Notes: a model not told the origin generated them from the letters alone. Shown: positions 1-64,000, counted from the first letter of the stretch. The stretch: 64,000 nucleotides of DNA from Pseudomonadota bacterium (GCA_021798575.1 JAJZGI010000001.1:1-64000), one strand, 5' to 3'. Translations and numbers: made by a program.

Positions 1-1
1 T

Positions 2-163
2 GACCTGCTGCGCTCACGGCTCGATCAGATTATCGACACCGGCCATCCGCTGGCCAAGCTGGCGCGCACGATTGACTGGGATTTCCTCAGCCAACGGTTA
101 GGCGCGGTTTATACACTCTTCTTTGGGCCGTCATCCAAACCGTCATTCAGCGCAATACGATGA
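2..163 (+). pseudogene. IS5-family transposase, N-terminal remnant
   Basis: Reading from base 2, the frame encodes DLLRSRLDQIIDTGHPLAKL followed by a segment ending LSQRLGAVYT. This is the typical N-terminus of IS5/IS1182-type DDE transposases (bind and position domain). After about codon 38 the similarity stops and the frame runs through unrelated residues into TGA at 161-163. None of the catalytic DDE region is present. The left edge of the window cuts the start. It is therefore a decayed fragment, consistent with the edge of a repeatedly invaded region. Bases 164-259 show nothing recognisable. Confidence 0.6.
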
Positions 164-259
164 TGCAATCTGTCTGAAATCAGTATTCTTCACGGTCGAC
201 GGATGAATGTTGGAGCGCAAACCGATCCGTTCGAATGGCAGCGCATAAGCGCCGCCTGG

Positions 260-1552
260 CTAAGCCGGATGGCTCTTTCGTCTAAGTAGACTTTCTTGGG
301 GCGTGAGCGCACATTGCTCCGCTCGTTCCTTCGCCATCGCAGCACATCGCGAGAGCGCGGACTCATCAAGGCCCGGGCGCATCACCTCGCCAGCAACGTC
401 CTGAACTCGTGCAATAACTGCTTGGCTGATCTCGGAAACGCGTCGTCGGATCAGCGGCAAGCCCACGCCGGCGTCGGCCGCGAACGCCGACCACCCCTTG
501 GCGTCCATTTCGCCAAGGGTCGCCCGTTTTCCGATCCGCATGGCGAGCTTCGGGGAGAGTTCGGGATAGGCGACCGTCGCCAGGAGATCATAGAGCGGCG
601 CCAGACGCGGGCCATCGCGGTCGTACAGGATCGAGAAGTTTTTGCCGTGCGCATCGGCGTTTCCGACGATCAGATTGAAGATCACCGCATCGAGCAGCTT
701 CAGCACATCAACAGCAGGCCTGGCTGCGACCCGGCGGAGAAGTGCGAAGCAATCCTTGAACGTCGGGCCGCCCTCGCTTGCGTATTTGGTCTCTGTCGGC
801 ACGCCGAGCGCCTGACAGAAGTCCTCCTGATGAATCCGGCGGACCAGGCCATCTTCGCCGCGGAAGCGGTCATAGCGTTCAACGAGCAGAAAGGTTCGGT
901 CCCACACAACCCGCGGCTCCACCGCGGCCACGTCGAGACCGACGACAGCGGCAAGGCGCATCACCAAGGCCTCGTTCTCGGTCGTATTGGAGAACCTGGC
1001 AATCGGCGGCTTGAGGATGTGTGTCGTCGGCTGGCCGGGCGCTGGCAAGGCCACCGCGCCGTCGACCAGAACCACCGGCACTTTGGATTGTGCGCCCGCG
1101 AGGGACAGTCGCAGCCCCTCCTCGCCGGCGAGCAGGGGCCGGACGGGCAACGCGTCAAGCACGCGAATGAGGCCCGGTTCGTCGAGCGGGACCGGGCTCT
1201 GATTTGGGTCGGGCGTGGCTGGCAGTTCGCCGGGCGGCAAAAGTTGAAGCGCGCCCGCCACATCCCCGCCAAGACGATCGAGAAGCGCGAAATCATTGCC
1301 TCGCGAAACGCCGAGCGCCTGAGCGGCGGCATCGCGCTGGCTCTCCTCCGGCAGAAGGCCGCCAAAGAACGGGCGGCACTCCCGGCGGCTGAATGGCTCC
1401 GCCCGCTTCGGCAACGAGGCCGAAAGGGACGGAGCGTCATCATTCCCGAGCCATTCTGGCGAATAGACGAAGCCGAGTTCGCCATGCTGGTTTTGCGTGA
1501 GTTGGCCGACAAGCCGCCCATCCCACCAGACATCGAGGAAGCGCATCGTCAT
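260..1552 (-). CDS. hipA: HipA-type serine/threonine kinase toxin
   Basis: This is a 430-residue protein of the usual HipA length. HipA kinases phosphorylate targets such as aminoacyl-tRNA synthetases and arrest growth, and they are held inactive by HipB. Visible landmarks are the N-terminal couple domain with FFGGLLPE (62-69), the nucleotide-loop motif LAGAQSK (151-157), the ATP-binding lysine in HILKP (178-182), the catalytic loop GNADAHGKN (297-305, Asp300) and the metal-binding LAPLYDLL (318-325, Asp322). All key kinase residues appear intact, so the toxin should be active. The start overlaps the hipB stop by 4 bp, which implies translational coupling. On an ICE it probably stabilises the element by addiction. 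Which protein it phosphorylates cannot be read from the sequence. Confidence 0.93.
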   Translation of the reverse strand: MTMRFLDVWWDGRLVGQLTQNQHGELGFVYSPEWLGNDDAPSLSASLPKRAEPFSRRECRPFFGGLLPEESQRDAAAQALGVSRGNDFALLDRLGGDVAGALQLLPPGELPATPDPNQSPVPLDEPGLIRVLDALPVRPLLAGEEGLRLSLAGAQSKVPVVLVDGAVALPAPGQPTTHILKPPIARFSNTTENEALVMRLAAVVGLDVAAVEPRVVWDRTFLLVERYDRFRGEDGLVRRIHQEDFCQALGVPTETKYASEGGPTFKDCFALLRRVAARPAVDVLKLLDAVIFNLIVGNADAHGKNFSILYDRDGPRLAPLYDLLATVAYPELSPKLAMRIGKRATLGEMDAKGWSAFAADAGVGLPLIRRRVSEISQAVIARVQDVAGEVMRPGLDESALSRCAAMAKERAEQCALTPQESLLRRKSHPA

Positions 1553-1791
1553 GGCTTGCGCCCATCTTTCGGTTCGGGCGGCGGAGTGATATCGAACGAA
1601 CAGCCAAGGGCGGTCAAAACCTGGAGCGTCTTGCCCAATTGAGCGGTCGGCTTGCCCGCCTCCAGATCGACAATGAAGCGCAACCCCACGCCAGCCGCGC
1701 CCGCGAGCTCGTCCTGCCGCAGGCCTGCGGCCTTGCGGGCCTTTCGGACGATGTCGCCGATCTCGGCGGGTGTCAGGGTTCGCTTTGCCAT
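1549..1791 (-). CDS. hipB: HipB-type XRE antitoxin and repressor
   Basis: This 80-residue protein is almost entirely an XRE/Cro helix-turn-helix domain (DIVRKARKAAGLRQDELAGA, then a recognition helix and a FIVDLEAGKPT-like turn). HipB proteins neutralise HipA by direct binding and repress the hipBA promoter. It ends in a short basic tail (PKDGRKP). The ATG at 1789-1791 has no clear Shine-Dalgarno sequence. A palindromic operator begins 5 bp upstream of it, so a very short leader is likely. It is transcribed first, with hipA overlapping by 4 bp, the standard antitoxin-first order. Confidence 0.92.
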   Translation of the reverse strand: MAKRTLTPAEIGDIVRKARKAAGLRQDELAGAAGVGLRFIVDLEAGKPTAQLGKTLQVLTALGCSFDITPPPEPKDGRKP

Positions 1792-1795
1792 GATA

Positions 1796-1910
1796 TTTAC
1801 CGAGCGGGAAAGTAACCTGGATTTCTGAAGATTGTCTATCTAAATTTCCCGCTCGGGAAACTTCGCTTTGGAACCCCTCCGCTTGAGACCTAATTTTCCC
1901 GATCGGGAAT
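1796..1910 (-). promoter_or_regulatory. hipBA promoter with three palindromic operators
   Basis: Three near-identical 16-bp palindromes lie upstream of hipB: TTTACCGAGCGGGAAA (1796-1811), TTTCCCGCTCGGGAAA (1845-1860) and TTTCCCGATCGGGAAT (1895-1910). Their starts are 49 and 50 bp apart, close to five helical turns, so bound HipB dimers would face the same side of the DNA. A plausible minus-strand promoter lies between the first two: -35 TAGACA (1838-1833), 17-bp spacer, -10 TTACTT (1815-1810). The first palindrome then overlaps the -10 end and the transcription start. HipB autorepression is known for the family. The assignment of these particular sites is inference from symmetry and position. 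Confidence 0.75.
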
Positions 1911-2068
1911 ATTCGTAAAGCCGGCGCGGCCTCGTCGGCCCGCAGCTCGAACGGGCGAGGCCTTTGGAATTGGCGTGCCGTCGACGGGAATTTGAAGTAT
2001 ATTTCGCCTGCGCCGTGGTGGTGGTGGAAGGCGCAACCGTTTGACCATTTGTCACGGAGCCCGCCACA

Positions 2069-2503
2069 ATGATCATCATCGGCATCATCCTCGGCGTAGC
2101 CGCCATCGGCTTACTCTGCTGGATTCTTTTCTCGCTCGCAGTCTACGCCCTCCCCTTCTTTGCAGCTCTTTCGGCCGGCATGTGGGCCTACCACAGTAAC
2201 GCCGGCCCCATCGGCGCCATCCTTGTCGGAATTGTCGCTGGCGCCGCGACACTTGTGACCGGACAGGTCGCCTTTGCATGCGTCCGCTCGACGTGGATCC
2301 GAATTGCGATCGCGCTCCTGTTCGCGGCGCCCGCTGCGCTCGCCGGCTACTACGCGACATTCGGGCTGGCCAAGCTGACCATTCCATCTGGCGCTTGGCA
2401 GGTCGCATTCTCGATCCTCGGCGCGATTGTCGTCGGCATCACGGCCTGGACGCGGATGGCGCTTCTCCCCAGTCAGCCTGAGCGGAGCATCGCCCGAGTG
2501 TAA
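2069..2503 (+). CDS. Hypothetical multi-pass inner-membrane protein
   Basis: This 144-residue protein is mostly hydrophobic, with about four membrane segments: roughly residues 2-24, 26-42 or 44-65, 75-95 and 108-128. The first segment (IIIGIILGVAAIGLLCWILF) could also act as an uncleaved signal anchor. The tail is short and polar (PSQPERSIARV). A GGAG lies about 9 bases upstream of the ATG. I do not recognise a named family. Small membrane proteins of this kind are common in the regulatory ends of alphaproteobacterial conjugative elements. It sits alone between hipBA (divergent) and a gene-poor stretch, so no operon partner hints at its job. Confidence 0.65.
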   Translation: MIIIGIILGVAAIGLLCWILFSLAVYALPFFAALSAGMWAYHSNAGPIGAILVGIVAGAATLVTGQVAFACVRSTWIRIAIALLFAAPAALAGYYATFGLAKLTIPSGAWQVAFSILGAIVVGITAWTRMALLPSQPERSIARV

Positions 2504-3128
2504 TCTCGCCTCAAAGTCCTGCGCCGTGGGACTGTGAACGCTTGGGGCGGGGGCCGTCACCTCGTTGCAGAAGGCGGTCCTGAGCAAAGCGCTGTTGACG
2601 GTCCGTCCAGAGTCGAATCGAGCAACGGCCGGCGGCAAAGCGCGAACAGGTAGCGCCAGCGGCTCCTCGCCATCGAGCTTCGACTGCTTGCTGGTTTTCT
2701 CCCGGCCCGAGTGCGCCAAGCGGAGACGAGCGGCGTGCCCTGCGCATGGGAGCCAATGCGCCGATCGGAGCCGGAAATCCTCCGGCGAGCGACGGGGACC
2801 ATGACCTCCTTGATTGGCGGCTGTGAGATCACCCGCTCCCGCGCGGCCTCTTCAATGGCTTGATCTGACCGAAGGTCGGCTGCGCCTCGACCGCCTATGC
2901 CGCAACGCGGCCCGCCGACTTTCTTCCCCTGGGGGACCACCCCACGCGACAGGTCGCACGGGGACCCCAGTCCGCCCATTCCTCGCGAGCCAAGAAAGTC
3001 GTCCGACCGTCATCCTCCGCTGCGCTTCGGCCTGCGAGCAGGTGCGGCGTCGATCGCCTTCGGCCTGTCGATCGCCATCGAGGCCGCGATGGGCGCGGGC
3101 TCGAATACAGCGATCAAGGAGAACTACC
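2504..3128. other. Gene-poor stretch before the first DUF736 gene
   Basis: In these 625 bp open frames occur on both strands, but they are rich in Arg, Ser and Pro, lack family signatures and have no convincing ribosome sites. I read them as chance frames in GC-rich DNA. The right end holds the ribosome-binding site AAGGAG (3116-3121) of the next gene. No clear hairpin, iteron or promoter stands out. Confidence 0.5.
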
Positions 3129-3452
3129 ATGGCGACCATCGGCACCTTCAAGAAGTCCGGCACCGAGCTGCAAGGCGAAATCGTCACCCTCAGCGTTCAG
3201 ACCAAGAACGTCCGCATCGTCCCCGAGCCCAACCGGGCCAGCGAGAACGCCCCCAGCCACCGCATCTTCGTCGGCCGAGCCGAGATCGGCGCGGCCTGGT
3301 CCAAGCGCTCCGCCGAGGACCGCGACTACCTCTCGGTCAAGCTGGACGACCCGAGCTTCAACGCTCCCATCTACGCCAACCTCTTCGATGACGAGGACGG
3401 TGACGGCTTCACCCTCATCTGGTCCCGCGGCCGCAAGGCCAACGGCGAGTAG
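3129..3452 (+). CDS. DUF736 family protein (first copy)
   Basis: This is a 107-residue cytosolic protein. It begins MATIGTFKKSGTELQGEIVT and carries the family features: the opening IGxF, a central segment with PSHRIFVGRAEIGAAW, then DYLSVKLDDPSF, the PIYANLF turn and a final FTLIWSR. DUF736 proteins are widespread on alphaproteobacterial plasmids and ICEs, and their function is unknown. The ATG at 3129 was chosen over upstream starts because AAGGAG sits 7 bases in front of it and the family begins here. A strong hairpin follows the stop. A second, more diverged DUF736 gene lies at 8.7 kb in the same element. Confidence 0.88.
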   Translation: MATIGTFKKSGTELQGEIVTLSVQTKNVRIVPEPNRASENAPSHRIFVGRAEIGAAWSKRSAEDRDYLSVKLDDPSFNAPIYANLFDDEDGDGFTLIWSRGRKANGE

Positions 3453-3468
3453 AGCCCTCACTTTCGAC

Positions 3469-3500
3469 GCCCCGCCTGGAACCACCAGGCGGGGCCTTCG
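3469..3500 (+). terminator. Hairpin terminator after DUF736
   Basis: GCCCCGCCTGG (3469-3479) and CCAGGCGGGGC (3485-3495) form a perfect 11-bp stem with a 5-base loop, 17 bp after the DUF736 stop. The stem is very GC-rich, but the tract after it (CTTCGATT) is only weakly T-rich. It fits a transcription terminator between this gene and the convergent XRE gene, possibly serving both. Confidence 0.65.
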
Positions 3501-3534
3501 ATTGTCCAGATGACCTTGAGACGCCGATGGAACC

Positions 3535-3774
3535 TTAAGGATCCGAAATGTCGACCTCGGCTGAAAAGTCTTCGTTGAGGAGATCAGCGGGTTTTATGCC
3601 AAGCGCCTGCGATAAGTGCCAGATCGTGAACAGCGTGACGTTCTGTTGGCCGCGCTCCATACTGCTGACATGCGCACGATCGACGCCCATGCGCTCGGCA
3701 ACAGCTTCCTGGCTGAGGCCTGCCTTCACCCGAAATCGGCGAAGATTTTTCCCAAAAACCTGTCGAATATCCAT
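3535..3774 (-). CDS. XRE-family transcriptional regulator
   Basis: This 79-residue protein is nearly all helix-turn-helix: VFGKNLRRFRVKAGLSQEAV, then AERMGVDRAHVSSMERGQQN as the turn and recognition helix, and a C-terminal IWHLSQALGIKPADLL helix. Such one-domain XRE proteins act as dimeric repressors. I chose the ATG at 3774 (MDIRQ), where the conserved domain starts. GTG 15 bp upstream and TTG further up keep the frame open but add unconserved residues. Neither has a good ribosome site. A perfect palindrome 37 bp upstream (3811-3824) is a likely operator for autoregulation. Its place in the regulatory block suggests control of transfer or maintenance genes. Confidence 0.82.
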   Translation of the reverse strand: MDIRQVFGKNLRRFRVKAGLSQEAVAERMGVDRAHVSSMERGQQNVTLFTIWHLSQALGIKPADLLNEDFSAEVDISDP

Positions 3775-3810
3775 CCACAGGAGGGACACCAATCGCGTAT
3801 TTTGGCGCTA

Positions 3811-3824
3811 CGTATTATAATACG
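3811..3824. promoter_or_regulatory. Perfect palindrome with embedded TATAAT box
   Basis: CGTATTATAATACG is a perfect 14-bp palindrome. Because of the symmetry it contains a consensus -10 box (TATAAT, 3816-3821) on both strands. It lies between the XRE gene (minus) and the small gene at 3924 (plus), so it could serve promoters in both directions and be the XRE operator. I see no good -35 box at 17 bp on the minus strand. Confidence 0.5.
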
Positions 3825-3923
3825 CGGCGCTACTGCCTGGCTGCCTCGCCAACCAAGAGGTCTAGGATCGACCTCGCAGTTTGGAACGCGTTATTCGTCA
3901 ACACGGGAAACCACGAGACGATC

Positions 3924-4193
3924 ATGCCATCCCCGTCAGACCCGCCAATCGCTGAGACCGCGCCTACCGCTGCGCAGATCACCGACTACGATCGGGCGCA
4001 CCTGCCGACCTATCTGCGGCTGCTCGACGCCGAGTCGGACGGCGCGCCCTGGGACGAGGTCGCCCGGATCGTGCTCGACCTCGACCCTGAACGAGAGCCA
4101 GACCGCGCACGGCGCGCTCACGAAACCCATCTTGCGCGCGCCCATTGGCTCACCGCGCATGGCTATCGGGACCTGCTTCGCCCGCCGCACTGA
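3924..4193 (+). CDS. Small conserved ICE-backbone protein, unknown function
   Basis: This 89-residue acidic and basic cytosolic protein has the core TDYDRAHLPTYLRLLDAESD, then WDEVARIVLDLDPEREPDRA and a final HWLTAHGYRDLL. I recall short proteins of this type directly in front of DUF6499/DUF2285 genes on alphaproteobacterial conjugative elements, but I cannot attach a function. The predicted helices and the charged surface fit a DNA- or protein-binding accessory factor (inference). It is followed after 196 bp by the broken DUF6499/DUF2285 gene. Confidence 0.7.
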   Translation: MPSPSDPPIAETAPTAAQITDYDRAHLPTYLRLLDAESDGAPWDEVARIVLDLDPEREPDRARRAHETHLARAHWLTAHGYRDLLRPPH

Positions 4194-4389
4194 CGGCGGC
4201 TTTCGGAGTCGGCCGCGTCCGTTTCCGGTCAAAGCCGCGTTTACGGAGTTCCGTAGTTCCGGATCTCCGCCGATCCGGATTGGGCATAACCAAATGCCGA
4301 CTCGCGCCCTCCCAACAGCCCAATGAACGCCACAGATCAACCCATGATAGCCCGAGGCCAGAGGTAGCCCTTCAGAAGGAGACCTGATC

Positions 4390-5146
4390 GTGTCGAAGGA
4401 GGATTGGCGGTCTCGCTCCGCCTACACATACGCCGACAATCTGGACGCCCCCGGCCTCGCCTGGGAGTTCCTCCGCCGCAATTCTGAGTATCGGGCAGCC
4501 TTTGAAGCCGCGCCAGCTCAAGCCGATCACGGGATCGACGGTCCCGCGCGGCGCTGGGGGTTGCGATTTCCTGGCTGATCCTCGCCAGCGCGCCGACCAA
4601 TCTCCAGTGTTCTGGCGTGTCGACGAATTGGCGTCGATCATCATCCTGACAGCGGCGACGGCTGAAGCCGCAACCCCCGCCATTTCAATTTCGGATCTGC
4701 CAGATGACATCATCCGCCGCGACGCCGAAGATGGCGCTCACGTGATGGTCCGCGGCGACGCCACCAATCACCAACTCCTCCTGGTCGGCCACCCGAGCCG
4801 TTCGACGCCCATGGCCGCGCTCATTCCTCTCGACATGACCGCGCCTCAACGCACCGACGCGGCGATGCGGTTTTGGCGTTTCGTCGTAAGTGGGCGACCT
4901 CGAAAGCCGCCTTGCCCGTTGAGGCGACGCGATCGTTTGATCGACGCCTTGCGGGCATTGGACGGTCGTCAATCGGGCGCAACCTATCGCATGATCGCTG
5001 AAGGTCTCTTTGATCCGAACCGGACTTCGTCTGAACCCTGGAAGACCGCTTCTCTTCGCGACACCGTCATCCGCCTGGTGCGCACGGGCTACGCCCTGAT
5101 GCGCGGCGACTATCGCCACCTCCTCGGTCCCCGCCGGCCAGATTGA
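4390..5146 (+). pseudogene. DUF6499-DUF2285 protein gene with a frameshift
   Basis: A GTG at 4390, 7 bases after AGAAGGAGA, opens a frame with the DUF6499-type N-terminus (WRSRSAYTYADN, then GLAWEFLRRNSEYR). It reaches RRWGLRF and stops at TGA 4576-4578. The expected continuation LADPRQRADQSPVFWRVDE and the whole DUF2285 domain (AALIPLD, RFWRFV, WKTASLRDTVIRLVRTGYAL) follow in the +1 frame and end at 5146. Removing one base near 4570, in the TTTCCT run, joins the two exactly where intact homologues are continuous. It is most simply a single-base insertion, real or a sequencing error. A programmed shift is less likely because no stop or rare codon sits at the joint. DUF2285 proteins are thought to be DNA-binding regulators of these elements. 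Confidence 0.75.
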
Positions 5147-5166
5147 TCCGGCAACGCCAATGATCG

Positions 5167-5238
5167 CACCCCCAAGGGGGTGGCGAATGTGCGGACCATC
5201 ATCTTCACCATCCCCCTACGCTACTCCCCTTCGCCACC
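5167..5238. repeat. Nested inverted repeats upstream of the AlpA-type gene
   Basis: CACCCCCAAGGGGGTG (5167-5182) is a perfect 16-bp palindrome. The adjoining GGTGGCGAA (5179-5187) is repeated in inverse as TTCGCCACC (5230-5238). Both lie in the 150-bp gap between the DUF2285 frame and the AlpA-type gene, where an operator or a leader structure would be expected. Function is inferred only from position and symmetry. Confidence 0.4.
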
Positions 5239-5296
5239 GTGATCGCCAACCGCCGCCGACACCCGGCGGCCATCATCGGCATCACGGAGGTCATTC

Positions 5297-5581
5297 ATGT
5301 CCGCCGCAATCGCGCAGCTCCCGCCGCGCTACCTACGCACGCCGGAGGCCGCCCGCTTTCTTGGCCTGTCAGGCCGCACCCTGGAAAAGCACCGCACCTA
5401 TGGCACCGGCCCTCGGTATTCCAAGCTCGGCGGGCGCGTCATCTATGGCCTCGATGATTTGCAGGCCTGGGTCGAACGGGGCGCGCGCGCTTCGACCTCC
5501 GATCCCGGCGCCGGCCAGGTGCTTCCGGCCAAGCGGCATCCCAACCTCTTGTCGGCCTTCGCCGACCAGACGCGCCGCTAA
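5297..5581 (+). CDS. AlpA/MerR-like helix-turn-helix protein
   Basis: This 94-residue protein carries a winged helix-turn-helix of the excisionase or AlpA type: RYLRTPEAARFLGLSGRTLE (helix and recognition helix), then GPRYSKLGGRVIYGLDDLQAW, the strand-turn wing with a closing DLQ helix. GGAGG at 5286-5290 stands 6 bases in front of the ATG. It precedes repA by 21 bp and probably shares its transcript, so it may regulate replication and transfer genes rather than act as an excisionase. The C-terminal 30 residues are polar and unstructured-looking. Confidence 0.85.
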   Translation: MSAAIAQLPPRYLRTPEAARFLGLSGRTLEKHRTYGTGPRYSKLGGRVIYGLDDLQAWVERGARASTSDPGAGQVLPAKRHPNLLSAFADQTRR

Positions 5582-5602
5582 AGCCGCACGGCAGCCCCTC
5601 CC

Positions 5603-6691
5603 ATGCCCGCGCGCCACCGCCCCGGATCCGAACGCGAGCAGCTTGAGCTGTTCCGCGCGCTCCCCGGCTATCTCGCGCCCCGCGACGCGCAGGACCTCAT
5701 GGCCTATCCGTTTTTCAGCCTCGCCAAATCCCACCGCACGACGCCCATCGACTTTCGCGCTGGCGATGTCGCCATCCGCGTAGAGGCCGTCCCCGAACAT
5801 GGCATGGCCACCATCTGGGACGCCGATGTCCTGATCTGGGCGGCCTCTCAGATCGTCGAGGCGCGTGACGCGGGCCTGCGCACATCACGCCTGATGGCCG
5901 CCACGCCCTATGAGATTCTCACCTTCACGGGCCGCGGCACGTCGCTACGCGACTATCAGCGGCTCAAGGCGGCGCTCGATCGTCTCCAATCCACCACGGT
6001 CGCCACGTCCTTGCGCCAACCCACCGAGCGGCGAATGCATCGCTTCTCGTGGATCAACGAATGGACCGAGCGCGCTGACGAGCATGGTCATCCCGGCGGC
6101 ATCGAACTGATCGTCCCCGATTGGTTCTACCGCGCCGTCCTTGACGACGCGCTCGTGCTGACCATCGACCGGTCGTATTTCGATCTGACGGGCGGCATGG
6201 AGCGCTGGCTCTACCGCCTCGTGCGCAAGCACGGCGGCCGCCAGCGAAACGGCTGGCGGTTCGACTTTCGCCACCTGCATCTGAAGTCCGGCAGCCTATC
6301 GCCGTTCAAGCGCTTCGCGTTCGAACTGCGCGACATCATCCGCCGCCAGCCGTTGCCCGGCTACAGCCTGTTCGTCGAGGTCGAGATCACCGGCCGCGTG
6401 CTGCTAGCCTTCGAGCCTGTCCCCTGTGGACAACCTGTGGACGGCGTCGTGCTATCGGGAACCGGCTCTATCGTGCCATCAGGAACCCGTGCCTCGTGCT
6501 ATCAGGAACCGAAACCGGCCTTAACCCGCTGGCACGAAAGCGAAAATCGCTCCCCTAACTTAGAGTCTAACCGAGAATCTAACCTTACTGAGGTTGGGGC
6601 TGCGAAAACCGCACGCAATTCAGCATTTGCCGGAAAGAGAAAGAGCCGAGATCAGGGTCAGGGCCTCCCCAGGCGTGGAGGCCGGCCGTGA
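5603..6691 (+). CDS. repA: RepA-type replication initiator (RPA family)
   Basis: This 362-residue protein belongs to the plasmid replication initiator A family of Proteobacteria. Family features are REQLELFRALPGYLAPRDAQ at the start, MAYPFFSLAK, TPYEILTFTGRG, LQSTTVATSLRQP, a central RFSWINEW and TGGMERWLYRLVRKHGGRQ. These form winged-helix DNA-binding domains that bind iterons and recruit the host replisome. From about residue 280 the protein turns polar and unconserved because the DNA there carries three iterons and a DnaA-box-like pair, so the C-terminus is shaped by the origin. It overlaps parA by 4 bp. Together these point to an element that can replicate outside the chromosome. Confidence 0.88.
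   Translation: MPARHRPGSEREQLELFRALPGYLAPRDAQDLMAYPFFSLAKSHRTTPIDFRAGDVAIRVEAVPEHGMATIWDADVLIWAASQIVEARDAGLRTSRLMAATPYEILTFTGRGTSLRDYQRLKAALDRLQSTTVATSLRQPTERRMHRFSWINEWTERADEHGHPGGIELIVPDWFYRAVLDDALVLTIDRSYFDLTGGMERWLYRLVRKHGGRQRNGWRFDFRHLHLKSGSLSPFKRFAFELRDIIRRQPLPGYSLFVEVEITGRVLLAFEPVPCGQPVDGVVLSGTGSIVPSGTRASCYQEPKPALTRWHESENRSPNLESNRESNLTEVGAAKTARNSAFAGKRKSRDQGQGLPRRGGRP
6425..6585 (+). other. Putative replication origin inside the 3' end of repA
   Basis: A DnaA-box-like TGTGGACAA (6425-6433, one mismatch to the reverse of TTATCCACA) and a weaker TGTGGACGG (6436-6444) are followed by three direct repeats. These are TCGTGCTATCGGGAACCG (6447-6464), TCGTGCCATCAGGAACCC (6471-6488) and TCGTGCTATCAGGAACCG (6494-6511), spaced 24 and 23 bp apart, about two helical turns. 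A comparatively AT-rich stretch with a second short repeat (GAGTCTAACC, GAATCTAACC; about 6560-6585) comes next. DnaA boxes, iterons and an easily melted region is the classic layout of an iteron-controlled origin. The repeats are direct observation and the origin role is inference. Confidence 0.72.
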
Positions 6692-7326
6692 TCGTCGCGC
6701 TCCTGAACCAGAAAGGCGGCGTCGGGAAAACGACGCTTGCGCTGCATCTCGCCGGTCAATGGGCTGGACAAGGCCGGCGCGTCGTCCTCATCGATGCCGA
6801 CCCACAAGGCTCTGCACTCGATTGGTCCGAGCAGCGCGCCAAGGAAGGCTTGCCGCGACTGTTCGGCGTCGTCGGCTTGGCGCGCGATACGCTCCATCGG
6901 GAGGCGCCCGAGCTCGCCCGCGACACTGATCACGTCATCATCGATGGGCCACCCCGCGTCGCCGGGCTGATGCGCTCGGCGCTCCTCGCCGCCGACCTCG
7001 TTCTCATTCCGGCCCAACCATCGCCGTTCGATGGCTGGGCGTCGGGCGAGATGCTGAAGCTGATCGCCGAAGCGCGGATCTTCCGGCCCGAGCTTGCCGC
7101 GCGCTTCGTGCTCAATCGATGCGCGGCGCGCACCATCATCGCCCGCGAGACCGCCGAGGCCCTGGCCGATCACGATCCGCCGGTCCTTTCCGCCATGATC
7201 GGACAGCGCGTCGCCTTCGCTGACACCGCGCGCACGGGCCGACTGGTCTTCGACCTCGAGCCGAACGGCGCCGCCGCGCGCGAAATCACCGCGCTGGCCA
7301 TCGAGATCGAAGGGATCGCGCGATGA
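6688..7326 (+). CDS. parA: ParA-family partition ATPase
   Basis: This 212-residue protein is the short ParA type lacking an N-terminal DNA-binding domain. The deviant Walker A motif KGGVGKTT is at residues 9-16, followed by VVLIDADPQGSALDW (A' motif) and DHVIIDGPPR (Walker B). ParA ATPases move or position DNA with a small centromere-binding partner. The GTG start overlaps the repA stop (GTGA), and the next gene, a ribbon-helix-helix protein, overlaps by 4 bp, giving a repA-parA-parG-like cassette. The lack of a large ParB gene fits a type Ib partition system. Confidence 0.92.
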   Translation: MIVALLNQKGGVGKTTLALHLAGQWAGQGRRVVLIDADPQGSALDWSEQRAKEGLPRLFGVVGLARDTLHREAPELARDTDHVIIDGPPRVAGLMRSALLAADLVLIPAQPSPFDGWASGEMLKLIAEARIFRPELAARFVLNRCAARTIIARETAEALADHDPPVLSAMIGQRVAFADTARTGRLVFDLEPNGAAAREITALAIEIEGIAR

Positions 7327-7577
7327 CCGCCCCGGAACCCAAGCGCAGCTTCGCGTCCCGTCCAGGCGACGCCGAAAGCTGGATCAAGACGCCGGAAACG
7401 CCGCTCGCCGCGCCGACAAGGACGGACGCCTTTACGGCCCGCCTCACTATCGACGTCACACCCGAACTTCGCGGTCGCATCAAGGTCGCTGCATTCCGCC
7501 GCGGCGTCACCGTCGCCGACATGCTCCGCGAGATGCTGGCCCGCGAATTTCCGCACATCGACGGAGAGCCGACATGA
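7323..7577 (+). CDS. Ribbon-helix-helix partition partner (ParG-like)
   Basis: This 84-residue protein has a flexible N-terminal half (polar, Pro-rich) and a C-terminal ribbon-helix-helix: FTARLTIDVTPELRGRIKVA as the strand and first helix, then GVTVADMLREMLAREF as the second. That architecture matches small centromere-binding proteins that stimulate ParA and repress the partition promoter. It overlaps parA by 4 bp upstream and the DUF2840 gene by 4 bp downstream, so it is translated in a coupled string. The sequence itself is not diagnostic beyond the fold, and the role is inferred from context. Confidence 0.75.
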   Translation: MTAPEPKRSFASRPGDAESWIKTPETPLAAPTRTDAFTARLTIDVTPELRGRIKVAAFRRGVTVADMLREMLAREFPHIDGEPT

Positions 7578-8095
7578 TCACCACCGCGCCGACAATCCTG
7601 CAGAACGGCGGCAGCCGTGCGCATGTTCGCTCCGACGCACTCACCCATGTCGAGTTGACCTGGTACGAGAAGAAGATCGAGCACTGGATACGCTTCGGCG
7701 ACTACGTCGAAGAGAAAATCCTGGATCGTCGCCGGCGAATTGTCAGCTTCGATCCCGGCAGCATCTTCGCCTTCGTGCGTTGGGCGTCCAACGATTACGG
7801 CACCGTCGTCTCGCGCATCGACATCGTGCGCGCTGTCGTTGCTCGCGAGCCGTTTCAAACACTCCCCTTCGTGCGCCCCGGCGGCGACATCCTGTTGCGC
7901 GCCGATGGTTGGCCGAAGGTGGAGCGCGTGCTCCAGGCGATCGATGCTGTGGAGGCGATAGGCGTCGATGCCGACAAAGCCGCCCCAGATCATTGGCGCC
8001 ACGTCCATAACCGGCTGAGCGTCGGGCAGGAGCCGCGTGCCTACACACGCGCGCAGCACAGGGCCTGGCTTCTGCGTCGGAGGGCGCAGCCATGA
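7574..8095 (+). CDS. DUF2840 family protein
   Basis: This 173-residue soluble protein has the features of DUF2840: the early LTHVELTWYEKKIEHWIRFG, then IVSFDPGSIFAFVRWASNDYG and GGDILLRADGWPKVERVLQA. Members occur almost only in the parA to traF interval of alphaproteobacterial conjugative elements, and their function is unknown. The gene overlaps its neighbours by 4 bp on both sides (parG-like before, traF after), so it is part of the same transcript and likely belongs to DNA transfer or maintenance. Confidence 0.85.
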   Translation: MITTAPTILQNGGSRAHVRSDALTHVELTWYEKKIEHWIRFGDYVEEKILDRRRRIVSFDPGSIFAFVRWASNDYGTVVSRIDIVRAVVAREPFQTLPFVRPGGDILLRADGWPKVERVLQAIDAVEAIGVDADKAAPDHWRHVHNRLSVGQEPRAYTRAQHRAWLLRRRAQP

Positions 8096-8637
8096 CGCGC
8101 TTCGGCTGGGTCATGGCGACCTATTTTTCTGCGATGGCGACCACGGGCGCCGCCTTCATGCACCCACCGCCGAAGCTGATCTGGAACGCCAGCGCGAGCG
8201 TGCCTGTGGGGCTTTATGCCCTGCGGCCGATTGGCGCCCTCTACGACACCGAACTCGTGGCCATGGCGCCGCCGGAGCCGATCGCGAGCTTCCTAAGCCG
8301 GGGCGGTTACTTGCCGCGCGGCGTGCCCCTGATGAAGCGGATTCTTGGCCGGCCAGGACAGACAGTCTGCCGCGCCGGGCTGCACATCACCATCGACGCT
8401 GTCGAGGTCGGCGATGCGCAAGCGCATGACCGCAGGGGACGCGATCTGCCTGTTTGGGCCGGCTGCCGAACCCTCGCGCCCAGCGAGGTCTTTCTGATGA
8501 ACCCGGGCGTCCAAGACAGCCTCGACGGGCGGTATTTCGGCGTGTTGCCCGCGAGCTCGATCATCGGTCGCGCCGCACCCGTTTGGACCGATGAGGCCGG
8601 CGATGGCCGGTTCGTCTGGCGCGCCGCCACACACTGA
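8092..8637 (+). CDS. traF: TraF-type S26 signal peptidase for conjugation
   Basis: This 181-residue membrane-anchored serine protease is of the TraF/LepB (S26) family. An N-terminal hydrophobic segment (about 5-23) precedes the active-site serine region NASASVPVGLY (32-42, probable nucleophile Ser36). The general base is probably Lys82 in PLMKRILGRPG, and a late FLMNPGVQDSLDGRYFG box completes the fold. In IncP systems TraF cleaves and cyclises the TrbC pilin, and a trbC gene is present at 15.7 kb. It overlaps DUF2840 by 4 bp. Confidence 0.92.
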   Translation: MTRFGWVMATYFSAMATTGAAFMHPPPKLIWNASASVPVGLYALRPIGALYDTELVAMAPPEPIASFLSRGGYLPRGVPLMKRILGRPGQTVCRAGLHITIDAVEVGDAQAHDRRGRDLPVWAGCRTLAPSEVFLMNPGVQDSLDGRYFGVLPASSIIGRAAPVWTDEAGDGRFVWRAATH

Positions 8638-8671
8638 AACCAAGACCCAACCTGAAGGAAAGGAGATGACT

Positions 8672-9010
8672 ATGGCTCGCATCGGCGCCTTCACCACGAC
8701 CGCCAACGGCTATTGCGGCAGGCTCAAAACCCTCACGCTCGATGTCGAACTTACCCTCGTTCTGGCCGATGCTGGCGACGGCAAGACGGCGCCCGATTAT
8801 CGGATCTACCGCGGCACGGAGCCCGATGGCCCAGAGGTCGGCGCGGGCTGGAAGCGCACCGGCAAGAATGCCGGAGACTTCATCTCGCTACTGATCGACG
8901 ACCCGGTGTTCAGCCATCCGATCCGCGCCAACCTGTTTCAAGCGGACGAGAGCGGATCGGTCTTCGATCTGATCTGGCTCCGTCCAGCCAAGCGCGCTGA
9001 ACGGGCTTGA
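8672..9010 (+). CDS. DUF736 family protein (second copy)
   Basis: This 112-residue protein begins MARIGAFTTTANGYCGRLKT. Like the copy at 3.1 kb it has IGxF, a central DYRIYRGTE, EVGAGWKRT, DFISLLIDDPVF, PIRANLF and a closing FDLIWLRP. The first part differs clearly between the two copies, so they are old paralogues and not a recent duplication. The second of two in-frame ATGs was chosen because AGGAG (8661-8665) is 6 bases from it and directly abuts the first. Function is unknown, and the position between traF and the lytic transglycosylase suggests a transfer-linked role. Confidence 0.88.
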   Translation: MARIGAFTTTANGYCGRLKTLTLDVELTLVLADAGDGKTAPDYRIYRGTEPDGPEVGAGWKRTGKNAGDFISLLIDDPVFSHPIRANLFQADESGSVFDLIWLRPAKRAERA

Positions 9011-9068
9011 TCGGATGCAAACCTGTCCATCACCCAGAACCCATCGGTGTTTGCGCGGCTTGCCGCCG

Positions 9069-9800
9069 ATGCGCCGAACCATCGCAGTCGTTGTCCTGGC
9101 GACGACATCGTTCCTCGGCCCAACGGCGACCCCCTTTGCATCAACTGCATACGCGCAGACCCGTCCTCCGATGGTCGCGGAGGTGGCCGATCCCTTCGCG
9201 GGCTTTGTCGCCGAAGCAGCAGGGCGTTTCGGCATTCCGGCGGCCTGGATACGCGCAATCATGCACGCTGAGAGCCGGGAGGATCCTCGCGCCGTCTCAC
9301 CAAAGGGCGCGATGGGGCTGATGCAAATCATGCCGTCGACCTGGGCGATCCTGCGCGTCCGACACCGTCTGGGCGCAAATCCCTTCGATCCGCGCGACAA
9401 CATCTTGGCGGGAGCGGCGTTCCTGCGAGAGCTGCACGACCGCTACGGATCGCCCGGCTTCTTGGCGGCCTACAATGCGGGGCCGGGTCGCTACGAAGGC
9501 CATCTCGCGACCGGCCGCTCGCTCCCGGCAGAGACGAAAGCCTATGTGGCCACGATCGCGCCACTGATCGGCGATGGGCCAGTTGATGATGCGGTCAAGG
9601 TCGCCTCGATCGCGCGTTCCTGGACCGAGGCGCCCCTCTTTATCGGGCAAGAAAACAGCGCTCCGACCGTCGATCAATTGACGCACCCCCTGCAACCAAA
9701 CCCGCCCGCGAAGGATCGACGCGTGGTCGATGTCTCGGCCCTCGTGCCGCAGCCCGACAGCCTCTTTGTGCGGGTTTCAGCGCGGAATCCCGAACGATGA
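9069..9800 (+). CDS. Lytic transglycosylase for mating-channel assembly
   Basis: This 243-residue periplasmic enzyme cleaves peptidoglycan so the secretion channel can cross the wall. A signal peptide covers roughly residues 1-29 (hydrophobic core, then AYA before Gln). The SLT domain follows, with the catalytic Glu68 in MHAESRED, GAMGLMQIMPSTW (79-91) and FLAAYNAGPGRYEGH. The tail beyond about residue 180 is polar. I prefer the ATG at 9069, which places the signal peptide at the N-terminus. An upstream ATG at 9015 would add 18 unlikely residues, and neither has a strong ribosome site. It is equivalent in role to VirB1 or TrbN. Confidence 0.88.
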   Translation: MRRTIAVVVLATTSFLGPTATPFASTAYAQTRPPMVAEVADPFAGFVAEAAGRFGIPAAWIRAIMHAESREDPRAVSPKGAMGLMQIMPSTWAILRVRHRLGANPFDPRDNILAGAAFLRELHDRYGSPGFLAAYNAGPGRYEGHLATGRSLPAETKAYVATIAPLIGDGPVDDAVKVASIARSWTEAPLFIGQENSAPTVDQLTHPLQPNPPAKDRRVVDVSALVPQPDSLFVRVSARNPER

Positions 9801-9919
9801 GCCAGGTCGTAGTCTGTGCGGCAGTAGCGAGCGCTCGGATGGCCTTGGGTTTGGAGGGGCGTTGTCTGGTCAAGACGACCGAACGACGGCGAGATAAAAG
9901 CGGCTCTCCGGTCGCCATC

Positions 9920-9939
9920 CAAGTCCCTGACAGGACTTG
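9920..9939. repeat. Inverted repeat upstream of the relaxase gene
   Basis: CAAGTCC (9920-9926) and GGACTTG (9933-9939) are perfect 7-bp inverted arms around CTGACA, in the 250-bp gap between the transglycosylase and relaxase genes. Origins of transfer often carry such a repeat next to the nick site and often lie beside the relaxase gene. This is a candidate only, as I recognise no nick consensus here. Confidence 0.35.
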
Positions 9940-10050
9940 TCTTTCTCCGTGCCGGTCGGTCGGGTCGCGTGCCGCTCCTGCTGATAGTGTCAATGTTTTC
10001 AATGGGTTTTTCGGCACCGTCCCGAAGCATCCTCGCTCCGGCACCGATCG

Positions 10051-11811
10051 ATGAACCGGAATGGCGAGGATTTCCGGATTCGACCTGGGCGCATCCGGAG
10101 CACTCGCGCCGGCAAGTCCAAGAGCTTCGTCAATCAGGTGTTGCGCGCCGCGAAGAAGGCCGGCCATCAGGCCGCGCAGATCGGCGCCGGCAAGCGCACC
10201 GGGCTGGGGCGATCGACATTCGGCCGAGGCCGCATTGCCTTCAGTCGCAATCGCCTGTTCTCGACCAGCCGTCGCGTCGTGGTGAAGGCGCGGATCGCGC
10301 GCCACCAGGGCCGCGCCTTCCGCTCCGCCCCGATGTCGGCGCATGTCGCTTACCTCAAGCGCGAGGGCGTGACGCGGGACGGCGAGAAGGCGCGAATGTT
10401 CGATGCAGACACCGACCGGGCCGATGACGCTGGCTTCGCGGAGCGTTCAAAGGACGATCGCCATCATTTCCGCTTCATCGTCTCGCCCGAAGACGCCGCC
10501 GAAATGACCGACCTCAAGGCCTTCACCCGCGACCTCGCCCGCCAGATGGAAACCGATCTCGGCACCAGGCTCGATTGGATCGCCATCGACCATTGGAATA
10601 CCGACAATCCGCATGTCCACCTGCTGGTCCGGGGCGTCGACCAGGCCGGCCAGGACCTCGTGATCTCCCGCGACTACATCAGCCGTGGCCTGCGCTCGCG
10701 CGCCGAGGAGCTCGTCTCCATCGAGCTGGGGCCGAAGCCTGAAAACGAGATCCGATCGGCGCTTCAACGCGAAGTCGGCGCGGAGCGCTGGACCCGGCTC
10801 GACGCCGAAATCCGCATGGCCGCCGACGAGACCGGCGCCATCGATCTGCGTCCCGAGCAACCCGGCGTCACCGATCCTGAGGCCCGCCGGTTCATGATTG
10901 GCCGCCTCCAACATCTGGAGACCATGGGGCTCGCCGCGCCCGCCGGTCCCGGCGAGTGGATCGTCGGACTTGAAGCGGAGAAGAGCCTGCGCGATCTCGG
11001 CATGCGAGGTGACATCATCAAGACGATGCACCGCGCCTTCACCGAGAATGGGTTGGAACGTGGGGTCAGCGACTACGTCATCGAGACCGGCGCGGCCACG
11101 TCTCCCATCATTGGCCGGCTGGTGGACAAGGGGCTCCATGACGAGCTGACCGGTGAGGCCTATGCCGTCATCGATGGCACGGACGGCCGCGCTCACCATG
11201 TTCGATTTCGCGGCGTTGAAGCCTTCGAGCATGCGCCGCCGCCCGGCGGCATCGTGGAGGTGCGCCACTTTGGCGGCGACAACGATCCGCGACCGACACT
11301 GGCTCTGGCCAACCGTTCGGACATCGATCTTGCCAGGCAGGTGACCGCGCCGGGCGCGACCTGGCTCGATCACCGTCTGGTCGAGCGCGAGCCCATGCCG
11401 CTTTCCATGGGCGGGTTCGGACGTGAGGTCCGGGAGGCCATGACGGCCCGAGCCGATCATCTTGCAGTCGCCGGCTTCGCCCGTCGGCAGGGACAGCGCA
11501 TCATCCTTCAGCGCGATCTCCTCGACACCCTGCGTCGGCGAGAGTTGGACGGCGTCGGCGCCGCACTGTCGGCGCAAACCGGACTCCCACACCTGAAGAC
11601 GGCGGCTGGAGAACACGTCGCTGGAACATACCGCCAGAGTTTGACGCTCACCTCCGGCCGGTTCGCCATGATCGACAACGGCCTGGGCTTCCAGTTGGTG
11701 CCGTGGTCGTCGTCACTGGAGAAGCAGCTTGGCCGCCATGTTGCCGGCGTCATGAAGGATAGCGGCGGAATTGAATGGACGCTTGGCCGCAACCGCGGCC
11801 TCGGCTTGTGA
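10051..11811 (+). CDS. Conjugative relaxase, DUF3363 (RlxS-like) family
   Basis: This 586-residue protein nicks oriT and pilots the DNA strand. The N-terminal 90 residues are strongly basic (likely DNA binding). The relaxase core follows, with HVAYLKREGV (98-107, possible catalytic Tyr101), DDRHHFRFIVSPEDA, and the metal-binding histidines in NPHVHLLVRG (186-195, His188 and His190). The C-terminal half, with LGRHVAGVM and SGGIEWTLGRNRGLGL at the end, is the DUF3363 region. The length is normal for the group. It begins at ATG 10051 and stands before the coupling-protein gene, separated by 257 bp without recognised genes. Confidence 0.9.
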   Translation: MNRNGEDFRIRPGRIRSTRAGKSKSFVNQVLRAAKKAGHQAAQIGAGKRTGLGRSTFGRGRIAFSRNRLFSTSRRVVVKARIARHQGRAFRSAPMSAHVAYLKREGVTRDGEKARMFDADTDRADDAGFAERSKDDRHHFRFIVSPEDAAEMTDLKAFTRDLARQMETDLGTRLDWIAIDHWNTDNPHVHLLVRGVDQAGQDLVISRDYISRGLRSRAEELVSIELGPKPENEIRSALQREVGAERWTRLDAEIRMAADETGAIDLRPEQPGVTDPEARRFMIGRLQHLETMGLAAPAGPGEWIVGLEAEKSLRDLGMRGDIIKTMHRAFTENGLERGVSDYVIETGAATSPIIGRLVDKGLHDELTGEAYAVIDGTDGRAHHVRFRGVEAFEHAPPPGGIVEVRHFGGDNDPRPTLALANRSDIDLARQVTAPGATWLDHRLVEREPMPLSMGGFGREVREAMTARADHLAVAGFARRQGQRIILQRDLLDTLRRRELDGVGAALSAQTGLPHLKTAAGEHVAGTYRQSLTLTSGRFAMIDNGLGFQLVPWSSSLEKQLGRHVAGVMKDSGGIEWTLGRNRGLGL

Positions 11812-12068
11812 ACGGGACGGCCTGTGCCAGGTCGGGCTTGCGCCAGCTCTCACGAGCGATCCGCCGACCACGCCTAATCGCCGCATAATTTGCGAAGAAT
11901 ATTGCGCCTATTCTCCGCAAACCCGTCACGATCATCACCAGCGTCCAGGCGCGAAATTGGGGTTTCAGCCCCGTCTGCCCTATCGCCTGTATTTGCGCGC
12001 CACCGCCGCCGAGACCACGATCAAGGACCGGCGAGCCTTGAATTTCCTGATCCCACGCAACCACCCTG

Positions 12069-14084
12069 ATGGCATTTGCTGTCGAGGAACTGCGCTTGTC
12101 CGCCACCAAGATCCTGTGGGGTCAGATCACCGTCGTCTTTCTCATCGTGCTCGTCGCGATCTGGGCGGCGACGCAATGGACGGCTTGGCGCCTCGGCTTC
12201 CAACCCGAGCTTGGTCAGCCGTGGTTCGAGCTGGCGCGCTGCGTGCCCGTCTATCTGCCCCCCGCCTTTTTCTGGTGGTGGTACGCCTATGACGCATATG
12301 CGCCGCCCATCTTCGTCGAAGGCGCCTACATCGCATCATCCGGCGGTTTCATTTCCATCGCGGTCGCCATCGGCATGTCCGTCTGGCGCGCCCGCGAAGC
12401 CAAGAATGTCGAAACCTATGGATCGGCGCGGTGGGCTACGCCGGTGGAGATCCGACACGCAGGCCTCCTCGGGCCGGATGGCGTCGTGCTGGGACGGATG
12501 GAGCGCGATTATCTGCGCCACGACGGACCGGAGCATGTTCTCTGTTTCGCGCCCACCCGATCGGGCAAAGGCGTCGGCCTTGTAGTCCCCTCGCTTCTGA
12601 CCTGGCCGGGCTCGGCCATCGTTCATGACATCAAGGGCGAGAACTGGACGCTGACCGCGGGCTTCCGCGCACTTCATGGCCGCGTGCTGCTATTCGACCC
12701 GACCAATCCCGCATCGGCCGCCTATAATCCGCTGCTCGAAGTGCGTCGCGGCGAATGGGAGGTCCGTGATGTGCAAAACGTCGCAGACGTCCTAGTTGAC
12801 CCCGAAGGTTCGCTGGAGCGCCGCAACCACTGGGAAAAGACCAGCCACTCGCTGCTGGTCGGCGCCATCCTGCATGTCCTCTACGCCGAGGCGGATAAGA
12901 CCCTCGCAGGCGTCGCCGCCTTCCTCTCCGATCCCAAGCGTCCGATCGAGACGACGCTGCAGGCGATGATGACCACGCCGCATCTGGCCGAGGCGGGACC
13001 GCATCCCGTCGTCGCATCAACCGCGCGCGAGCTTCTCAACAAATCCGACAACGAGCGATCGGGCGTGCTCTCGACCGCCATGTCGTTTCTTGGCCTCTAC
13101 CGCGATCCTGTGGTGGCGCAGGTCACACGGCGCTGCGACTGGCGCATCACCGACCTGATCACCCAGGACCGACCAGCGACGCTCTATCTCGTGGTGCCGC
13201 CTTCTGACATCAGCCGCACCAAGCCGCTGATCCGCCTGGTGCTGAACCAGATCGGCCGACGGCTGACCGAAGACCTGCACGCCAAGAACCGGCGCCATCG
13301 GGTCCTGCTCATGCTCGACGAATTCCCGGCGCTTGGACGGCTCGATTTCTTCGAGAGCGCGCTAGCGTTCATGGCCGGCTACGGGCTCAAGGCGTTCCTG
13401 ATCGCGCAGTCGCTGAACCAGATCGAAAAGGCCTACGGCGCAAACAACTCCATCCTCGACAACTGCCATGTGCGGGTCAGCTTCGCGACCAACGACGAGC
13501 GCACAGCCAAGCGTGTGTCGGACGCGCTCGGCACCGCCACCGAGATGAAGGCGATGAAGAACTATGCCGGGCACCGGCTCTCGCCCTGGCTCGGCCACCT
13601 GATGGTCTCCAGATCCGAGACGGCGCGCCCGTTGATGACGCCGGGCGAGGTGATGCAGCTTCCGCCCGCAGATGAGATCGTCATGGTCGCGGGTACACCG
13701 CCCATACGCGCCAAGAAGGCGCGGTACTACGAGGACAAGCGGCTGGCGGAGCGGATACTGCCGCCGCCCCGGCTTGCGACGAAAACCCGGCGGCCGACAT
13801 CGGACACGTGGTCTACGCTCGCGCCCCAAAAGCCATCCGAAGCGCTGCTCGACGAAAACGAAAAGGCCGAAGACGCCGCCAATGGCGGCCTGCGGCGGGA
13901 GCCCGAACTTCCCGACCATGTGGCGATCGCCAAGGAAACGGCGCCGGCGCCCGCGCACGAGGAATTCGCGATCATCGACGATGAGCCTGAAGACGCCGCG
14001 CGCCAGTCCCGCGTCCTTCGCCAACAGTTGGGAGGTCTTGCGCGTCAGGCGTCGCTCGATCCCGCCGATGGTCTCGAACTGTAG
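12069..14084 (+). CDS. traG: TraG/VirD4-type coupling protein
   Basis: This 671-residue inner-membrane ATPase carries the relaxase-DNA complex to the secretion channel. Two membrane segments (about 18-38 and 58-75, with a further hydrophobic stretch at 88-105) precede the cytoplasmic motor domain. The motor has Walker A APTRSGKGVG (161-170) and Walker B LLMLDEFPALG (Asp417, Glu418), plus RGEW and AQSLNQIEKAYG segments typical of TraG. The last 100 residues are acidic and Pro-rich, a likely substrate-specific tail. The CopG-like gene follows after 9 bp. Confidence 0.95.
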   Translation: MAFAVEELRLSATKILWGQITVVFLIVLVAIWAATQWTAWRLGFQPELGQPWFELARCVPVYLPPAFFWWWYAYDAYAPPIFVEGAYIASSGGFISIAVAIGMSVWRAREAKNVETYGSARWATPVEIRHAGLLGPDGVVLGRMERDYLRHDGPEHVLCFAPTRSGKGVGLVVPSLLTWPGSAIVHDIKGENWTLTAGFRALHGRVLLFDPTNPASAAYNPLLEVRRGEWEVRDVQNVADVLVDPEGSLERRNHWEKTSHSLLVGAILHVLYAEADKTLAGVAAFLSDPKRPIETTLQAMMTTPHLAEAGPHPVVASTARELLNKSDNERSGVLSTAMSFLGLYRDPVVAQVTRRCDWRITDLITQDRPATLYLVVPPSDISRTKPLIRLVLNQIGRRLTEDLHAKNRRHRVLLMLDEFPALGRLDFFESALAFMAGYGLKAFLIAQSLNQIEKAYGANNSILDNCHVRVSFATNDERTAKRVSDALGTATEMKAMKNYAGHRLSPWLGHLMVSRSETARPLMTPGEVMQLPPADEIVMVAGTPPIRAKKARYYEDKRLAERILPPPRLATKTRRPTSDTWSTLAPQKPSEALLDENEKAEDAANGGLRREPELPDHVAIAKETAPAPAHEEFAIIDDEPEDAARQSRVLRQQLGGLARQASLDPADGLEL

Positions 14085-14093
14085 GGGGCAACG

Positions 14094-14540
14094 ATGCGCG
14101 ACCGGATGAACGTCTATTTTCCGCCGGCGATGTTGAAGGAGATCGCCGATCTGGCGGACCGCAAAGGCCTGTCGCGCTCGGCCATCGTCGAAGCCGCCGT
14201 CGCGTCGTTCCTGTCGCCTGATGGCGCTGATCGACGTGAAGCTGCCTTCACCCGGCGTCTTGATCGACTGACGCGCCAGGTCCAGCGTCTTGAACGCAAC
14301 GTCGGGATCTCGACAGAGACGTTGGCCCTGTTCGTGAGGTTCTGGCTCACCATCACGCCGCCTCTGCCGAACGACGCGCAAGCAGCCGCCCAAATCAAGG
14401 GGCGGGAACGCTACGAAGGCTTCATCGAGGCGCTCGGGCGCAGACTGCAGAAGGGACAGAGCCTCTTTCAGGAAATCCCCGACGATGTCGCTGGAAGGTT
14501 CCAGTCGCCGGACCCCGACGACTCGCCCCACGAAAACTGA
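14094..14540 (+). CDS. CopG-like ribbon-helix-helix protein of the transfer region
   Basis: This 148-residue protein has an N-terminal ribbon-helix-helix (MNVYFPPAMLKEIADLADRK, then LSRSAIVEAAVASFLSP). It continues into a basic amphipathic helix (RRLDRLTRQVQRLERNVGI) and a hydrophobic turn LALFVRFWLTITPPLP. Proteins of this build sit between traG and trbB in many alphaproteobacterial elements. They are thought to regulate transfer genes or to help the relaxosome. The gene follows traG by 9 bp and is separated from trbB by 177 bp. Confidence 0.82.
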   Translation: MRDRMNVYFPPAMLKEIADLADRKGLSRSAIVEAAVASFLSPDGADRREAAFTRRLDRLTRQVQRLERNVGISTETLALFVRFWLTITPPLPNDAQAAAQIKGRERYEGFIEALGRRLQKGQSLFQEIPDDVAGRFQSPDPDDSPHEN

Positions 14541-14717
14541 CCCCAAAGATCGCAACCCGCGAGTCGATCAGCCAGTCGACGGATTCGCCGTCCGCCTGTC
14601 TTTCTACGCCAGAGCACTACTACGCCCAGACGCTTGTTGAACTGCCCCAATTGCTCCCCTTTCTAATCATCCCCGTTGCCGAGCGCCTTCTGCGATCGGC
14701 TCTGAACGGGGTCGATC

Positions 14718-15686
14718 GTGGCGGTTCATTCCTTCCAGTCCGAAGCGGTTTCGAGGGGCGCACGCATGCTGCGCACCGCGCTCGGGCCGGCGATCGCGGC
14801 CTTCCTCGAAGACCCAAGCATCGTCGAGGTGATGCTGAACCCCGACGGGCGGCTCTGGATCGACCGCTTGTCGAGCGGACTTGCCGATACGGGTGAGCGG
14901 CTATCGGCGGCCGATGGCGAACGGATCGTTCGCCTAGTCGCCCACCATGTCGGCGCCGAAGTCCATGCCGGCGCCCCGCGCGTCTCAGCCGAGCTGCCGG
15001 AAACGGGAGAGCGGTTCGAAGGACTTCTTCCGCCGGTCGTCGCGGCCCCGGCGTTCGCGATCCGCAAACCAGCAGTCGCGGTCTTCACCCTCGAAAACTA
15101 CGTCGCCGCCGGAATCATGTCGGCCGCACAGGCCGCGGCACTTCGCCAAGCCGTGTCCGAGCGCCGCAATATCCTGGTCGCCGGCGGCACTTCCACAGGC
15201 AAGACAACCCTCACGAACGCCTTGCTCGCCGAAGTCGCGAAGACCTCGGACCGGGTCGTTCTGATCGAAGACACCCGTGAACTTCAATGCCAAGCGCCCA
15301 ACCTTGTGGCGCTGCGCACCAAGGACGGCGTCGTTTCGCTCTCCGATCTCGTCAGGTCATCGCTGCGCTTGCGCCCCGATCGCATTCCGATCGGCGAGGT
15401 GCGCGGCGCGGAGGCGCTCGATCTCCTCAAGGCCTGGGGCACGGGCCATCCCGGCGGTGTCGGCACCATTCACGCCGGCACTGGCATCGGCGCGCTGCGC
15501 CGCCTTGAGCAACTCATCCAGGAGGCTGTCGTCACGGTCCCGCGCGCCCTGATCGCCGAGACCATCGACCTCGTCGCGGTTCTCGCCGGCCGGGGCTCCG
15601 AGCGGCGATTGGCCGAACTCGTCCGCGTCACCGGCCTTGGACCGGCCGGGGATTACGCCCTCTCACCAGCAGGAGATACCGAATGA
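14718..15686 (+). CDS. trbB: TrbB, VirB11-type secretion ATPase
   Basis: This 322-residue hexameric ATPase powers pilus assembly and DNA transfer. The N-terminal domain carries [20 protein letters not shown]. The ATPase domain has Walker [10 protein letters not shown] (156-164), an Asp box around LIEDTRELQ, Walker B-like RIPIGEVRG and the His box [11 protein letters not shown]. The GTG at 14718 gives the usual N-terminal extension. ATG at 14766 is an alternative that starts directly at the conserved MLRTALGPA. It opens the trb operon, and trbC begins 4 bp inside its end. Confidence 0.95.
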
Positions 15687-16012
15687 TCCGTCGACTTCTT
15701 CCCATTCGTCGCCTTCTCGCGGCGGCCGCCGCCGTTGGCGTGGCCACCCTCGCGAGCGCGCCAGCCTGGGCCGCCGGCTCCAACATGCCGTGGGAGCAGC
15801 CGCTCAATCAGATCCTGCAATCGGTCGAAGGGCCGGTCGCCAAGATCATCGCGGTGATCATCATCATCGTCACCGGCCTCACCCTGGCGTTCGGGGATAC
15901 CTCGGGCGGATTTCGCCGGCTTATCCAGATCGTGTTCGGTCTGTCGATCGCGTTTGCCGCGTCGAGCTTCTTCCTGTCGTTCTTCTCCTTCGGCGGCGGG
16001 GCGCTGATCTGA
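15683..16012 (+). CDS. trbC: TrbC, pilin precursor
   Basis: This 109-residue VirB2-type pilin precursor has a signal peptide (about residues 1-30, ending APAWA before AGS) followed by two hydrophobic segments, KIIAVIIIIVTGLTLAF and IVFGLSIAFAASSFFLSFF. In IncP systems the mature peptide is cut by TraF and made circular, and a traF gene lies at 8.1 kb. It overlaps trbB by 4 bp and its stop shares a base with the trbD start. Confidence 0.93.
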   Translation: MIRRLLPIRRLLAAAAAVGVATLASAPAWAAGSNMPWEQPLNQILQSVEGPVAKIIAVIIIIVTGLTLAFGDTSGGFRRLIQIVFGLSIAFAASSFFLSFFSFGGGALI

Positions 16013-16290
16013 TGGACGGCATCGCCGCAGATGAACCCGTCCACGGCTTCGTCGCACCCGTCCATCGGGCGCTGACAGAGCCGATCCTGCTCGGCGGCGC
16101 GCCCCGCGCCGTCGCAATCCTGAATGGCACCTTGGCTGCAGCGTTGGGGCTGGGCCTGCGCCTATGGATCGCCGGGCTGCTGCTTTGGGTGATCGGACAC
16201 GCCGCCGCCGTTTGGGCGGCGAAGCGCGATCCGATGTTCGTCGACGTGGTGCGCCGCCATCTGCGCATCCCTGGCCATCTTAGCGTCTGA
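16012..16290 (+). CDS. trbD: TrbD, VirB3-like channel protein
   Basis: This 92-residue inner-membrane protein is of the VirB3 type. It opens with a soluble stretch containing PVHRALTEPILLGGAPR, the family signature, followed by two closely spaced membrane segments (AVAILNGTLAAALGLGL and IAGLLLWVIGHAAAVWA) and a basic tail. The ATG at 16012 overlaps the trbC stop by one base (TGATG). It works with the TrbE ATPase, whose gene follows after 9 bp. Confidence 0.93.
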   Translation: MDGIAADEPVHGFVAPVHRALTEPILLGGAPRAVAILNGTLAAALGLGLRLWIAGLLLWVIGHAAAVWAAKRDPMFVDVVRRHLRIPGHLSV

Positions 16291-16299
16291 GGCCGGGCA

Positions 16300-18735
16300 A
16301 TGATGAACCTGGCCGAATATCGCCGTTCGATGACGCACCTGGCGGACTTCCTCCCCTGGGCGGCGCTCGTCGATGAGGGCGTGGTCCTCAACAAGGATGG
16401 CAGCTTCCAACGGACGGCGCGCTTTCGCGGCCCCGATCTCGACAGCGCCGTGCCCGCCGAACTGGTCGCCGTCGCCGGACGCCTGAACAACGCGCTGCGG
16501 CGGCTGGGGTCAGGCTGGGCGGTCTTCGTCGAAGCGCAACGTCATCCGGCCTTCCACTATCCGGAGAGCCGTTTTCCCGATGCCGCGTCGGCCCTGGTCG
16601 ATGCCGAGCGCAAGGCCGAATTCGAGGAAGAAGGCGTCCACTTCGAGTCCAGCTACTTCCTGACGTTCCTCTATCTGCCGCCAGCCGAAGACGCCGCGCG
16701 CGCCGAGCGCTTTCTCTATGAGGGCCGCGAGCGCGCCGAAGGCGCCAATGCGCGCGAAGCCCTGCGCGGCTTTGTCGATCGCACCGATCGTGTGCTCCAG
16801 CTCGTCGAAGGCTTCATGCCGGAAAGCGCCTGGCTCGATGACGCCGAGACGCTGACGTACCTGCACGCCACGGTCTCGACCAAACGCCAGCGGGTCCGCG
16901 TGCCCGAAATTCCTATGCACCTCGACGCCGTGCTGGCCGACCAACCCCTAACGGCTGGCCTGGAGCCGATGCTCGGCGATGCGCATCTGCGCGTGCTGAC
17001 CCTCGTCGGCTTCCCCACGGCGACCACGCCCGGCCTTCTCGACGAGCTCAATCGGCTGGCCTACCCATACCGCTGGTCGACGCGCGCGATCATGCTCGAC
17101 AAGACCGACGCGACCAAACTCCTCACCAAGATCCGGCGGCAATGGTTCGCCAAGCGCAAATCCATCGCGGCCATCCTGAAGGAGGTGATGACCAACGAGG
17201 CCTCGGCGCTTCTCGACACCGACGCCCACAACAAGGCGATGGACGCCGACGCCGCTCTTCAGGAGCTCGGATCCGACATCATCGGACAGGCTTACGTCAC
17301 CGCGACCGTCACGGTCTGGGACAACGATCCGCGCATCGCCGACGAGAAACTGCGGCTGGTCGAAAAGGTCATCCAAGGCCGCGACTTCACCTGCATGGTG
17401 GAAACCGTCAACGTCGTCGAAGCCTGGCTCGGCTCGCTGCCGGGACATGCCTACGCAAATGTCCGTCAGCCGCCGGTCTCGACGCTGAACCTGGCCCACA
17501 TGATCCCGCTTTCGGCGGTCTGGGCCGGTCCGGCGCGCGATGAGCATTTTAAGGCGCCGGCGCTGTTCTTCGCGCGGACCGAGGGTTCGACGCCATTCCG
17601 CTTCAGCCTTCATGTGGGCGATGTCGGCCACACCCTGGTCGTCGGGCCGACGGGCGCGGGCAAGTCGGTTCTGCTGGCGCTGATGGCCTTGCAGTTCCGC
17701 CGCTACGCCAACTCCCAGATCTTCGCCTTCGATTTCGGCGGCTCGATCCGCGCGGCGGCGCTCGCCATGAACGGCGACTGGCATGATCTCGGCGGCGCGC
17801 TCTCGGAGGATGCCGCAGAGCCCGTCGCGCTGCAGCCGCTGGCCCTGATCGACAACGCCGCCGAACGCGGCTGGGCGGCGGAATGGATCGGCGCGATGCT
17901 GGCGCGCGAAAAGATCAGCGTGACGCCGGAGGTCAAAGACCTGCTTTGGTCAGCGCTTTCCTCACTCGCCAGCGCGCCCGTCACTGAACGCACCCTGACC
18001 GGACTATCGGTGCTGCTGCAATCGCAGTCCCTGAAGCGGGCCTTGCAATCCTATTGTCTTGGCGGCCCCTACGGGCGCCTGCTCGACGCAGAGGCCGAGC
18101 GTCTTGGCGGATCGAGCGTCCAAGCCTTTGAGACCGAGGGGTTGATCGGCACGGGCGCCGCGCCCGCGGTGCTGGCCTATCTCTTCCACCGTATCGAGGG
18201 CCGGCTCGACGGACGCCCAACTCTGCTGATCGTCGATGAAGGCTGGCTCGCCCTCGACGACGAAGGCTTTGCCTTACAGCTCCGCGAATGGCTGAAGACT
18301 CTTCGCAAGAAGAACGCCAGCGTCATCTTCGCCACCCAATCGCTATCGGACATCGACGGCAGCGCCATCGCGCCCGCCATCATCGAAAGCTGCCCGACGC
18401 GGCTCTTCCTGCCGAATGAGCGCGCGATCGAGCCACAGATCACCGCCATCTACCGGCGCTTCGGCCTCAATGATCGTCAGATCGAGATCCTGGCGCGCGC
18501 CACGCCCAAGCGCGACTATTACTGCCAGTCGCGACGCGGCAATCGCCTGTTCGAATTGGGCCTCGGCGACGTCGCCCTGGCCTTCACCGCCACGTCCTCG
18601 AAATCGGACCAAGCCGCCATCGAGCGCCTGCTCGTCGAGCATGGCCGTGACAGCTTCGTGCCCGCTTGGCTGCGCCTGCGCGACGCCGGCTGGGCGGCCG
18701 ACCTCATCCCCACTCTTCGCAACCTGGAGACCTGA
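16300..18735 (+). CDS. trbE: TrbE, VirB4-type ATPase
   Basis: This 811-residue protein is the largest ATPase of the mating pore. The N-terminal half includes MMNLAEYRRSMTHLADFLPW and a long region with TYLHATVSTKRQRV. The C-terminal motor has Walker A GPTGAGKSV (449-457) and Walker B TLLIVDEGW (Asp646, Glu647), followed by RKKNASVIFATQSLSDI. The length is typical of TrbE/VirB4. The gene is intact and followed 3 bp later by trbJ. Confidence 0.96.
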   Translation: MMNLAEYRRSMTHLADFLPWAALVDEGVVLNKDGSFQRTARFRGPDLDSAVPAELVAVAGRLNNALRRLGSGWAVFVEAQRHPAFHYPESRFPDAASALVDAERKAEFEEEGVHFESSYFLTFLYLPPAEDAARAERFLYEGRERAEGANAREALRGFVDRTDRVLQLVEGFMPESAWLDDAETLTYLHATVSTKRQRVRVPEIPMHLDAVLADQPLTAGLEPMLGDAHLRVLTLVGFPTATTPGLLDELNRLAYPYRWSTRAIMLDKTDATKLLTKIRRQWFAKRKSIAAILKEVMTNEASALLDTDAHNKAMDADAALQELGSDIIGQAYVTATVTVWDNDPRIADEKLRLVEKVIQGRDFTCMVETVNVVEAWLGSLPGHAYANVRQPPVSTLNLAHMIPLSAVWAGPARDEHFKAPALFFARTEGSTPFRFSLHVGDVGHTLVVGPTGAGKSVLLALMALQFRRYANSQIFAFDFGGSIRAAALAMNGDWHDLGGALSEDAAEPVALQPLALIDNAAERGWAAEWIGAMLAREKISVTPEVKDLLWSALSSLASAPVTERTLTGLSVLLQSQSLKRALQSYCLGGPYGRLLDAEAERLGGSSVQAFETEGLIGTGAAPAVLAYLFHRIEGRLDGRPTLLIVDEGWLALDDEGFALQLREWLKTLRKKNASVIFATQSLSDIDGSAIAPAIIESCPTRLFLPNERAIEPQITAIYRRFGLNDRQIEILARATPKRDYYCQSRRGNRLFELGLGDVALAFTATSSKSDQAAIERLLVEHGRDSFVPAWLRLRDAGWAADLIPTLRNLET

Positions 18736-18738
18736 GCC

Positions 18739-19482
18739 ATGACGCGACTCCGTTTTCGCCATTTCGCGGCGTCGACCGCGCTCGCACTGTCGCTGCTCGT
18801 GGCGGTGCCGCCAGCGTCGGCGCAATGGATCGTCTTCGACCCGAACAACTTCTCGCAGAATGTGCTGACCGCCGCGCGCGAGCTTCAGCAGATCACCAAC
18901 CAAATCACATCGCTTCAGAACGAAGCGCAGATGCTGATCAACCAGGCGCGCAATCTCGCGAGCCTGCCGTATTCCTCGCTGCAGCAGCTTCAGTCGTCGA
19001 TCCAGCGCACCCAGCAGCTCCTCTCCCAGGCGCAGAACATCGCCTACAATGTTCAGCAGATCGACAGCGCGTTCCAGACGACCTACGGCAGCGCGAACGC
19101 CAGCCAGTCCAATCAGGCGCTGATCGCCAACGCACAAGCGCGGTGGCAGAACTCGGTCGGCGCTCTGCAGGACGCCATGCGGGTGCAGGCTGGCGTCGTC
19201 GGCAATCTCGACACCAACCGCACGCAGATGTCGGCGCTCGTGTCGTCCAGCCAATCGGCCACCGGCGCGCTCCAGGCAGCCCAGGCCGGCAATCAGATCC
19301 TTGCGCTTCAGGCCCAGCAGCTTGCCGATCTCACCGCGGCCGTCGCCGCCCAAGGACGGGCGCAGAGTCTTCAGGCCGCCCAGCAAGCCGCCGCCCAGGA
19401 TCAGGGGAAGGAGCAGCTTCGGCGGTTCCTGACGCCCGGCGCGGGCTATCAGCCCACGACCATCACGATGTTCCATCAATGA
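18739..19482 (+). CDS. trbJ: TrbJ, VirB5-like secreted pilus protein
   Basis: This 247-residue exported protein has a signal peptide to about residue 28 (LALSLLVAVPPASAQW). The mature part is rich in Gln, Asn and Ala and is predicted to be long helices (ELQQITNQITSLQNEAQMLI, then several LQ repeats), typical of VirB5/TrbJ minor pilus tip proteins that contact the recipient. The run of Gln-rich heptads suggests coiled coil. The trbK gene overlaps by 4 bp. Confidence 0.93.
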   Translation: MTRLRFRHFAASTALALSLLVAVPPASAQWIVFDPNNFSQNVLTAARELQQITNQITSLQNEAQMLINQARNLASLPYSSLQQLQSSIQRTQQLLSQAQNIAYNVQQIDSAFQTTYGSANASQSNQALIANAQARWQNSVGALQDAMRVQAGVVGNLDTNRTQMSALVSSSQSATGALQAAQAGNQILALQAQQLADLTAAVAAQGRAQSLQAAQQAAAQDQGKEQLRRFLTPGAGYQPTTITMFHQ

Positions 19483-19850
19483 TACCGCGCATCACGCCAG
19501 AAACGGCGGCGCGGGTGGCGGCAATGGCCCTCGTCGTCCTCGCGATCGCGGCGACCGCGGTTCAGATCAGACACGGCGATCCGAAACCGGCTGCCTCTTC
19601 CGCTTCGTCCACCGCTGCTGTTGAGGATGATCCCCTGCGCGCAGAGCTGAAACGGTGCCAGCTTCTCGGTGAGGCTGGCGCTCACGACGACGACTGCTTG
19701 CGCGCCTGGGCAGAGAACCGTCGCCGGTTCCTGCATCTCTCGGCGCCGGCGCAGCGATCCCAGCCTGTTGCGATGTTCCCAAGCGCGCCGAGCCGCGATG
19801 GCGCGACCGGTGACGCATCACCGCACCAGCCAACCCCAAAAGGCGAGTGA
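19479..19850 (+). CDS. trbK: TrbK-type protein, probable entry exclusion factor
   Basis: This 123-residue protein opens with a hydrophobic segment (ARVAAMALVVLAIAATAVQI, about residues 11-30), an uncleaved anchor or signal. The body is short, with a Cys pair, RAELKRCQLLGEAGAHDDDC, and a LRAWAENRRRFL motif. This is the alternative TrbK type seen between trbJ and trbL on alphaproteobacterial elements. Classical TrbK blocks entry of sister plasmids, and whether this alternative type does the same is inference. The ATG overlaps the trbJ stop (ATGA), and trbL follows 4 bp later. Confidence 0.85.
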   Translation: MIPRITPETAARVAAMALVVLAIAATAVQIRHGDPKPAASSASSTAAVEDDPLRAELKRCQLLGEAGAHDDDCLRAWAENRRRFLHLSAPAQRSQPVAMFPSAPSRDGATGDASPHQPTPKGE

Positions 19851-19854
19851 CCCT

Positions 19855-21150
19855 ATGGGCGGCACCGGCGTCATTGATCGTTTCCTCGCGGTCTTCACCC
19901 AATACATCGACTCAGGCTTCGGCCTGCTCGGCGGCGAAGTCGCCTTCATCGCCACCACGCTGATCGTGATCGACGTGACGCTGGCCGCCCTCTTCTGGTC
20001 GTGGGGCGCCGACGACGACATCATCGCCCGCCTCGTCAAGAAGACGCTGTTCGTCGGCGTCTTCGCCTATCTGATCGGCAACTGGAACAACCTCGCCCGC
20101 ATTATCTTCGAGAGCTTCGCGGGTCTTGGCCTGAAGGCCTCAGGCACCGGGCTCGCCGAGGCGGACTTTCTGCGGCCCGGCCGGATCGCCCAGATCGGCC
20201 TCGATGCAGGCCGCCCTATTCTCGATTCGATCTCAGGCCTGATGGGCTATGTCTCGTTCTTCGAGAACTTCATCCAGATCATCGTCCTGCTCTTTGCCTG
20301 GGTGTTGGTGCTGCTCGCCTTCTTCATCCTGGCGATCCAGCTTTTCGTCACCCTGATCGAATTCAAGCTGACGACCCTTGCGGGCTTCGTCCTCATCCCC
20401 TTTGGCCTGTTCGGCAAGACCGCCTTCGCCGCTGAACGCGTGCTCGGAAACGTCGTCTCCTCGGGGATCAAGGTGCTGGTCCTGGCCGTCATAGTCGGGA
20501 TCGGCTCGACGCTGTTTTCGCAGTTCACCGCGGGCTTTGGCGGCGCCCAGCCATCGATCGACGACGCCATGGCGATCGTGCTCGCGGCCTTGTCGCTGCT
20601 TGGGCTTGGAATCTTTGGCCCAGGCATCGCCAACGGCATCGTTTCGGGCGGACCACAGCTCGGCGCCGGTGCGGCTGTTGGCACGGGACTCGCAGCGGGC
20701 GGCGTCGTCGCCGCGGGTGCCGGTCTCGCAGCGGGAGGCGCGGGCCTTCTTGGCGGCGCTGTCGCCGGAACCGCACGCGGTGGGGCAGCGCTCGCTGGTG
20801 GCGCCACGGCCGCCTATCGCGCCGGCGGCGCATCCGGTGTCGCCAGCGCTGGCCTCTACAAAGGCGCCGAAGCGATCGCCAGTCCGCTGCGCCGCGCCGC
20901 CGCCAGTCTGAAGTCCAGCTTCGAAGCGGGCGGCAGCGCCGTAAGCGGAGAAACGGCGGCCGGGGGCGCTGAAGGCGCAAGCGGCGCGTCTTCATCGGGT
21001 TCCGCCGCGACGAGCGGGCCTCCCGAATGGGCCAAGCGCATGAAGCGCTCCCAGACCATCAGCCACGGCGCATCCACAGCCACTCACGCGGTCAAATCCG
21101 GTGACGGCGGCGGTGGCGGCGCGTCCGTCGATCTCTCGGAAGGGGAATGA
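19855..21150 (+). CDS. trbL: TrbL, VirB6-like polytopic channel protein
   Basis: This 431-residue protein has about six membrane segments in its first 290 residues (for example FIATTLIVIDVTLAALFW, FIQIIVLLFAWVLVLLAFF and VLVLAVIVGIGSTLFS). A long Gly/Ala/Ser-rich cytoplasmic or periplasmic tail (about 300-431) ends in polar, low-complexity sequence. That layout is normal for TrbL. The start is the ATG at 19855, preceded by AGGCGAG, rather than longer upstream readings. The stop overlaps trbF by 4 bp. Confidence 0.93.
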   Translation: MGGTGVIDRFLAVFTQYIDSGFGLLGGEVAFIATTLIVIDVTLAALFWSWGADDDIIARLVKKTLFVGVFAYLIGNWNNLARIIFESFAGLGLKASGTGLAEADFLRPGRIAQIGLDAGRPILDSISGLMGYVSFFENFIQIIVLLFAWVLVLLAFFILAIQLFVTLIEFKLTTLAGFVLIPFGLFGKTAFAAERVLGNVVSSGIKVLVLAVIVGIGSTLFSQFTAGFGGAQPSIDDAMAIVLAALSLLGLGIFGPGIANGIVSGGPQLGAGAAVGTGLAAGGVVAAGAGLAAGGAGLLGGAVAGTARGGAALAGGATAAYRAGGASGVASAGLYKGAEAIASPLRRAAASLKSSFEAGGSAVSGETAAGGAEGASGASSSGSAATSGPPEWAKRMKRSQTISHGASTATHAVKSGDGGGGGASVDLSEGE

Positions 21151-21836
21151 GCATGTTCCGAAGACCATCGGTGCGCTACGGGCGCACCCCAGAGCCGGAG
21201 ACGCCCTACCAGAAGGCGGCCCAGGTCTGGGACGAGCGGATCGGTTCAGCCCGCGTCCAGGCGAAGAATTGGCGGTTCATGGCTTTCGGGTCACTGGTTC
21301 TAGCGGGCCTGCTCGCCGGCGGCCTGGTGTGGCAATCGGCGCGCGGCACCATCACGCCTTGGGTGGTGCAGGTCGACAAGCTCGGCCAAGCCCAGGCGAT
21401 CGCGCCGGCCAACGCCGATTATCAGCCGACCGATCCGCAGATCGCCTACCATCTGGCGCGCTTCATCGAGGATGTGCGCGGCCTGCCGGCCGACCCGATC
21501 ATCCTGAGGCAGCAGTGGCTGCGCGCCTACGATTTCACGACCGACCGCGGCGCGGTCGCGCTCAACGAATACGCGCGCACCAACGATCCCTTCGCCAATC
21601 TCGGCAAGATTCAAATCTCTGTCGAAGTCTCCAGTGTCATTCGCGCCTCGCCGGACTCGTTCCGTGTCGCCTGGATCCAGCGCCGATACGAAAACGGCAG
21701 TCTGAGCTCGACTGAACGCTGGACCGCGATCCTCTCCGTCGTGCTCCAGACCCCGCACGACGCCGACAAGCTGCGGAAGAACCCGCTCGGGGTCTACGTC
21801 AACGCCATCAACTGGTCGAAGGAGCTGGGGCAATGA
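21147..21836 (+). CDS. trbF: TrbF, VirB8-like assembly factor
   Basis: This 229-residue bitopic protein has a cytoplasmic N-terminus of about 45 residues with the family segment ETPYQKAAQVWDERIGSARV. One membrane helix follows (FMAFGSLVLAGLLAGGLVW), then a periplasmic VirB8-like domain including TPWVVQVDKLGQAQAI, and a late RWTAILSVVLQTP. It nucleates the channel with TrbG and TrbI. It overlaps trbL before and trbG after by 4 bp each. Confidence 0.95.
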   Translation: MSMFRRPSVRYGRTPEPETPYQKAAQVWDERIGSARVQAKNWRFMAFGSLVLAGLLAGGLVWQSARGTITPWVVQVDKLGQAQAIAPANADYQPTDPQIAYHLARFIEDVRGLPADPIILRQQWLRAYDFTTDRGAVALNEYARTNDPFANLGKIQISVEVSSVIRASPDSFRVAWIQRRYENGSLSSTERWTAILSVVLQTPHDADKLRKNPLGVYVNAINWSKELGQ

Positions 21837-22855
21837 AGCCACCAACCGTTCGCAATCCCGCTCTTACGGCTTTCCGCAGAACCGCAATTCCAGCTTTGCT
21901 GCTTTCCGCCTCTGCGCTCGCCGGCTGCTCTCATCTCCAAAAGCCGCCCGAAATCGCGCTTGACGATGTCGCGGCTCCTGCGGTGCTCCAGGTCGATCCG
22001 CCTGCGCCAGTGCAGGTCGTGGAGCTGCCCAAGCCCCTTCCACTTCCTGGTCAATTGAAGCCCATCCCTTCGGGCAAGGCGCCGCCCGAGCCGGGCGATC
22101 CAACGACGCGCGTCAATCAGGCCAATGCCGCCGCGCGCGTGCAGCCCGTGCGCGATGGCTTCATCAACGCCGTGCAGGTCTACCCTTTCTCCGGCGGCGC
22201 GCTCTACCAGGTCTACACGGCGCCCGGGCAGGTGACCGATGTCACCCTTCAGGAGGGCGAACAGCTCGTCGGATCGGGGCCGGTCGCCGCGGGTGATACC
22301 GTGCGCTGGATCATCGGTGACACAGAGAGCGGCGCGGGCGCCGCCAAACGTATCCACATCCTTGTGAAGCCGACGCGGCCCGATCTTCTGACCAACCTCG
22401 TCATCAACACCGATCGCCGGACCTACCTGCTGGAGCTCCGCTCGACGGCGGCGACCTACATGGCGTCGGTATCCTGGCAGTATCCGCAGGATCAGCTGAT
22501 CGCGCTTCGGCGCCAGAACACCACAGCGGCGACCGCAGCACCGATCGACGTTGGCGTAGACGTCTCGAAGCTCCGATTCCGATACCAGATCACCGGGGAC
22601 AATCCGTCGTGGCGACCGCTATCGGCTTTCGATGACGGCTCGAAGGTCTATATCGAAATGCCGCGCGGTCTCGCCCAGGGCGAGGCGCCGCCGCTCTTCG
22701 TGATCGGCCCCGAGGGCGACGGCCAGCTCGTCAATTATCGCGTCCGCCAGAACTACTACATCGTCGATCGTCTGTTCGCCGCCGCCGAGCTTCGGTTGGG
22801 CGGCGACCACCAGCAGACCGTCCGCATCTCCCGAACTGACGGGAGGCAGCGGTGA
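21833..22855 (+). CDS. trbG: TrbG, VirB9-like outer-membrane channel protein
   Basis: This 340-residue protein has a lipoprotein-like signal with lipobox LAGC (Cys32) and a Pro-rich linker of about 80 residues. The VirB9 domain follows: an N-terminal part with YPFSGGALYQVYTAPGQVTD, and a C-terminal part with KLRFRYQITGDNPSWRPLSA, VYIEMP and PLFVIGP. Cys32 suggests lipid anchoring, which in some systems belongs to a separate VirB7-like protein that is absent here. It is 4 bp overlapped with trbF and trbI. Confidence 0.94.
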   Translation: MKPPTVRNPALTAFRRTAIPALLLSASALAGCSHLQKPPEIALDDVAAPAVLQVDPPAPVQVVELPKPLPLPGQLKPIPSGKAPPEPGDPTTRVNQANAAARVQPVRDGFINAVQVYPFSGGALYQVYTAPGQVTDVTLQEGEQLVGSGPVAAGDTVRWIIGDTESGAGAAKRIHILVKPTRPDLLTNLVINTDRRTYLLELRSTAATYMASVSWQYPQDQLIALRRQNTTAATAAPIDVGVDVSKLRFRYQITGDNPSWRPLSAFDDGSKVYIEMPRGLAQGEAPPLFVIGPEGDGQLVNYRVRQNYYIVDRLFAAAELRLGGDHQQTVRISRTDGRQR

Positions 22856-24066
22856 GCGAGAACGGGCAAGAGGAAGCCCCTCCCGAACCGGAACGCCTGC
22901 GAGAACCAACCGCGGCCTCTCTGCGGCTCCGGTCCGAGCGACCGCGCGTGACGCGTTTGTCCCGCAAGGTGCTGGCCGGCGGCGCGGCCGTGGCGCTCAT
23001 CGCGGTCTCCGGCGCGGTGTTCTGGGCGCTGCAGAACAATCGCACCAAGACGGCGCCCGAGGAGCTCTACAGCACCGATCATCGCACCACGGCCGAGGGC
23101 CTTACCGGTCTGCCGCGCGACTATGCCGGTATTCCGCGGGCGGCGCCGCAACTCGGGCCGCCGCTACCCGGCGATCTCGGTCGGCCCATGCTCAACGCCG
23201 GCGGCGCGCCAAACACCGTGGTTCCCACGGCGCCCGCCGTGGATCCCGAGGTGCAACGGCGCGCGCAGGAGATCGAGGCCGCGCGGCTTAGCCGCCTATT
23301 CGCCTCGACCAATATCCGCGAATTACCAGCCCTGACTCCTGCGCCCGCCGTTTCGCCAGATGCAAACGGTACGACCGGTCAGGCTTCCCAGCCGTCGACC
23401 GACGCGGCGTTCGCGCAGAACGGCCAGGACCGCAAACTCGCCTTCGTCAACGGCTCCGTCGATCGACGCACCACCAGCCCCGATCGCCTGGCGGCGCCAG
23501 CCTCAGCTTTCGTCGTGCAGGCCGGGACAGTCATTCCCGGCGCACTGATCACCGGTATCCGGTCCGACCTCCCAGGTCAGATCACGGCTCAGGTCACGGA
23601 GAACGTCTATGACAGCCCGACCGGCAAGTCCCTGCTCATTCCGCAAGGGGCGCGGTTGATCGGAAACTACGACAGCCAGGTCTCCTTCGGTCAGTCGCGT
23701 GTCTTGCTTGTCTGGACGCGGCTCATCCTGCCCAGCGGGAAATCGATCGTCCTCGAACGCCAGCCCGGCGCGGACGCCGCTGGCTATTCAGGCCTTGAAG
23801 ACGAGGTCGACAACCATTGGGGCATGCTCTTCAAGGCGGCGATGCTCTCGACACTTCTGAGCGTGGGGTCAGAGGCGGGCACAGGCAGCAACGAAAACTC
23901 GCTCGTGCAGGCCTTGCGCCAGGGCGCGTCCCAGAGCTTCAACCAGACCGGCCAGCAAGTCGTCGGCCGCTATCTCAACATCCAGCCGACCCTTACGATC
24001 CGACCGGGATTTCCGGTGCGCGTGATCGTCAACCGAGACCTCGTGCTCGAACCCTATCAAGGCTGA
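22852..24066 (+). CDS. trbI: TrbI, VirB10-like channel scaffold
   Basis: This 404-residue protein spans from the inner to the outer membrane. A cytoplasmic N-terminus of about 40 residues and one membrane helix (VLAGGAAVALIAVSGAVFWAL) lead into a Pro-rich periplasmic linker. The conserved VirB10 domain is AGTVIPGALITGIRSDLPGQ, QVTENVYDS, LLIPQGARLIGNYDSQVSFG and a closing RPGFPVRVIVNRDLVL. The GTG start overlaps the trbG stop. It is the last core trb gene, and DUF2274 follows 11 bp later. Confidence 0.95.
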   Translation: MSENGQEEAPPEPERLREPTAASLRLRSERPRVTRLSRKVLAGGAAVALIAVSGAVFWALQNNRTKTAPEELYSTDHRTTAEGLTGLPRDYAGIPRAAPQLGPPLPGDLGRPMLNAGGAPNTVVPTAPAVDPEVQRRAQEIEAARLSRLFASTNIRELPALTPAPAVSPDANGTTGQASQPSTDAAFAQNGQDRKLAFVNGSVDRRTTSPDRLAAPASAFVVQAGTVIPGALITGIRSDLPGQITAQVTENVYDSPTGKSLLIPQGARLIGNYDSQVSFGQSRVLLVWTRLILPSGKSIVLERQPGADAAGYSGLEDEVDNHWGMLFKAAMLSTLLSVGSEAGTGSNENSLVQALRQGASQSFNQTGQQVVGRYLNIQPTLTIRPGFPVRVIVNRDLVLEPYQG

Positions 24067-24077
24067 GGAGACGACCG

Positions 24078-24353
24078 ATGGCCAAGCTGAAACTCGGCGC
24101 GATCGCCGATGACAGACCGATCAAGCTGACCGTGGAACTGCCCGCGGCCGTCCACCGGGATCTGACCGCCTATGCCGAGGCTTTGGGCCGCGAGACCGGG
24201 CAGCCAGCCATCGAACCGACGAAGCTGATCGCGCCCATGCTGGCGCGCTTCATCGCCGGTGATCGGGCATTCGCCAAGGCCCGCAAAATTAGGACGCCAG
24301 CTCAATCGCCTTCGACCGCGGCGAGCTCGATGCCATCGACCGAGCAAGGCTGA
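24078..24353 (+). CDS. DUF2274 family protein
   Basis: This 91-residue protein has the core KLKLGAIADDRPIKLTVELP, then AVHRDLTAYAEALGRETG and IEPTKLIAPMLARFIAGDRAF, a ribbon-helix-helix-like pattern. DUF2274 genes end the trb operon in most alphaproteobacterial elements of this kind. Their function is unproven, and a DNA-binding or regulatory role is inferred. The last 65 bp overlap the convergent LysR gene, which makes the Ser/Pro-rich C-terminus a by-product of shared coding. Confidence 0.85.
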   Translation: MAKLKLGAIADDRPIKLTVELPAAVHRDLTAYAEALGRETGQPAIEPTKLIAPMLARFIAGDRAFAKARKIRTPAQSPSTAASSMPSTEQG

Positions 24354-25224
24354 GAAAACGCCGAAAAGCGGGGTTGTCGTTGCCCGGTAGCCAGACGGCG
24401 CTGTAGGACAAAATATCATCGGTGGAGGCGAGCGGCAGGAAGACGACGTCGGGATAGCGGGTTCCGATGCCGGCCTCACTGGCGAGCGTGATGCCAAGGC
24501 CAATGGCGACCAGATGCATCAACGTCTCCCGGCCGACACCATGGCGCTCGACCGAGGGACTACCCCCGAGTTCAACCACCCGTCGGACGATATAGTCGTG
24601 GACCTCGGGGCCTGGCGCGTCCCGGCTAACGATAAAGCGCTCCTCCTTCAAAGATGCCCAGTCAACCGCTTCGCCCCGGGCAAGGGCATGCCATGTCGGC
24701 AAGGCCGCATAGACCCGGGCCTTCCAAAGGACTGCCGTATCGCAATGCGACGCGGTCGGCGCGCCGGTGACGAATGCGACGTCGAGCTGCCGCTCAGTGA
24801 TCCGGGCGAGATGCTCGCTCGCCGAGCCTTCGACCAGCTCGATCGCAATGGCGGGGTTGTAGCAATGATAGTGGCCAAGGACGTCGCGCATGAACCCGCC
24901 GGAGACGGAAGACAGAATGCCGATCCGAAGCACGCCTTCCGCACCTCGCCCGGCGCTGGCAGCCGCTTTCACGGCATGGTCGATCTCGGAAAGCGCTGGC
25001 CTGGCCCGCTCAAGAAATCGCCGACCCGCCTCGGTTAGCCGCACGCCGGTGGACTCTCGCTCAAACAGGGACACGCCGAGCGCGTCTTCTAGCGCCCTGA
25101 CGCGTCGGCTGACCGCAGATTGCCGAACACCGAGCACCTGCGCCGCCCGGCTGAAACTGAGATGCTCAGCGACCAGCAGGGCCTGAGAAACAGAAACAAG
25201 ATTGATCACGCACCTGGCCTCCAC
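24289..25224 (-). CDS. LysR-family transcriptional regulator
   Basis: This 311-residue protein has a standard LysR winged helix-turn-helix at the N-terminus (LSFSRAAQVLGVRQSAVSRR, then VRALEDALGVSLFERESTGV) and a substrate-binding domain (VLRIGILSSVSGGFMRDVLG, RQLDVAFVTGAP, MHLVAIGLGITLASEAG). The effector is unknown. The ATG at 25224 adds about five residues before the conserved VINLVSVSQAL, and GTG at 25209 is equally possible. It converges on the trb operon with a 65-bp overlap and no partner gene, a position it commonly holds in this type of element. It may respond to a signal and control transfer, which is inference. Confidence 0.9.
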   Translation of the reverse strand: MEARCVINLVSVSQALLVAEHLSFSRAAQVLGVRQSAVSRRVRALEDALGVSLFERESTGVRLTEAGRRFLERARPALSEIDHAVKAAASAGRGAEGVLRIGILSSVSGGFMRDVLGHYHCYNPAIAIELVEGSASEHLARITERQLDVAFVTGAPTASHCDTAVLWKARVYAALPTWHALARGEAVDWASLKEERFIVSRDAPGPEVHDYIVRRVVELGGSPSVERHGVGRETLMHLVAIGLGITLASEAGIGTRYPDVVFLPLASTDDILSYSAVWLPGNDNPAFRRFLSLARSMASSSPRSKAIELAS

Positions 25225-25395
25225 TCCTACGCGTGGGAACCCCGCCTCGGGAGATAGAATGGCACAGGTATTTGGGCAAAACGGGGGCGATGTTGGCTCA
25301 CGCGAAAGACCGCCGCTCTCGTCTTGCCCTATGTATTACCGAACATTAATCCTTATTACGCCAGCTCGGCCGAGTGAACTTGCGGAGACCGTCGA

Positions 25396-28300
25396 TCAAG
25401 TGTGTCCCATCAGGTCATCGACCTTGGTCGCCTTGATGTATCGGGCCGGATTCTTGTCCACCGCCAGCGCCTTGAAGTGCGCTTCACCGCAGGCAATCTT
25501 CGCCGCTTCCTGGTCGCGCAGGTCATCGACAAACAGGCTGCCCTTGGTCTCCACGACGAAATACAACCGTTCTTCGCCGCTGACCTCAACCAGCACCGCC
25601 CAGTCAGGATTATAGGTGCCCAGCGGAGTCGGCACTTTGAACCAACCTGGCAGCTTGGCGTAGATCTTCACCGCCTCGTTTTTCTCAAGCTGTTCGGCGA
25701 AGGTGCGCTCGACGCCGCCAGAGTCATAAATCACGTGCTCGAACACGGACTTCTGCGCGTCCTTCAGCATGTTGCGCAGATATCCCGTCAGCTCTTCCTG
25801 CTGGAAAAGCTCCTGCGCGTAATACTGGTCTTCACCGATCCGCTGGTATTTGATGCCGTCAACAACAGCCAGCCGCTTGGTCCGATTGATCACCTCGCCC
25901 GCGATCTCGATGAACGCCTGCGGGTTACGCTTAAAGTCCGTCAAACGGCCGCACTCGGTCAAAATGCGGACCAGGCTTTTGCGCGTGAGCTGCGTCCGGT
26001 CCTGAAGATCGGTGAGCACGTCCGGGAGGACGATGTCGCCTTCCTCGATCGTCACGATCGTTCCGCTATCCTTGTCGTGCTCCTTGGCCAGAACGCCGCC
26101 CTGACCAATGGAAAGATCGGCCTTTCTGATCCGCACGCGCGCCTTCGACACGGGCGGGCCGTTGGCGATGGCCTTCGCGCAATCCACTAGCAGCTTCTCG
26201 TTATCGAAGTGAACGCGATAGGTCGTCTTGTGCTTGATCCGATCCCACAGCGCCTGGAACTCGGCGCTTTCCAGAATGGCCTGCCGCGTTTTGACGACCA
26301 CACGCTCATCGGCATTCTTGATATCCAGCTTGCCAGCCACCTTCTTCAGGACGTCGCGCACCGATGCCAGATGCGGCGCCAGCGCCGGCGGCAGAGCGAA
26401 AGAGCCATCCTTCAGCGCGGTGCGAAGGGTGTCCTGCACCTTGCCTTTCGCGTCCACGAACCCCTGCGACTTCAGATGGTCGAAGATCGCCGCTGACTCC
26501 TCGAAGCCGAGCATGCCGGTCGAACCGTCGGCCTTGACGACCGGGATGGCCGCGAACTGATGCTTCTCGACGATGCCGAACTTGATCCCGGTATCCTTCT
26601 CGATTTCCTTCTGCAGGTTTTCGGCGAACTCCTCGTAGCTCTCGGTGGCGATCACGGTCAGCGTGTTGATGTCGAAGCCGCGCAGGCGCTCGCCCTTCTG
26701 ATTGACGCAAAGCCGCAGCCCGCGGCCAATCGTCTGGCGACGCTCGCGTTCAGTTCCGATTTCGCGCAGAGCGCAAATCTGGAAGACGTTGGGATTGTCC
26801 CAGCCTTCCTTCAGCGCCGAGTGGGAGAAGATGAACTTCAGCTTGGTCTCGAAGCCGAGGAGCTTCTCCTTGTCCTTCATGATCAGGTTGTAGGCGCGCT
26901 CCGCGTTGTCGCGGGAGACCTGATTGTTGTCGGCCGTGTCGGTCCAGCGCCTGGCCTTGTCGATCGAGAAATAGCCGTCGTGGACCTCTTCGGCCTCGGA
27001 CGTCAGATCGACCTCCTTGAACAGGCTGACAAACTCGGGAAGTTTCGCCGCGCGCCGGTACTCTTCCTCGAAAATCCGGGCGTATTTGCCCTTTACGGGA
27101 TTCCCGTCGGCGTCATAGGACCGGTAGTGCTCGACCGCGTCGATGAAGAACAGGCTGAGCACCTTAACGCCAAGCGGCGCGAGGCGCTTTTCCTTTTCGA
27201 GATGCTCGTGGATTGTCCGGCGCAGCATCAGCCGCTTCAGCGCATCCGCGTCCACGTCGCCCACGGCCTGGCCGGGCTGGAGAAACGTCTCGCTGCCAGG
27301 CAGCTTCACTTCCAAAAGTTGGTTGTCACGCCCAGCGCGGATCTCGCCGATCCGGCAGTCGGCGTAGATAGCCCGCTTGGTCAGTTCCTCCAGGTCATCG
27401 CCATCTTGAACGACAACTTCCTTGCGGCGAACCTGCTTGCCCTCAAGGACGTCGATTTCAACGCGCGCCGTCACCGGCCCCTTGCCGTTGCTCGCCGAGA
27501 CGAAACGGACATAGGCCTTGTTGTGACCGCCCTCGACTTCGAGCGAGGCGACCTCGATCTGCTTGACCAGCTTGCGCTCATAGGCGTCGACGGCGTCCAG
27601 GCGGAACACCATGTGGTGCTTGTCGACATGGGTCGCCGAGTAGCGCAGCGTGCAGAGCGGGTTCATCTCTCCCAGCGCGTTCTTGCCGGCGCCCGACAGA
27701 CCGCCATCGACGCTTTGAGGTTCATCGACGATCAGGATCGGCCGGGTCGCGCGGATCAGATCGATCGGCCGCTCGCCGCCCGTCTTCTCGCTGTCCTTGT
27801 AAAGGTTGTTGACGTCCTTCTTGTTGATGGCGCCGACGGTCACGACCATGACCTGGATGTTCGGGCTGGTGGCGAAATTGCGCACCTGTCCGAGCTTCGC
27901 GGAATCATAGAGGAAATAGTCGAAGGGCTGGCCGGAGTAGAGGCCCTTGAAATGCTCCTCGGTGATCTGGAGAGTCTTGTAGACGCCTTCCTTGATCGCG
28001 ACCGAAGGCACGACGATGACGAACTTGGTGAACCCATACAGTTTGTTCAGCTCGAAGACCGTCCTTAGGTAGACGTAGGTTTTGCCCGTGCCCGTCTCCA
28101 TCTCGACCGTGAAATCACCGGAGGTCAGCGCCGTTGACGGAGCGAGGCCGTTCCGGAGCTGAATGTCCTTCAGGTTGGCGATGATCTCGTCGTCTAGCAG
28201 GGTCAGCCGGTTGCCGATGCCGAGTTCGCTCTCGACGAGGCCCAGCTCCCCTTGCACACCAAGGAAGCCGCCGAGATCGAGGCTCGGCTGTCCCGCCCGG

Positions 28301-28425
28301 TCCACCATCGGACGGCGCGTCACGGTGAATTCGGTGCGGTTGATCTCCTGGCCGCGAAACAGGTCGGCGACGGATTCAACGGCGAGCTTCTGGTAATCGA
28401 GATCCGGCTCGAAGTGCAGTTTCAT
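25396..28425 (-). CDS. res: Type III restriction enzyme, Res subunit
   Basis: This 1009-residue protein is the ATP-dependent nuclease half of a type III restriction-modification system. The superfamily 2 helicase core has Walker A ETGTGKT (110-116), the DEAD-like box VDEPQ (233-237), LRYSATH as motif III, and QTIGRGLRLCVNQKGERLRG as motif VI. The C-terminal endonuclease domain keeps a PD-(D/E)xK pattern: YNPDW (Asp941) and VVETKGS (Glu959, Lys961). All motifs look intact. It is the last gene of the cargo operon, 10 bp after mod, and needs Mod for target recognition. Confidence 0.93.
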   Translation of the reverse strand: MKLHFEPDLDYQKLAVESVADLFRGQEINRTEFTVTRRPMVDRAGQPSLDLGGFLGVQGELGLVESELGIGNRLTLLDDEIIANLKDIQLRNGLAPSTALTSGDFTVEMETGTGKTYVYLRTVFELNKLYGFTKFVIVVPSVAIKEGVYKTLQITEEHFKGLYSGQPFDYFLYDSAKLGQVRNFATSPNIQVMVVTVGAINKKDVNNLYKDSEKTGGERPIDLIRATRPILIVDEPQSVDGGLSGAGKNALGEMNPLCTLRYSATHVDKHHMVFRLDAVDAYERKLVKQIEVASLEVEGGHNKAYVRFVSASNGKGPVTARVEIDVLEGKQVRRKEVVVQDGDDLEELTKRAIYADCRIGEIRAGRDNQLLEVKLPGSETFLQPGQAVGDVDADALKRLMLRRTIHEHLEKEKRLAPLGVKVLSLFFIDAVEHYRSYDADGNPVKGKYARIFEEEYRRAAKLPEFVSLFKEVDLTSEAEEVHDGYFSIDKARRWTDTADNNQVSRDNAERAYNLIMKDKEKLLGFETKLKFIFSHSALKEGWDNPNVFQICALREIGTERERRQTIGRGLRLCVNQKGERLRGFDINTLTVIATESYEEFAENLQKEIEKDTGIKFGIVEKHQFAAIPVVKADGSTGMLGFEESAAIFDHLKSQGFVDAKGKVQDTLRTALKDGSFALPPALAPHLASVRDVLKKVAGKLDIKNADERVVVKTRQAILESAEFQALWDRIKHKTTYRVHFDNEKLLVDCAKAIANGPPVSKARVRIRKADLSIGQGGVLAKEHDKDSGTIVTIEEGDIVLPDVLTDLQDRTQLTRKSLVRILTECGRLTDFKRNPQAFIEIAGEVINRTKRLAVVDGIKYQRIGEDQYYAQELFQQEELTGYLRNMLKDAQKSVFEHVIYDSGGVERTFAEQLEKNEAVKIYAKLPGWFKVPTPLGTYNPDWAVLVEVSGEERLYFVVETKGSLFVDDLRDQEAAKIACGEAHFKALAVDKNPARYIKATKVDDLMGHT

Positions 28426-28435
28426 CGAACCCTCC

Positions 28436-30490
28436 TCACAGGCTGCGAACGTCTGAAATGCCGTTCTGACTCAGGATCGCCGCCATGTTGGTTTTGGCGA
28501 TGTCGTCGGCGAATCCGGAATCCTTGAACACCACGCGGGTATCGACGGCGGGCGCCATCTCCTTGATCCACGAGACGATGCCGGCGCTCAAGGGCTCGAT
28601 GATGTCCTTGGTCAATTCGTCGGCAAGACATGCGATTAGTGCGCCGCCGCCAATAGAATGGACGGTCTTGTTGGCAATCAACTTTGTCTCGATGGGCACG
28701 CAAAGATCGAGACCCAATTTGAGCAGCAGCTCATAGAGGACGTCCTGCTCCTTGCGCCCTCGTACGAGATGCTCGGCGTTCTTCAGAAGGCTATTTTCCA
28801 GGTCGCCCCCGTCAGGCTCCCAAGCTCGTATATTAGACGACGCAAGCCTGAACACGCGGAAGCCGGTATCGCCAGAAAACCCCGGGTTGTCCGATCGGAC
28901 TTTCAGAGCGCTGCGTCGGAGACGCTCTTTGGTAATCTCGGCGATATTCGCCGGCTTGCCAATATCAGCACAGAACTGGGCTGCGACCTTTTGATCGGCT
29001 TGCTCCACATCCAGGGGCTCCGGCAACTGGACAAGAATATACCTTCGAGATGCAGACTTGCTTGCGTTCTCGGCCATAACCGCATGACCAGTGGTTCCGC
29101 TCCCAGCAAAGAAATCTAAGACAAGATCATCGGGCTCACACAAATAAGAAATTAGACGCGAGATATCATTTACCGGTTTTGGATTGTCAAAAACTCTCTG
29201 ACCATCAAAGAGCGCATTAAACTGATTGGCAGCTGTCTGCGCATAACTGTAGTGAACACTGATCATCACTTGATCAGAATTCTCAAACAAATTTGTTCTT
29301 ACGCGCGGGACCGTGGTTTCGTCTGGACCGAATACAACACGGCCTTTCTCGACCTCCTCCCAAAATCGTTCAGAGGTAGGGTAGCGCCATCCGCTGATAG
29401 GCAATTTACAAGCGCGCTTCGTCTCGGGATGAAGAACCTCGTATCTTGGTCCGTTTCCGCCGGGCCAGTTGATGTTTCCGTCGTCTCGATACGGACCCCT
29501 CTCATCGAACTTGCGAAATCTGGCAAGTGGTTGCCTTGGATCATCCTCATCGAACGTCGCATAAAATGCGAAAATTCCTTCTCTTATCTTCTCCCAATCC
29601 GAACCGTATAAATTCTTTAGACGCTCGAACTCTTCTTTTAATTCTTCAACGCCCTCCTTTTCACCTCGAAAAATGATCTTTTGATCAGAAAGTTTTTGTT
29701 CATTACGTACGTAAATGCACATATATTCGTGACCGACAGAAAAATACTTTGCGTCGTTCTTTCTATTTCTATCGAAAACGAGAGTAGCCAAAAAGTTTTC
29801 CTCTCCGAAGACATCATCTAGAAGCCGCCGAACATTTGGAAATTCCACGTCATCGACGCTCACGATAATAATTCCATCTTCGCGAAGCAGGTTCCGGGCT
29901 AACTTGAATCGTGGATAGGCCATATTGAGCCAATCCGTATGAAAACGGCCCGACGCCTCTGTATTTGATGATATTTTGCGGCCACCCTCAAGTTGACCTG
30001 TCAGTTCCAGATAGTTTTTAATATTGTCTCGAAAATCGTCACGATAGACGAAGTCTTTTCCGGTGTTGTAAGGTGGATCGATATATATAAGCTTCACCTT
30101 GCCCGAATAACTCTTCTGCAGTAACTTTAGAACCTCGAGATTGTCACCTTCGATCATTAGGTTGTGAGTCGTTTCCCAATCGACGCTTTCGTCGGGGCAC
30201 GGCAGTAGCGTACCGGTCGAAGGTGTCAGGGCGATCTGCCGCGCGCGCCGTTTGCCGTGCCAGTTGAGCCCGTACTTCTCATCGCGCTCGTCCACGGCGC
30301 CGCCGAGGAGACCCTTCAGCACTTCGAAGTCGATCTTGCCTTCTGCAAACGCGTCCGGAAACAGCGCCTTCAGCGCATCGATGTTGCCCGCCACAATGTC
30401 GGCGCTCTTCGTCTCGGGGCTTTCGGCGTCAAGCTTCTTCATGATCGGTTCCAACTCAAGCTGGGGCAAATCCGTGGCCGCGGCGATCAC
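28436..30490 (-). CDS. mod: Type III modification methyltransferase, Mod subunit
   Basis: This 684-residue beta-class N6-adenine DNA methyltransferase provides target recognition for the complex. The catalytic motif DPPY (138-141, in IYIDPPYNTGKDF) comes first, then a variable target-recognition region, and the SAM-binding FAGSGTTGHAV (from 461) later. That order is typical for Mod. The part coding for the target-recognition region (about 29.1-30.0 kb) is clearly AT-richer than its surroundings, a sign of domain exchange. It could start at ATG 30490, overlapping the DUF262 gene by 4 bp, or at ATG 30442. Motifs appear intact, so methylation activity is expected. Confidence 0.93.
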   Translation of the reverse strand: MIAAATDLPQLELEPIMKKLDAESPETKSADIVAGNIDALKALFPDAFAEGKIDFEVLKGLLGGAVDERDEKYGLNWHGKRRARQIALTPSTGTLLPCPDESVDWETTHNLMIEGDNLEVLKLLQKSYSGKVKLIYIDPPYNTGKDFVYRDDFRDNIKNYLELTGQLEGGRKISSNTEASGRFHTDWLNMAYPRFKLARNLLREDGIIIVSVDDVEFPNVRRLLDDVFGEENFLATLVFDRNRKNDAKYFSVGHEYMCIYVRNEQKLSDQKIIFRGEKEGVEELKEEFERLKNLYGSDWEKIREGIFAFYATFDEDDPRQPLARFRKFDERGPYRDDGNINWPGGNGPRYEVLHPETKRACKLPISGWRYPTSERFWEEVEKGRVVFGPDETTVPRVRTNLFENSDQVMISVHYSYAQTAANQFNALFDGQRVFDNPKPVNDISRLISYLCEPDDLVLDFFAGSGTTGHAVMAENASKSASRRYILVQLPEPLDVEQADQKVAAQFCADIGKPANIAEITKERLRRSALKVRSDNPGFSGDTGFRVFRLASSNIRAWEPDGGDLENSLLKNAEHLVRGRKEQDVLYELLLKLGLDLCVPIETKLIANKTVHSIGGGALIACLADELTKDIIEPLSAGIVSWIKEMAPAVDTRVVFKDSGFADDIAKTNMAAILSQNGISDVRSL

Positions 30491-32436
30491 GCCGCTTCCA
30501 GGTGCAGAATTTCAGTTTCGACGTAGGTGCGGAAATCCGCCGAGGAGGTGAAGCAGCGGAAGCCCGCTCCACTCGCCAGGGCGAGGATATCCGCGCTCTC
30601 ATTCAGCAACACGGCAACCGGAGCGCTGAGCCCCGCCTGAAGGCCCTCGGGCCAGGCGAGATCAAACAGAGCCTTCTGCGCGCCGGTAGCGGGGTCCGCG
30701 TAGTCAAACCCAATCTGTCCGCGTGGCAGGCCCTGGCCTTCAACCCAATCATTGAGCGATTCCAGCTCGGCTTCTTCAACCTCGCTGGTGATGCCGCCTA
30801 TCATCGGCGCTTCCGCTTCGATCACTGGAGCGGCCTTGCCCATCCAGCGCGTGTCGCCGTGGAGCAATTCTTCGAAGCGACGGTTCGCCTCCGCCGCGAG
30901 CAAGGCCTTCCGAGCTTCGAGAAAATCGAGGTAGCGATCGATTTTCCAGAGCGCCGGATCGGTGGGGATCCACTGAGACGCCAGCGCGCCCGGATGCTTC
31001 GCCTCGATCTCCGGGAAATAGGCCTCCGGCAGCCGATCGCTGATGTTGAGGTTGGTGTCCTTGGTCAGGAAGCAGAAATTCGCCAGAGCGTTCACGTCGG
31101 GGCGACGGTGCTTCAGCTTGTAGAGCTGCGCCTTGGGGAAGATGTGATGCACCTCCAGGCGGCTCATCTTCCCGAGCAGACTGGCCCTGAGCGGCAGCCC
31201 GGTCCCCCAGTCCCGCGCCTCACCCATACGCGTCAGCATATAGAGCACCGGATAAAACCGGGCACCGAGACTCCACCCAGTGAAATGACCGGCTTCGACG
31301 CGCAGTCCGCCGTGCCAAAGCCGCAGTTGCTCCAGCAGCGTATCTAGGCCGCCTTTCGGCCCTTCGAGCGCCGCCAGATCCTGATCGATAAAGCTCTCCG
31401 TCGAACCGGAAAACCGTCCCCACATGCCGGCCTGGGCGAACCAGAAGAGCAGCTTGTCCCGCTCTTTCGCGTCCAGCGAGCCCTTGTTCTTGTCCAAGTA
31501 GCGGACCATCACCGGCACGCCGAAGCGGCCGAAGAACACCTGGTCATGATCGAGCCCGAGGCGTCCGGCGATCAGGTTCAAAGACGCATCGATGTGCTTG
31601 TTGGCGCGCTTCAGCCCATCCTGGATATCGAGCGCGCCCTTGTCGTGCAGGTAGCTGAACTTGGCCTCGCCAGTGAGCACGGTGTTCACCGAACGCAGAA
31701 GCCAATCGAGGTTGAACTGATACCCGGCGGCGGTCCATTCCTTCAGCTTGGCCTTCATGGAGTCGCGGGCTTCCGGCCACTCGGCGCAGATTTTCGCAAG
31801 CGCCAGATCGCCCTTCGACAGTTTGGTGCCGCCGCTGTTCACGCGGTTGAAGATGTCGACCACGACGTCCAGGGTCTTGTCCTGTCCGGTCACCTCTTCG
31901 ATATGCAAATCGATCTCCGTCACGCCGAGCAGCGCGCCGAGCCGGCCGACATAGGCGCCGACATTCGCCACATGAGCGGGGTCAGCCGAGAGCTGCGCGA
32001 TCAGCGCACCCAGGCCTGCGTTCCCAGCCTTCATCAAGCTGGTGACGTCGATCCACAGCGGATCGTCTTGCATTTTCACCGGCTGGTAGAACGCGAAGGT
32101 CTCGGTCCCGAGGTGAAACCGGAGCCCACTAAAGGCCTGCGCATTGCCGTCGAAGAACTTCGGGGGATGGCCCCGCACGACACCATAGAGCGAGGTCATG
32201 CGTTGCTGCCCGTCGAGCAACAGCTTGACGATCCCCGCGGCAAGCGGCCCGTCGCCTCGATGCGCCGCTGTCTTCGCTTCGGTCGCCCACACCAACAGGC
32301 CGCCTACGGGATGGCGGCGATAAAGGGAGTCGAACAGGCCGCGGACCTGGTCGCGGTTCCAGACATAGCCCCGCTGAAATTCGGGCAGCGCCATATGTCC
32401 GCTGTCTATGTGATCCAGGATCGTCGAAATCTTCAT
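30487..32436 (-). CDS. DUF262/HNH protein (GmrSD-like nuclease)
   Basis: This 649-residue protein has an N-terminal DUF262 domain with LPEFQRGYVWNRDQVRGLFD (18-37), the signature DGQQRMTSL (75-83) and VDIFNRVNSGGTKLSKGDLA. The C-terminal half carries a His-Asn-type nuclease pattern: EVHHIFPKAQL (His430, His431) and FLTKDTNLNISDRLPEAYF. DUF262 joined to such a domain is the architecture of GmrS-GmrD type IV enzymes, which cut modified DNA using NTP. Here it is encoded inside a restriction operon, overlapped by 4 bp with DUF4391 and mod. It could attack phage with modified bases that escape the Mod/Res pair (inference). Confidence 0.87.
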   Translation of the reverse strand: MKISTILDHIDSGHMALPEFQRGYVWNRDQVRGLFDSLYRRHPVGGLLVWATEAKTAAHRGDGPLAAGIVKLLLDGQQRMTSLYGVVRGHPPKFFDGNAQAFSGLRFHLGTETFAFYQPVKMQDDPLWIDVTSLMKAGNAGLGALIAQLSADPAHVANVGAYVGRLGALLGVTEIDLHIEEVTGQDKTLDVVVDIFNRVNSGGTKLSKGDLALAKICAEWPEARDSMKAKLKEWTAAGYQFNLDWLLRSVNTVLTGEAKFSYLHDKGALDIQDGLKRANKHIDASLNLIAGRLGLDHDQVFFGRFGVPVMVRYLDKNKGSLDAKERDKLLFWFAQAGMWGRFSGSTESFIDQDLAALEGPKGGLDTLLEQLRLWHGGLRVEAGHFTGWSLGARFYPVLYMLTRMGEARDWGTGLPLRASLLGKMSRLEVHHIFPKAQLYKLKHRRPDVNALANFCFLTKDTNLNISDRLPEAYFPEIEAKHPGALASQWIPTDPALWKIDRYLDFLEARKALLAAEANRRFEELLHGDTRWMGKAAPVIEAEAPMIGGITSEVEEAELESLNDWVEGQGLPRGQIGFDYADPATGAQKALFDLAWPEGLQAGLSAPVAVLLNESADILALASGAGFRCFTSSADFRTYVETEILHLEAA

Positions 32437-33218
32437 GCGCTATCCCCCAGCATCATCTTCTTGTTCCGATCCATTGCGGTCTCTAGCGCTTTGATCTTCT
32501 GATTCAGATCTACTCGCTGGCTAATCTGTTTTGCTTTTGAAGCCTGCGTTCGCAGTTGTGCCGCTTCCCGCGCAAGCCGCGTATGTTCTCCAAGGGCCGT
32601 GCGACGGCGGTCAATAAGCGCGCCCTCGTCTTTTACCTCGTAGACGCCTGAAAGCCGTGCAGCCACCAACGCCTCGATCCGCGCGAGCCAGCCGTCGTAC
32701 ACGGCCGACAGATCGCGCGCTGGCTGACTCTTCAGCGCGATACTTTCCATGAAAGCGCGCTCGGCTACCGGCGGCGTGGCGGGGTCGATCTCGCTGGCGA
32801 CGACAACGCGCTCAACGACAATCTTGTCGCCCTCGTTCTGCGCCGCACGTTTGGGAGCGACCGAGACGGCGACGCCGCCAGGGCCGGTTGTGATCAGCAG
32901 CACCGGATACGGAATTGCGCGGTGGATCAGCTCGGTCAGGCGTGTAGCGCGGGCGTCCGGGCGGAACGTCGCGGCGATGACAGCAATTTCCGAATAGTCG
33001 TGAATTTCGTCTGTGAAGGCGGGAATGGCGATGGTGTTCGGCTTGAGCGCCGCGAGCCAATGGATCTCATCGACGCCGTCCTGAATTGCGCGCTTGTCGG
33101 CGGTCGTTGGCGCGCCTTGCTCGACCAGCATCTTCTTGGGCACGCGCGTATCAACCCGCGCTCGCGGGGGGAGATCGAGAGCGGCGACAATCGCGGCGAT
33201 CGCCGCCATCCCCGTCAT
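32433..33218 (-). CDS. DUF4391 family protein
   Basis: This 261-residue soluble protein matches the DUF4391 pattern: LDLPPRARVDTRVPKKMLVE and DGVDEIHWLAALKPNTIAIP, then YSEIAVIAATFRP and LTELIHRAIPYPVLLI. The C-terminal 70 residues form a charged helical segment, probably coiled coil (LGEHTRLAREAAQLRTQASK). DUF4391 genes are regularly found beside SNF2 helicases and type III mod/res genes, but no activity is established. It overlaps the helicase gene and the DUF262 gene by 4 bp each, so it is part of one translated unit and may bridge the helicase with another subunit. Confidence 0.88.
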   Translation of the reverse strand: MTGMAAIAAIVAALDLPPRARVDTRVPKKMLVEQGAPTTADKRAIQDGVDEIHWLAALKPNTIAIPAFTDEIHDYSEIAVIAATFRPDARATRLTELIHRAIPYPVLLITTGPGGVAVSVAPKRAAQNEGDKIVVERVVVASEIDPATPPVAERAFMESIALKSQPARDLSAVYDGWLARIEALVAARLSGVYEVKDEGALIDRRRTALGEHTRLAREAAQLRTQASKAKQISQRVDLNQKIKALETAMDRNKKMMLGDSA

Positions 33219-36200
33219 GAAGCAGCACTCGTCGAGGGGGCAAAAGCGACCAGGAAGGCGACCACCTCGAAGTCGTTGATTCCGGCGAATTCGCCCTTCA
33301 TGGCGTGCGTGCCGCCCATCTGAAACAGGCTGGCGACTGCGCGCTCTTCGCGCTTGCCCACGAGGGTCCCGATGGCCCGGGCGAGCAACTTGCGATAGGG
33401 CTCCATGTCGCGGCCCGATCGGGTCGCTTTGTCGAAGCGCTTGTAGGCCTCCTGGTCAGGCTGATCGTGACCAAGGCTGAGCTTTTTCAAGCGGTCGAGC
33501 ACCTGCTTCGCCTGCGTATAGGGAAGCAGGACCTCTCCGTCATCGCCGACATGGACGACGTAGTGCGGCGCCAGCGGATAGCCGGGCTCCGCGACCGCGA
33601 GCGCCGCCTCCCCAACGGCCCTCAGACAGAAGATGACGCCAGGCGGAATCGGGTTCTCCCTGTCGCCCAGAGCCTCGGTAACTGCATACGTCCCGAGCGG
33701 TAACGCATCGAGGCGGCTTCGATTGGTTCGCAGAAACCCTGCAAGATCGATGCGAAAATCGTTGAGGGTGAGGTCCGCGATGGAGACGCCACTCGACAGA
33801 TCTTCAAGATCGATCACGGCGTCCTGTAGCTTCTGAAGCTGAGCGCGCCGGTACTCCAGGTCGTTCATCTCGTTGCCGGCCTGGAACTCGATGACGTTTT
33901 CCTCGCCCGTCGCCGACACGTCGAGAAGCATCATGCGTCCGCTGACACGGGATTCGAGGTCGAGATATTCGTCCAGCTCCATATTCGGCCAGAAGTTGAC
34001 CAACTGTATTTTCGAGTTCTGCGAGCCGATCCGGTCCACGCGCCCGAAGCGCTGGATGATGCGGACCGGGTTCCAGTGAATGTCGTAGTTGATGAGAAAG
34101 TCGCAGTCCTGGAGGTTCTGCCCCTCCGAGATGCAGTCGGTCGCGATCAGAAGATCGATTTCGCCTTCCGATGCGAGTTCGGCAGGACGTTCCTTGGAAC
34201 GTGGCGAGAAGGCGCTCAGGATGCCGCTCATGTCACCGCGGACGCCGGGCATCGTGGTTCGGTTGGAACCGGTGCCGCTGACGACGGCGCAGTGAACGCC
34301 AAGCGAGCCACGCGCCCATGTGGCAATGTCGCGATACAGGTAGTCTGCAGTGTCGGCGAAGGCCGTGAACAGCAGGATCTTCCGGTTGCCCGCATTTATC
34401 GGCGCACGCACCTTGTCGGCAATTATCCGCTTGAGCGCCGCCAGCTTCGCGTCACGGTCTGGCGTGACAAGGCGAGCGGCTGCCAGGAGTGCGCGAAGAC
34501 GGTCTCGATCTTCGACGAGGTCCTGGCGCCAGCGCACCCGGTCAACATCTTGCAGAAGCACTTTGACCTTCCGGCCCACCAGCAGCGCCTCGAAAGCCGG
34601 GTCATCCACATCTATATCGTCGATCGGCACCTCGTCGACGGAGTCGTCATGTGCATCGATCTTGGCGAGTAGGGCTTCGACGTCCCTGAGTTGACGTTCA
34701 ATGGTGAGCGCGAACGACGCGACCGAGCTCTCCATGCGCTTCAAGATGTTCACCCGCAGCAGGTGAATGAGGCTTTCTTCTCGATCGACCTGGCGGAAGA
34801 ACCGCTCGCCTCCACGAATTTTTGTGCTGTACTTCTCGTCGTAGGACGCCTGCTTATGGGGCAGCACGTAACGAAGCGGGGCGTATGCGCCGAGGGTCAG
34901 ACGACGAATTTCGTTGTTTATCTCGCGGATCGGACGGAATGCGCCGTCGAGGTCGACGTCAGCCTTGATATTCACTGGCGGAAGCCGATCGGGGAACTGG
35001 CCGGTCTCCGCTGTACCGTAATAACGCTGAACATGCTTTCGCGAACGGGCAATGGTGAGCATGTCGAGCAGCTTGAAATAGTCGAAGCCGAGCATATCCA
35101 TAAGGCGCGCGGGCCGCCGGTCGGCCTCAGCCAGATCAAGCCACCGGTTGAACTGACCTTGGGCCTTACGGATCGTGGCTTCGATGCTGGGGATGCCATA
35201 ACCGGCAAGAGCCACATCGTTCCCTTCCGTCACAAAGGCGATTTGATTCTTCAGGTCAGCGAGCCGGTTGTTGACAGGCGTCGCCGACAGCATCAACACC
35301 TTGGTCTTCACCCCGGACTGGATGATCCGCTTCATCAAATGGTCGTAGCGGGTATCCCGATCCTTATGAGTGGGCTTGTTCCGGAAGTTATGAGACTCGT
35401 CGATGACGACGAGATCGTAATTGCCCCAATTGACGTGTGAGAGATCGATATCGCCGGACAGACCACCATCCCGCGAAAGATCCGTGTGATTCAAAACATC
35501 GTAGTTCAGCCTGTCGGGCGCTAAGACGTTCCGACGGTCGTTGGCCTTATAAAGGGTCCAGTTGTCGCGAAGCCGTTTGGGACAGAGCACGAGGACGCGA
35601 TCATTGCGGAGCTCGTAATACTTGATGACGGCAAGAGCTTCGAAGGTTTTTCCGAGGCCGACACTGTCGGCGATTATGCAACCGCCGATGCGTTCAAGCT
35701 TGTCGATGGCGCCGGTCACGCCATCGCGTTGAAAGCGAAAAAGCTTCTTCCAAACTACCGTATCCCGAATACCAGTCGCGGACTTGATGATCCGCTCTTC
35801 ATCCAGCTCGTCGCCCAAATCCTTGAACATCTGATAGAGGATCTGGAAGTAGACGACCGATGGCGAACGCGGGGACGCCATATCTTCCAGAGCAGCAAGG
35901 AATGATGCCTTGGCCTCCGGTTCCGCGCGCAGATCATTCCAGTTCGACTCGAACCATTCAGCGTAGCTCGCAGCCTCGGAATCGACATCCGTCGCTTGCA
36001 CGAGGCCAAGCAGCCCGCCCGGAGTCAGCCCAAGACCTTCCGTTGTAAACGAGCAAGTGCCCATCATGGCCTTGCCTGGGGACGGGTTGCCACGAACGAA
36101 GATTAGCGATTGGGGCGGCGCCTTTCGCGCATTCCGGATTTCGGCCTTCTTGGCGATCCAGTCGGCGGCGGCACGAGCGAGCCACCGTCCTTGAAGTTGC

Positions 36201-36427
36201 CCCCTGAAGGTGATGTCACCGTCCCCACCGAGCAGCGACGTGGCGATTGAATTCGGCTCACCGAGCAGCAGCCGGCAACGATCGACGCGCTCAAGGGTGT
36301 CCTTGAGCTCGGCAAAAGCCCAAAGAGAAAACGAGGACGACACAAGATCAACACGCGCCCCTGGCGTCAGCCAACCGCGCAGAAGATCAACAGCTCGATC
36401 CGTTCCACTATTTCGAAGAAGCCTCAT
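33215..36427 (-). CDS. SNF2-type helicase with degenerate PLD-like N-terminus
   Basis: This 1070-residue protein begins with a phospholipase-D-like region (about 1-165: VDLVSSSFSLWAFAELKDTL and later GKAMMGTCSFTTEGLG). The expected catalytic His before the Lys (HxK) is not seen, as the sequence reads SPGKAMMG, so this domain is probably structural or a DNA/protein dock. The SNF2 ATPase follows: Walker A GLGKT (257-261), DESH box (343-346), LSATPVNN, and late motifs GQNLQDCDFLINYDIHWNP and QRFGRVDRIGS. The C-terminal 250 residues are of unknown type. It is the first large gene of the cargo operon and probably its motor or sensor. Confidence 0.88.
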   Translation of the reverse strand: MRLLRNSGTDRAVDLLRGWLTPGARVDLVSSSFSLWAFAELKDTLERVDRCRLLLGEPNSIATSLLGGDGDITFRGQLQGRWLARAAADWIAKKAEIRNARKAPPQSLIFVRGNPSPGKAMMGTCSFTTEGLGLTPGGLLGLVQATDVDSEAASYAEWFESNWNDLRAEPEAKASFLAALEDMASPRSPSVVYFQILYQMFKDLGDELDEERIIKSATGIRDTVVWKKLFRFQRDGVTGAIDKLERIGGCIIADSVGLGKTFEALAVIKYYELRNDRVLVLCPKRLRDNWTLYKANDRRNVLAPDRLNYDVLNHTDLSRDGGLSGDIDLSHVNWGNYDLVVIDESHNFRNKPTHKDRDTRYDHLMKRIIQSGVKTKVLMLSATPVNNRLADLKNQIAFVTEGNDVALAGYGIPSIEATIRKAQGQFNRWLDLAEADRRPARLMDMLGFDYFKLLDMLTIARSRKHVQRYYGTAETGQFPDRLPPVNIKADVDLDGAFRPIREINNEIRRLTLGAYAPLRYVLPHKQASYDEKYSTKIRGGERFFRQVDREESLIHLLRVNILKRMESSVASFALTIERQLRDVEALLAKIDAHDDSVDEVPIDDIDVDDPAFEALLVGRKVKVLLQDVDRVRWRQDLVEDRDRLRALLAAARLVTPDRDAKLAALKRIIADKVRAPINAGNRKILLFTAFADTADYLYRDIATWARGSLGVHCAVVSGTGSNRTTMPGVRGDMSGILSAFSPRSKERPAELASEGEIDLLIATDCISEGQNLQDCDFLINYDIHWNPVRIIQRFGRVDRIGSQNSKIQLVNFWPNMELDEYLDLESRVSGRMMLLDVSATGEENVIEFQAGNEMNDLEYRRAQLQKLQDAVIDLEDLSSGVSIADLTLNDFRIDLAGFLRTNRSRLDALPLGTYAVTEALGDRENPIPPGVIFCLRAVGEAALAVAEPGYPLAPHYVVHVGDDGEVLLPYTQAKQVLDRLKKLSLGHDQPDQEAYKRFDKATRSGRDMEPYRKLLARAIGTLVGKREERAVASLFQMGGTHAMKGEFAGINDFEVVAFLVAFAPSTSAAS

Positions 36428-36630
36428 CGACCATCACCGGGCAGACTGCTGGGCGGCGGGGATGGCTGATCTATTGGCCGTGGGTTTGCCTCGATGAACT
36501 GCCTGATGGCTTGGCGGATAACCCACGAGATGGAAGCATCTCTGGCCAGTGCAATTTCATTGAGCGTCCGATAGTCCTGCTCTTCCAGGCTCACGGTCAA
36601 CCGCGTTGCCTTCCGTGGACGCTCGTTCAT
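36424..36630 (-). CDS. Ribbon-helix-helix protein, probable operon regulator
   Basis: This 68-residue protein has a ribbon-helix-helix core: KATRLTVSLEEQDYRTLNEI as strand and first helix, then ASISWVIRQAIRQFIEANP as the second, with a Pro/Ser-rich tail. The ATG at 36630 was preferred because GGGGAG stands 4 bases upstream and the domain begins here. An open frame reaches further to 36867 without conserved sequence. It overlaps the helicase start by 4 bp and is the first gene of the cargo operon. Small RHH proteins in that place usually repress their own promoter, so it may control the defence genes on entry into a new host (inference). Confidence 0.75.
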   Translation of the reverse strand: MNERPRKATRLTVSLEEQDYRTLNEIALARDASISWVIRQAIRQFIEANPRPIDQPSPPPSSLPGDGR

Positions 36631-36984
36631 GCCACTCCCCACGATTCCATGCCCAATCTTAGCCCCATGCTCATCAGACTTCAACGAAGTGATGCACTTT
36701 TCACCAGTTCGATTGTCCACGATGAACGCCTTGAGCGCCGGGCAATTCGAGATTGATATGGGTTTGGCGTCCAGGCGCTGTTGACGGCGCCGCCGCGCGT
36801 TCTCGCCCTGGATTGAGTGCCGAGACAACATTTTCGTCGGGAACCTACGGTTACTCAGCGCGGGCAACCCTTCCGATTCCTACGCCAGAACGCCCCACGG
36901 CCCTACGCTCCCAACTCAGCCCTTCCCATGGCCAGAGACTATCGGTTTCCATCGGCATCAGACGCCAAGCAAGGAGACCCCGTC
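36631..36984. promoter_or_regulatory. Divergent promoter region between cargo operon and AlpA-type gene
   Basis: This 354-bp stretch between the minus-strand cargo operon and the plus-strand AlpA-type gene holds no supported gene. It must hold the promoters of both. I see no clear -35/-10 pair and no strong palindrome. The ribosome-binding site AAGGAG (36971-36976) of the AlpA-type gene lies at its right end. Confidence 0.5.
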
Positions 36985-37293
36985 ATGGCCACCATGTCCG
37001 AGCAATCCATCAAACGGACCATCCGCCGCAGCGAGCTGCGCCAGATCGTGCCGCTTGCCGACTCGACCATTTACGAGATGGAGCAACGCGGCGAATTCCC
37101 CCGCCGCTTTGCCCTCACGACCCGGTGCGTGGTGTGGGATCTCAGCGAAGTGGAAGCCTGGCTAACCGAGCGCCGACGGGCCACGGAAAGCGCCTCGACG
37201 CGGCGCGCGCCTCACCCGGACGTCCGCAAGCGGCGAAGCCGCCCCGTCAAAGCGCCGGGTCAGGCACCAGCATCGGCATCGACGGCGGAATGA
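36985..37293 (+). CDS. AlpA-family regulator, candidate excisionase
   Basis: This 102-residue protein carries an AlpA helix-turn-helix: TIRRSELRQIVPLADSTIYE (helix-turn-helix), EMEQRGEFPRRFAL (wing) and VVWDLSEVEAWLTERR (closing helix). AlpA-like proteins act as excisionase or as activators of integrase genes in P4-type islands. AAGGAG 8 bases before ATG 36985 fixes the start. The basic Arg/Pro-rich tail overlaps the convergent integrase gene by 47 bp. Its place directly beside the integrase makes control of excision the most likely job, in contrast to the AlpA-type gene next to repA. Confidence 0.87.
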   Translation: MATMSEQSIKRTIRRSELRQIVPLADSTIYEMEQRGEFPRRFALTTRCVVWDLSEVEAWLTERRRATESASTRRAPHPDVRKRRSRPVKAPGQAPASASTAE

Positions 37294-38515
37294 GAACCGG
37301 GAGATATTTTCGTCCCGCCACCCAGGCGTCGATGATATCCGCCCACTCCTGCATCATGTGCCGCCGCTGAGGTTCGTATTCCGCCTTGTTGTAGACGCCG
37401 CGAGACGACCGCCCGTCCTCATGCGCTAGGCACTTTTCGATCCAGTCACTGTTGAAGCCGATCTCGTTCAAAAGCGTGGAGCCGGTCCTGCGCAGGTCGT
37501 GAACGGTAAATGGCTCCAAGGGTAACCCCTCGGCTTTCGCGCGCTCCACAACGGCATACGTGATCCGATTGAACGTCGCCCGCGACATCGGGGCATCGGC
37601 GTCATAGCGGGACGGCAGCAAGTAGCGTGAATTCCCGGCACAGGTTTTCAGCGCGATCATGATGTCGAGGGTTTGCCGAGACAGATAGACGTTGTGGGCC
37701 TTGGACCTCTTCATCCGTTCTTTGGGGATGCTCCAGACGGCATTTTCGAAATCCACTTCGTCCCAGGTTGCGTCCTGCAGCTCGCTCTTGCGCACCATGG
37801 TGAGCAGGAACAGGCGCATCCCAAGTCGGATCGTCGGAAGCGTGGCCACATGTTCAAGCTGCTTGAGCATGATGCGTATCTCAGTCGGAGACAGCGATCG
37901 GTCCTTCGCCACAAAGGTGGCGATCGACGCCGGCCCGACTTCGTCGGCCGGATTGTCGACCTTCTCCCCGTGCAAAATCGCAAAGCCGTAAATCTGTTTG
38001 ACGATGTCGCGGACGTGGATGGCCGTCGCCGGCGCGCCCCGCTCGACGATCTTCGCGCAAATCGCACGCAGATCATCAGGCGTGATCTCGTGCAGAAGGC
38101 GATTTTTGCAGGTCGGGACCAACTCCCGTTCGAAAATGGCTCGGCGCATCGCACGAGTGCTGTCGGCCATCGTCGCCGTGGAAAGCCACCTTTCCCCAAA
38201 TTCGCCGAAGCTCTTCGCCTCTTTGATCCGCCGCTTGGCACGCTGCTTTTCGTGGGCGGGGGAATTGCCCTCCATGATCGAGCGGCGGGCATCGATCGTC
38301 ATCTCACGGGCGCGAGCGAGGGATAACTCGGCCGGACCGTACTGACCGAAAGTGACAGTCTCGCGCCTACCATTCAGCCGATAGTCGAGCCTGAAAGTGA
38401 CCGTTCCTGATGGGGCGACGACGACATACATGCCGTCGCGATCCGCCACCTTGTACGGTTTTTCCTTAGGTTTCAGGTTCTTAAGGGCCACGTCCGTCAG
38501 CATCGCTCTCACCAC
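37247..38515 (-). CDS. int: Tyrosine integrase of the P4 type
   Basis: This 422-residue site-specific recombinase has an N-terminal DUF4102-type arm-binding domain (LTDVALKNLKPKEKPYKVAD, later LSLARAREMTIDARR), a core-binding domain, and a catalytic domain. The conserved residues appear in order: Arg242 (TMVRKSEL), His339-x-x-Arg342 (HDLRRTGS), His365 (LAHED) and Tyr375 (GVYNKAEY). All are intact. Either GTG 38515 or ATG 38503 starts it. It lies 281 bp from the 3' end of guaA and is transcribed in the same direction, the usual arrangement for islands in guaA. It should catalyse integration there and, with an AlpA/Xis partner, excision. Confidence 0.94.
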   Translation of the reverse strand: MVRAMLTDVALKNLKPKEKPYKVADRDGMYVVVAPSGTVTFRLDYRLNGRRETVTFGQYGPAELSLARAREMTIDARRSIMEGNSPAHEKQRAKRRIKEAKSFGEFGERWLSTATMADSTRAMRRAIFERELVPTCKNRLLHEITPDDLRAICAKIVERGAPATAIHVRDIVKQIYGFAILHGEKVDNPADEVGPASIATFVAKDRSLSPTEIRIMLKQLEHVATLPTIRLGMRLFLLTMVRKSELQDATWDEVDFENAVWSIPKERMKRSKAHNVYLSRQTLDIMIALKTCAGNSRYLLPSRYDADAPMSRATFNRITYAVVERAKAEGLPLEPFTVHDLRRTGSTLLNEIGFNSDWIEKCLAHEDGRSSRGVYNKAEYEPQRRHMMQEWADIIDAWVAGRKYLPVLIPPSMPMLVPDPAL

Positions 38516-38523
38516 TGAGAAAA

Positions 38524-38710
38524 ATACCGTCAGGCCTTTTTTGACCGCACTATTTGATTTTTCCTCATTTTCATCAATGACTTATGAGGAAAAAAATACC
38601 GTCAAACGACCTCAACAGGTTGACGGTATCGCGAGTTTCGGACGTGAGCAAGAGGTGATGATACCGTCAGAGATGCCGTCAAATCGGAGCACTGCCTCCA
38701 AAATGACGGC
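38524..38710. repeat. Cluster of ATACCGTCA repeats between integrase and guaA
   Basis: The motif ATACCGTCA occurs at 38524-38532, 38596-38604 and 38661-38669. It occurs inverted (TGACGGTAT) at 38621-38629, and variants are ATGCCGTCA (38673-38681) and TGACGGCGAT near 38704. The copies at 38596-38605 and 38620-38629 form 10-bp inverted arms. Repeats of this kind next to an attachment site are expected as arm-type integrase or Xis binding sites, and they would also cover the integrase promoter. The repeats are plain in the sequence and the role is inferred. Confidence 0.65.
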
Positions 38711-38796
38711 GATTGATCCTGACAGATATAATTATTTATTTCAGTGGGTTAGTGTGATTTTTCGATTGTTAGCGGAGGCCCCCGAAAGGCCCTAAA

Positions 38797-38830
38797 TCAT
38801 TCCCACTCGATCGTGCCGGGGGGTTTGCTT
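38797..38830. other. Presumed attachment site at the 3' end of guaA
   Basis: The last codons of guaA (reading PPGTIEWE and stop) lie against the integrase region, and mobile-element sequence begins at about 38,796. Islands that use guaA normally recombine in this terminal stretch and rebuild the reading frame. The exact core cannot be set because the partner site is outside the window. Confidence 0.45.
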
Positions 38831-40347
38831 GTCAGGTCGTAGGTGACGCGGTTGATGCCGCGCACCTCGTTGACGATGCGGTTGGCGACGCGGGATAAGA
38901 ACGCCATCTCGAACGGGTAGATGTCGGCGGTCATGCCATCCGTGCTGGTGACGGCGCGCAGGGCGCAGACCTGGTCGTAGGTGCGGCCATCACCCATCAC
39001 GCCGACGGATTTGACCGGCAGCAGCACGGCGAAGGCCTGCCAGATGGAATCATACAGGCCGGCGGCGCGGATCTCCTCCAGGTAGATCGCATCGGCCTTT
39101 TGCAGGATGGCGACGGACTCCGCCGTGACGGCGCCCAGGATACGGATGGCGAGACCCGGGCCGGGGAATGGATGGCGGCCCACCATGTGCGCGGGCAGGC
39201 CGAGCTCCCGGCCCAGGGCGCGGACCTCGTCCTTAAACAGCTCCCGCAGGGGCTCGACCAGCCTGAGCTTCATGAAGTCCGGCAGGCCGCCGACATTATG
39301 GTGGGATTTGATGGTGACGCTGGGACCGCCGAGTGCGCTGACCGACTCGATGACGTCCGGGTAGAGCGTGCCCTGGGCCAGGAAATCCGCGCCGCCGAGT
39401 TTTTTGGCCTCCTCGTCGAAGACCTCGATGAACAGCCGGCCGATGGTTTTGCGCTTGGCCTCGGGGTCTGTGACGCCAGATAGCGCGCCCAGGAAGAGCG
39501 CCGATGCGTCCCGGTGGATGAGCTGGATGTTGAACTGGTCCCGGAAGATTTGCACGACCTCATCTGCCTCCCCCGCGCGGAGCAGGCCGTGGTCCACGAA
39601 GATGCAGACGAGCTGCTCGCCCACGGCCTCATGGATGAGGGCCGCGGCGACGGAGGAGTCGACGCCGCCGGAGAGGCCACAGATGACGCGCCCATTACCG
39701 ACCTGGGCGCGGATTTTGGCGATCTCAGAGGTGCGGAAGCCAGCCATCGTCCAGCCGCCGGACAGGCCGCAGACGCCATGGGTGAAGTTGCGGAGCAGTT
39801 GCGCGCCGTGCGGCGTGTGGACGACCTCCGGGTGGAACATGAGGCCGTAGAAGTGGCGGGAGTCGTCCGCGATGATGGCAAACGGCGCGCCGGGCGAGAC
39901 GGCGACGGTGCGAAAGCCGGGCGGTGGGGCGGAGATGTGGTCGCCGTGGCTCATCCAGACCTGCTCGCGCGCGCCCAGGTGCCAAAGGCCCTCGAACAAC
40001 GCGCAATCGGCCATGATCTCGACCTCGGCGCGGCCAAACTCCCGGATTTCAGCCCCCTTAACGTCGCCGCCCAACTGCGCGCACATGACCATCTGGCCGT
40101 AGCAGATGCCCAGCACGGGCACGCCCATGGAAAACGCGGATTCCGGGGCGCGGGGCGAGCCCGCATCCGCCACGCTGGCCGGGCCGCCCGAGAGGATGAT
40201 GCCGCGCGGCGCGAATTCGGCGATGCGCGTGGGCGCGGCGTTGAAGGGCAGGATCTCGCAGTAGACGCCCGATTCCCGCACGCGGCGGGCGATGAGCTGG
40301 GTGAGCTGGCTGCCGAAATCGAGGATCAGGATTTTTTCATCAAACAT
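38797..40347 (-). CDS. guaA: GMP synthase (glutamine-hydrolysing)
   Basis: This 516-residue enzyme converts XMP, ATP and glutamine to GMP. The N-terminal class I glutamine amidotransferase has the nucleophile Cys82 in LGICYGQ and a later MFHPEVVHT with its catalytic His and Glu. The ATP pyrophosphatase domain has the PP-loop SGGVDSSV and the C-terminal dimerisation part ends [11 protein letters not shown]. It is full length in spite of serving as the integration site. It is last in the guaB-rsmB-GNAT-guaA group, 14 bp after the GNAT gene. Confidence 0.97.
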
Positions 40348-40361
40348 GGAGCGGGACTAGA

Positions 40362-40894
40362 CTAACTCGCGTTGACATCCAACAGGGTTTCGATCGGCTC
40401 CCACGCATAAGCGACCTGCGGGATCATCTGGCCCGCCACGCAGGTGGTGCCGCTGGCGACCTGGCGGCCACCGAGGCGGGCGTAGAAAAACACCGAGGGG
40501 TTGGCGCGCAGCACCCAGGCGAAGGCCGAGCGGCAGCCGAGCCCGGCCAGGTGCTTCGCCGAGGCGCGCAGCAGCAGGCCGCCCAGGCCGCGATTCTGCC
40601 AGTCGTCCAGGACGTAGAGTGTTTCCACCTCGCCATCCCCCAAGCTGGAGCCCCGGCTGAAGCGCGCGGTGCTGAAGCCGACGATGAGGGCGGCGTGGGT
40701 GGGGGCGACCTCCACCGCGACCTGGACGCAGGCGCCCATGCGGATGCTACGCTCATACTGCGCGGTGAGGCGGGTGGTGGAGAGCCGGGCCAGGAAATGG
40801 TCCGGCAGGACCGCGGCGTAGGCGTTGCGCCAGGTTGCGACATGCACGGCGGCGATGCCCGGTGCATCGCCCATCCGCGCCGGGCGCAGGATGA

Positions 40895-40898
<4 letters not shown>
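40362..40898 (-). CDS. GNAT-family N-acetyltransferase
   Basis: This 178-residue protein has a GNAT fold: opening ILRPARMGDAPGIAAVHVAT, a central VETLYVLDDWQNRGLGGLLL with the acetyl-CoA loop (QNRGLGG), and AFAWVLRANPSVFFYARLGG near the end. The substrate is unknown. Overlap by 4 bp with rsmB and closeness to guaA put it in the guanine nucleotide operon, but nothing in the sequence connects it to that pathway. Confidence 0.88.
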
Positions 40899-43743
<2,845 letters not shown>

Positions 43744-43810
43744 TTAGCGTCATGGGCTTTGTGGTGGGTCGATGCGGCTTATGTGGATGGGGTTGTGAGG
43801 AGTTTTCGAC

Positions 43811-44104
43811 ATGCGTGTGATTTTGGCGCTCATTTTCATGGTTTTGGGTTCCGGTGTCGCGTTTGCGGGGATACAGGGGTGTTATGACGGCAAGGTGCGC
43901 ACCGCGAACGGGGCCGATGTCTCGACCGCCGCCGGGCAGGAGTTCAAGATATATCCAGGACAAGGGCCGCACACGGCGACCTGGATGCCGCTGGACCGGC
44001 TGAGCATCTGCCGCGACAAGGCGAACGCCTACAGACTGACCGACCTCAACCGGAAGCATGAGCAGGTGCTGGGGCTGTATCTGGGGGCCGTGCCACCGTC
44101 ATAG
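43811..44104 (+). CDS. Small secreted protein, unknown
   Basis: This 97-residue protein has a clear signal peptide (MRVILALIFMVLGSGVAFAG, cleavage near residue 19). The 78-residue mature part holds two Cys (GCYDGK and SICRDK) that could form a disulfide, and no further landmark. I do not recognise a family. Its stop overlaps the convergent glycosyltransferase gene by a few bases. No partner gene is on the same strand nearby. Confidence 0.7.
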   Translation: MRVILALIFMVLGSGVAFAGIQGCYDGKVRTANGADVSTAAGQEFKIYPGQGPHTATWMPLDRLSICRDKANAYRLTDLNRKHEQVLGLYLGAVPPS

Positions 44105-45370
44105 GGATTTCGGCGGCCAGATGAAATAGTCGGGCAGGCCTGGCGGGCGGTCGGGCCGCATGTTGAGGCGCAGCATTTCCGCTTGCGCGATGAGATAGCC
44201 GATGGCGCGCCCGGGAGGGTGGGCGGCGCTGAATTTTTGTGCGACCTGCGCGCCGAGTTCCACATGGTGGGCAGGGTGCGCCAGCACGCGGGCCGCGACC
44301 TCGCGGATGGATTCGGGCTGGAAATTGAAGCTCACCTCGCGCGCGTCGGGCACGCTGCTGGTGAGAAATGCCTGCGCGTTGGTGATGCAGAGCGTGTGGC
44401 TGGCGAAGGCGCGGGCCACACGGTCGTGCGGGGCGAGGCTCGTGTTGGGCGACATATCGAGCAGGCCCAGGCATTCGCGCATCATTTCGCGCGAATGCGC
44501 ATAGTCGCAGACCGGAATCCATTGCGCGCGCCTGCCCGTGAAATCCACATGCTCCCAGCCGGTGCCGTGGATTTCCACCGGGAGATCGAGCAGGGCGCGG
44601 GTGATCAGGGTGGATTTCAGCCGCCGTGTGTAGTCGTCCAACTGGGCGATGAAGAACAGCCGGAGCTTTGGCAGGCGGGCGATGTCCAGCCCGGTATCGG
44701 CGGCATAACGCAGCACGAGATCGTCGATCTGGTGCAGAGCCGGGCTGTCGAGGTCGGCGGTGAGAACTGACGCCAGCTCCTCCAGCACGCGCAGCGGGGC
44801 CGGGCGCAGTTCCGTGTGCCAGGTGCGGCGCAGCGCCTCCGGATCGTTGCCATTTTTGAGGAACAGGAGTTTGCCCGTGGATTTGCGGGTGAAATCCACC
44901 GATTCGGGCGATATGGTATCGAGCAGCAGCGGCGAAATGGTGCCGATGGGGCCATGGATTTCGGGCAGGCGCTGGCGCAGCGCCGCGTGCTCGGGAAAGC
45001 CGTAGATTGTCGCGCAATGGGCGCCGGGCGTGACGTGGCGATCGAAATAATAGGCCGGGGAATCGCCGTAGATGCCGATGTGGGGCACGCCGGCGCGGGC
45101 CCAGAGGTTGGCGCGCGCGCCTGTATCATCGGAGAACTCCAGCGGCATGGCGACGCCCATGAAGCTGAAGGAGAAGGCAATGTTGCCGCCCGCGAGCAAC
45201 TCGCCCAGTGCGGGCCCTGCGGCCTGCGGGATGGCGAGACTGACCTCTGCGAAATGATACCCTGCGGCCTCGAATTCCGGTTTGAAGGCGCGGGCGATGT
45301 TGGCCAACGCGTCCCCCTGGCTGACGCCGGTGAGCAGCAGGACCACGGGTTTGGAGGGGGTGTTAGGCAA
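44099..45370 (-). CDS. CgeB-like glycosyltransferase, putative
   Basis: This protein of about 423 residues has a C-terminal Rossmann-type part typical of CgeB-like glycosyltransferases: HGTGWEHVDF, MMRECLGLLDMSPNTSLAPH and VARAFASHTLCITNAQAFL. The N-terminal half contains GVAMPLEFSDD, GVPHIGIYGDSPAYYFDRH and LLLDTISPE. Family membership is from pattern recognition and less sure than most calls here. No ATG fits. TTG 45370 (reading MPNTPSKPVVLLLTG) overlaps the valS end by 8 bp and gives a natural N-terminus, while GTG 45347 is an alternative. It is last in the pcm-tolC-popZ-valS string and probably acts on a cell-surface sugar (inference). Confidence 0.6.
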   Translation of the reverse strand: MPNTPSKPVVLLLTGVSQGDALANIARAFKPEFEAAGYHFAEVSLAIPQAAGPALGELLAGGNIAFSFSFMGVAMPLEFSDDTGARANLWARAGVPHIGIYGDSPAYYFDRHVTPGAHCATIYGFPEHAALRQRLPEIHGPIGTISPLLLDTISPESVDFTRKSTGKLLFLKNGNDPEALRRTWHTELRPAPLRVLEELASVLTADLDSPALHQIDDLVLRYAADTGLDIARLPKLRLFFIAQLDDYTRRLKSTLITRALLDLPVEIHGTGWEHVDFTGRRAQWIPVCDYAHSREMMRECLGLLDMSPNTSLAPHDRVARAFASHTLCITNAQAFLTSSVPDAREVSFNFQPESIREVAARVLAHPAHHVELGAQVAQKFSAAHPPGRAIGYLIAQAEMLRLNMRPDRPPGLPDYFIWPPKSL

Positions 45371-48011
45371 TCCGGGCCAGTGCGGCGTCCAGCCGCTGCA
45401 TCTCGGCGGTGAAGCTCGTCTGCCGCGCCTCGTGCTCGGCCAGGATGGCAGCGGGCGCGCGGGCGACGAAATTCTGGTCCGCCAGTTTGGTTGTGACCCG
45501 GGCCAACTCCGCCGCGGCCTTGCCGTGGGCCGCGGCCAGGCGCGCGCGCTCGGCGGCGAGATCGATGATGCCAGCCAGCGGCAGCACCAGCGTGGCACCC
45601 TCCAGCACCGCCTGGGCGGCGCCTGGCGGGATATCGCCCGGCAGCGGCCCGATCTCGCTCGCGCGGGCCATGCGCGAGATCGGCTCAGACCAGTTTTTCG
45701 CGTGGGCGAGCGCGGCGGCGCTGGCGTCCCGCAGCCATAGGGGCGATTTGACCGAGGGCGGGATGTTCAGCTCCGAGCGGACGGTGCGAACCTCAGAAAT
45801 GAGGGAGATGACCCAGGCGACCTCATGCAAAGCGCTCGCGGCATCCACGACTTCAGACGGGTGCGGCCAGGCGGCGGTGATGAGCGAGCATGGCGGGCCG
45901 TAGCCGAAATGATCCCAGAGTTCCTCGGTGATGAAGGGCGTGAGCGGATGCAAGAGCCGCAGCAACACGCCCAGAACATAGGCGGCGGTGGCGCGGATTT
46001 CCGGCGCATCCGGCGTGGTGAAGCCGGGTTTGGCGAACTCGATGAACCAGTCGCAGAAATCCCCCCAGGCGAAGTGGTAGCAGGCCGCCGCATAGGCATC
46101 CGGGCGGAGTGCGTCCAGCGCCGTGGTGGCGTCCACGATGGCGGCGTTGGATTTGTCCAGTATCCAGCGGCACAGCGGCAGGCTGGCCGAGGCCGGATTG
46201 AAATCCGGATTGGGGCGAACGCCGTTCATCTCCAGGAAGCGCGCGGCGTTCCAGATTTTCGTGATAAAGCCGCGGTTGGTCTCGACGATTTTTGCGCCGA
46301 GCTTGACATCCCGCCCCTGGCCCGCCGCCGCCGCGACCGAGTAGCGCAGCGCGTCCGTCCCGTATTGGTCGATCAGGCTCAGCGGGTCGATGACGTTGCC
46401 CTTGGATTTGGACATCTTCTGGCCGCGCTCATCGCGCACCAGCCCGTGGATATAGACGGTGCGGAACGGCACGTCCCCCATGAAATGCAGCCCCATCATC
46501 AGCATCCGCGCGACCCAGAAGAAAATGATGTCAAAGCCCGTTACCAGCGTGTCAGTGGGATAGTATTTGGCGAGCTCGGGCGTTTGGGCGGGCCAGCCGA
46601 GCGTGGAGAACGGCCAGAGTGACGAGGAGAACCAGGTGTCCAGCACATCCTCATCCTGCGTGAGCGGGGCGGCGCTGCCATAATGCGCGCTGGCTTTTGC
46701 CTGTGCGGCGGCGGCGGTGCGGGCGACGAAGACCTGGCCATCCGGCCCGTACCAGGCGGGAATGCGATGACCCCACCAGAGCTGACGGGAGATGCACCAG
46801 GGTTGGATTTCGCGCATCCAGGCGAAGAAGGTATTCTCCCATTGCTGGGGGACGAATTGCACGGCGCCGGATTCCACCGCCGCGACGGCGGGTTTGGCTA
46901 GCGTGGCGGCGTCGCAGTACCATTGCACGGTGAGCAGCGGCTCGACCGGCACGCCGGAACGATCCCCGTGCGGGACAGCATGGGCGTGGGGGACGGTTTT
47001 ATCCAGGATTTCCAGCCGCTCCAGCTCGGCGATGATGAGCCGGCGGGCGGCGAAACGATCAACACCGGCGAGCGAGCGGGCAAATTCAGGCAGCTCTCCC
47101 AGCTCGTCGAGCGTGACGCGGCCCTGGCGGTCCAGCATCGAGGGCATGGGCAGGTGATGGCGACGGCCGACCTCGAAATCGTTGAAGTCATGCGCCGGGG
47201 TGATCTTGACAGCGCCGGTACCTTTTTCGGGGTCCGCGTAGTCGTCCGCGATGATGGGAATGCGCCGCCCGGTGAGCGGGAGGATGACGAATTTGCCGAT
47301 GCAGGCGGCGTATCTGGCGTTTTGCGGATGCACGGCGACGGCGGTGTCCGCCAGCATCGTCTCCGGCCGGGTGGTGGCGACGATGATCTCGCCGCCGCTC
47401 TCGATGGGATAACGAATATGCCAGAGATTTCCCCTGGTTTCCCGGGATTCAACCTCGAGGTCGGAGAGAGCGGTTTGCAGTGCCGGGTCCCAGTTCACCA
47501 GCCGCTTGTCCTGGTAGATCAGCCCTTGCTCATGCAGGGTGCAGAAGACCTCGGCGACGGCGGCGCACAAGCCGTCGTCCATGGTGAAGCGCTCGCGCGC
47601 CCAATCCGCCGAGGCGCCGAGGCGGCGCAACTGGGTGGTGATGGCGCCACCCGACTCCGTCTTCCAGCGCCAGACACGGGTGAGGAACATCTCGCGCCCC
47701 AGGGTTTTGCGACTGGTTTTCTCGCGCTCCAGCAGCCGCTCCACGACCATCTGGGTGGCGATGCCCGCATGGTCCGTGCCCGGCTGCCACAGCGTATCCC
47801 GCCCCTGCATCCGGCGGTAGCGAATGAGGATGTCCTGGAGCGTCATGGTGAGCGCGTGGCCGACGTGCAGGTTGCCGGTGACGTTGGGCGGCGGGATCAT
47901 GATGCTGTAGGGTTTTTTGGCGGAGGCGGGGTCGGCTTTGAACGCGCCCGACGCCTCCCAGCCTGCGTAGAGCCGAGCCTCGCAGGCAGGGTCGAAATGT
48001 TTTTCCAGCAT
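45363..48011 (-). CDS. valS: Valyl-tRNA synthetase
   Basis: This 882-residue class I synthetase charges tRNA-Val. The HIGH motif reads HVGH (49-52, in PPNVTGNLHVGHAL) and the KMSKS motif is KMSKS at 532-536. An editing domain lies between, and the C-terminal anticodon-binding region and coiled-coil arm (RLAAAHGKAAAELARVTTKL) are complete. The length is normal. It starts 2 bp after the popZ-like gene. Confidence 0.97.
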   Translation of the reverse strand: MLEKHFDPACEARLYAGWEASGAFKADPASAKKPYSIMIPPPNVTGNLHVGHALTMTLQDILIRYRRMQGRDTLWQPGTDHAGIATQMVVERLLEREKTSRKTLGREMFLTRVWRWKTESGGAITTQLRRLGASADWARERFTMDDGLCAAVAEVFCTLHEQGLIYQDKRLVNWDPALQTALSDLEVESRETRGNLWHIRYPIESGGEIIVATTRPETMLADTAVAVHPQNARYAACIGKFVILPLTGRRIPIIADDYADPEKGTGAVKITPAHDFNDFEVGRRHHLPMPSMLDRQGRVTLDELGELPEFARSLAGVDRFAARRLIIAELERLEILDKTVPHAHAVPHGDRSGVPVEPLLTVQWYCDAATLAKPAVAAVESGAVQFVPQQWENTFFAWMREIQPWCISRQLWWGHRIPAWYGPDGQVFVARTAAAAQAKASAHYGSAAPLTQDEDVLDTWFSSSLWPFSTLGWPAQTPELAKYYPTDTLVTGFDIIFFWVARMLMMGLHFMGDVPFRTVYIHGLVRDERGQKMSKSKGNVIDPLSLIDQYGTDALRYSVAAAAGQGRDVKLGAKIVETNRGFITKIWNAARFLEMNGVRPNPDFNPASASLPLCRWILDKSNAAIVDATTALDALRPDAYAAACYHFAWGDFCDWFIEFAKPGFTTPDAPEIRATAAYVLGVLLRLLHPLTPFITEELWDHFGYGPPCSLITAAWPHPSEVVDAASALHEVAWVISLISEVRTVRSELNIPPSVKSPLWLRDASAAALAHAKNWSEPISRMARASEIGPLPGDIPPGAAQAVLEGATLVLPLAGIIDLAAERARLAAAHGKAAAELARVTTKLADQNFVARAPAAILAEHEARQTSFTAEMQRLDAALARIA

Positions 48012-48013
48012 GG

Positions 48014-48670
48014 TCAGAGTTGCGTGCGATCCACGATCCGACCGATCTCGGCGCGCACGATGCGCTCGACCAGGCTAGGCAGGTGGGTGTCGAACCAGGC
48101 TTTCAGGATCGGTTTGATCTCTTCCCTGACCAGATCCTCCAGCGTCGGCCCGCCACGGGCGACCGAGACCGCGCGCTCGGTACTGATGCTGCGGACCATC
48201 GAGCCGATGGTGCTGCTGATGCTGCCGCTTAGCGCGTCGCCGATCAGCCCCTCGGGTGATTGCAGATGTTCTTCCATGAATTCCTCCTGTTCTGGCGCTG
48301 CCAGTGTGATGCGCGGCTCCGGCTCGGCGTGGGCCGGCGATGGCGTGTGCTGTTCCGCGTCCAGGCTGGGCTCGGAGGTGAAATGCACCGGCTCGGGCGC
48401 TAGTGGTTCGGGCGCCCCGGGCGCCAGGGATCCGGATGCGCGGATGGAACCGGTCTCGGTGGGGAGCTCGGTCGCGGTGGAGATATCGGGCGGGTTGATG
48501 CGCATGGTTGCGTCCAGCACCAGCAGGTCATCGTCCTCGTCCGCGGCGTGGCCGTTCGAGCGCTCATCCTCACGCAGGATGCGGCGGATCGAGGCCAGGA
48601 TCTCCTCCATCGAGGGCTCGCCGGTGCTGGCCGGTCCGGCGTGGTTCGAGATATCGTCATCTGCGCTCAT
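48014..48670 (-). CDS. popZ: PopZ-family polar organiser (DUF2497)
   Basis: This 218-residue protein has the PopZ layout: an N-terminal helix EPSMEEILASIRRILREDER (19-38), a long acidic Pro/Glu-rich middle that is probably disordered, and a C-terminal oligomerisation region with TLEDLVREEIKPILKAWFDT and LVERIVRAEIGRIV. In Caulobacter, PopZ forms the polar matrix that anchors chromosome ends and signalling proteins. The place next to valS and tolC is the usual one in Alphaproteobacteria. The C-terminal part is the strongest evidence. Confidence 0.85.
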   Translation of the reverse strand: MSADDDISNHAGPASTGEPSMEEILASIRRILREDERSNGHAADEDDDLLVLDATMRINPPDISTATELPTETGSIRASGSLAPGAPEPLAPEPVHFTSEPSLDAEQHTPSPAHAEPEPRITLAAPEQEEFMEEHLQSPEGLIGDALSGSISSTIGSMVRSISTERAVSVARGGPTLEDLVREEIKPILKAWFDTHLPSLVERIVRAEIGRIVDRTQL

Positions 48671-48681
48671 ATGTTGCTCTT

Positions 48682-50175
48682 TCAGGGTGCTGGCCGGGCC
48701 GGGCCGTCGGCGATCACCGGGGGCTGCCGGGCAGCGAGCAGGCTGCCGTCCGGCGCGATACCGGCCCGCGCGTCCGCCGCCGAACCCGTACCGAAACCGG
48801 CATATTCCACGTCGTCATAGTATTTCTCGTCGTCATAGTGGGTCACGGGCAGCTCCAGGTCGGTCGCGGTGAGGCGGCCGATGGCGGCCGCCACCTGGTA
48901 GGAGTTGTTTACCAGTGTTGCGATATTCTGGACCTGTTGGACCTGGGAATTCAACAGTAATTGTTGCTGGTAGAGGACATCGAAGGTGGTGCTGGTGCCG
49001 ACCAGCTCCTGACGCTCGGTCCCGTCCAGCGCGATGGCGTTGGCCTTGATCTCGGCGTTGGTGCTGATGATTGCCGCGCGGGTGGAGATGAGCGCCGCCC
49101 ACGACTGGGTGGCGTTGGCGTAGGCGCTGCGCTGCTGGTTCAGCACGCCGGCGAAGCTCTGCTGCTCGGTGGCGCGGGCCTGCCGGATGGCGGCGTATTC
49201 GGAGCCGCCCTGGTAGAGCGGGACGGTGAGCACGCCCAGCACCTGGCCGCCGGTGATCCTGCTGTTGGGGCCAGCCGAGCCGTATTGGTCGTACGCGGAG
49301 GCCTGCACGCTGAGTTGGGGCAGCAGGACCGAGAAGGCGACGTCCACCGCGTCCTTGTTGGCGGCGTTGGTGAACTGGGCGGCGATGACGTTGGGGTTGT
49401 TGGCGAGCGCCGCGCGACCCGCCGCCGACGCGCTGGCCACCGGCAGGCTGAGCGGCTGCGGCGGCGCCAGATGCGCGGCTGGATAAAGGCCGACCAGATT
49501 ATGAAAATTCTCACGCGCGACCTGAAGATTGCCGATGGCGATCTCCTGCTGCTCCTTCGCCTGGGCCAGCGAGGCCTGGGCCTGGGCGACCGAGGTGAGC
49601 GTGATCTCGCCGGCCTTGAACTGGTCCTGCGTCGCCTGGAGCTGCTGCACGGAGACGCGCACGTTGCTCTGGTCCAGCGCCACGATCTGGGCATCCGTGA
49701 TGATGCTGACATAGGCGCTGACGACGTTGAGGAAGACGCTCTGCTCGGCGGCGAGCAGCTGCGCGCGGGCGGCGTAGACGCTGTTCTTCGCCTCCCGCGT
49801 CTGCGCGATGGTCTTGCCGCCCGCATAGATCGGCTGGGTGAGCTGGATCTGGCTGACCGCCTCATCGCGCGACTGCGGAAGGTGCTGGGTGACCGGCAGG
49901 CCGTTGAAGCCGACGGACTGGAAGGTCTCGTTGCCTGTGATTCTGCCGACCTGGCCGGTGAGGTCCACCGTGGGGCGCCAGCCCGACAGGGCAGTGGGCA
50001 CCTGCTCATCGGTGGCGCGCAGGGTGGCGCGCTGTTGCTGGAGCGTGGCGTTGTAGTTGTAGGCATCCGCCAGCGCCTGGGCGAGCGTTGCGGGCGCGTC
50101 CGCCCGGGCCTGTGGGACGGCGAGGACCACGAAGCAGGCGGCGATGCAGGTGAGCCAGGCAGCCGGTGCAGGCAT
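48682..50175 (-). CDS. tolC: TolC-family outer-membrane efflux or secretion protein
   Basis: This 497-residue protein has a signal peptide (about 1-25, ending PQARA before DAPATL). It has two repeated TolC-type halves: TLAQALADAYNYNATLQQQR at the start, GQVLGVLTVPLYQGGSEYA in the second half, and the partner LTQPIYAGGKTIAQTREAKN in the first. It should form a trimer that spans the outer membrane for type I secretion or drug efflux, and the partners are not encoded nearby. The Pro/Asp-rich tail after about residue 450 is unusual but common in alphaproteobacterial members. The upstream gene overlaps by 1 bp. Confidence 0.92.
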   Translation of the reverse strand: MPAPAAWLTCIAACFVVLAVPQARADAPATLAQALADAYNYNATLQQQRATLRATDEQVPTALSGWRPTVDLTGQVGRITGNETFQSVGFNGLPVTQHLPQSRDEAVSQIQLTQPIYAGGKTIAQTREAKNSVYAARAQLLAAEQSVFLNVVSAYVSIITDAQIVALDQSNVRVSVQQLQATQDQFKAGEITLTSVAQAQASLAQAKEQQEIAIGNLQVARENFHNLVGLYPAAHLAPPQPLSLPVASASAAGRAALANNPNVIAAQFTNAANKDAVDVAFSVLLPQLSVQASAYDQYGSAGPNSRITGGQVLGVLTVPLYQGGSEYAAIRQARATEQQSFAGVLNQQRSAYANATQSWAALISTRAAIISTNAEIKANAIALDGTERQELVGTSTTFDVLYQQQLLLNSQVQQVQNIATLVNNSYQVAAAIGRLTATDLELPVTHYDDEKYYDDVEYAGFGTGSAADARAGIAPDGSLLAARQPPVIADGPARPAP

Positions 50176-50828
50176 TAGAAGGTAAAAGCCGGGGCCGGGC
50201 TGAAGGCTGGCAGCAGACGGGCTGAGCAGTCCTGCGTGCGGACCAGGCTGAACGCGCCGCCCGATGGCTGGGCGACCACCATGCGGCCGAGCCCGGCCGA
50301 GTTTGCGCCCGCGAGGATGGTGATGAGGCGACCCTCCGGCGCCAGTTGGCCCTGAAAGAGCTCGGGGATGGCGGGTACCGCGCCCTCGATCAGGATCGCG
50401 TCATACGGGGCATTGGCGGGCCAGCCCGCGTGCAGCGGGCCGCTGACGCGCGTGACCTCTGGGGCATGGGTGGCCAGCGCGCCGGTATCCAGCCGGGCAT
50501 CCGCCTCCAGCGCCGTGACATCCGCGCCCGAGGCGGCGAGCACGGCGGCGACGTAGCCACTGCCGGCGGCAACGACGAGCACGCGGGACGGGTCGCGCTC
50601 CAGCACCAGCTGCGCCAGCTGCGCGGCCAGCATGGGGGCGAGCAGAAACCGACCCTCGCCCAGCGGCAGGTCGGCATCGGCGTAGGCGATGGCGCCTGGC
50701 GGCGCGAAATCCTCCCGCGGCAGGGCGCGCATGGCGGCGATGACCCGAGGGTCCCGCACATGATTGGGGCGCACCTGGCTCTCGACCATATGCTTGCGCG
50801 CGATGCCAGGGGCGGTGTGCTCGGCCAT
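50175..50828 (-). CDS. Protein-L-isoaspartate methyltransferase-like protein
   Basis: This 217-residue protein has the layout of isoaspartate repair enzymes (PCMT): an opening HMVESQVRPNHVRDPRVIAA, LPREDFAP, then RVLVVAAGSGYVAAVLAASG as SAM motif I, DVTALEADARL, and a late LAPEGRLITILAGAN. The usual active-site stretch near GxSISQP is weaker here (ADLPLGEGRFLLAP), so it may be one of the diverged members that lie before tolC genes in Alphaproteobacteria rather than a true repair enzyme. It is the first gene of the string ending with the glycosyltransferase. Confidence 0.78.
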   Translation of the reverse strand: MAEHTAPGIARKHMVESQVRPNHVRDPRVIAAMRALPREDFAPPGAIAYADADLPLGEGRFLLAPMLAAQLAQLVLERDPSRVLVVAAGSGYVAAVLAASGADVTALEADARLDTGALATHAPEVTRVSGPLHAGWPANAPYDAILIEGAVPAIPELFQGQLAPEGRLITILAGANSAGLGRMVVAQPSGGAFSLVRTQDCSARLLPAFSPAPAFTF

Positions 50829-50898
50829 GAAATTTTTCCAGCGAAGAGGTTATGCCGACTTTATAGCGGGTGGGCGGTGGATAACTCAACCATGCTGC

Positions 50899-50927
50899 TT
50901 GACCGATAGCGGTCAGGCCAGGATATA
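50899..50927 (+). promoter_or_regulatory. Probable tRNA-Cys promoter
   Basis: TTGACC (50899-50904), a 17-bp spacer and GATATA (50922-50927) form a good sigma-70 promoter 10 bp ahead of the mature tRNA start. A strong -35 box with this spacing is expected for a tRNA gene. Confidence 0.65.
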
Positions 50928-50937
50928 GGCGCTCTGG

Positions 50938-51011
50938 GGTCCGGTGGCAGAGTGGTGATGTAGCGGACTGCAAATCCGCGTATGCCGGTTCGATTCCGGC
51001 CCGGACCTCCA
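50938..51011 (+). tRNA. tRNA-Cys (GCA)
   Basis: This is a complete 74-nt cloverleaf. The acceptor stem is GGTCCGG with CCGGACC, the anticodon stem-loop GCGGACTGCAAATCCGC shows anticodon GCA, the T arm is GCCGGTTCGATTCCGGC, and the discriminator T is followed by an encoded CCA. The D-arm (AGTGGTGATGTAGC) is similar to that of the E. coli tRNA-Cys. No island integrase is near it, so it is not used as an attachment site here. Confidence 0.96.
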
Positions 51012-51107
51012 GATTTGGTAATGCTGGCGTTAGACGGTGCATCCGTGCTATAATTCGCGAATCGAAATGCGGCATTGGTTGGTGCCCCTGTTTGTTCGCG
51101 AGATTTC

Positions 51108-51626
51108 ATGACAAGAAAACAAAAATTCTGGGCTGATCGTAGGGCGGTTACCGCCGTTGAGTATTCGATCATCGTGGCGCTGATTTGTCTCAGTATCGTC
51201 GTCGCGCTCGCTTCGCTGGGCGGCAGTTTGAAGTCCACCTATGACAGTGTGGGGAACGAACCCGCGATCAATACGACGGTATCGACGCCGCCATCACCAC
51301 CGGGTGGTTCCGGCGTGTCGGCGGGTGGCTCAGGCAGCCAGAGTGGCAATGGCAGCCAGAATGGCAATGGCAACCAGGGTGGCAGCAATGCCAATCAGGG
51401 CGGCGGGGGCAACCAAGGTGGTGGCAATAATGGCCGGAACGGCGGCAACCAGGGTGGCGGCAATAATGGCCGGAACGGCGGCAACCAGGGTGGCGGGAAC
51501 AGGAATCAGGGCGGTGGCGGCAACCAGGGTGGCGGGAATAACGGCCGGGACGGCGGCAACCAGGGTGGTGGTGGGAATGGCGGCCCAGGCGGGAGTGGCA
51601 ACGGTGGCGGCTTCGGCGGGAATTAG
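51108..51626 (+). CDS. Flp/Fap-type pilin with long Gly/Asn repeat tail
   Basis: This 172-residue protein begins MTRKQKFWADRRAVTAVEYS and continues IIVALICLSIVVALASLGGS, the hallmark of Flp pilins: a short basic leader, Glu at the +5 position after the expected prepilin cleavage, and a hydrophobic helix. Flp pilins are normally 50-65 residues. Here about 110 further residues of Gly, Asn, Gln and Ser follow, built from repeats such as GNNGRNGGNQGG. No tad secretion genes are in the window. The ATG at 51108 is chosen because the pilin leader starts there. It may be a surface adhesin made from a pilin (inference). Confidence 0.82.
   Translation: MTRKQKFWADRRAVTAVEYSIIVALICLSIVVALASLGGSLKSTYDSVGNEPAINTTVSTPPSPPGGSGVSAGGSGSQSGNGSQNGNGNQGGSNANQGGGGNQGGGNNGRNGGNQGGGNNGRNGGNQGGGNRNQGGGGNQGGGNNGRDGGNQGGGGNGGPGGSGNGGGFGGN
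51400..51600 (+). repeat. 36-bp tandem repeats in the pilin tail
   Basis: A unit of 36 bp coding for GNNGRNGGNQGG begins at 51423 and again at 51459, and diverged copies continue on both sides to about 51600. Perfect repeated stretches exceed 30 bp, so slippage could change the tail length between strains. Confidence 0.75.
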
Positions 51627-51772
51627 CGCCAGCGTGGGCGCGATGGCGTCGGCGTAACGGGCTGAATCAACTATTCCTGTCGATGTTTTAACGGATTCAT
51701 CATTCAAATACGCTATAAACCTTCGGATGTATGCGCTAGTGAAGGCGCGTCGATTTATGGGGGTTTGATGCA

Positions 51773-51979
51773 ATGGCCGATAACCGATCCGCTCCCGCGA
51801 TTCAGAACATCTTTGACCAGCGCTACGGGTTTGTGCTCTGGGCGACGCCGCGTTTTCGTCGGCAGTCGCCGCTGAGGTCGGGTGAGGCACAGCCTTCGGT
51901 TGTACAGACCGAAATTACTGCGCCCACCCCTACGGAGACGTTCGCGCAGGGTACGGCGGAGGGGCAGCGCGCGGTTTAG
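51773..51979 (+). CDS. Possible small protein, unknown
   Basis: This is an open frame of 68 codons from ATG 51773, with GGGGGTTTG close upstream. The product would be soluble: MADNRSAPAIQNIFDQRYGF, then a basic and Pro/Thr-rich part ending GQRAV. No family is recognised, and chance coding in a GC-rich region cannot be excluded. A short AT-rich stretch before it could hold a promoter. Confidence 0.35.
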   Translation: MADNRSAPAIQNIFDQRYGFVLWATPRFRRQSPLRSGEAQPSVVQTEITAPTPTETFAQGTAEGQRAV

Positions 51980-52058
51980 TGTGTTTTTCATCAAATAAAA
52001 AACACTCTAAACATATTTTTGCGAGCAATATTGGTTCGTATCGGCTCACGGAAAATGC

Positions 52059-52099
52059 TCTAATACCAACGGTCATAAAGAATGACCGTTGGTATTAGA
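52059..52099. repeat. Perfect 18-bp hairpin
   Basis: The arm 52059-52076 (begins TCTAATACCAACGGTCAT) is perfectly complementary to 52082-52099 around the loop AAAGA. There is no T-run after it, so a terminator is possible but not typical. The outer sequence AATACCAAC recurs in the hairpin 120 bp to the right. Confidence 0.8.
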
Positions 52100-52194
52100 T
52101 TTATGTTTGGCGCGCGGCCCCCTCCGGGGCATTTCCATCGGTGCTGCGCACCGTTGGAACCTTGTGCCCCTTCGCCCCACCAACCCCGCGCGCG

Positions 52195-52241
52195 ATACCA
52201 ACCGCCTACGATGACGAGTCATCATCTACGGCGGTTGGTAT
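52195..52241. repeat. Second hairpin sharing the ATACCAAC end
   Basis: ATACCAACCGCC (52195-52206) pairs with GGCGGTTGGTAT (52230-52241). An inner hairpin GATGAC/GTCATC (52210-52215, 52218-52223) fills the loop. The outer ends match the hairpin at 52,059, so the two may bound one repeated or mobile unit of about 180 bp. Confidence 0.7.
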
Positions 52242-52256
52242 AAATTATTGTTTTGG

Positions 52257-52304
52257 CGAGCAACTTTATCCGATCAGATGGTTTTATCTGATCGGATGTT
52301 GCTC
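52257..52304. repeat. Third hairpin, two-part stem
   Basis: ATCCGATCAGAT (52268-52279) pairs perfectly with ATCTGATCGGAT (52286-52297). Outside it, GAGCAAC (52257-52263) pairs with GTTGCTC (52298-52304) across a TTT bulge. It lies 40 bp beyond the stop of the minus-strand PilZ gene and might end that transcript. Confidence 0.7.
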
Positions 52305-52343
52305 TCGGCTTACGATGACAGAAGCAACGACGGTTTTGCGACT

Positions 52344-52859
52344 TTAGCGGTTCGTCAGCAGCGCCTCGAGGCGCAGATAGGCGGACTCTGCCGCTTCAGC
52401 CGCGTCACGCAGCGCCGCATTGTCGAAGAACTGTACGCCACGGAGCGTACCCGCCGCCGCGCAGACACCCTGGTGCTTGAGCTGCACGGCGATTTTCGTC
52501 ATCTGGACCCAGACATCCTCCGAGACCATCGGCTCGCCCAGAAATTCCAGCCCGGCCTTGGTGCCCACGGCCCAGCGCTTGCGCGCCAGATAGGTGCCGC
52601 CGTTGCCGACTTGAAGGCGCAGCTCCTCCGGCAGGTCCAGCAGCATGCCGAGGTCCACCAGAACGCCCGATTCGGATTCGTCCAGTACCAGGCAGTTGAA
52701 GATACCCTGGGACATGCTGTTGCCGATGATGATCTTGCCGCTCTTGATGACCGGCAAGCGGGCCGAGTGGCGGCGCTCAACGGACTCGGCCTCGGGCGCG
52801 TTCCTGGCTGCTGGCTGCGCCGGCTCGTCCTGCGGCTTCTGATGTTCATTTTTCAACAT
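52344..52859 (-). CDS. PilZ-domain protein
   Basis: This 171-residue soluble protein has a PilZ domain at about residues 30-110: the c-di-GMP-binding RxxxR motif within ERRHSARLPV, and the beta strand pattern GIFNCLVLDESESGVLVDL. The usual second motif D/NxSxxG appears as DESESG. It would bind cyclic di-GMP and pass the signal to a partner. The ATG 52859 (MLKNEHQ) was preferred over an upstream TTG, with AGAGAG 9 bases before it. A GGDEF-EAL enzyme gene lies 6 kb away. Confidence 0.85.
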   Translation of the reverse strand: MLKNEHQKPQDEPAQPAARNAPEAESVERRHSARLPVIKSGKIIIGNSMSQGIFNCLVLDESESGVLVDLGMLLDLPEELRLQVGNGGTYLARKRWAVGTKAGLEFLGEPMVSEDVWVQMTKIAVQLKHQGVCAAAGTLRGVQFFDNAALRDAAEAAESAYLRLEALLTNR

Positions 52860-53071
52860 GCGATGATACTCTCTGTATCTATCCAACTGTATCTATCTAG
52901 ACTTCTCTTCTCTGTGTTGGAACATTTCCGTTCGCTCTGGGGAATGCTCCGGGACGCGGATGAGGCGGTTTTGCCCCAAAAAACTTAACAATTACTTAAT
53001 TGAAAAGACAGGACATCCCCCCTTTAATGCCCCCTATACTGATGAAAGTCCAATAAATTTTGAATGCGCTC

Positions 53072-55882
53072 TCAGGCCGCGCCGATGCGCGGATTGGCCG
53101 AGGGTGCATCCTCTGCCGCCGGGGTGAGGGCGTTGAGCAAAGCGGTGCGCAACTGCACCAGCTTGCGCTCGTTCTCGACCTTCATGCCAAATACGTCCTT
53201 GACATAAAAAACGTCCACCGCGCGCACGCCGTAGGTGGTGACGTGCGCCGAGGCGATCTGCAGACCCTCCTCCGAGATGGCCGACGTGACATCGTGCAGC
53301 AGGCCGGGCCGGTCCCGGCCGTTCACCTCGATGACCGTGTGGCGGTTGGAGGCGCGGTTATCCACGACCACGCGGGGCGGCACATGGATAGCGCGCATCC
53401 GCCCGGGAAGTACGCTGCGGGTGGCCTTGCGGATCTCGCTTTGCAGCTTCAGCCGGCCGGAGAGCGCCTGCTCGACCAGAGCGGCGAGGCGCGCCAGCCG
53501 GTGGGATTCATGGAATGGGCCGCCCGCGGCGTCCTGAATCCAGAAGGTGTCCAGCGCCATGCCGTCTGTCAGGGTGTGAATCCGTGCGTCCACGATGGAG
53601 GCGCCGGCGATGGCGAGCGCGCCCGCGATGCGGCTGAACAAACCGGCGTGGTCCGCCGTGTAGACGATGACCTCCGTCACGGCGCGGGCGGGCAGCGCCT
53701 CGGTATGCACGGTAAGCGGGGCGGCGCGCGATTTGGCGTCGCGGATCATGCGGGCGTGGCGCTCGATGCTCTCAGGGTCGAAGCCGAGCCAGTAGCTGGG
53801 ATAGCCCAGGGACAGGAACTCCTCCCGCGCGGCGGCCGGCCAATCCGCCAGCAGGGCTCCCACCACCTCCTTCACGCGGCTGATGCGCGCATCGCGCTCC
53901 GTCGTGGAGAGCCCGCCCTCCAATACTTCCGCCACCCTGGCGTAGAGCTCGCGCAGCAGGGTCGCCTTCCAGCCGTTCCAGACCTTCGGGCTCACCGCCC
54001 GGATGTCCGAGACCGTGAGGATGAGCAGCAGGCGCAGACGCTCCGGCGACTGAATGGTGTCGGCCAGGTCCAGGATGGTCTTCGGGTCGTCGATGTCGCG
54101 CGAGAAGGCGGTCTGGCTGAAGATGAGGTGATGCAGGACCAGCCAGGAGACCATCTCTGTCTCCTCGGCGGTGAGGCCGAGCGCCGGGCCGACAGAGAGC
54201 GCGATCTCGGCGCCGAGCACGGAATGATCGCCGCCGCGGCCCTTGGCGATGTCGTGCAGGATCAACGCGACATAGAGCGCGCGGCGGGACTGCACCTGCT
54301 CGACCAGGCCGCTCGCTACCGGGGCGATCTCTTTCAGATCGCCTGCCTCGATATTGTTCAGCACGCGGATGGCCTGCACGGTGTGAACATCGACGGTGTA
54401 GACGTGGTAGGTATCGAACTGCATCTGGCCGACGATGCGCCGCCAGTCCGGCAGGTAGCGGCCCAGCACCCCGGTCTCGTTCAGCAAGGTCAGCCAGCGG
54501 GCGGAATCGCAAGCGGGCTCGGCGCTCTCATCGCCACCGCACAGCAGGTTCATGAACAATGCGGCGGCCTTTTTGTTGCCGCGCAACTGCGCGCCCTGTG
54601 GGGCGGAGCGGATGAGCTGGCGCATGGCCAGCGGGTGGAGGTCCAGCCCACGGTCCCGCGCGATGAGCAGGATTTTGAAGATGCTGGCGGGGTCATCCGC
54701 CAGGTCGTGCCCCGGTGCGAACAGGATCTTACCGTCCGCCAGGACAAACCCCGCCTCGACCAACGCGGAATCGGTCTCCGCCGCGATGGCCGGTGGGCCG
54801 AGGGCGGCGCGCACCAGGGCCGGCTCCAGCACGCCGGTGACGCGCGCGACCTCGCGCACCACCAGGAAATAGTGGCGCATGAAGCGCTCCACGCCGTCCT
54901 GCCGACCATGCCGCGTGTAGCCCATGCGCGCGCCGACGACAGGCTGGAAGTCGAACGTCAGCCGCTCCTCGGCCCGGCCCGCGACGTAATGCAGGTGGAA
55001 GCGTACGGTCCACAGATATTCCCAGGCGCGTTTGCAGGCCCGGGCCTCGGTTTGCGTGAGAATGCCGCCGCCCGGCGCATCCTCCCCCACCAGCTCGTGC
55101 ATCGCGAAGGTGTTGAACACATAGCGCGCCAGCCAGTACAGAGTTTGCAGGTCACGCAGGCCGCCGCGACCCTCCTTCACGTTCGGCTCCACCATGAAGG
55201 GTGTCTCACCGAAGCGGCGGTGCCGCGCCGCGCGCTCCGCCTGCTTGGCCTGGATATAGTCCCCCGGGCCGTCCGCCACGCAGTTGGCGCGGAACGCCTT
55301 TTGAAAATGCACGAACAGCGCGCGGTCCCCCACCAGGCAGCGCGCATCGAGCAGGGAGGTGCGGATGGTCACATCCGCCTGGGCCTCGGCCAGACAGTCC
55401 GGGATGGAGCGGGAGGCATGGCCGACCTTGAGCCCCAGATCCCACAGGAAATACAGGATGAATTCAACCGCCCGCTCGACACCCGGCGTGGCTTTGACGT
55501 CGGTTAAGAACAGCAGGTCGATATCCGAGAATGGCGCCAGCGTGGCGCGCCCATAGCCGCCGGTGGCGCAGACGGCGAGGCGAGCGGTGGGTTCCAGCGG
55601 CAGCATGGCCAGCGCGTAGGAGAACATCGCGCCGATCAGCTCGTCCATCAAAGCCGCGTGCAGCCGGGCGGCGAGCAGGCCGTTCAGCCCCTCCTTCTCG
55701 AAACAATGCTGGACATGGCCCTGGATACGCCCCAACTGCCGCCGGAAGACGACCAGCGCCGCATCACGCGGGGGCGGGCTGCTGGGCGAGAGAATCTGCG
55801 CCAGAGCAGCCGCGATCTCAGGCTGTTTTGGCGTTGCCAGCATATTCCCGATCGGTGAGTTCGTCATCGTTGAAACCGGCAC
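53072..55882 (-). CDS. glnD: PII uridylyltransferase/uridylyl-removing enzyme
   Basis: This 936-residue bifunctional sensor adds UMP to PII proteins when glutamine is low and removes it when glutamine is high. The nucleotidyltransferase domain has GGYGRATLAPFSDIDLLFL (near residue 108), the HD domain has LILHDIAKGRGGDHS, and two ACT domains close the protein (EVIVYTADHAGLFSRIAGAL and VIEVNGRDRPGLLHDVTSAI). GTG 55882 or ATG 55867 may start it. It lies 46 bp after mutS in the same direction. Confidence 0.96.
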   Translation of the reverse strand: MPVSTMTNSPIGNMLATPKQPEIAAALAQILSPSSPPPRDAALVVFRRQLGRIQGHVQHCFEKEGLNGLLAARLHAALMDELIGAMFSYALAMLPLEPTARLAVCATGGYGRATLAPFSDIDLLFLTDVKATPGVERAVEFILYFLWDLGLKVGHASRSIPDCLAEAQADVTIRTSLLDARCLVGDRALFVHFQKAFRANCVADGPGDYIQAKQAERAARHRRFGETPFMVEPNVKEGRGGLRDLQTLYWLARYVFNTFAMHELVGEDAPGGGILTQTEARACKRAWEYLWTVRFHLHYVAGRAEERLTFDFQPVVGARMGYTRHGRQDGVERFMRHYFLVVREVARVTGVLEPALVRAALGPPAIAAETDSALVEAGFVLADGKILFAPGHDLADDPASIFKILLIARDRGLDLHPLAMRQLIRSAPQGAQLRGNKKAAALFMNLLCGGDESAEPACDSARWLTLLNETGVLGRYLPDWRRIVGQMQFDTYHVYTVDVHTVQAIRVLNNIEAGDLKEIAPVASGLVEQVQSRRALYVALILHDIAKGRGGDHSVLGAEIALSVGPALGLTAEETEMVSWLVLHHLIFSQTAFSRDIDDPKTILDLADTIQSPERLRLLLILTVSDIRAVSPKVWNGWKATLLRELYARVAEVLEGGLSTTERDARISRVKEVVGALLADWPAAAREEFLSLGYPSYWLGFDPESIERHARMIRDAKSRAAPLTVHTEALPARAVTEVIVYTADHAGLFSRIAGALAIAGASIVDARIHTLTDGMALDTFWIQDAAGGPFHESHRLARLAALVEQALSGRLKLQSEIRKATRSVLPGRMRAIHVPPRVVVDNRASNRHTVIEVNGRDRPGLLHDVTSAISEEGLQIASAHVTTYGVRAVDVFYVKDVFGMKVENERKLVQLRTALLNALTPAAEDAPSANPRIGAA

Positions 55883-55928
55883 AGTAGGTCAATCCATGGG
55901 TTGGGGAAACGCAAGCTGGTATATTTAG

Positions 55929-58541
55929 TCATGCGTCCGCCCCCGGCACCAGGGGAATTTGCAGCCGGCTGCGTAGCGCATAGAGCGCATCGAGCGCCTC
56001 GCGCGGGGTCATCTGGTCCGGGTTCAGCGCCGCGAGATCGGCGGCGAGATCGTCCAGCGCCGCATCCCGCGGGGGCTCGGTTTGGGCGAATAATGGCATC
56101 TCGGCCATGCTGGGCGTCTGGCGCTCCGCCGCTTTGAGCAGGACTTCCGCGCGTTTGGCGATATTCTCCGGCACGCCCGCCAGCCTGGCGACATGCACGC
56201 CCCAGCTACGCAGCGCCGCACCCGGCACCACCTCATGCATGAAGACGACCTCGCCCCGGAACTCTTTCACCCGCATGGTATAGGGCCGCAGGCATGGCAA
56301 AGCCTGGGTGAGATGCAACAATTCGTGAAAATGTGTGGCAAATATGGCGCGGCAACGGTTGCCGTGGTGCAGGCTCTCCAGCACCGCCTGGGCGATCGCC
56401 AGGCCATCCCGCGTGCCGGTGCCGCGGCCGATCTCATCCACGATCACGAAGCTCTTTGGCCCGGCCTGATGCAGAATCGCCGCGGTCTCGATCATCTCGA
56501 CCATGAAGGTGGAGCGGCCATTGGCGAGGTCATCCGCCCCGCCGACGCGGGAGAACAGCCGGTCTACGAGGCCCAGGCGCATGGATTGGGCGGGCACCGG
56601 CAGCCCGGCCTGGGCGAGAATGACGAGCAGCGCGTTCTGCCGCAAATAGGTGGATTTCCCCGCCATGTTCGGGCCCGTGAGCAGCATCAGCCGTTGCGCG
56701 GTCGAGAGGTCCGCATGGTTGGGGATGAACCCCGCGCCGGGCGGCAATGCCGCCTCCACCACCGGGTGGCGAGCGGACTGCACCGCATATTCCTCACCGT
56801 TTGTTAAATGTGGGCAGCACCATTGCCCGCTGGCCAGGCGCGCGGCGCATTGCAGCGCATCGAGCAGGGCCAGCGCGTCTGCGCAGGCGCCAAGCGGCTC
56901 GGCCACCGCGAGGATTTGCTTGACCAGCCAGGCGAATACGAGCTTTTCCCGCGCGGTGGCGCGGGCGGCGGCCTCGGTGATGCGCTGGTCCAGCGTCGAG
57001 AGCTCAGGGTGCGTGAATCGCGCGCCGTTGGCCATGCCCTGGCGCAGTTGCAGCTCGGGTGATTCGCGCAGTTTGTCGACCGCGCTGGCCGGTGCCTCCA
57101 GAATATAGCCGAGCTGCGCGTGATGACGGATTTTTAAGGCGGCGACGCCGTAGTGCTGCGCTAGACGCAGTTGCAGCGCGGCGATGACCTGGCGCGTGTC
57201 ATCGCGCAGGGCGCGCTCTGCGTCCAATTCGGGGTCGAACCCCGGCGCGACGGCGTTGCCATCCTCCAGGCGCAGCGGTGCGGGCTCGGCGAGGGCGGCG
57301 TCCAGCGTGGCGCCAAGGCCGGGTGCGGGATGCAGCGCCTGCGCGGCCTGGGTGAGCATCGGCCCCGACGGGACCAAGGGTACGAGGCTTTCAGCGATGC
57401 GCAGGGCGGCGGCGATGGCGGCGAGATCACGCGGGCCAGCCCGCCCCAGCGCGATACGGCCCAGGGCGCGAGCCATATCCGGCGCGCCGTGCAGGAGTTT
57501 GCGGATCGGCACCGCCTGCCCGGTATCCCGCAGGGCCAGCCAGCCGGCCTGGCGCTCCAGCAGCGGGGCCAGCGTGTTCAGCGGTGCTGCCAGCCAGGCG
57601 CTGAGATGCCGCGCCCCGGCCGCGCTGACCGTATGGCGGATGGCGCCCAGCAAGCTGCCAGCCTCCGCGCCGGAGCGGCTGGACAATATCTCCAGGCTCG
57701 CGCGGGTCGCGGCGTCCATGGCGAGCTGGCCGCTGGCGGCGTTGGAGACCGGGCGCGCCAGCCGGGGCTGGGCTGCCATCTGGGTGGCGGCGATATAGGC
57801 GAGCAGATGCGCCGCGGCCAGCGCCTCGGCATCCTCGAAACTGCCGAATGCCTCCAGGCTGGCGGCGTTGAATTTTTCAGCCACACTCCGGCGCGCCTCC
57901 TGCACGTTGGCTGGCAGGCGCAGGGCGAGCCGGTCGGTGGGTGCGAGGCGCGCGACATAGGCCCCAAGCTCGATATCCGTGGGCGCGGTGATCTCGGCTG
58001 GGTCCAGCCTGCCCAGGATGGCGGGCAACTCAGCCGGGCTCGCGGCCTGCGTCTCGAACAGGCCGGTTGAAATATCCGCCCAGGCGAGGCCGATGTGTGC
58101 ACCGCAGCGCACCAGTGCGGCGCAGAAATTCGACCGGCCGGCCTCCAGCACGGAATCCTCGGTCAAAGTACCGGGCGTGACCAGCCGGACCACGGCACGC
58201 GCCAGCGGGCCCCGGGCGCCACGCGCTTTGGCCGCCGCCGGGTCCTCCATCTGCTCCACGATCGCGACACGGAAACCCCGGCGGATGAGCCGGGCGAGAT
58301 ACAACTCCGCCTGGGTGACCGGCACGCCGCACATCGGCACCGGCTGGCCCTGGTGCTGGCCGCGCGCGGTTAGCGCGATGTCCAGCGCCGCCGAGGCGGC
58401 CTGCGCATCAGCAAAAAACAGCTCGTAGAAGTCCCCCATGCGGAAGAACAGCAGCGCGTCCTCATGCTCCGCCTTGATGGCGAACCACTGCGCCATGGCG
58501 GGTGAAGCGCCATTTGCATCCGATGGATTCATGCGAGGCAT
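55929..58541 (-). CDS. mutS: DNA mismatch repair ATPase MutS
   Basis: This 870-residue protein recognises mismatches. The N-terminal mismatch-binding domain contains MGDFYELFFADA (the conserved Phe-x-Glu is FYE), and the C-terminal ATPase has Walker A GPNMAGKST, FVIVDEIGRGT and the AIFATHFHEL box. The length and order are normal for MutS. It stands between a GGDEF-EAL gene (38 bp upstream) and glnD, all on the same strand, so a shared transcript is possible. Confidence 0.97.
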   Translation of the reverse strand: MPRMNPSDANGASPAMAQWFAIKAEHEDALLFFRMGDFYELFFADAQAASAALDIALTARGQHQGQPVPMCGVPVTQAELYLARLIRRGFRVAIVEQMEDPAAAKARGARGPLARAVVRLVTPGTLTEDSVLEAGRSNFCAALVRCGAHIGLAWADISTGLFETQAASPAELPAILGRLDPAEITAPTDIELGAYVARLAPTDRLALRLPANVQEARRSVAEKFNAASLEAFGSFEDAEALAAAHLLAYIAATQMAAQPRLARPVSNAASGQLAMDAATRASLEILSSRSGAEAGSLLGAIRHTVSAAGARHLSAWLAAPLNTLAPLLERQAGWLALRDTGQAVPIRKLLHGAPDMARALGRIALGRAGPRDLAAIAAALRIAESLVPLVPSGPMLTQAAQALHPAPGLGATLDAALAEPAPLRLEDGNAVAPGFDPELDAERALRDDTRQVIAALQLRLAQHYGVAALKIRHHAQLGYILEAPASAVDKLRESPELQLRQGMANGARFTHPELSTLDQRITEAAARATAREKLVFAWLVKQILAVAEPLGACADALALLDALQCAARLASGQWCCPHLTNGEEYAVQSARHPVVEAALPPGAGFIPNHADLSTAQRLMLLTGPNMAGKSTYLRQNALLVILAQAGLPVPAQSMRLGLVDRLFSRVGGADDLANGRSTFMVEMIETAAILHQAGPKSFVIVDEIGRGTGTRDGLAIAQAVLESLHHGNRCRAIFATHFHELLHLTQALPCLRPYTMRVKEFRGEVVFMHEVVPGAALRSWGVHVARLAGVPENIAKRAEVLLKAAERQTPSMAEMPLFAQTEPPRDAALDDLAADLAALNPDQMTPREALDALYALRSRLQIPLVPGADA

Positions 58542-58579
58542 TTAAGCCTTGAATGGCGCCACTTGCCAAATACGCATTG

Positions 58580-61033
58580 CTAAACCGGGAAAATCTGCCC
58601 CTGTGATGTCTCAAGCCGCGCGTCATCGGCGAGGATTTCAGCAAAATGCTCAAGTGACATGGGCTGGTAGAAATAATAGCCCTGCGCCTGGGTGCAGCCA
58701 TAGCTGCTCAATAAATTGGCCTGCTCGGCGGTCTCCACCCCTTCAGCCGTCACGCCCATATTCATGCGCTGGGCGAGGCCGATAATGGCGATGACAATGG
58801 AGCTGTTCTCGGTCTCGACGCTGAGGTCGTGGATGAAGGAGCGATCCACCTTGATCTTGTCGAACGGAAAACGCCGCAGATAGCTGAGCGAGGAGTAGCC
58901 GGTGCCGAAATCGTCCAGCGCGATGCGCACGCCCAGCGCGTGCAGCCGCCACAGCGCCTCCAGCGTCTGGGGGGTTGTCTCCAGCATCGCGGTCTCGGTG
59001 ATCTCCAGCTCCAGGCGCCGGGCCGACAGGCCGGAGACGCTGAGCGCCTCGGTGATGGTCTCCACCAGCCCGGAATCGCGGAATTGCAGCGCCGAGAGGT
59101 TGACGGCGACGGCGATATTATCGGGCCAGTCGACCGCGGCGGCGCAGGCCTGGCGCAGAACCCATTCGCCGATCTGGCCGATCAGGCCGCATTCCTCAGC
59201 CAGGGTAATGAAATCTCCCGGCAGGAGCAGGCCGAGCTCGGGATGTTGCCAGCGCGCGAGTGCCTCAGCACCCGTGATGCGGCGCTGGGCGAGGCTCACG
59301 ATCGGCTGATAGTCCACCCGCATCTCGCCCTGCACGATCGCCTTGCGCAGCGCGTTCTGCAGGGTGCGGCGGCTTTGCAGGCGTTCGTCCATCTCCGCGT
59401 CGTACAACCGCCAGGTGCCGCGCCCGTCCAGCTTTGCGCGGTAGAGGGCGAGATCGGCGTTTTTCAGCAGTGCCGCGGCGCCGCTCGCGTCCGCCGGGGC
59501 CATGGAGATGCCGACGCTGGCGCCGATCTGGACCAGCTGGCCGTCGAAATAATAGGACCGACTGACGCGATCGATGATGCGCGCGGCGATGGCGGTGGCC
59601 TCGGTGACATCGCCCGTGACCAGGATGACCGCGAATTCATCACCGCCCAGGCGGGCCGCGGAATCGAACTCCCGAATGCAGCCGCGCATGCGCTCGCTCA
59701 CCGCGACCAGCAGGGCGTCCCCTGTGGCGTGGCCCAGCGTGTCGTTCACGACCTTGAAGTGGTCTAGATCGACGCACAGCAAAGCGATGCTGTGGGTCGC
59801 GCAGTTCTCACACGCCTGATGGAGCATCTCCCCGAAGAGCACGCGGTTGGGCAGCTTGGTCAGGCTATCGTGCCGGGCCAGGAAGATGATCTGCTCCTGC
59901 TGGCGCTGCGGGCCGGTGACATCCGAGCCGACGCCATGGTAGCCGGCGAAGCGGCCCTGCTTGTCGAACACCGGCTTACCCGTGAGGGACCAGTAGCGCT
60001 CCTCCCCGCTCACGATCACCGGGATGATGACATCGCGGAAGGGCGAGCGATCCGCCATCATGCGCTGTAGTCTGTCGACCGCCGAGCCGGGCTTCTGGCT
60101 CTCCTGCGGCAGGTTGCTCAGCAGCGCCAGCGGAAATGGCCCCCGGATTTCATCCACCGGGCGCTGGACGACATCGGCCAGGCGCGGGCTGACCCGCCGG
60201 ATGTGCAGCGCGCTGTCCGTCTCCCACAGCCAGTCGCTCGCGCTCTCCTCGAAGTCTCGTAGGAGGAGCCCAACGAGCTCGCTGCTCTCCTCCAGCCGGA
60301 TGGCGCCGATCGCGCGCTCGTTCATGCGGCTGTTGAGGTACAGGATGCAGAAGCCGGTGAGGCCCATGAAGGCGACCAGATTGAGCATCACCACGCCCTC
60401 CAGCACATTCGCGGAGAAACCCGCGATGGAGATGCCGATGGAGATGGGCAGCCAGAAGGCGATGGCGCACGACACAGGTGCCACCATGACGGGGGTGGCC
60501 AGGCAGCCGACGAACACGCCGTAGAGCAGGCAGAGCTGATTCAGGTTCCGATGCTGCATGAGGACGAACAGCAATGCCGACCAGATGACGCCCAGCAGCA
60601 CCAGCAGGCGCACCATGGTGTCGATATAGGCTTTGGCCTGCTGGCCGGTAGGGGATGCGAGCCGCAGCCAGAAGAGCCCCTGGGTCATCAGGGCGACGTA
60701 GCACAGCGAGGTGGCGAGGAGCAGGATCTCCCGCAGGACCGCTCCCGAGGAGCCCCAGAAGTCCAGCAAGATGAGCGAGAGCGTGCTGAGGCCGATCATC
60801 GCGATGGCGATGATCGTGTAGCTGAAATCCGACGCCTGATCGAGATAGAGCCGCTCCGACATTTCAGGCGGAACCCGCAGGCCATGGATCATCCGGCGCA
60901 CGAAAGACACGGTTTGCTGGAACGCACCGCTCGGCCGCGCCGACGCCGGAGGCGGGGCAGAGATATCGCTGTTTTCAGTGTGTAAAATAGCCAACCCCTG
61001 TCGTCTGAAGACCATCCGGCGCGTGGAAAACAC
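58580..61033 (-). CDS. Membrane GGDEF-EAL cyclic di-GMP protein with PAS domain
   Basis: This protein of up to 817 residues has an N-terminal membrane sensor of about six helices (about 70-235), a PAS domain (about 260-400, with YHGVGSDVTGPQRQQEQI at its end), GGDEF (GGDEF intact at 463-467 in RLGGDEFAVIL) and EAL (Glu590 in GAEALARW). Both catalytic signatures are preserved, so it can in principle make and break cyclic di-GMP. GTG 61033 and ATG 61015 are both possible starts. The long upstream region suggests regulated expression. The PilZ protein at 52.3 kb is a possible receiver. Confidence 0.92.
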   Translation of the reverse strand: MFSTRRMVFRRQGLAILHTENSDISAPPPASARPSGAFQQTVSFVRRMIHGLRVPPEMSERLYLDQASDFSYTIIAIAMIGLSTLSLILLDFWGSSGAVLREILLLATSLCYVALMTQGLFWLRLASPTGQQAKAYIDTMVRLLVLLGVIWSALLFVLMQHRNLNQLCLLYGVFVGCLATPVMVAPVSCAIAFWLPISIGISIAGFSANVLEGVVMLNLVAFMGLTGFCILYLNSRMNERAIGAIRLEESSELVGLLLRDFEESASDWLWETDSALHIRRVSPRLADVVQRPVDEIRGPFPLALLSNLPQESQKPGSAVDRLQRMMADRSPFRDVIIPVIVSGEERYWSLTGKPVFDKQGRFAGYHGVGSDVTGPQRQQEQIIFLARHDSLTKLPNRVLFGEMLHQACENCATHSIALLCVDLDHFKVVNDTLGHATGDALLVAVSERMRGCIREFDSAARLGGDEFAVILVTGDVTEATAIAARIIDRVSRSYYFDGQLVQIGASVGISMAPADASGAAALLKNADLALYRAKLDGRGTWRLYDAEMDERLQSRRTLQNALRKAIVQGEMRVDYQPIVSLAQRRITGAEALARWQHPELGLLLPGDFITLAEECGLIGQIGEWVLRQACAAAVDWPDNIAVAVNLSALQFRDSGLVETITEALSVSGLSARRLELEITETAMLETTPQTLEALWRLHALGVRIALDDFGTGYSSLSYLRRFPFDKIKVDRSFIHDLSVETENSSIVIAIIGLAQRMNMGVTAEGVETAEQANLLSSYGCTQAQGYYFYQPMSLEHFAEILADDARLETSQGQIFPV

Positions 61034-61363
61034 AACTTTACGTAACGTCTTTTGGCTTTGAGCGCCATCTTTAATTGCCGCAGGCGTGAGCCTTACGGAA
61101 AAAACACCTTTGCGGGCGCGATGGGCGGGATTTTGCAGGAAAATCGGGGGTTGAGCACGTTTGCGGCCGCGCAGGGAACTATTTCACAACTACAGTAAAT
61201 TAGCGCGTTTTGTTATCAAATTGCGGAATTTAGTGCTGCGTAACAGCATAAAAAAACGACGTTTACCGCCGGATTCTGCGGGTTTTCATCGTTTTTTCTC
61301 TACACTCTATAAGGGAAATGATTACTAATTCTTCTTGTCTGAGTTGCAGCAAGGAGATTATAA
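61034..61363. promoter_or_regulatory. Divergent promoter region for GGDEF-EAL and FeeM-like genes
   Basis: These 330 bp are AT-richer than the genes around them and no gene is supported. The right part holds TATAAG at about 61,310 and AAGGAG (61351-61356) 7 bases before the FeeM-like ATG. A/T-rich runs such as AAAAAAACGACG near 61,250 and CGTTTTTTCTC near 61,290 may be regulator or bending sites. I find no clear -35 box. Confidence 0.5.
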
Positions 61364-62098
61364 ATGAATTCTTTACAAACTGTCACCCCGAATATCCATC
61401 GCAGCGCGGCTCGTCCCGAACTTGTGAACGAGGGGCTTACGGCGCGCCTGGCGCTGGATGAGCAGACGAGGGCCGATGCGTTCTCGGTACGGCATGCGAG
61501 CTACCTCTCCGGCGGGTATATCGACCCGCAGGAGGAGGGGCTGTTCTCCGACGCCGATGACTTGAAGCCCAACAGCAAGTCGATCGTGATCTATCAGTGG
61601 GACCGGCCCGTGGCCTCGGTGCGGATGTGCACGCTGGACTTCACGCCCGGGCTGGCCGGCTGGGATGAGATTCCGGCTTCGCGCATTTTCGGCGAAGAGG
61701 TGCATGAGCTGGCGCGCGGTGTCCCGCACGATCGCCCCGCCAGATTGACCGAGATCAACCGGCTCGTGCGGCATCCGGATTTCGCGACCAACTATCAGCT
61801 GGTTTTTGTGCTGTTCCGGTTTGTGTCCTATATGCTGATCGATGAGCGTGCCGACCTGCTGCTCTCCTGCGTGCGGCGCAACCACACGCCGTTTTATAAG
61901 CGTATGCATTTTGAATATGTCGCCGGGCCACGGCGCTATGCGGGTGTGAAGTTCGAGACCAACCTGATGGCCTGCACGCCTGCCGGGGTTGATAGAATCC
62001 GCACCGACATGCCGATCGTGGGTTCGGATCATCGCACGATCCGCTCCTACGCCGGGCTGGCGCAAGGCGAGACCGTTAAAGTGTTCATGGAGGGTTAG
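61364..62098 (+). CDS. FeeM-like N-acyl amino acid synthase (GNAT superfamily)
   Basis: This 244-residue protein resembles the FeeM family of acyltransferases that use acyl-ACP to acylate amino acids and are related in fold to autoinducer synthases. Supporting features are RADAFSVRHASYLSGGYIDP (FeeM-type Tyr/Gly entry), SKSIVIYQWDRPVASVRMCT (central strand with Arg), EINRLVRHPDFATNYQLVF, and a late PFYKRMHFEYVAGPRRYAG. The residues of LuxI are not conserved well enough for that name. Its ATG has AAGGAG 7 bases away. A membrane methyltransferase gene follows after only 3 bp, a likely partner. The substrate is unknown. Confidence 0.68.
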   Translation: MNSLQTVTPNIHRSAARPELVNEGLTARLALDEQTRADAFSVRHASYLSGGYIDPQEEGLFSDADDLKPNSKSIVIYQWDRPVASVRMCTLDFTPGLAGWDEIPASRIFGEEVHELARGVPHDRPARLTEINRLVRHPDFATNYQLVFVLFRFVSYMLIDERADLLLSCVRRNHTPFYKRMHFEYVAGPRRYAGVKFETNLMACTPAGVDRIRTDMPIVGSDHRTIRSYAGLAQGETVKVFMEG

Positions 62099-62101
62099 GC
62101 C

Positions 62102-62662
62102 GTGCCTGGTATTCTCACGATCCTGACCGGGGTTTTCGGGTTTTGTTGTTTCGCCGCATTCTCCTGGGGGGTTACAGGGCACTTCCGACGAACCGGCGCG
62201 ATGCCCGCGGGGATGAAGCTGACCAGCGCGCTCAGCCTCGCGGGTTTTGCGTGGTTCCTCTGGCACCTTACCGGTGGGGTGAGCCGGGCCTGGCCGCTGG
62301 TGGTGGTGCTGTTTGGCGCCGCGCTGGGGTTGTTCATCTGGGCGGTGCAAACCACGAGGCGAACGCCGCCGACGCTCGCGTTTGATACGGACGCGCCGAG
62401 TTTTCTGCTGAACCATGGCCCCTACCGGCTGGTGCGCCACCCGTTCTATCTGGCCTATGTGATGTTCTGGGTGGCGACCGCGCTGGCGGCGCAGACCCTG
62501 CTGGCATGGGTGGCGCCGGTGGTGATGACCGCGCTGTATTACTTCGCGGCCAGGCGTGAGGAGCGGAAGTTCGGGAGTTCCGACTTCAGCGCCGCCTATG
62601 CCGCGTACCGGGCGCAGGCGGGGATGTTTCTGCCCCGCGCCTCCGCGTGGCGGGCCGGGTGA
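62102..62662 (+). CDS. Membrane methyltransferase, isoprenylcysteine/phospholipid type
   Basis: This 186-residue protein has about four membrane segments and the late signature GPYRLVRHPFYLAYVMFWVA followed by EERKFGSSDFSAAYAAYRAQ, the catalytic part of ICMT-like and phospholipid methyltransferases. These enzymes methylate carboxyl groups or lipid head groups at the membrane with SAM. The GTG start sits 3 bp after the FeeM-like stop, with GGAGGG about 9 bases upstream, so both are translated from one message. It may methylate the product of the FeeM-like protein (inference). There is no other lipid gene nearby. Confidence 0.8.
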   Translation: MPGILTILTGVFGFCCFAAFSWGVTGHFRRTGAMPAGMKLTSALSLAGFAWFLWHLTGGVSRAWPLVVVLFGAALGLFIWAVQTTRRTPPTLAFDTDAPSFLLNHGPYRLVRHPFYLAYVMFWVATALAAQTLLAWVAPVVMTALYYFAARREERKFGSSDFSAAYAAYRAQAGMFLPRASAWRAG

Positions 62663-62674
62663 TCTGGGCGCAGC

Positions 62675-62699
62675 AAAAACCCGGCTCCCGCCGGGTTTG
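62675..62699 (-). terminator. Intrinsic terminator of rpmJ
   Basis: AAACCCGGC (62677-62685) and GCCGGGTTT (62690-62698) form a 9-bp GC-rich stem with a 4-base loop. On the minus strand it is followed by a run of five T (the A-run 62675-62679), 25 bp after the rpmJ stop. On the plus strand only three T follow, so it is stronger for rpmJ than for the methyltransferase gene. Confidence 0.8.
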
Positions 62700-62723
62700 A
62701 CCCTACGCGGCGGTTAAAAAACC

Positions 62724-62849
62724 TTAGCCCTGGCGCGCCTTCATACGCGGGTTTTTCTTGTTGATCACGTAAACGCGCCCATGACGGCGAACCACGCGGC
62801 AGTTTTTGTCGCGGATCTTCGCGGATTTCAGTGAGTTGCGGATCTTCAT
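62724..62849 (-). CDS. rpmJ: 50S ribosomal protein L36 (41-residue form)
   Basis: This 41-residue basic protein begins [20 protein letters not shown] and continues [20 protein letters not shown], the L36 sequence. Only one Cys remains of the usual zinc ligands, so it is the Cys-poor form that Alphaproteobacteria normally use. The ATG at 62849 is set by the family length, and the ribosome site is weak. A promoter with a consensus TTGACA box lies 38 to 66 bp upstream. Confidence 0.95.
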
Positions 62850-62886
62850 CACGGGCTCTCGGGTTGGAATTTGAACAGGTGGCGGG

Positions 62887-62915
62887 GTATGGCGGGTTGG
62901 GACGGGGGCTGTCAA
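62887..62915 (-). promoter_or_regulatory. Probable rpmJ promoter
   Basis: On the minus strand, TTGACA (62915-62910) is separated by 17 bp from CCATAC (62892-62887), which would place the start of transcription about 30 bp before the rpmJ ATG. The -35 box is perfect and the -10 box moderate. Confidence 0.6.
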
Positions 62916-63021
62916 CCCGGGGATTTTCCGCTGTCATAAAAGAGTCACTCGCCCTAAGAGGAACCTCTCTGTTGTTCGGCCGTTTTACCCGTTATCGCCA
63001 ACCTGTCGCGTGGAGTGCCTC

Positions 63022-63771
63022 ATGAAGATCAGTTTTGTCGTGCCGGCTTATAATGAGCAGGTGTTGCTCACCCGCAGCCTGACCGCGATCCGCGATGAGA
63101 TTGCGCGCGCGGGCCAGGTGCTTGGCCGGGACGCCGAGATCATCGTGGTGAATAACGCCAGCACGGATGGCACGCGCGAGGTGGCGGAGGCGGTTGCCGG
63201 GGTGCGGGTGGTCGATGAGCCGCGCAAGGGGCTGGTGCAGGCGCGCTGGTGCGGGTTTCAGGCCTCAAGCGGGGAGCTGATCGCCAATATCGACGCCGAT
63301 ACGGTCATTCCGCCGGGCTGGCTGAACGAGGTGATGCGCCAGTTCGGCCGGTCGGGCGGGCTCGTCGCGATCTCTGGGCCGTATACCTATTATGGCGTGC
63401 CGCGGCGGGTGAATCTGGTGGTCGGCGCCTATTACCGGGTGGCCTATCTCGCCTACCTGATCAACCGCTTTGTGCTGAACGCCGGGTCCATGATGCAGGG
63501 CGGCAATTTTGTCGTCCGGCGCAGCGCGATGCTGCGGCTGGGCAGCCCGGATTTGCGATTTTCCTTCTATGGTGAGGATACCGACCTGGCGCGGCGGTTG
63601 CTGAAGGTGGGCGGCGTGAAGTTCACCTTCCGGCTACCTGCGCAATCCTCCGGCCGCCGGCTGGTGGGCGAGGGCGTCTTCACCATCGGGCTGCGCTATT
63701 CGATGAATTTCTACTGGGCGACGTTCCGCAAGAAACCCTTCACCGACGCATGGCAGGATATTCGCGAGTAG
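63022..63771 (+). CDS. Family 2 glycosyltransferase
   Basis: This 249-residue protein has the GT-A fold with MKISFVVPAYNEQVLLTRSL (nucleotide-sugar site), IIVVNNASTDGTREVAE, LIANIDADTVIPPGWL (the metal-binding DAD, in the usual place of DxD) and a later FYGEDTDLARRLLKVG (ED as catalytic base). The ATG 63022 has GGAG 6 bases before it. The donor and acceptor sugars are not known. It is followed closely by an exported protein gene. Confidence 0.9.
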   Translation: MKISFVVPAYNEQVLLTRSLTAIRDEIARAGQVLGRDAEIIVVNNASTDGTREVAEAVAGVRVVDEPRKGLVQARWCGFQASSGELIANIDADTVIPPGWLNEVMRQFGRSGGLVAISGPYTYYGVPRRVNLVVGAYYRVAYLAYLINRFVLNAGSMMQGGNFVVRRSAMLRLGSPDLRFSFYGEDTDLARRLLKVGGVKFTFRLPAQSSGRRLVGEGVFTIGLRYSMNFYWATFRKKPFTDAWQDIRE

Positions 63772-63813
63772 ACGGAGTTTGACAAGAAATTCATTCCGCC
63801 CGATGCGACGCGC

Positions 63814-64000
63814 ATGGCAAGAATATCCCTCTCTCGCGTTGGTTTTATGCTCACCTGTTTTCTGCTGCCCGGGTTGATCGGCACGTTCGCCAGTTTTTCG
63901 ATCCCGGCGCCAGTGGTCGACGAGCAGCACCAGCGCGGTGCGCTGGATGCGGTGCTGGCGGCGCGCAGCCCGGCGGCGCAGCAGATCGCGATCAATAATC
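63814..64000 (+). CDS. Exported protein, N-terminal part (runs off window)
   Basis: From ATG 63814 an open frame continues to the window edge (62 codons). It begins MARISLSRVGFMLTCFLLPG, a signal anchor or signal peptide with hydrophobic core. Then follow LIGTFASFSIPAPVVDEQHQ and an Ala-rich stretch. No stop is reached and the rest is not visible, so no family can be given. It lies 42 bp after the glycosyltransferase and might be cotranscribed with it. Confidence 0.6.
   Translation, partial: MARISLSRVGFMLTCFLLPGLIGTFASFSIPAPVVDEQHQRGALDAVLAARSPAAQQIAINN

Follow-up and report, generated by a model that had tools for sequence, protein, structure and literature searches.

What does a modification-dependent nuclease do in an operon that methylates the DNA of its own host? 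This question is raised by a window of 64,000 nucleotides from the genome of a Pseudomonadota bacterium (GCA_021798575.1 JAJZGI010000001.1:1-64000), in which the gene of a DUF262 protein of the GmrSD family directly adjoins that of a type III methyltransferase (Mod). An earlier note on this DNA had considered the combination dangerous and puzzling because enzymes of this family cut modified DNA, and it had offered two ways out, i.e., either the DUF262 enzyme ignores N6-methyladenine (m6A) or another subunit of the operon restrains it. Our analysis leads us to a reading to which we give a probability of roughly 0.7: the gene would encode a self-sufficient enzyme of the GmrSD/BrxU type that cuts cytosine-modified phage DNA, an optional passenger of the adenine-methylating operon that ignores m6A and acts independently of Mod and the type III endonuclease Res.

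The DUF262 protein and its operon

The gene is found on the minus strand (Table 1), since the same interval (30487-32436) contains a stop when read on the plus strand, and it is not a chance open reading frame because one scan of genome contigs returned 424 relatives. Pfam places GmrSD_N (PF03235, E=3.4e-24) at residues 3-216 of the protein, which also matches the HEC-05 profile of PADLOC (PDLC04151, E=6.6e-42). The DGQQR and HH motifs that had been reported as complete are indeed both intact, with the latter reading VHHIFP in full (residues 429-434) and H431 as the histidine of the catalytic center. In an alignment of 54 homologues from many phyla, D75-R79, HHIFP, N453, and N462 show no variation. 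The Pfam profile of the C-terminal part, GmrSD_C (PF07510), has no match in this protein, so that its HNH-type nuclease domain is recognized by the conserved motif residues together with the fold. The last ca. 100 residues form a small alpha/beta domain in the AlphaFold model. Between near-identical copies of the protein this domain is among the least conserved stretches, and when used alone as a query it retrieved matches only within the same subfamily, on plasmids.

A sequence search of the PDB with the whole protein gave BrxU (7P9K) as the sole match (E=5.2e-12; E=9.8e-20 by profile search). BrxU was also the best Foldseek match of the AlphaFold monomer model (mean pLDDT 84, pTM 0.70), extending over the whole length with 609 alignment columns (E=9.4e-16) and followed by SspE (E=5e-5). 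The global TM-score against BrxU is just 0.36-0.40, probably due to a different placement of the domains, and BrxU has been described as a flexible, interlocked dimer (PMC8565348). In the profile alignment, HHIFP pairs weakly with the DHIYP motif of BrxU. By profile and predicted fold, we assign the protein to the BrxU/HEC-05 group of type IV enzymes within the GmrSD family.

Table 1. Features of the DUF262 gene, its operon, and the adjacent integrase (window positions).
Feature	Position	Strand	Evidence or remark
Type III Res (DEAD/ResIII helicase + RE_endonuc PD-(D/E)xK)	25396..28425	minus	PDLC03647 E=0; RE_endonuc E=1e-35
Type III Mod of the beta class (DPPY before FxGxG), predicted to methylate adenine at N6	28436..30490	minus	PDLC03634 E=1e-209
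DUF262/His-Me finger protein (GmrSD family, BrxU/HEC-05 group)	30487..32436	minus	649 aa, ATG start
C-terminal domain, residues ~550-649	30490..30789	minus	predicted alpha-beta-beta-beta-alpha-beta-alpha
His-Me finger partners N453 and N462	31078-31080 and 31051-31053	minus	conserved residues
HHIFP motif, residues 430-434	31135..31149	minus	counterpart of BrxU DHIYP
GmrSD_N (DUF262, ParB/Srx-like NTPase) domain	31789..32430	minus	profile match
DGQQR motif, residues 75-79	32200..32214	minus	translation; invariant in 54 homologues
DUF4391 protein (PF14335), constant cassette member	32433..33218	minus	profile match
SNF2 helicase with N-terminal PLD-like domain (PADLOC C3a139 HKD+Snf2)	33215..36427	minus	profile matches
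RHH (CopG-type) protein, probable regulator, operon head	36424..36867	minus	profile match
Tyrosine integrase, downstream of guaA	37247..38515	minus	profile match

The genes are arranged in the order RHH, SNF2 helicase with a degenerate PLD domain, DUF4391, DUF262, Mod, and Res, all on the minus strand. Overlaps of 4 nt with both the upstream DUF4391 gene (ATGA) and the downstream mod gene (GTGA) show that the DUF262 gene belongs to one operon with them, and Mod and Res are full type III proteins, which confirms its reported place inside a methylating operon. The window contains the arrangement by which type III systems are recognized, i.e., a beta-class m6A Mod followed by a Res with helicase and PD-(D/E)xK parts, yet it exceeds a two-gene mod-res system by the helicase and DUF4391 genes before mod, and the same is true for other cassettes that we sampled. 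In the open-licence literature we found neither DUF4391 nor a type III system of this gene composition described, and the DUF4391 fold gave no PDB match below E=0.001.

Some further features of the operon genes are worth recording. The listed TTG start of the RHH gene is probably too early, with the true start lying internally, because its homologue in a related cassette (L022) has only 86 aa and begins nearer to the RHH domain. At residues ~95-140 of the helicase, the PLD-like domain shows no HxK of an HKD motif, and the same holds for ca. 27 related cassettes, so that this domain is probably not a nuclease despite the PADLOC name HKD+Snf2. Compared with L022 and a second related cassette (L023), the N-terminal ca. 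200 aa of the helicase (~65% identity), DUF4391 (~70%), and the target-recognition region of Mod diverge fast, while the helicase core, DUF262, and Res are ~90% identical or more. At the head of the operon, the tyrosine integrase gene is directly 3' of guaA (38797-40347), which suggests that an island has integrated at the 3' end of guaA. As for att direct repeats, the integrase-guaA region (38.5-38.9 kb) shares no word of at least 14 bases with the rest of the window.

Coexistence with adenine methylation

Enzymes of the GmrSD/BrxU type target C5-modified cytosine (PMC8565348, PMC13390438), and BrxU cleaves DNA with this kind of modification while an unmodified control is left uncut (PMC13390438). 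In Escherichia fergusonii, where brxU is found alongside four type I systems as well as Dam, 1810 of 1812 BREX sites carry m6A, and for defense BrxU suffices by itself (PMC8565348). Similarly, TgvAB works within an active type I restriction-modification (RM) operon that methylates its host, and HEC-05 and HEC-06 are said to act independently (PMC11411939). The supposed danger of combining the DUF262 enzyme with Mod is thus not supported and the puzzle largely resolved, because BrxU and TgvAB coexist with host m6A and the relatives target C5-modified cytosine instead. Of the two proposed ways out, the one in which the enzyme ignores m6A is well supported by analogy with these relatives. The restraining subunit was rejected as improbable because close relatives are found without any of the other operon genes.

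Three observations on the methylation side bear on the same question. The host genome encodes a CcrM-like m6A methyltransferase besides Mod (NF050803, 593.7 bits over 348 of 350 positions, a score below the NCBI cut-off of 830 bits), so that m6A would be expected genome-wide with or without Mod. The Mod proteins of the window and L022 are ~90% identical towards their ends but only ~10-35% in their middle, target-recognition part. With the DUF262 proteins 94% identical despite these unrelated regions, the enzyme does not follow the Mod target, and we discarded an enzyme that specifically reads the mark of its Mod on these grounds. In L023 (13068-15544), an IS110-type insertion splits mod and the DUF262 gene is intact, indicating that Mod is not needed to keep this gene. 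A Mutator-type transposase gene interrupts mod in a further cassette (L135:7511-8764), and the other cassette genes beside the broken mod stay open in both L023 and L135.

Genomic settings of the relatives

The best 80 of the 424 relatives are full length and 68-94% identical to the window protein, come from many phyla, and contain no in-frame stops. Their contexts can be counted only approximately, as best matches rather than a random sample and classed with few reference genes: ca. 30 of the 80 are part of type I RM operons, where almost all of them occupy the hsdS-hsdR interval and 4-nt overlaps are common, while six belong to helicase-DUF4391 type III cassettes (L022, L023, L032, L083, L084, and the partial L092). 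Two follow DUF1156/DUF499 genes, and single relatives are found at the end of type III genes among which DUF4391 was not detected (L025), after brxL in a BREX operon with confirmed PglZ (L024), and with a DEAD/MZB helicase. About 38 of the 80 lack any of these defense contexts, and some of these have ordinary neighbors such as an AMP-binding enzyme, YicC, an EamA transporter, or a sulfatase. The HEC-05 profile of PADLOC also matches relatives from type I, BREX, and stand-alone loci. For more distant relatives on plasmids (52-67% identity), the neighbors are DISARM genes or other helicase/methylase sets, and some have no recognized RM partner.

Because relatives with 68-94% identity occur in type I, type III, BREX, and DUF1156/DUF499 operons as well as alone, the enzyme generally seems to require no partner subunit. 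At the level of gene content and sequence comparison, this reading is supported by the stand-alone occurrence of close relatives and by the failure of DUF262 to track Mod. The association of the family with methylating operons is nevertheless common and could mean more than co-mobilization. A quick tree of the DUF262 proteins, to be taken as indicative, sets the type I group apart, and at least four changes of label along well-supported branches are required to account for the type III cassettes. The cassette proteins of L083 and L084 are nearer to the window than those of L032, whereas for DUF262 it is L032 that is nearer, and this difference in ranking suggests that the DUF262 gene and the cassette were acquired separately. 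On a plasmid of Planctomycetes bacterium K2D (L020:4374-16335), a distant DUF262 gene (~29% identity) separates type III mod from res, with a RapA-like helicase encoded at the same locus, and the family has thus entered a type III system in this case by a further, independent insertion.

The junction between DUF4391 and mod

We searched ca. 780 genomes for DUF4391 cassettes independently of DUF262 and could judge the DUF4391-mod junction in 28 of them besides the window. In 16 of the 28 cassettes this junction is empty and the two genes directly adjoin (-80 to 25 nt), while inserts of roughly 0.3-2.2 kb fill it in the other 12 (L127, L133, L134, L138, L139, L140, L144, L147, L148, L149, L150, and L152). 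None of these 12 inserts belongs to the DUF262 subfamily of the window. Most of them resemble defense or toxin-antitoxin genes. Among them are an AbiJ-like gene, zeta toxins accompanied by a small partner, a GmrSD gene of the HEC-06 type (L138), and a PDC-S46 gene (L144), besides KilA-N, DUF2130, DUF4160/DUF2442, and HTH genes. The mod-res junction is a second insert site that can be occupied by Schlafen/AlbA, Fic, and RhuM genes.

The DUF262 gene is therefore an optional passenger of the type III cassette, and the DUF4391-mod junction (32433-32436 in the window) acts as a cargo slot that resembles the hsdS-hsdR junction of type I systems, which was the less expected result of our analysis. 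A bolder proposal would be that helicase, DUF4391, Mod, and Res form a distinct extended type III system in which both junctions are true slots that repeatedly gain interchangeable back-up defenses in parallel to type I hsdS-hsdR, with DUF262 activity coupled to failure of the methylating system beyond mere co-inheritance. We regard this combination as improbable.

Proposed function and alternatives

By analogy with BrxU, the DUF262 domain would bind and hydrolyze NTP via DGQQR. The enzyme would then recognize modified cytosine, most probably in a hydroxymethylated or glycosylated form instead of plain 5mC, and recognition would trigger DNA cutting by the His-Me finger (H431, N453, N462). Regarding the substrate, BrxU also cuts plain 5mC (PMC8565348), and if the present subfamily did the same, its carriers would be expected to lack C5 methyltransferases. 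We observed no depletion of PF00145 in carriers (28 of 50, compared with 136 of 249 background genomes; the groups are unmatched and the counts reflect gene presence, not activity), which weakly favors a substrate narrower than that of BrxU, such as 5hmC or glycosylated forms. The genome to which the window belongs gave no match to PF00145. The enzyme would act independently of the co-transcribed Mod and Res and ignore m6A, resulting in two layers of defense: Res would cut DNA without the Mod mark, and the DUF262 enzyme would cut hypermodified phage DNA that resists Res. It would thus serve as back-up restriction of phages that escape the type III system through modified cytosines. In this proposal, NTP use, cutting, substrate, and phage defense are all carried over from the relatives.

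Other readings of the same operon have to be weighed against this one. The DUF262 enzyme might be kept inactive as long as the type III system functions and attack phage or host DNA once a phage inhibits that system, like PrrC in a type IC system. The 4-nt overlaps, which point to coupled translation, and the abortive- or toxin-like character of other cargo at the DUF4391-mod junction (AbiJ-like, zeta toxin, PDC-S46) would fit such a guard. However, we think it unlikely given that close relatives occur by themselves between housekeeping genes or as part of unrelated systems, that the DUF262 gene persists next to the interrupted mod of L023, and that characterized relatives restrict alone (PMC8565348, PMC11411939). 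We give still less credence to sensing in the manner of SspE, where the enzyme would read the m6A mark set by Mod and need it for activity against unmarked DNA. SspE is the second fold match and the DUF262 family is frequent in operons with m6A methyltransferases, but the 94% identity of DUF262 across unrelated Mod target-recognition regions, the broken mod of L023, the stand-alone copies, and the different RM types of the partner systems all argue against it.

The protein could also be a catalytically dead passenger or a regulator, as the variable C-terminal part among near relatives might suggest, though this is very unlikely with all catalytic positions invariant in 54 homologues from many phyla and zero in-frame stops in the best 80 genome copies. 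Hardest to believe is that another operon subunit holds back a nuclease directed against methylated host DNA, an idea for which only the co-transcription of the genes speaks: most close relatives have no adjacent DUF4391, helicase, Mod, or Res, the DUF4391 and helicase genes are equally present in cassettes without DUF262, and the host already has the CcrM-like m6A enzyme.

With a self-sufficient enzyme that ignores m6A as our preferred reading, the apparent conflict of a modification-dependent nuclease beside a methylase would become a clear case of layered defense. The locus extends the range of RM-embedded GmrSD enzymes from type I and BREX systems to a type III-like cassette, with one strongly conserved enzyme built into methylating systems of several unrelated kinds in many phyla, and it marks the DUF4391-mod junction as a place to seek further defense genes.

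Comparison with known systems

BrxU from plasmid pEFER of E. fergusonii (PDB 7P9K/7P9M; HEC-05 in PADLOC) shares with the window protein the DUF262 domain with DGQQR, a helical middle, and a C-terminal His-Me nuclease, and both are single polypeptides tied to a methylating defense operon. However, their identity is only ~20%, which makes it uncertain to carry the BrxU substrate over to the window protein, and BrxU lacks the extra C-terminal domain of ca. 100 aa and sits in BREX rather than in a type III-like cassette. SspE has a DUF262 + DUF1524-like architecture in common with the window protein, but its fold match is far weaker than that of BrxU, and it has sspABCD partners, whereas profile searches found no sspABCD modification (phosphorothioation) genes among the operon genes of the window. 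The HEC-06 GmrSD gene of L138 fills the same junction, between DUF4391 and mod, in a cassette of this type from another genome but, unlike the window protein, belongs to a different GmrSD branch with detectable GmrSD_C, and we therefore interpret it as an independent insertion. RloF-type DUF262 genes in type I RM loci and TgvAB on VPI-2 of Vibrio cholerae are, as in the window, GmrSD-family genes inserted within an RM operon, though TgvAB requires two DUF262 proteins whereas the window has a single gene in a type III operon. The locus thus represents a familiar arrangement, in which a type IV enzyme of the BrxU/HEC-05 type is embedded in a methylating operon, in this case a type III-like one.
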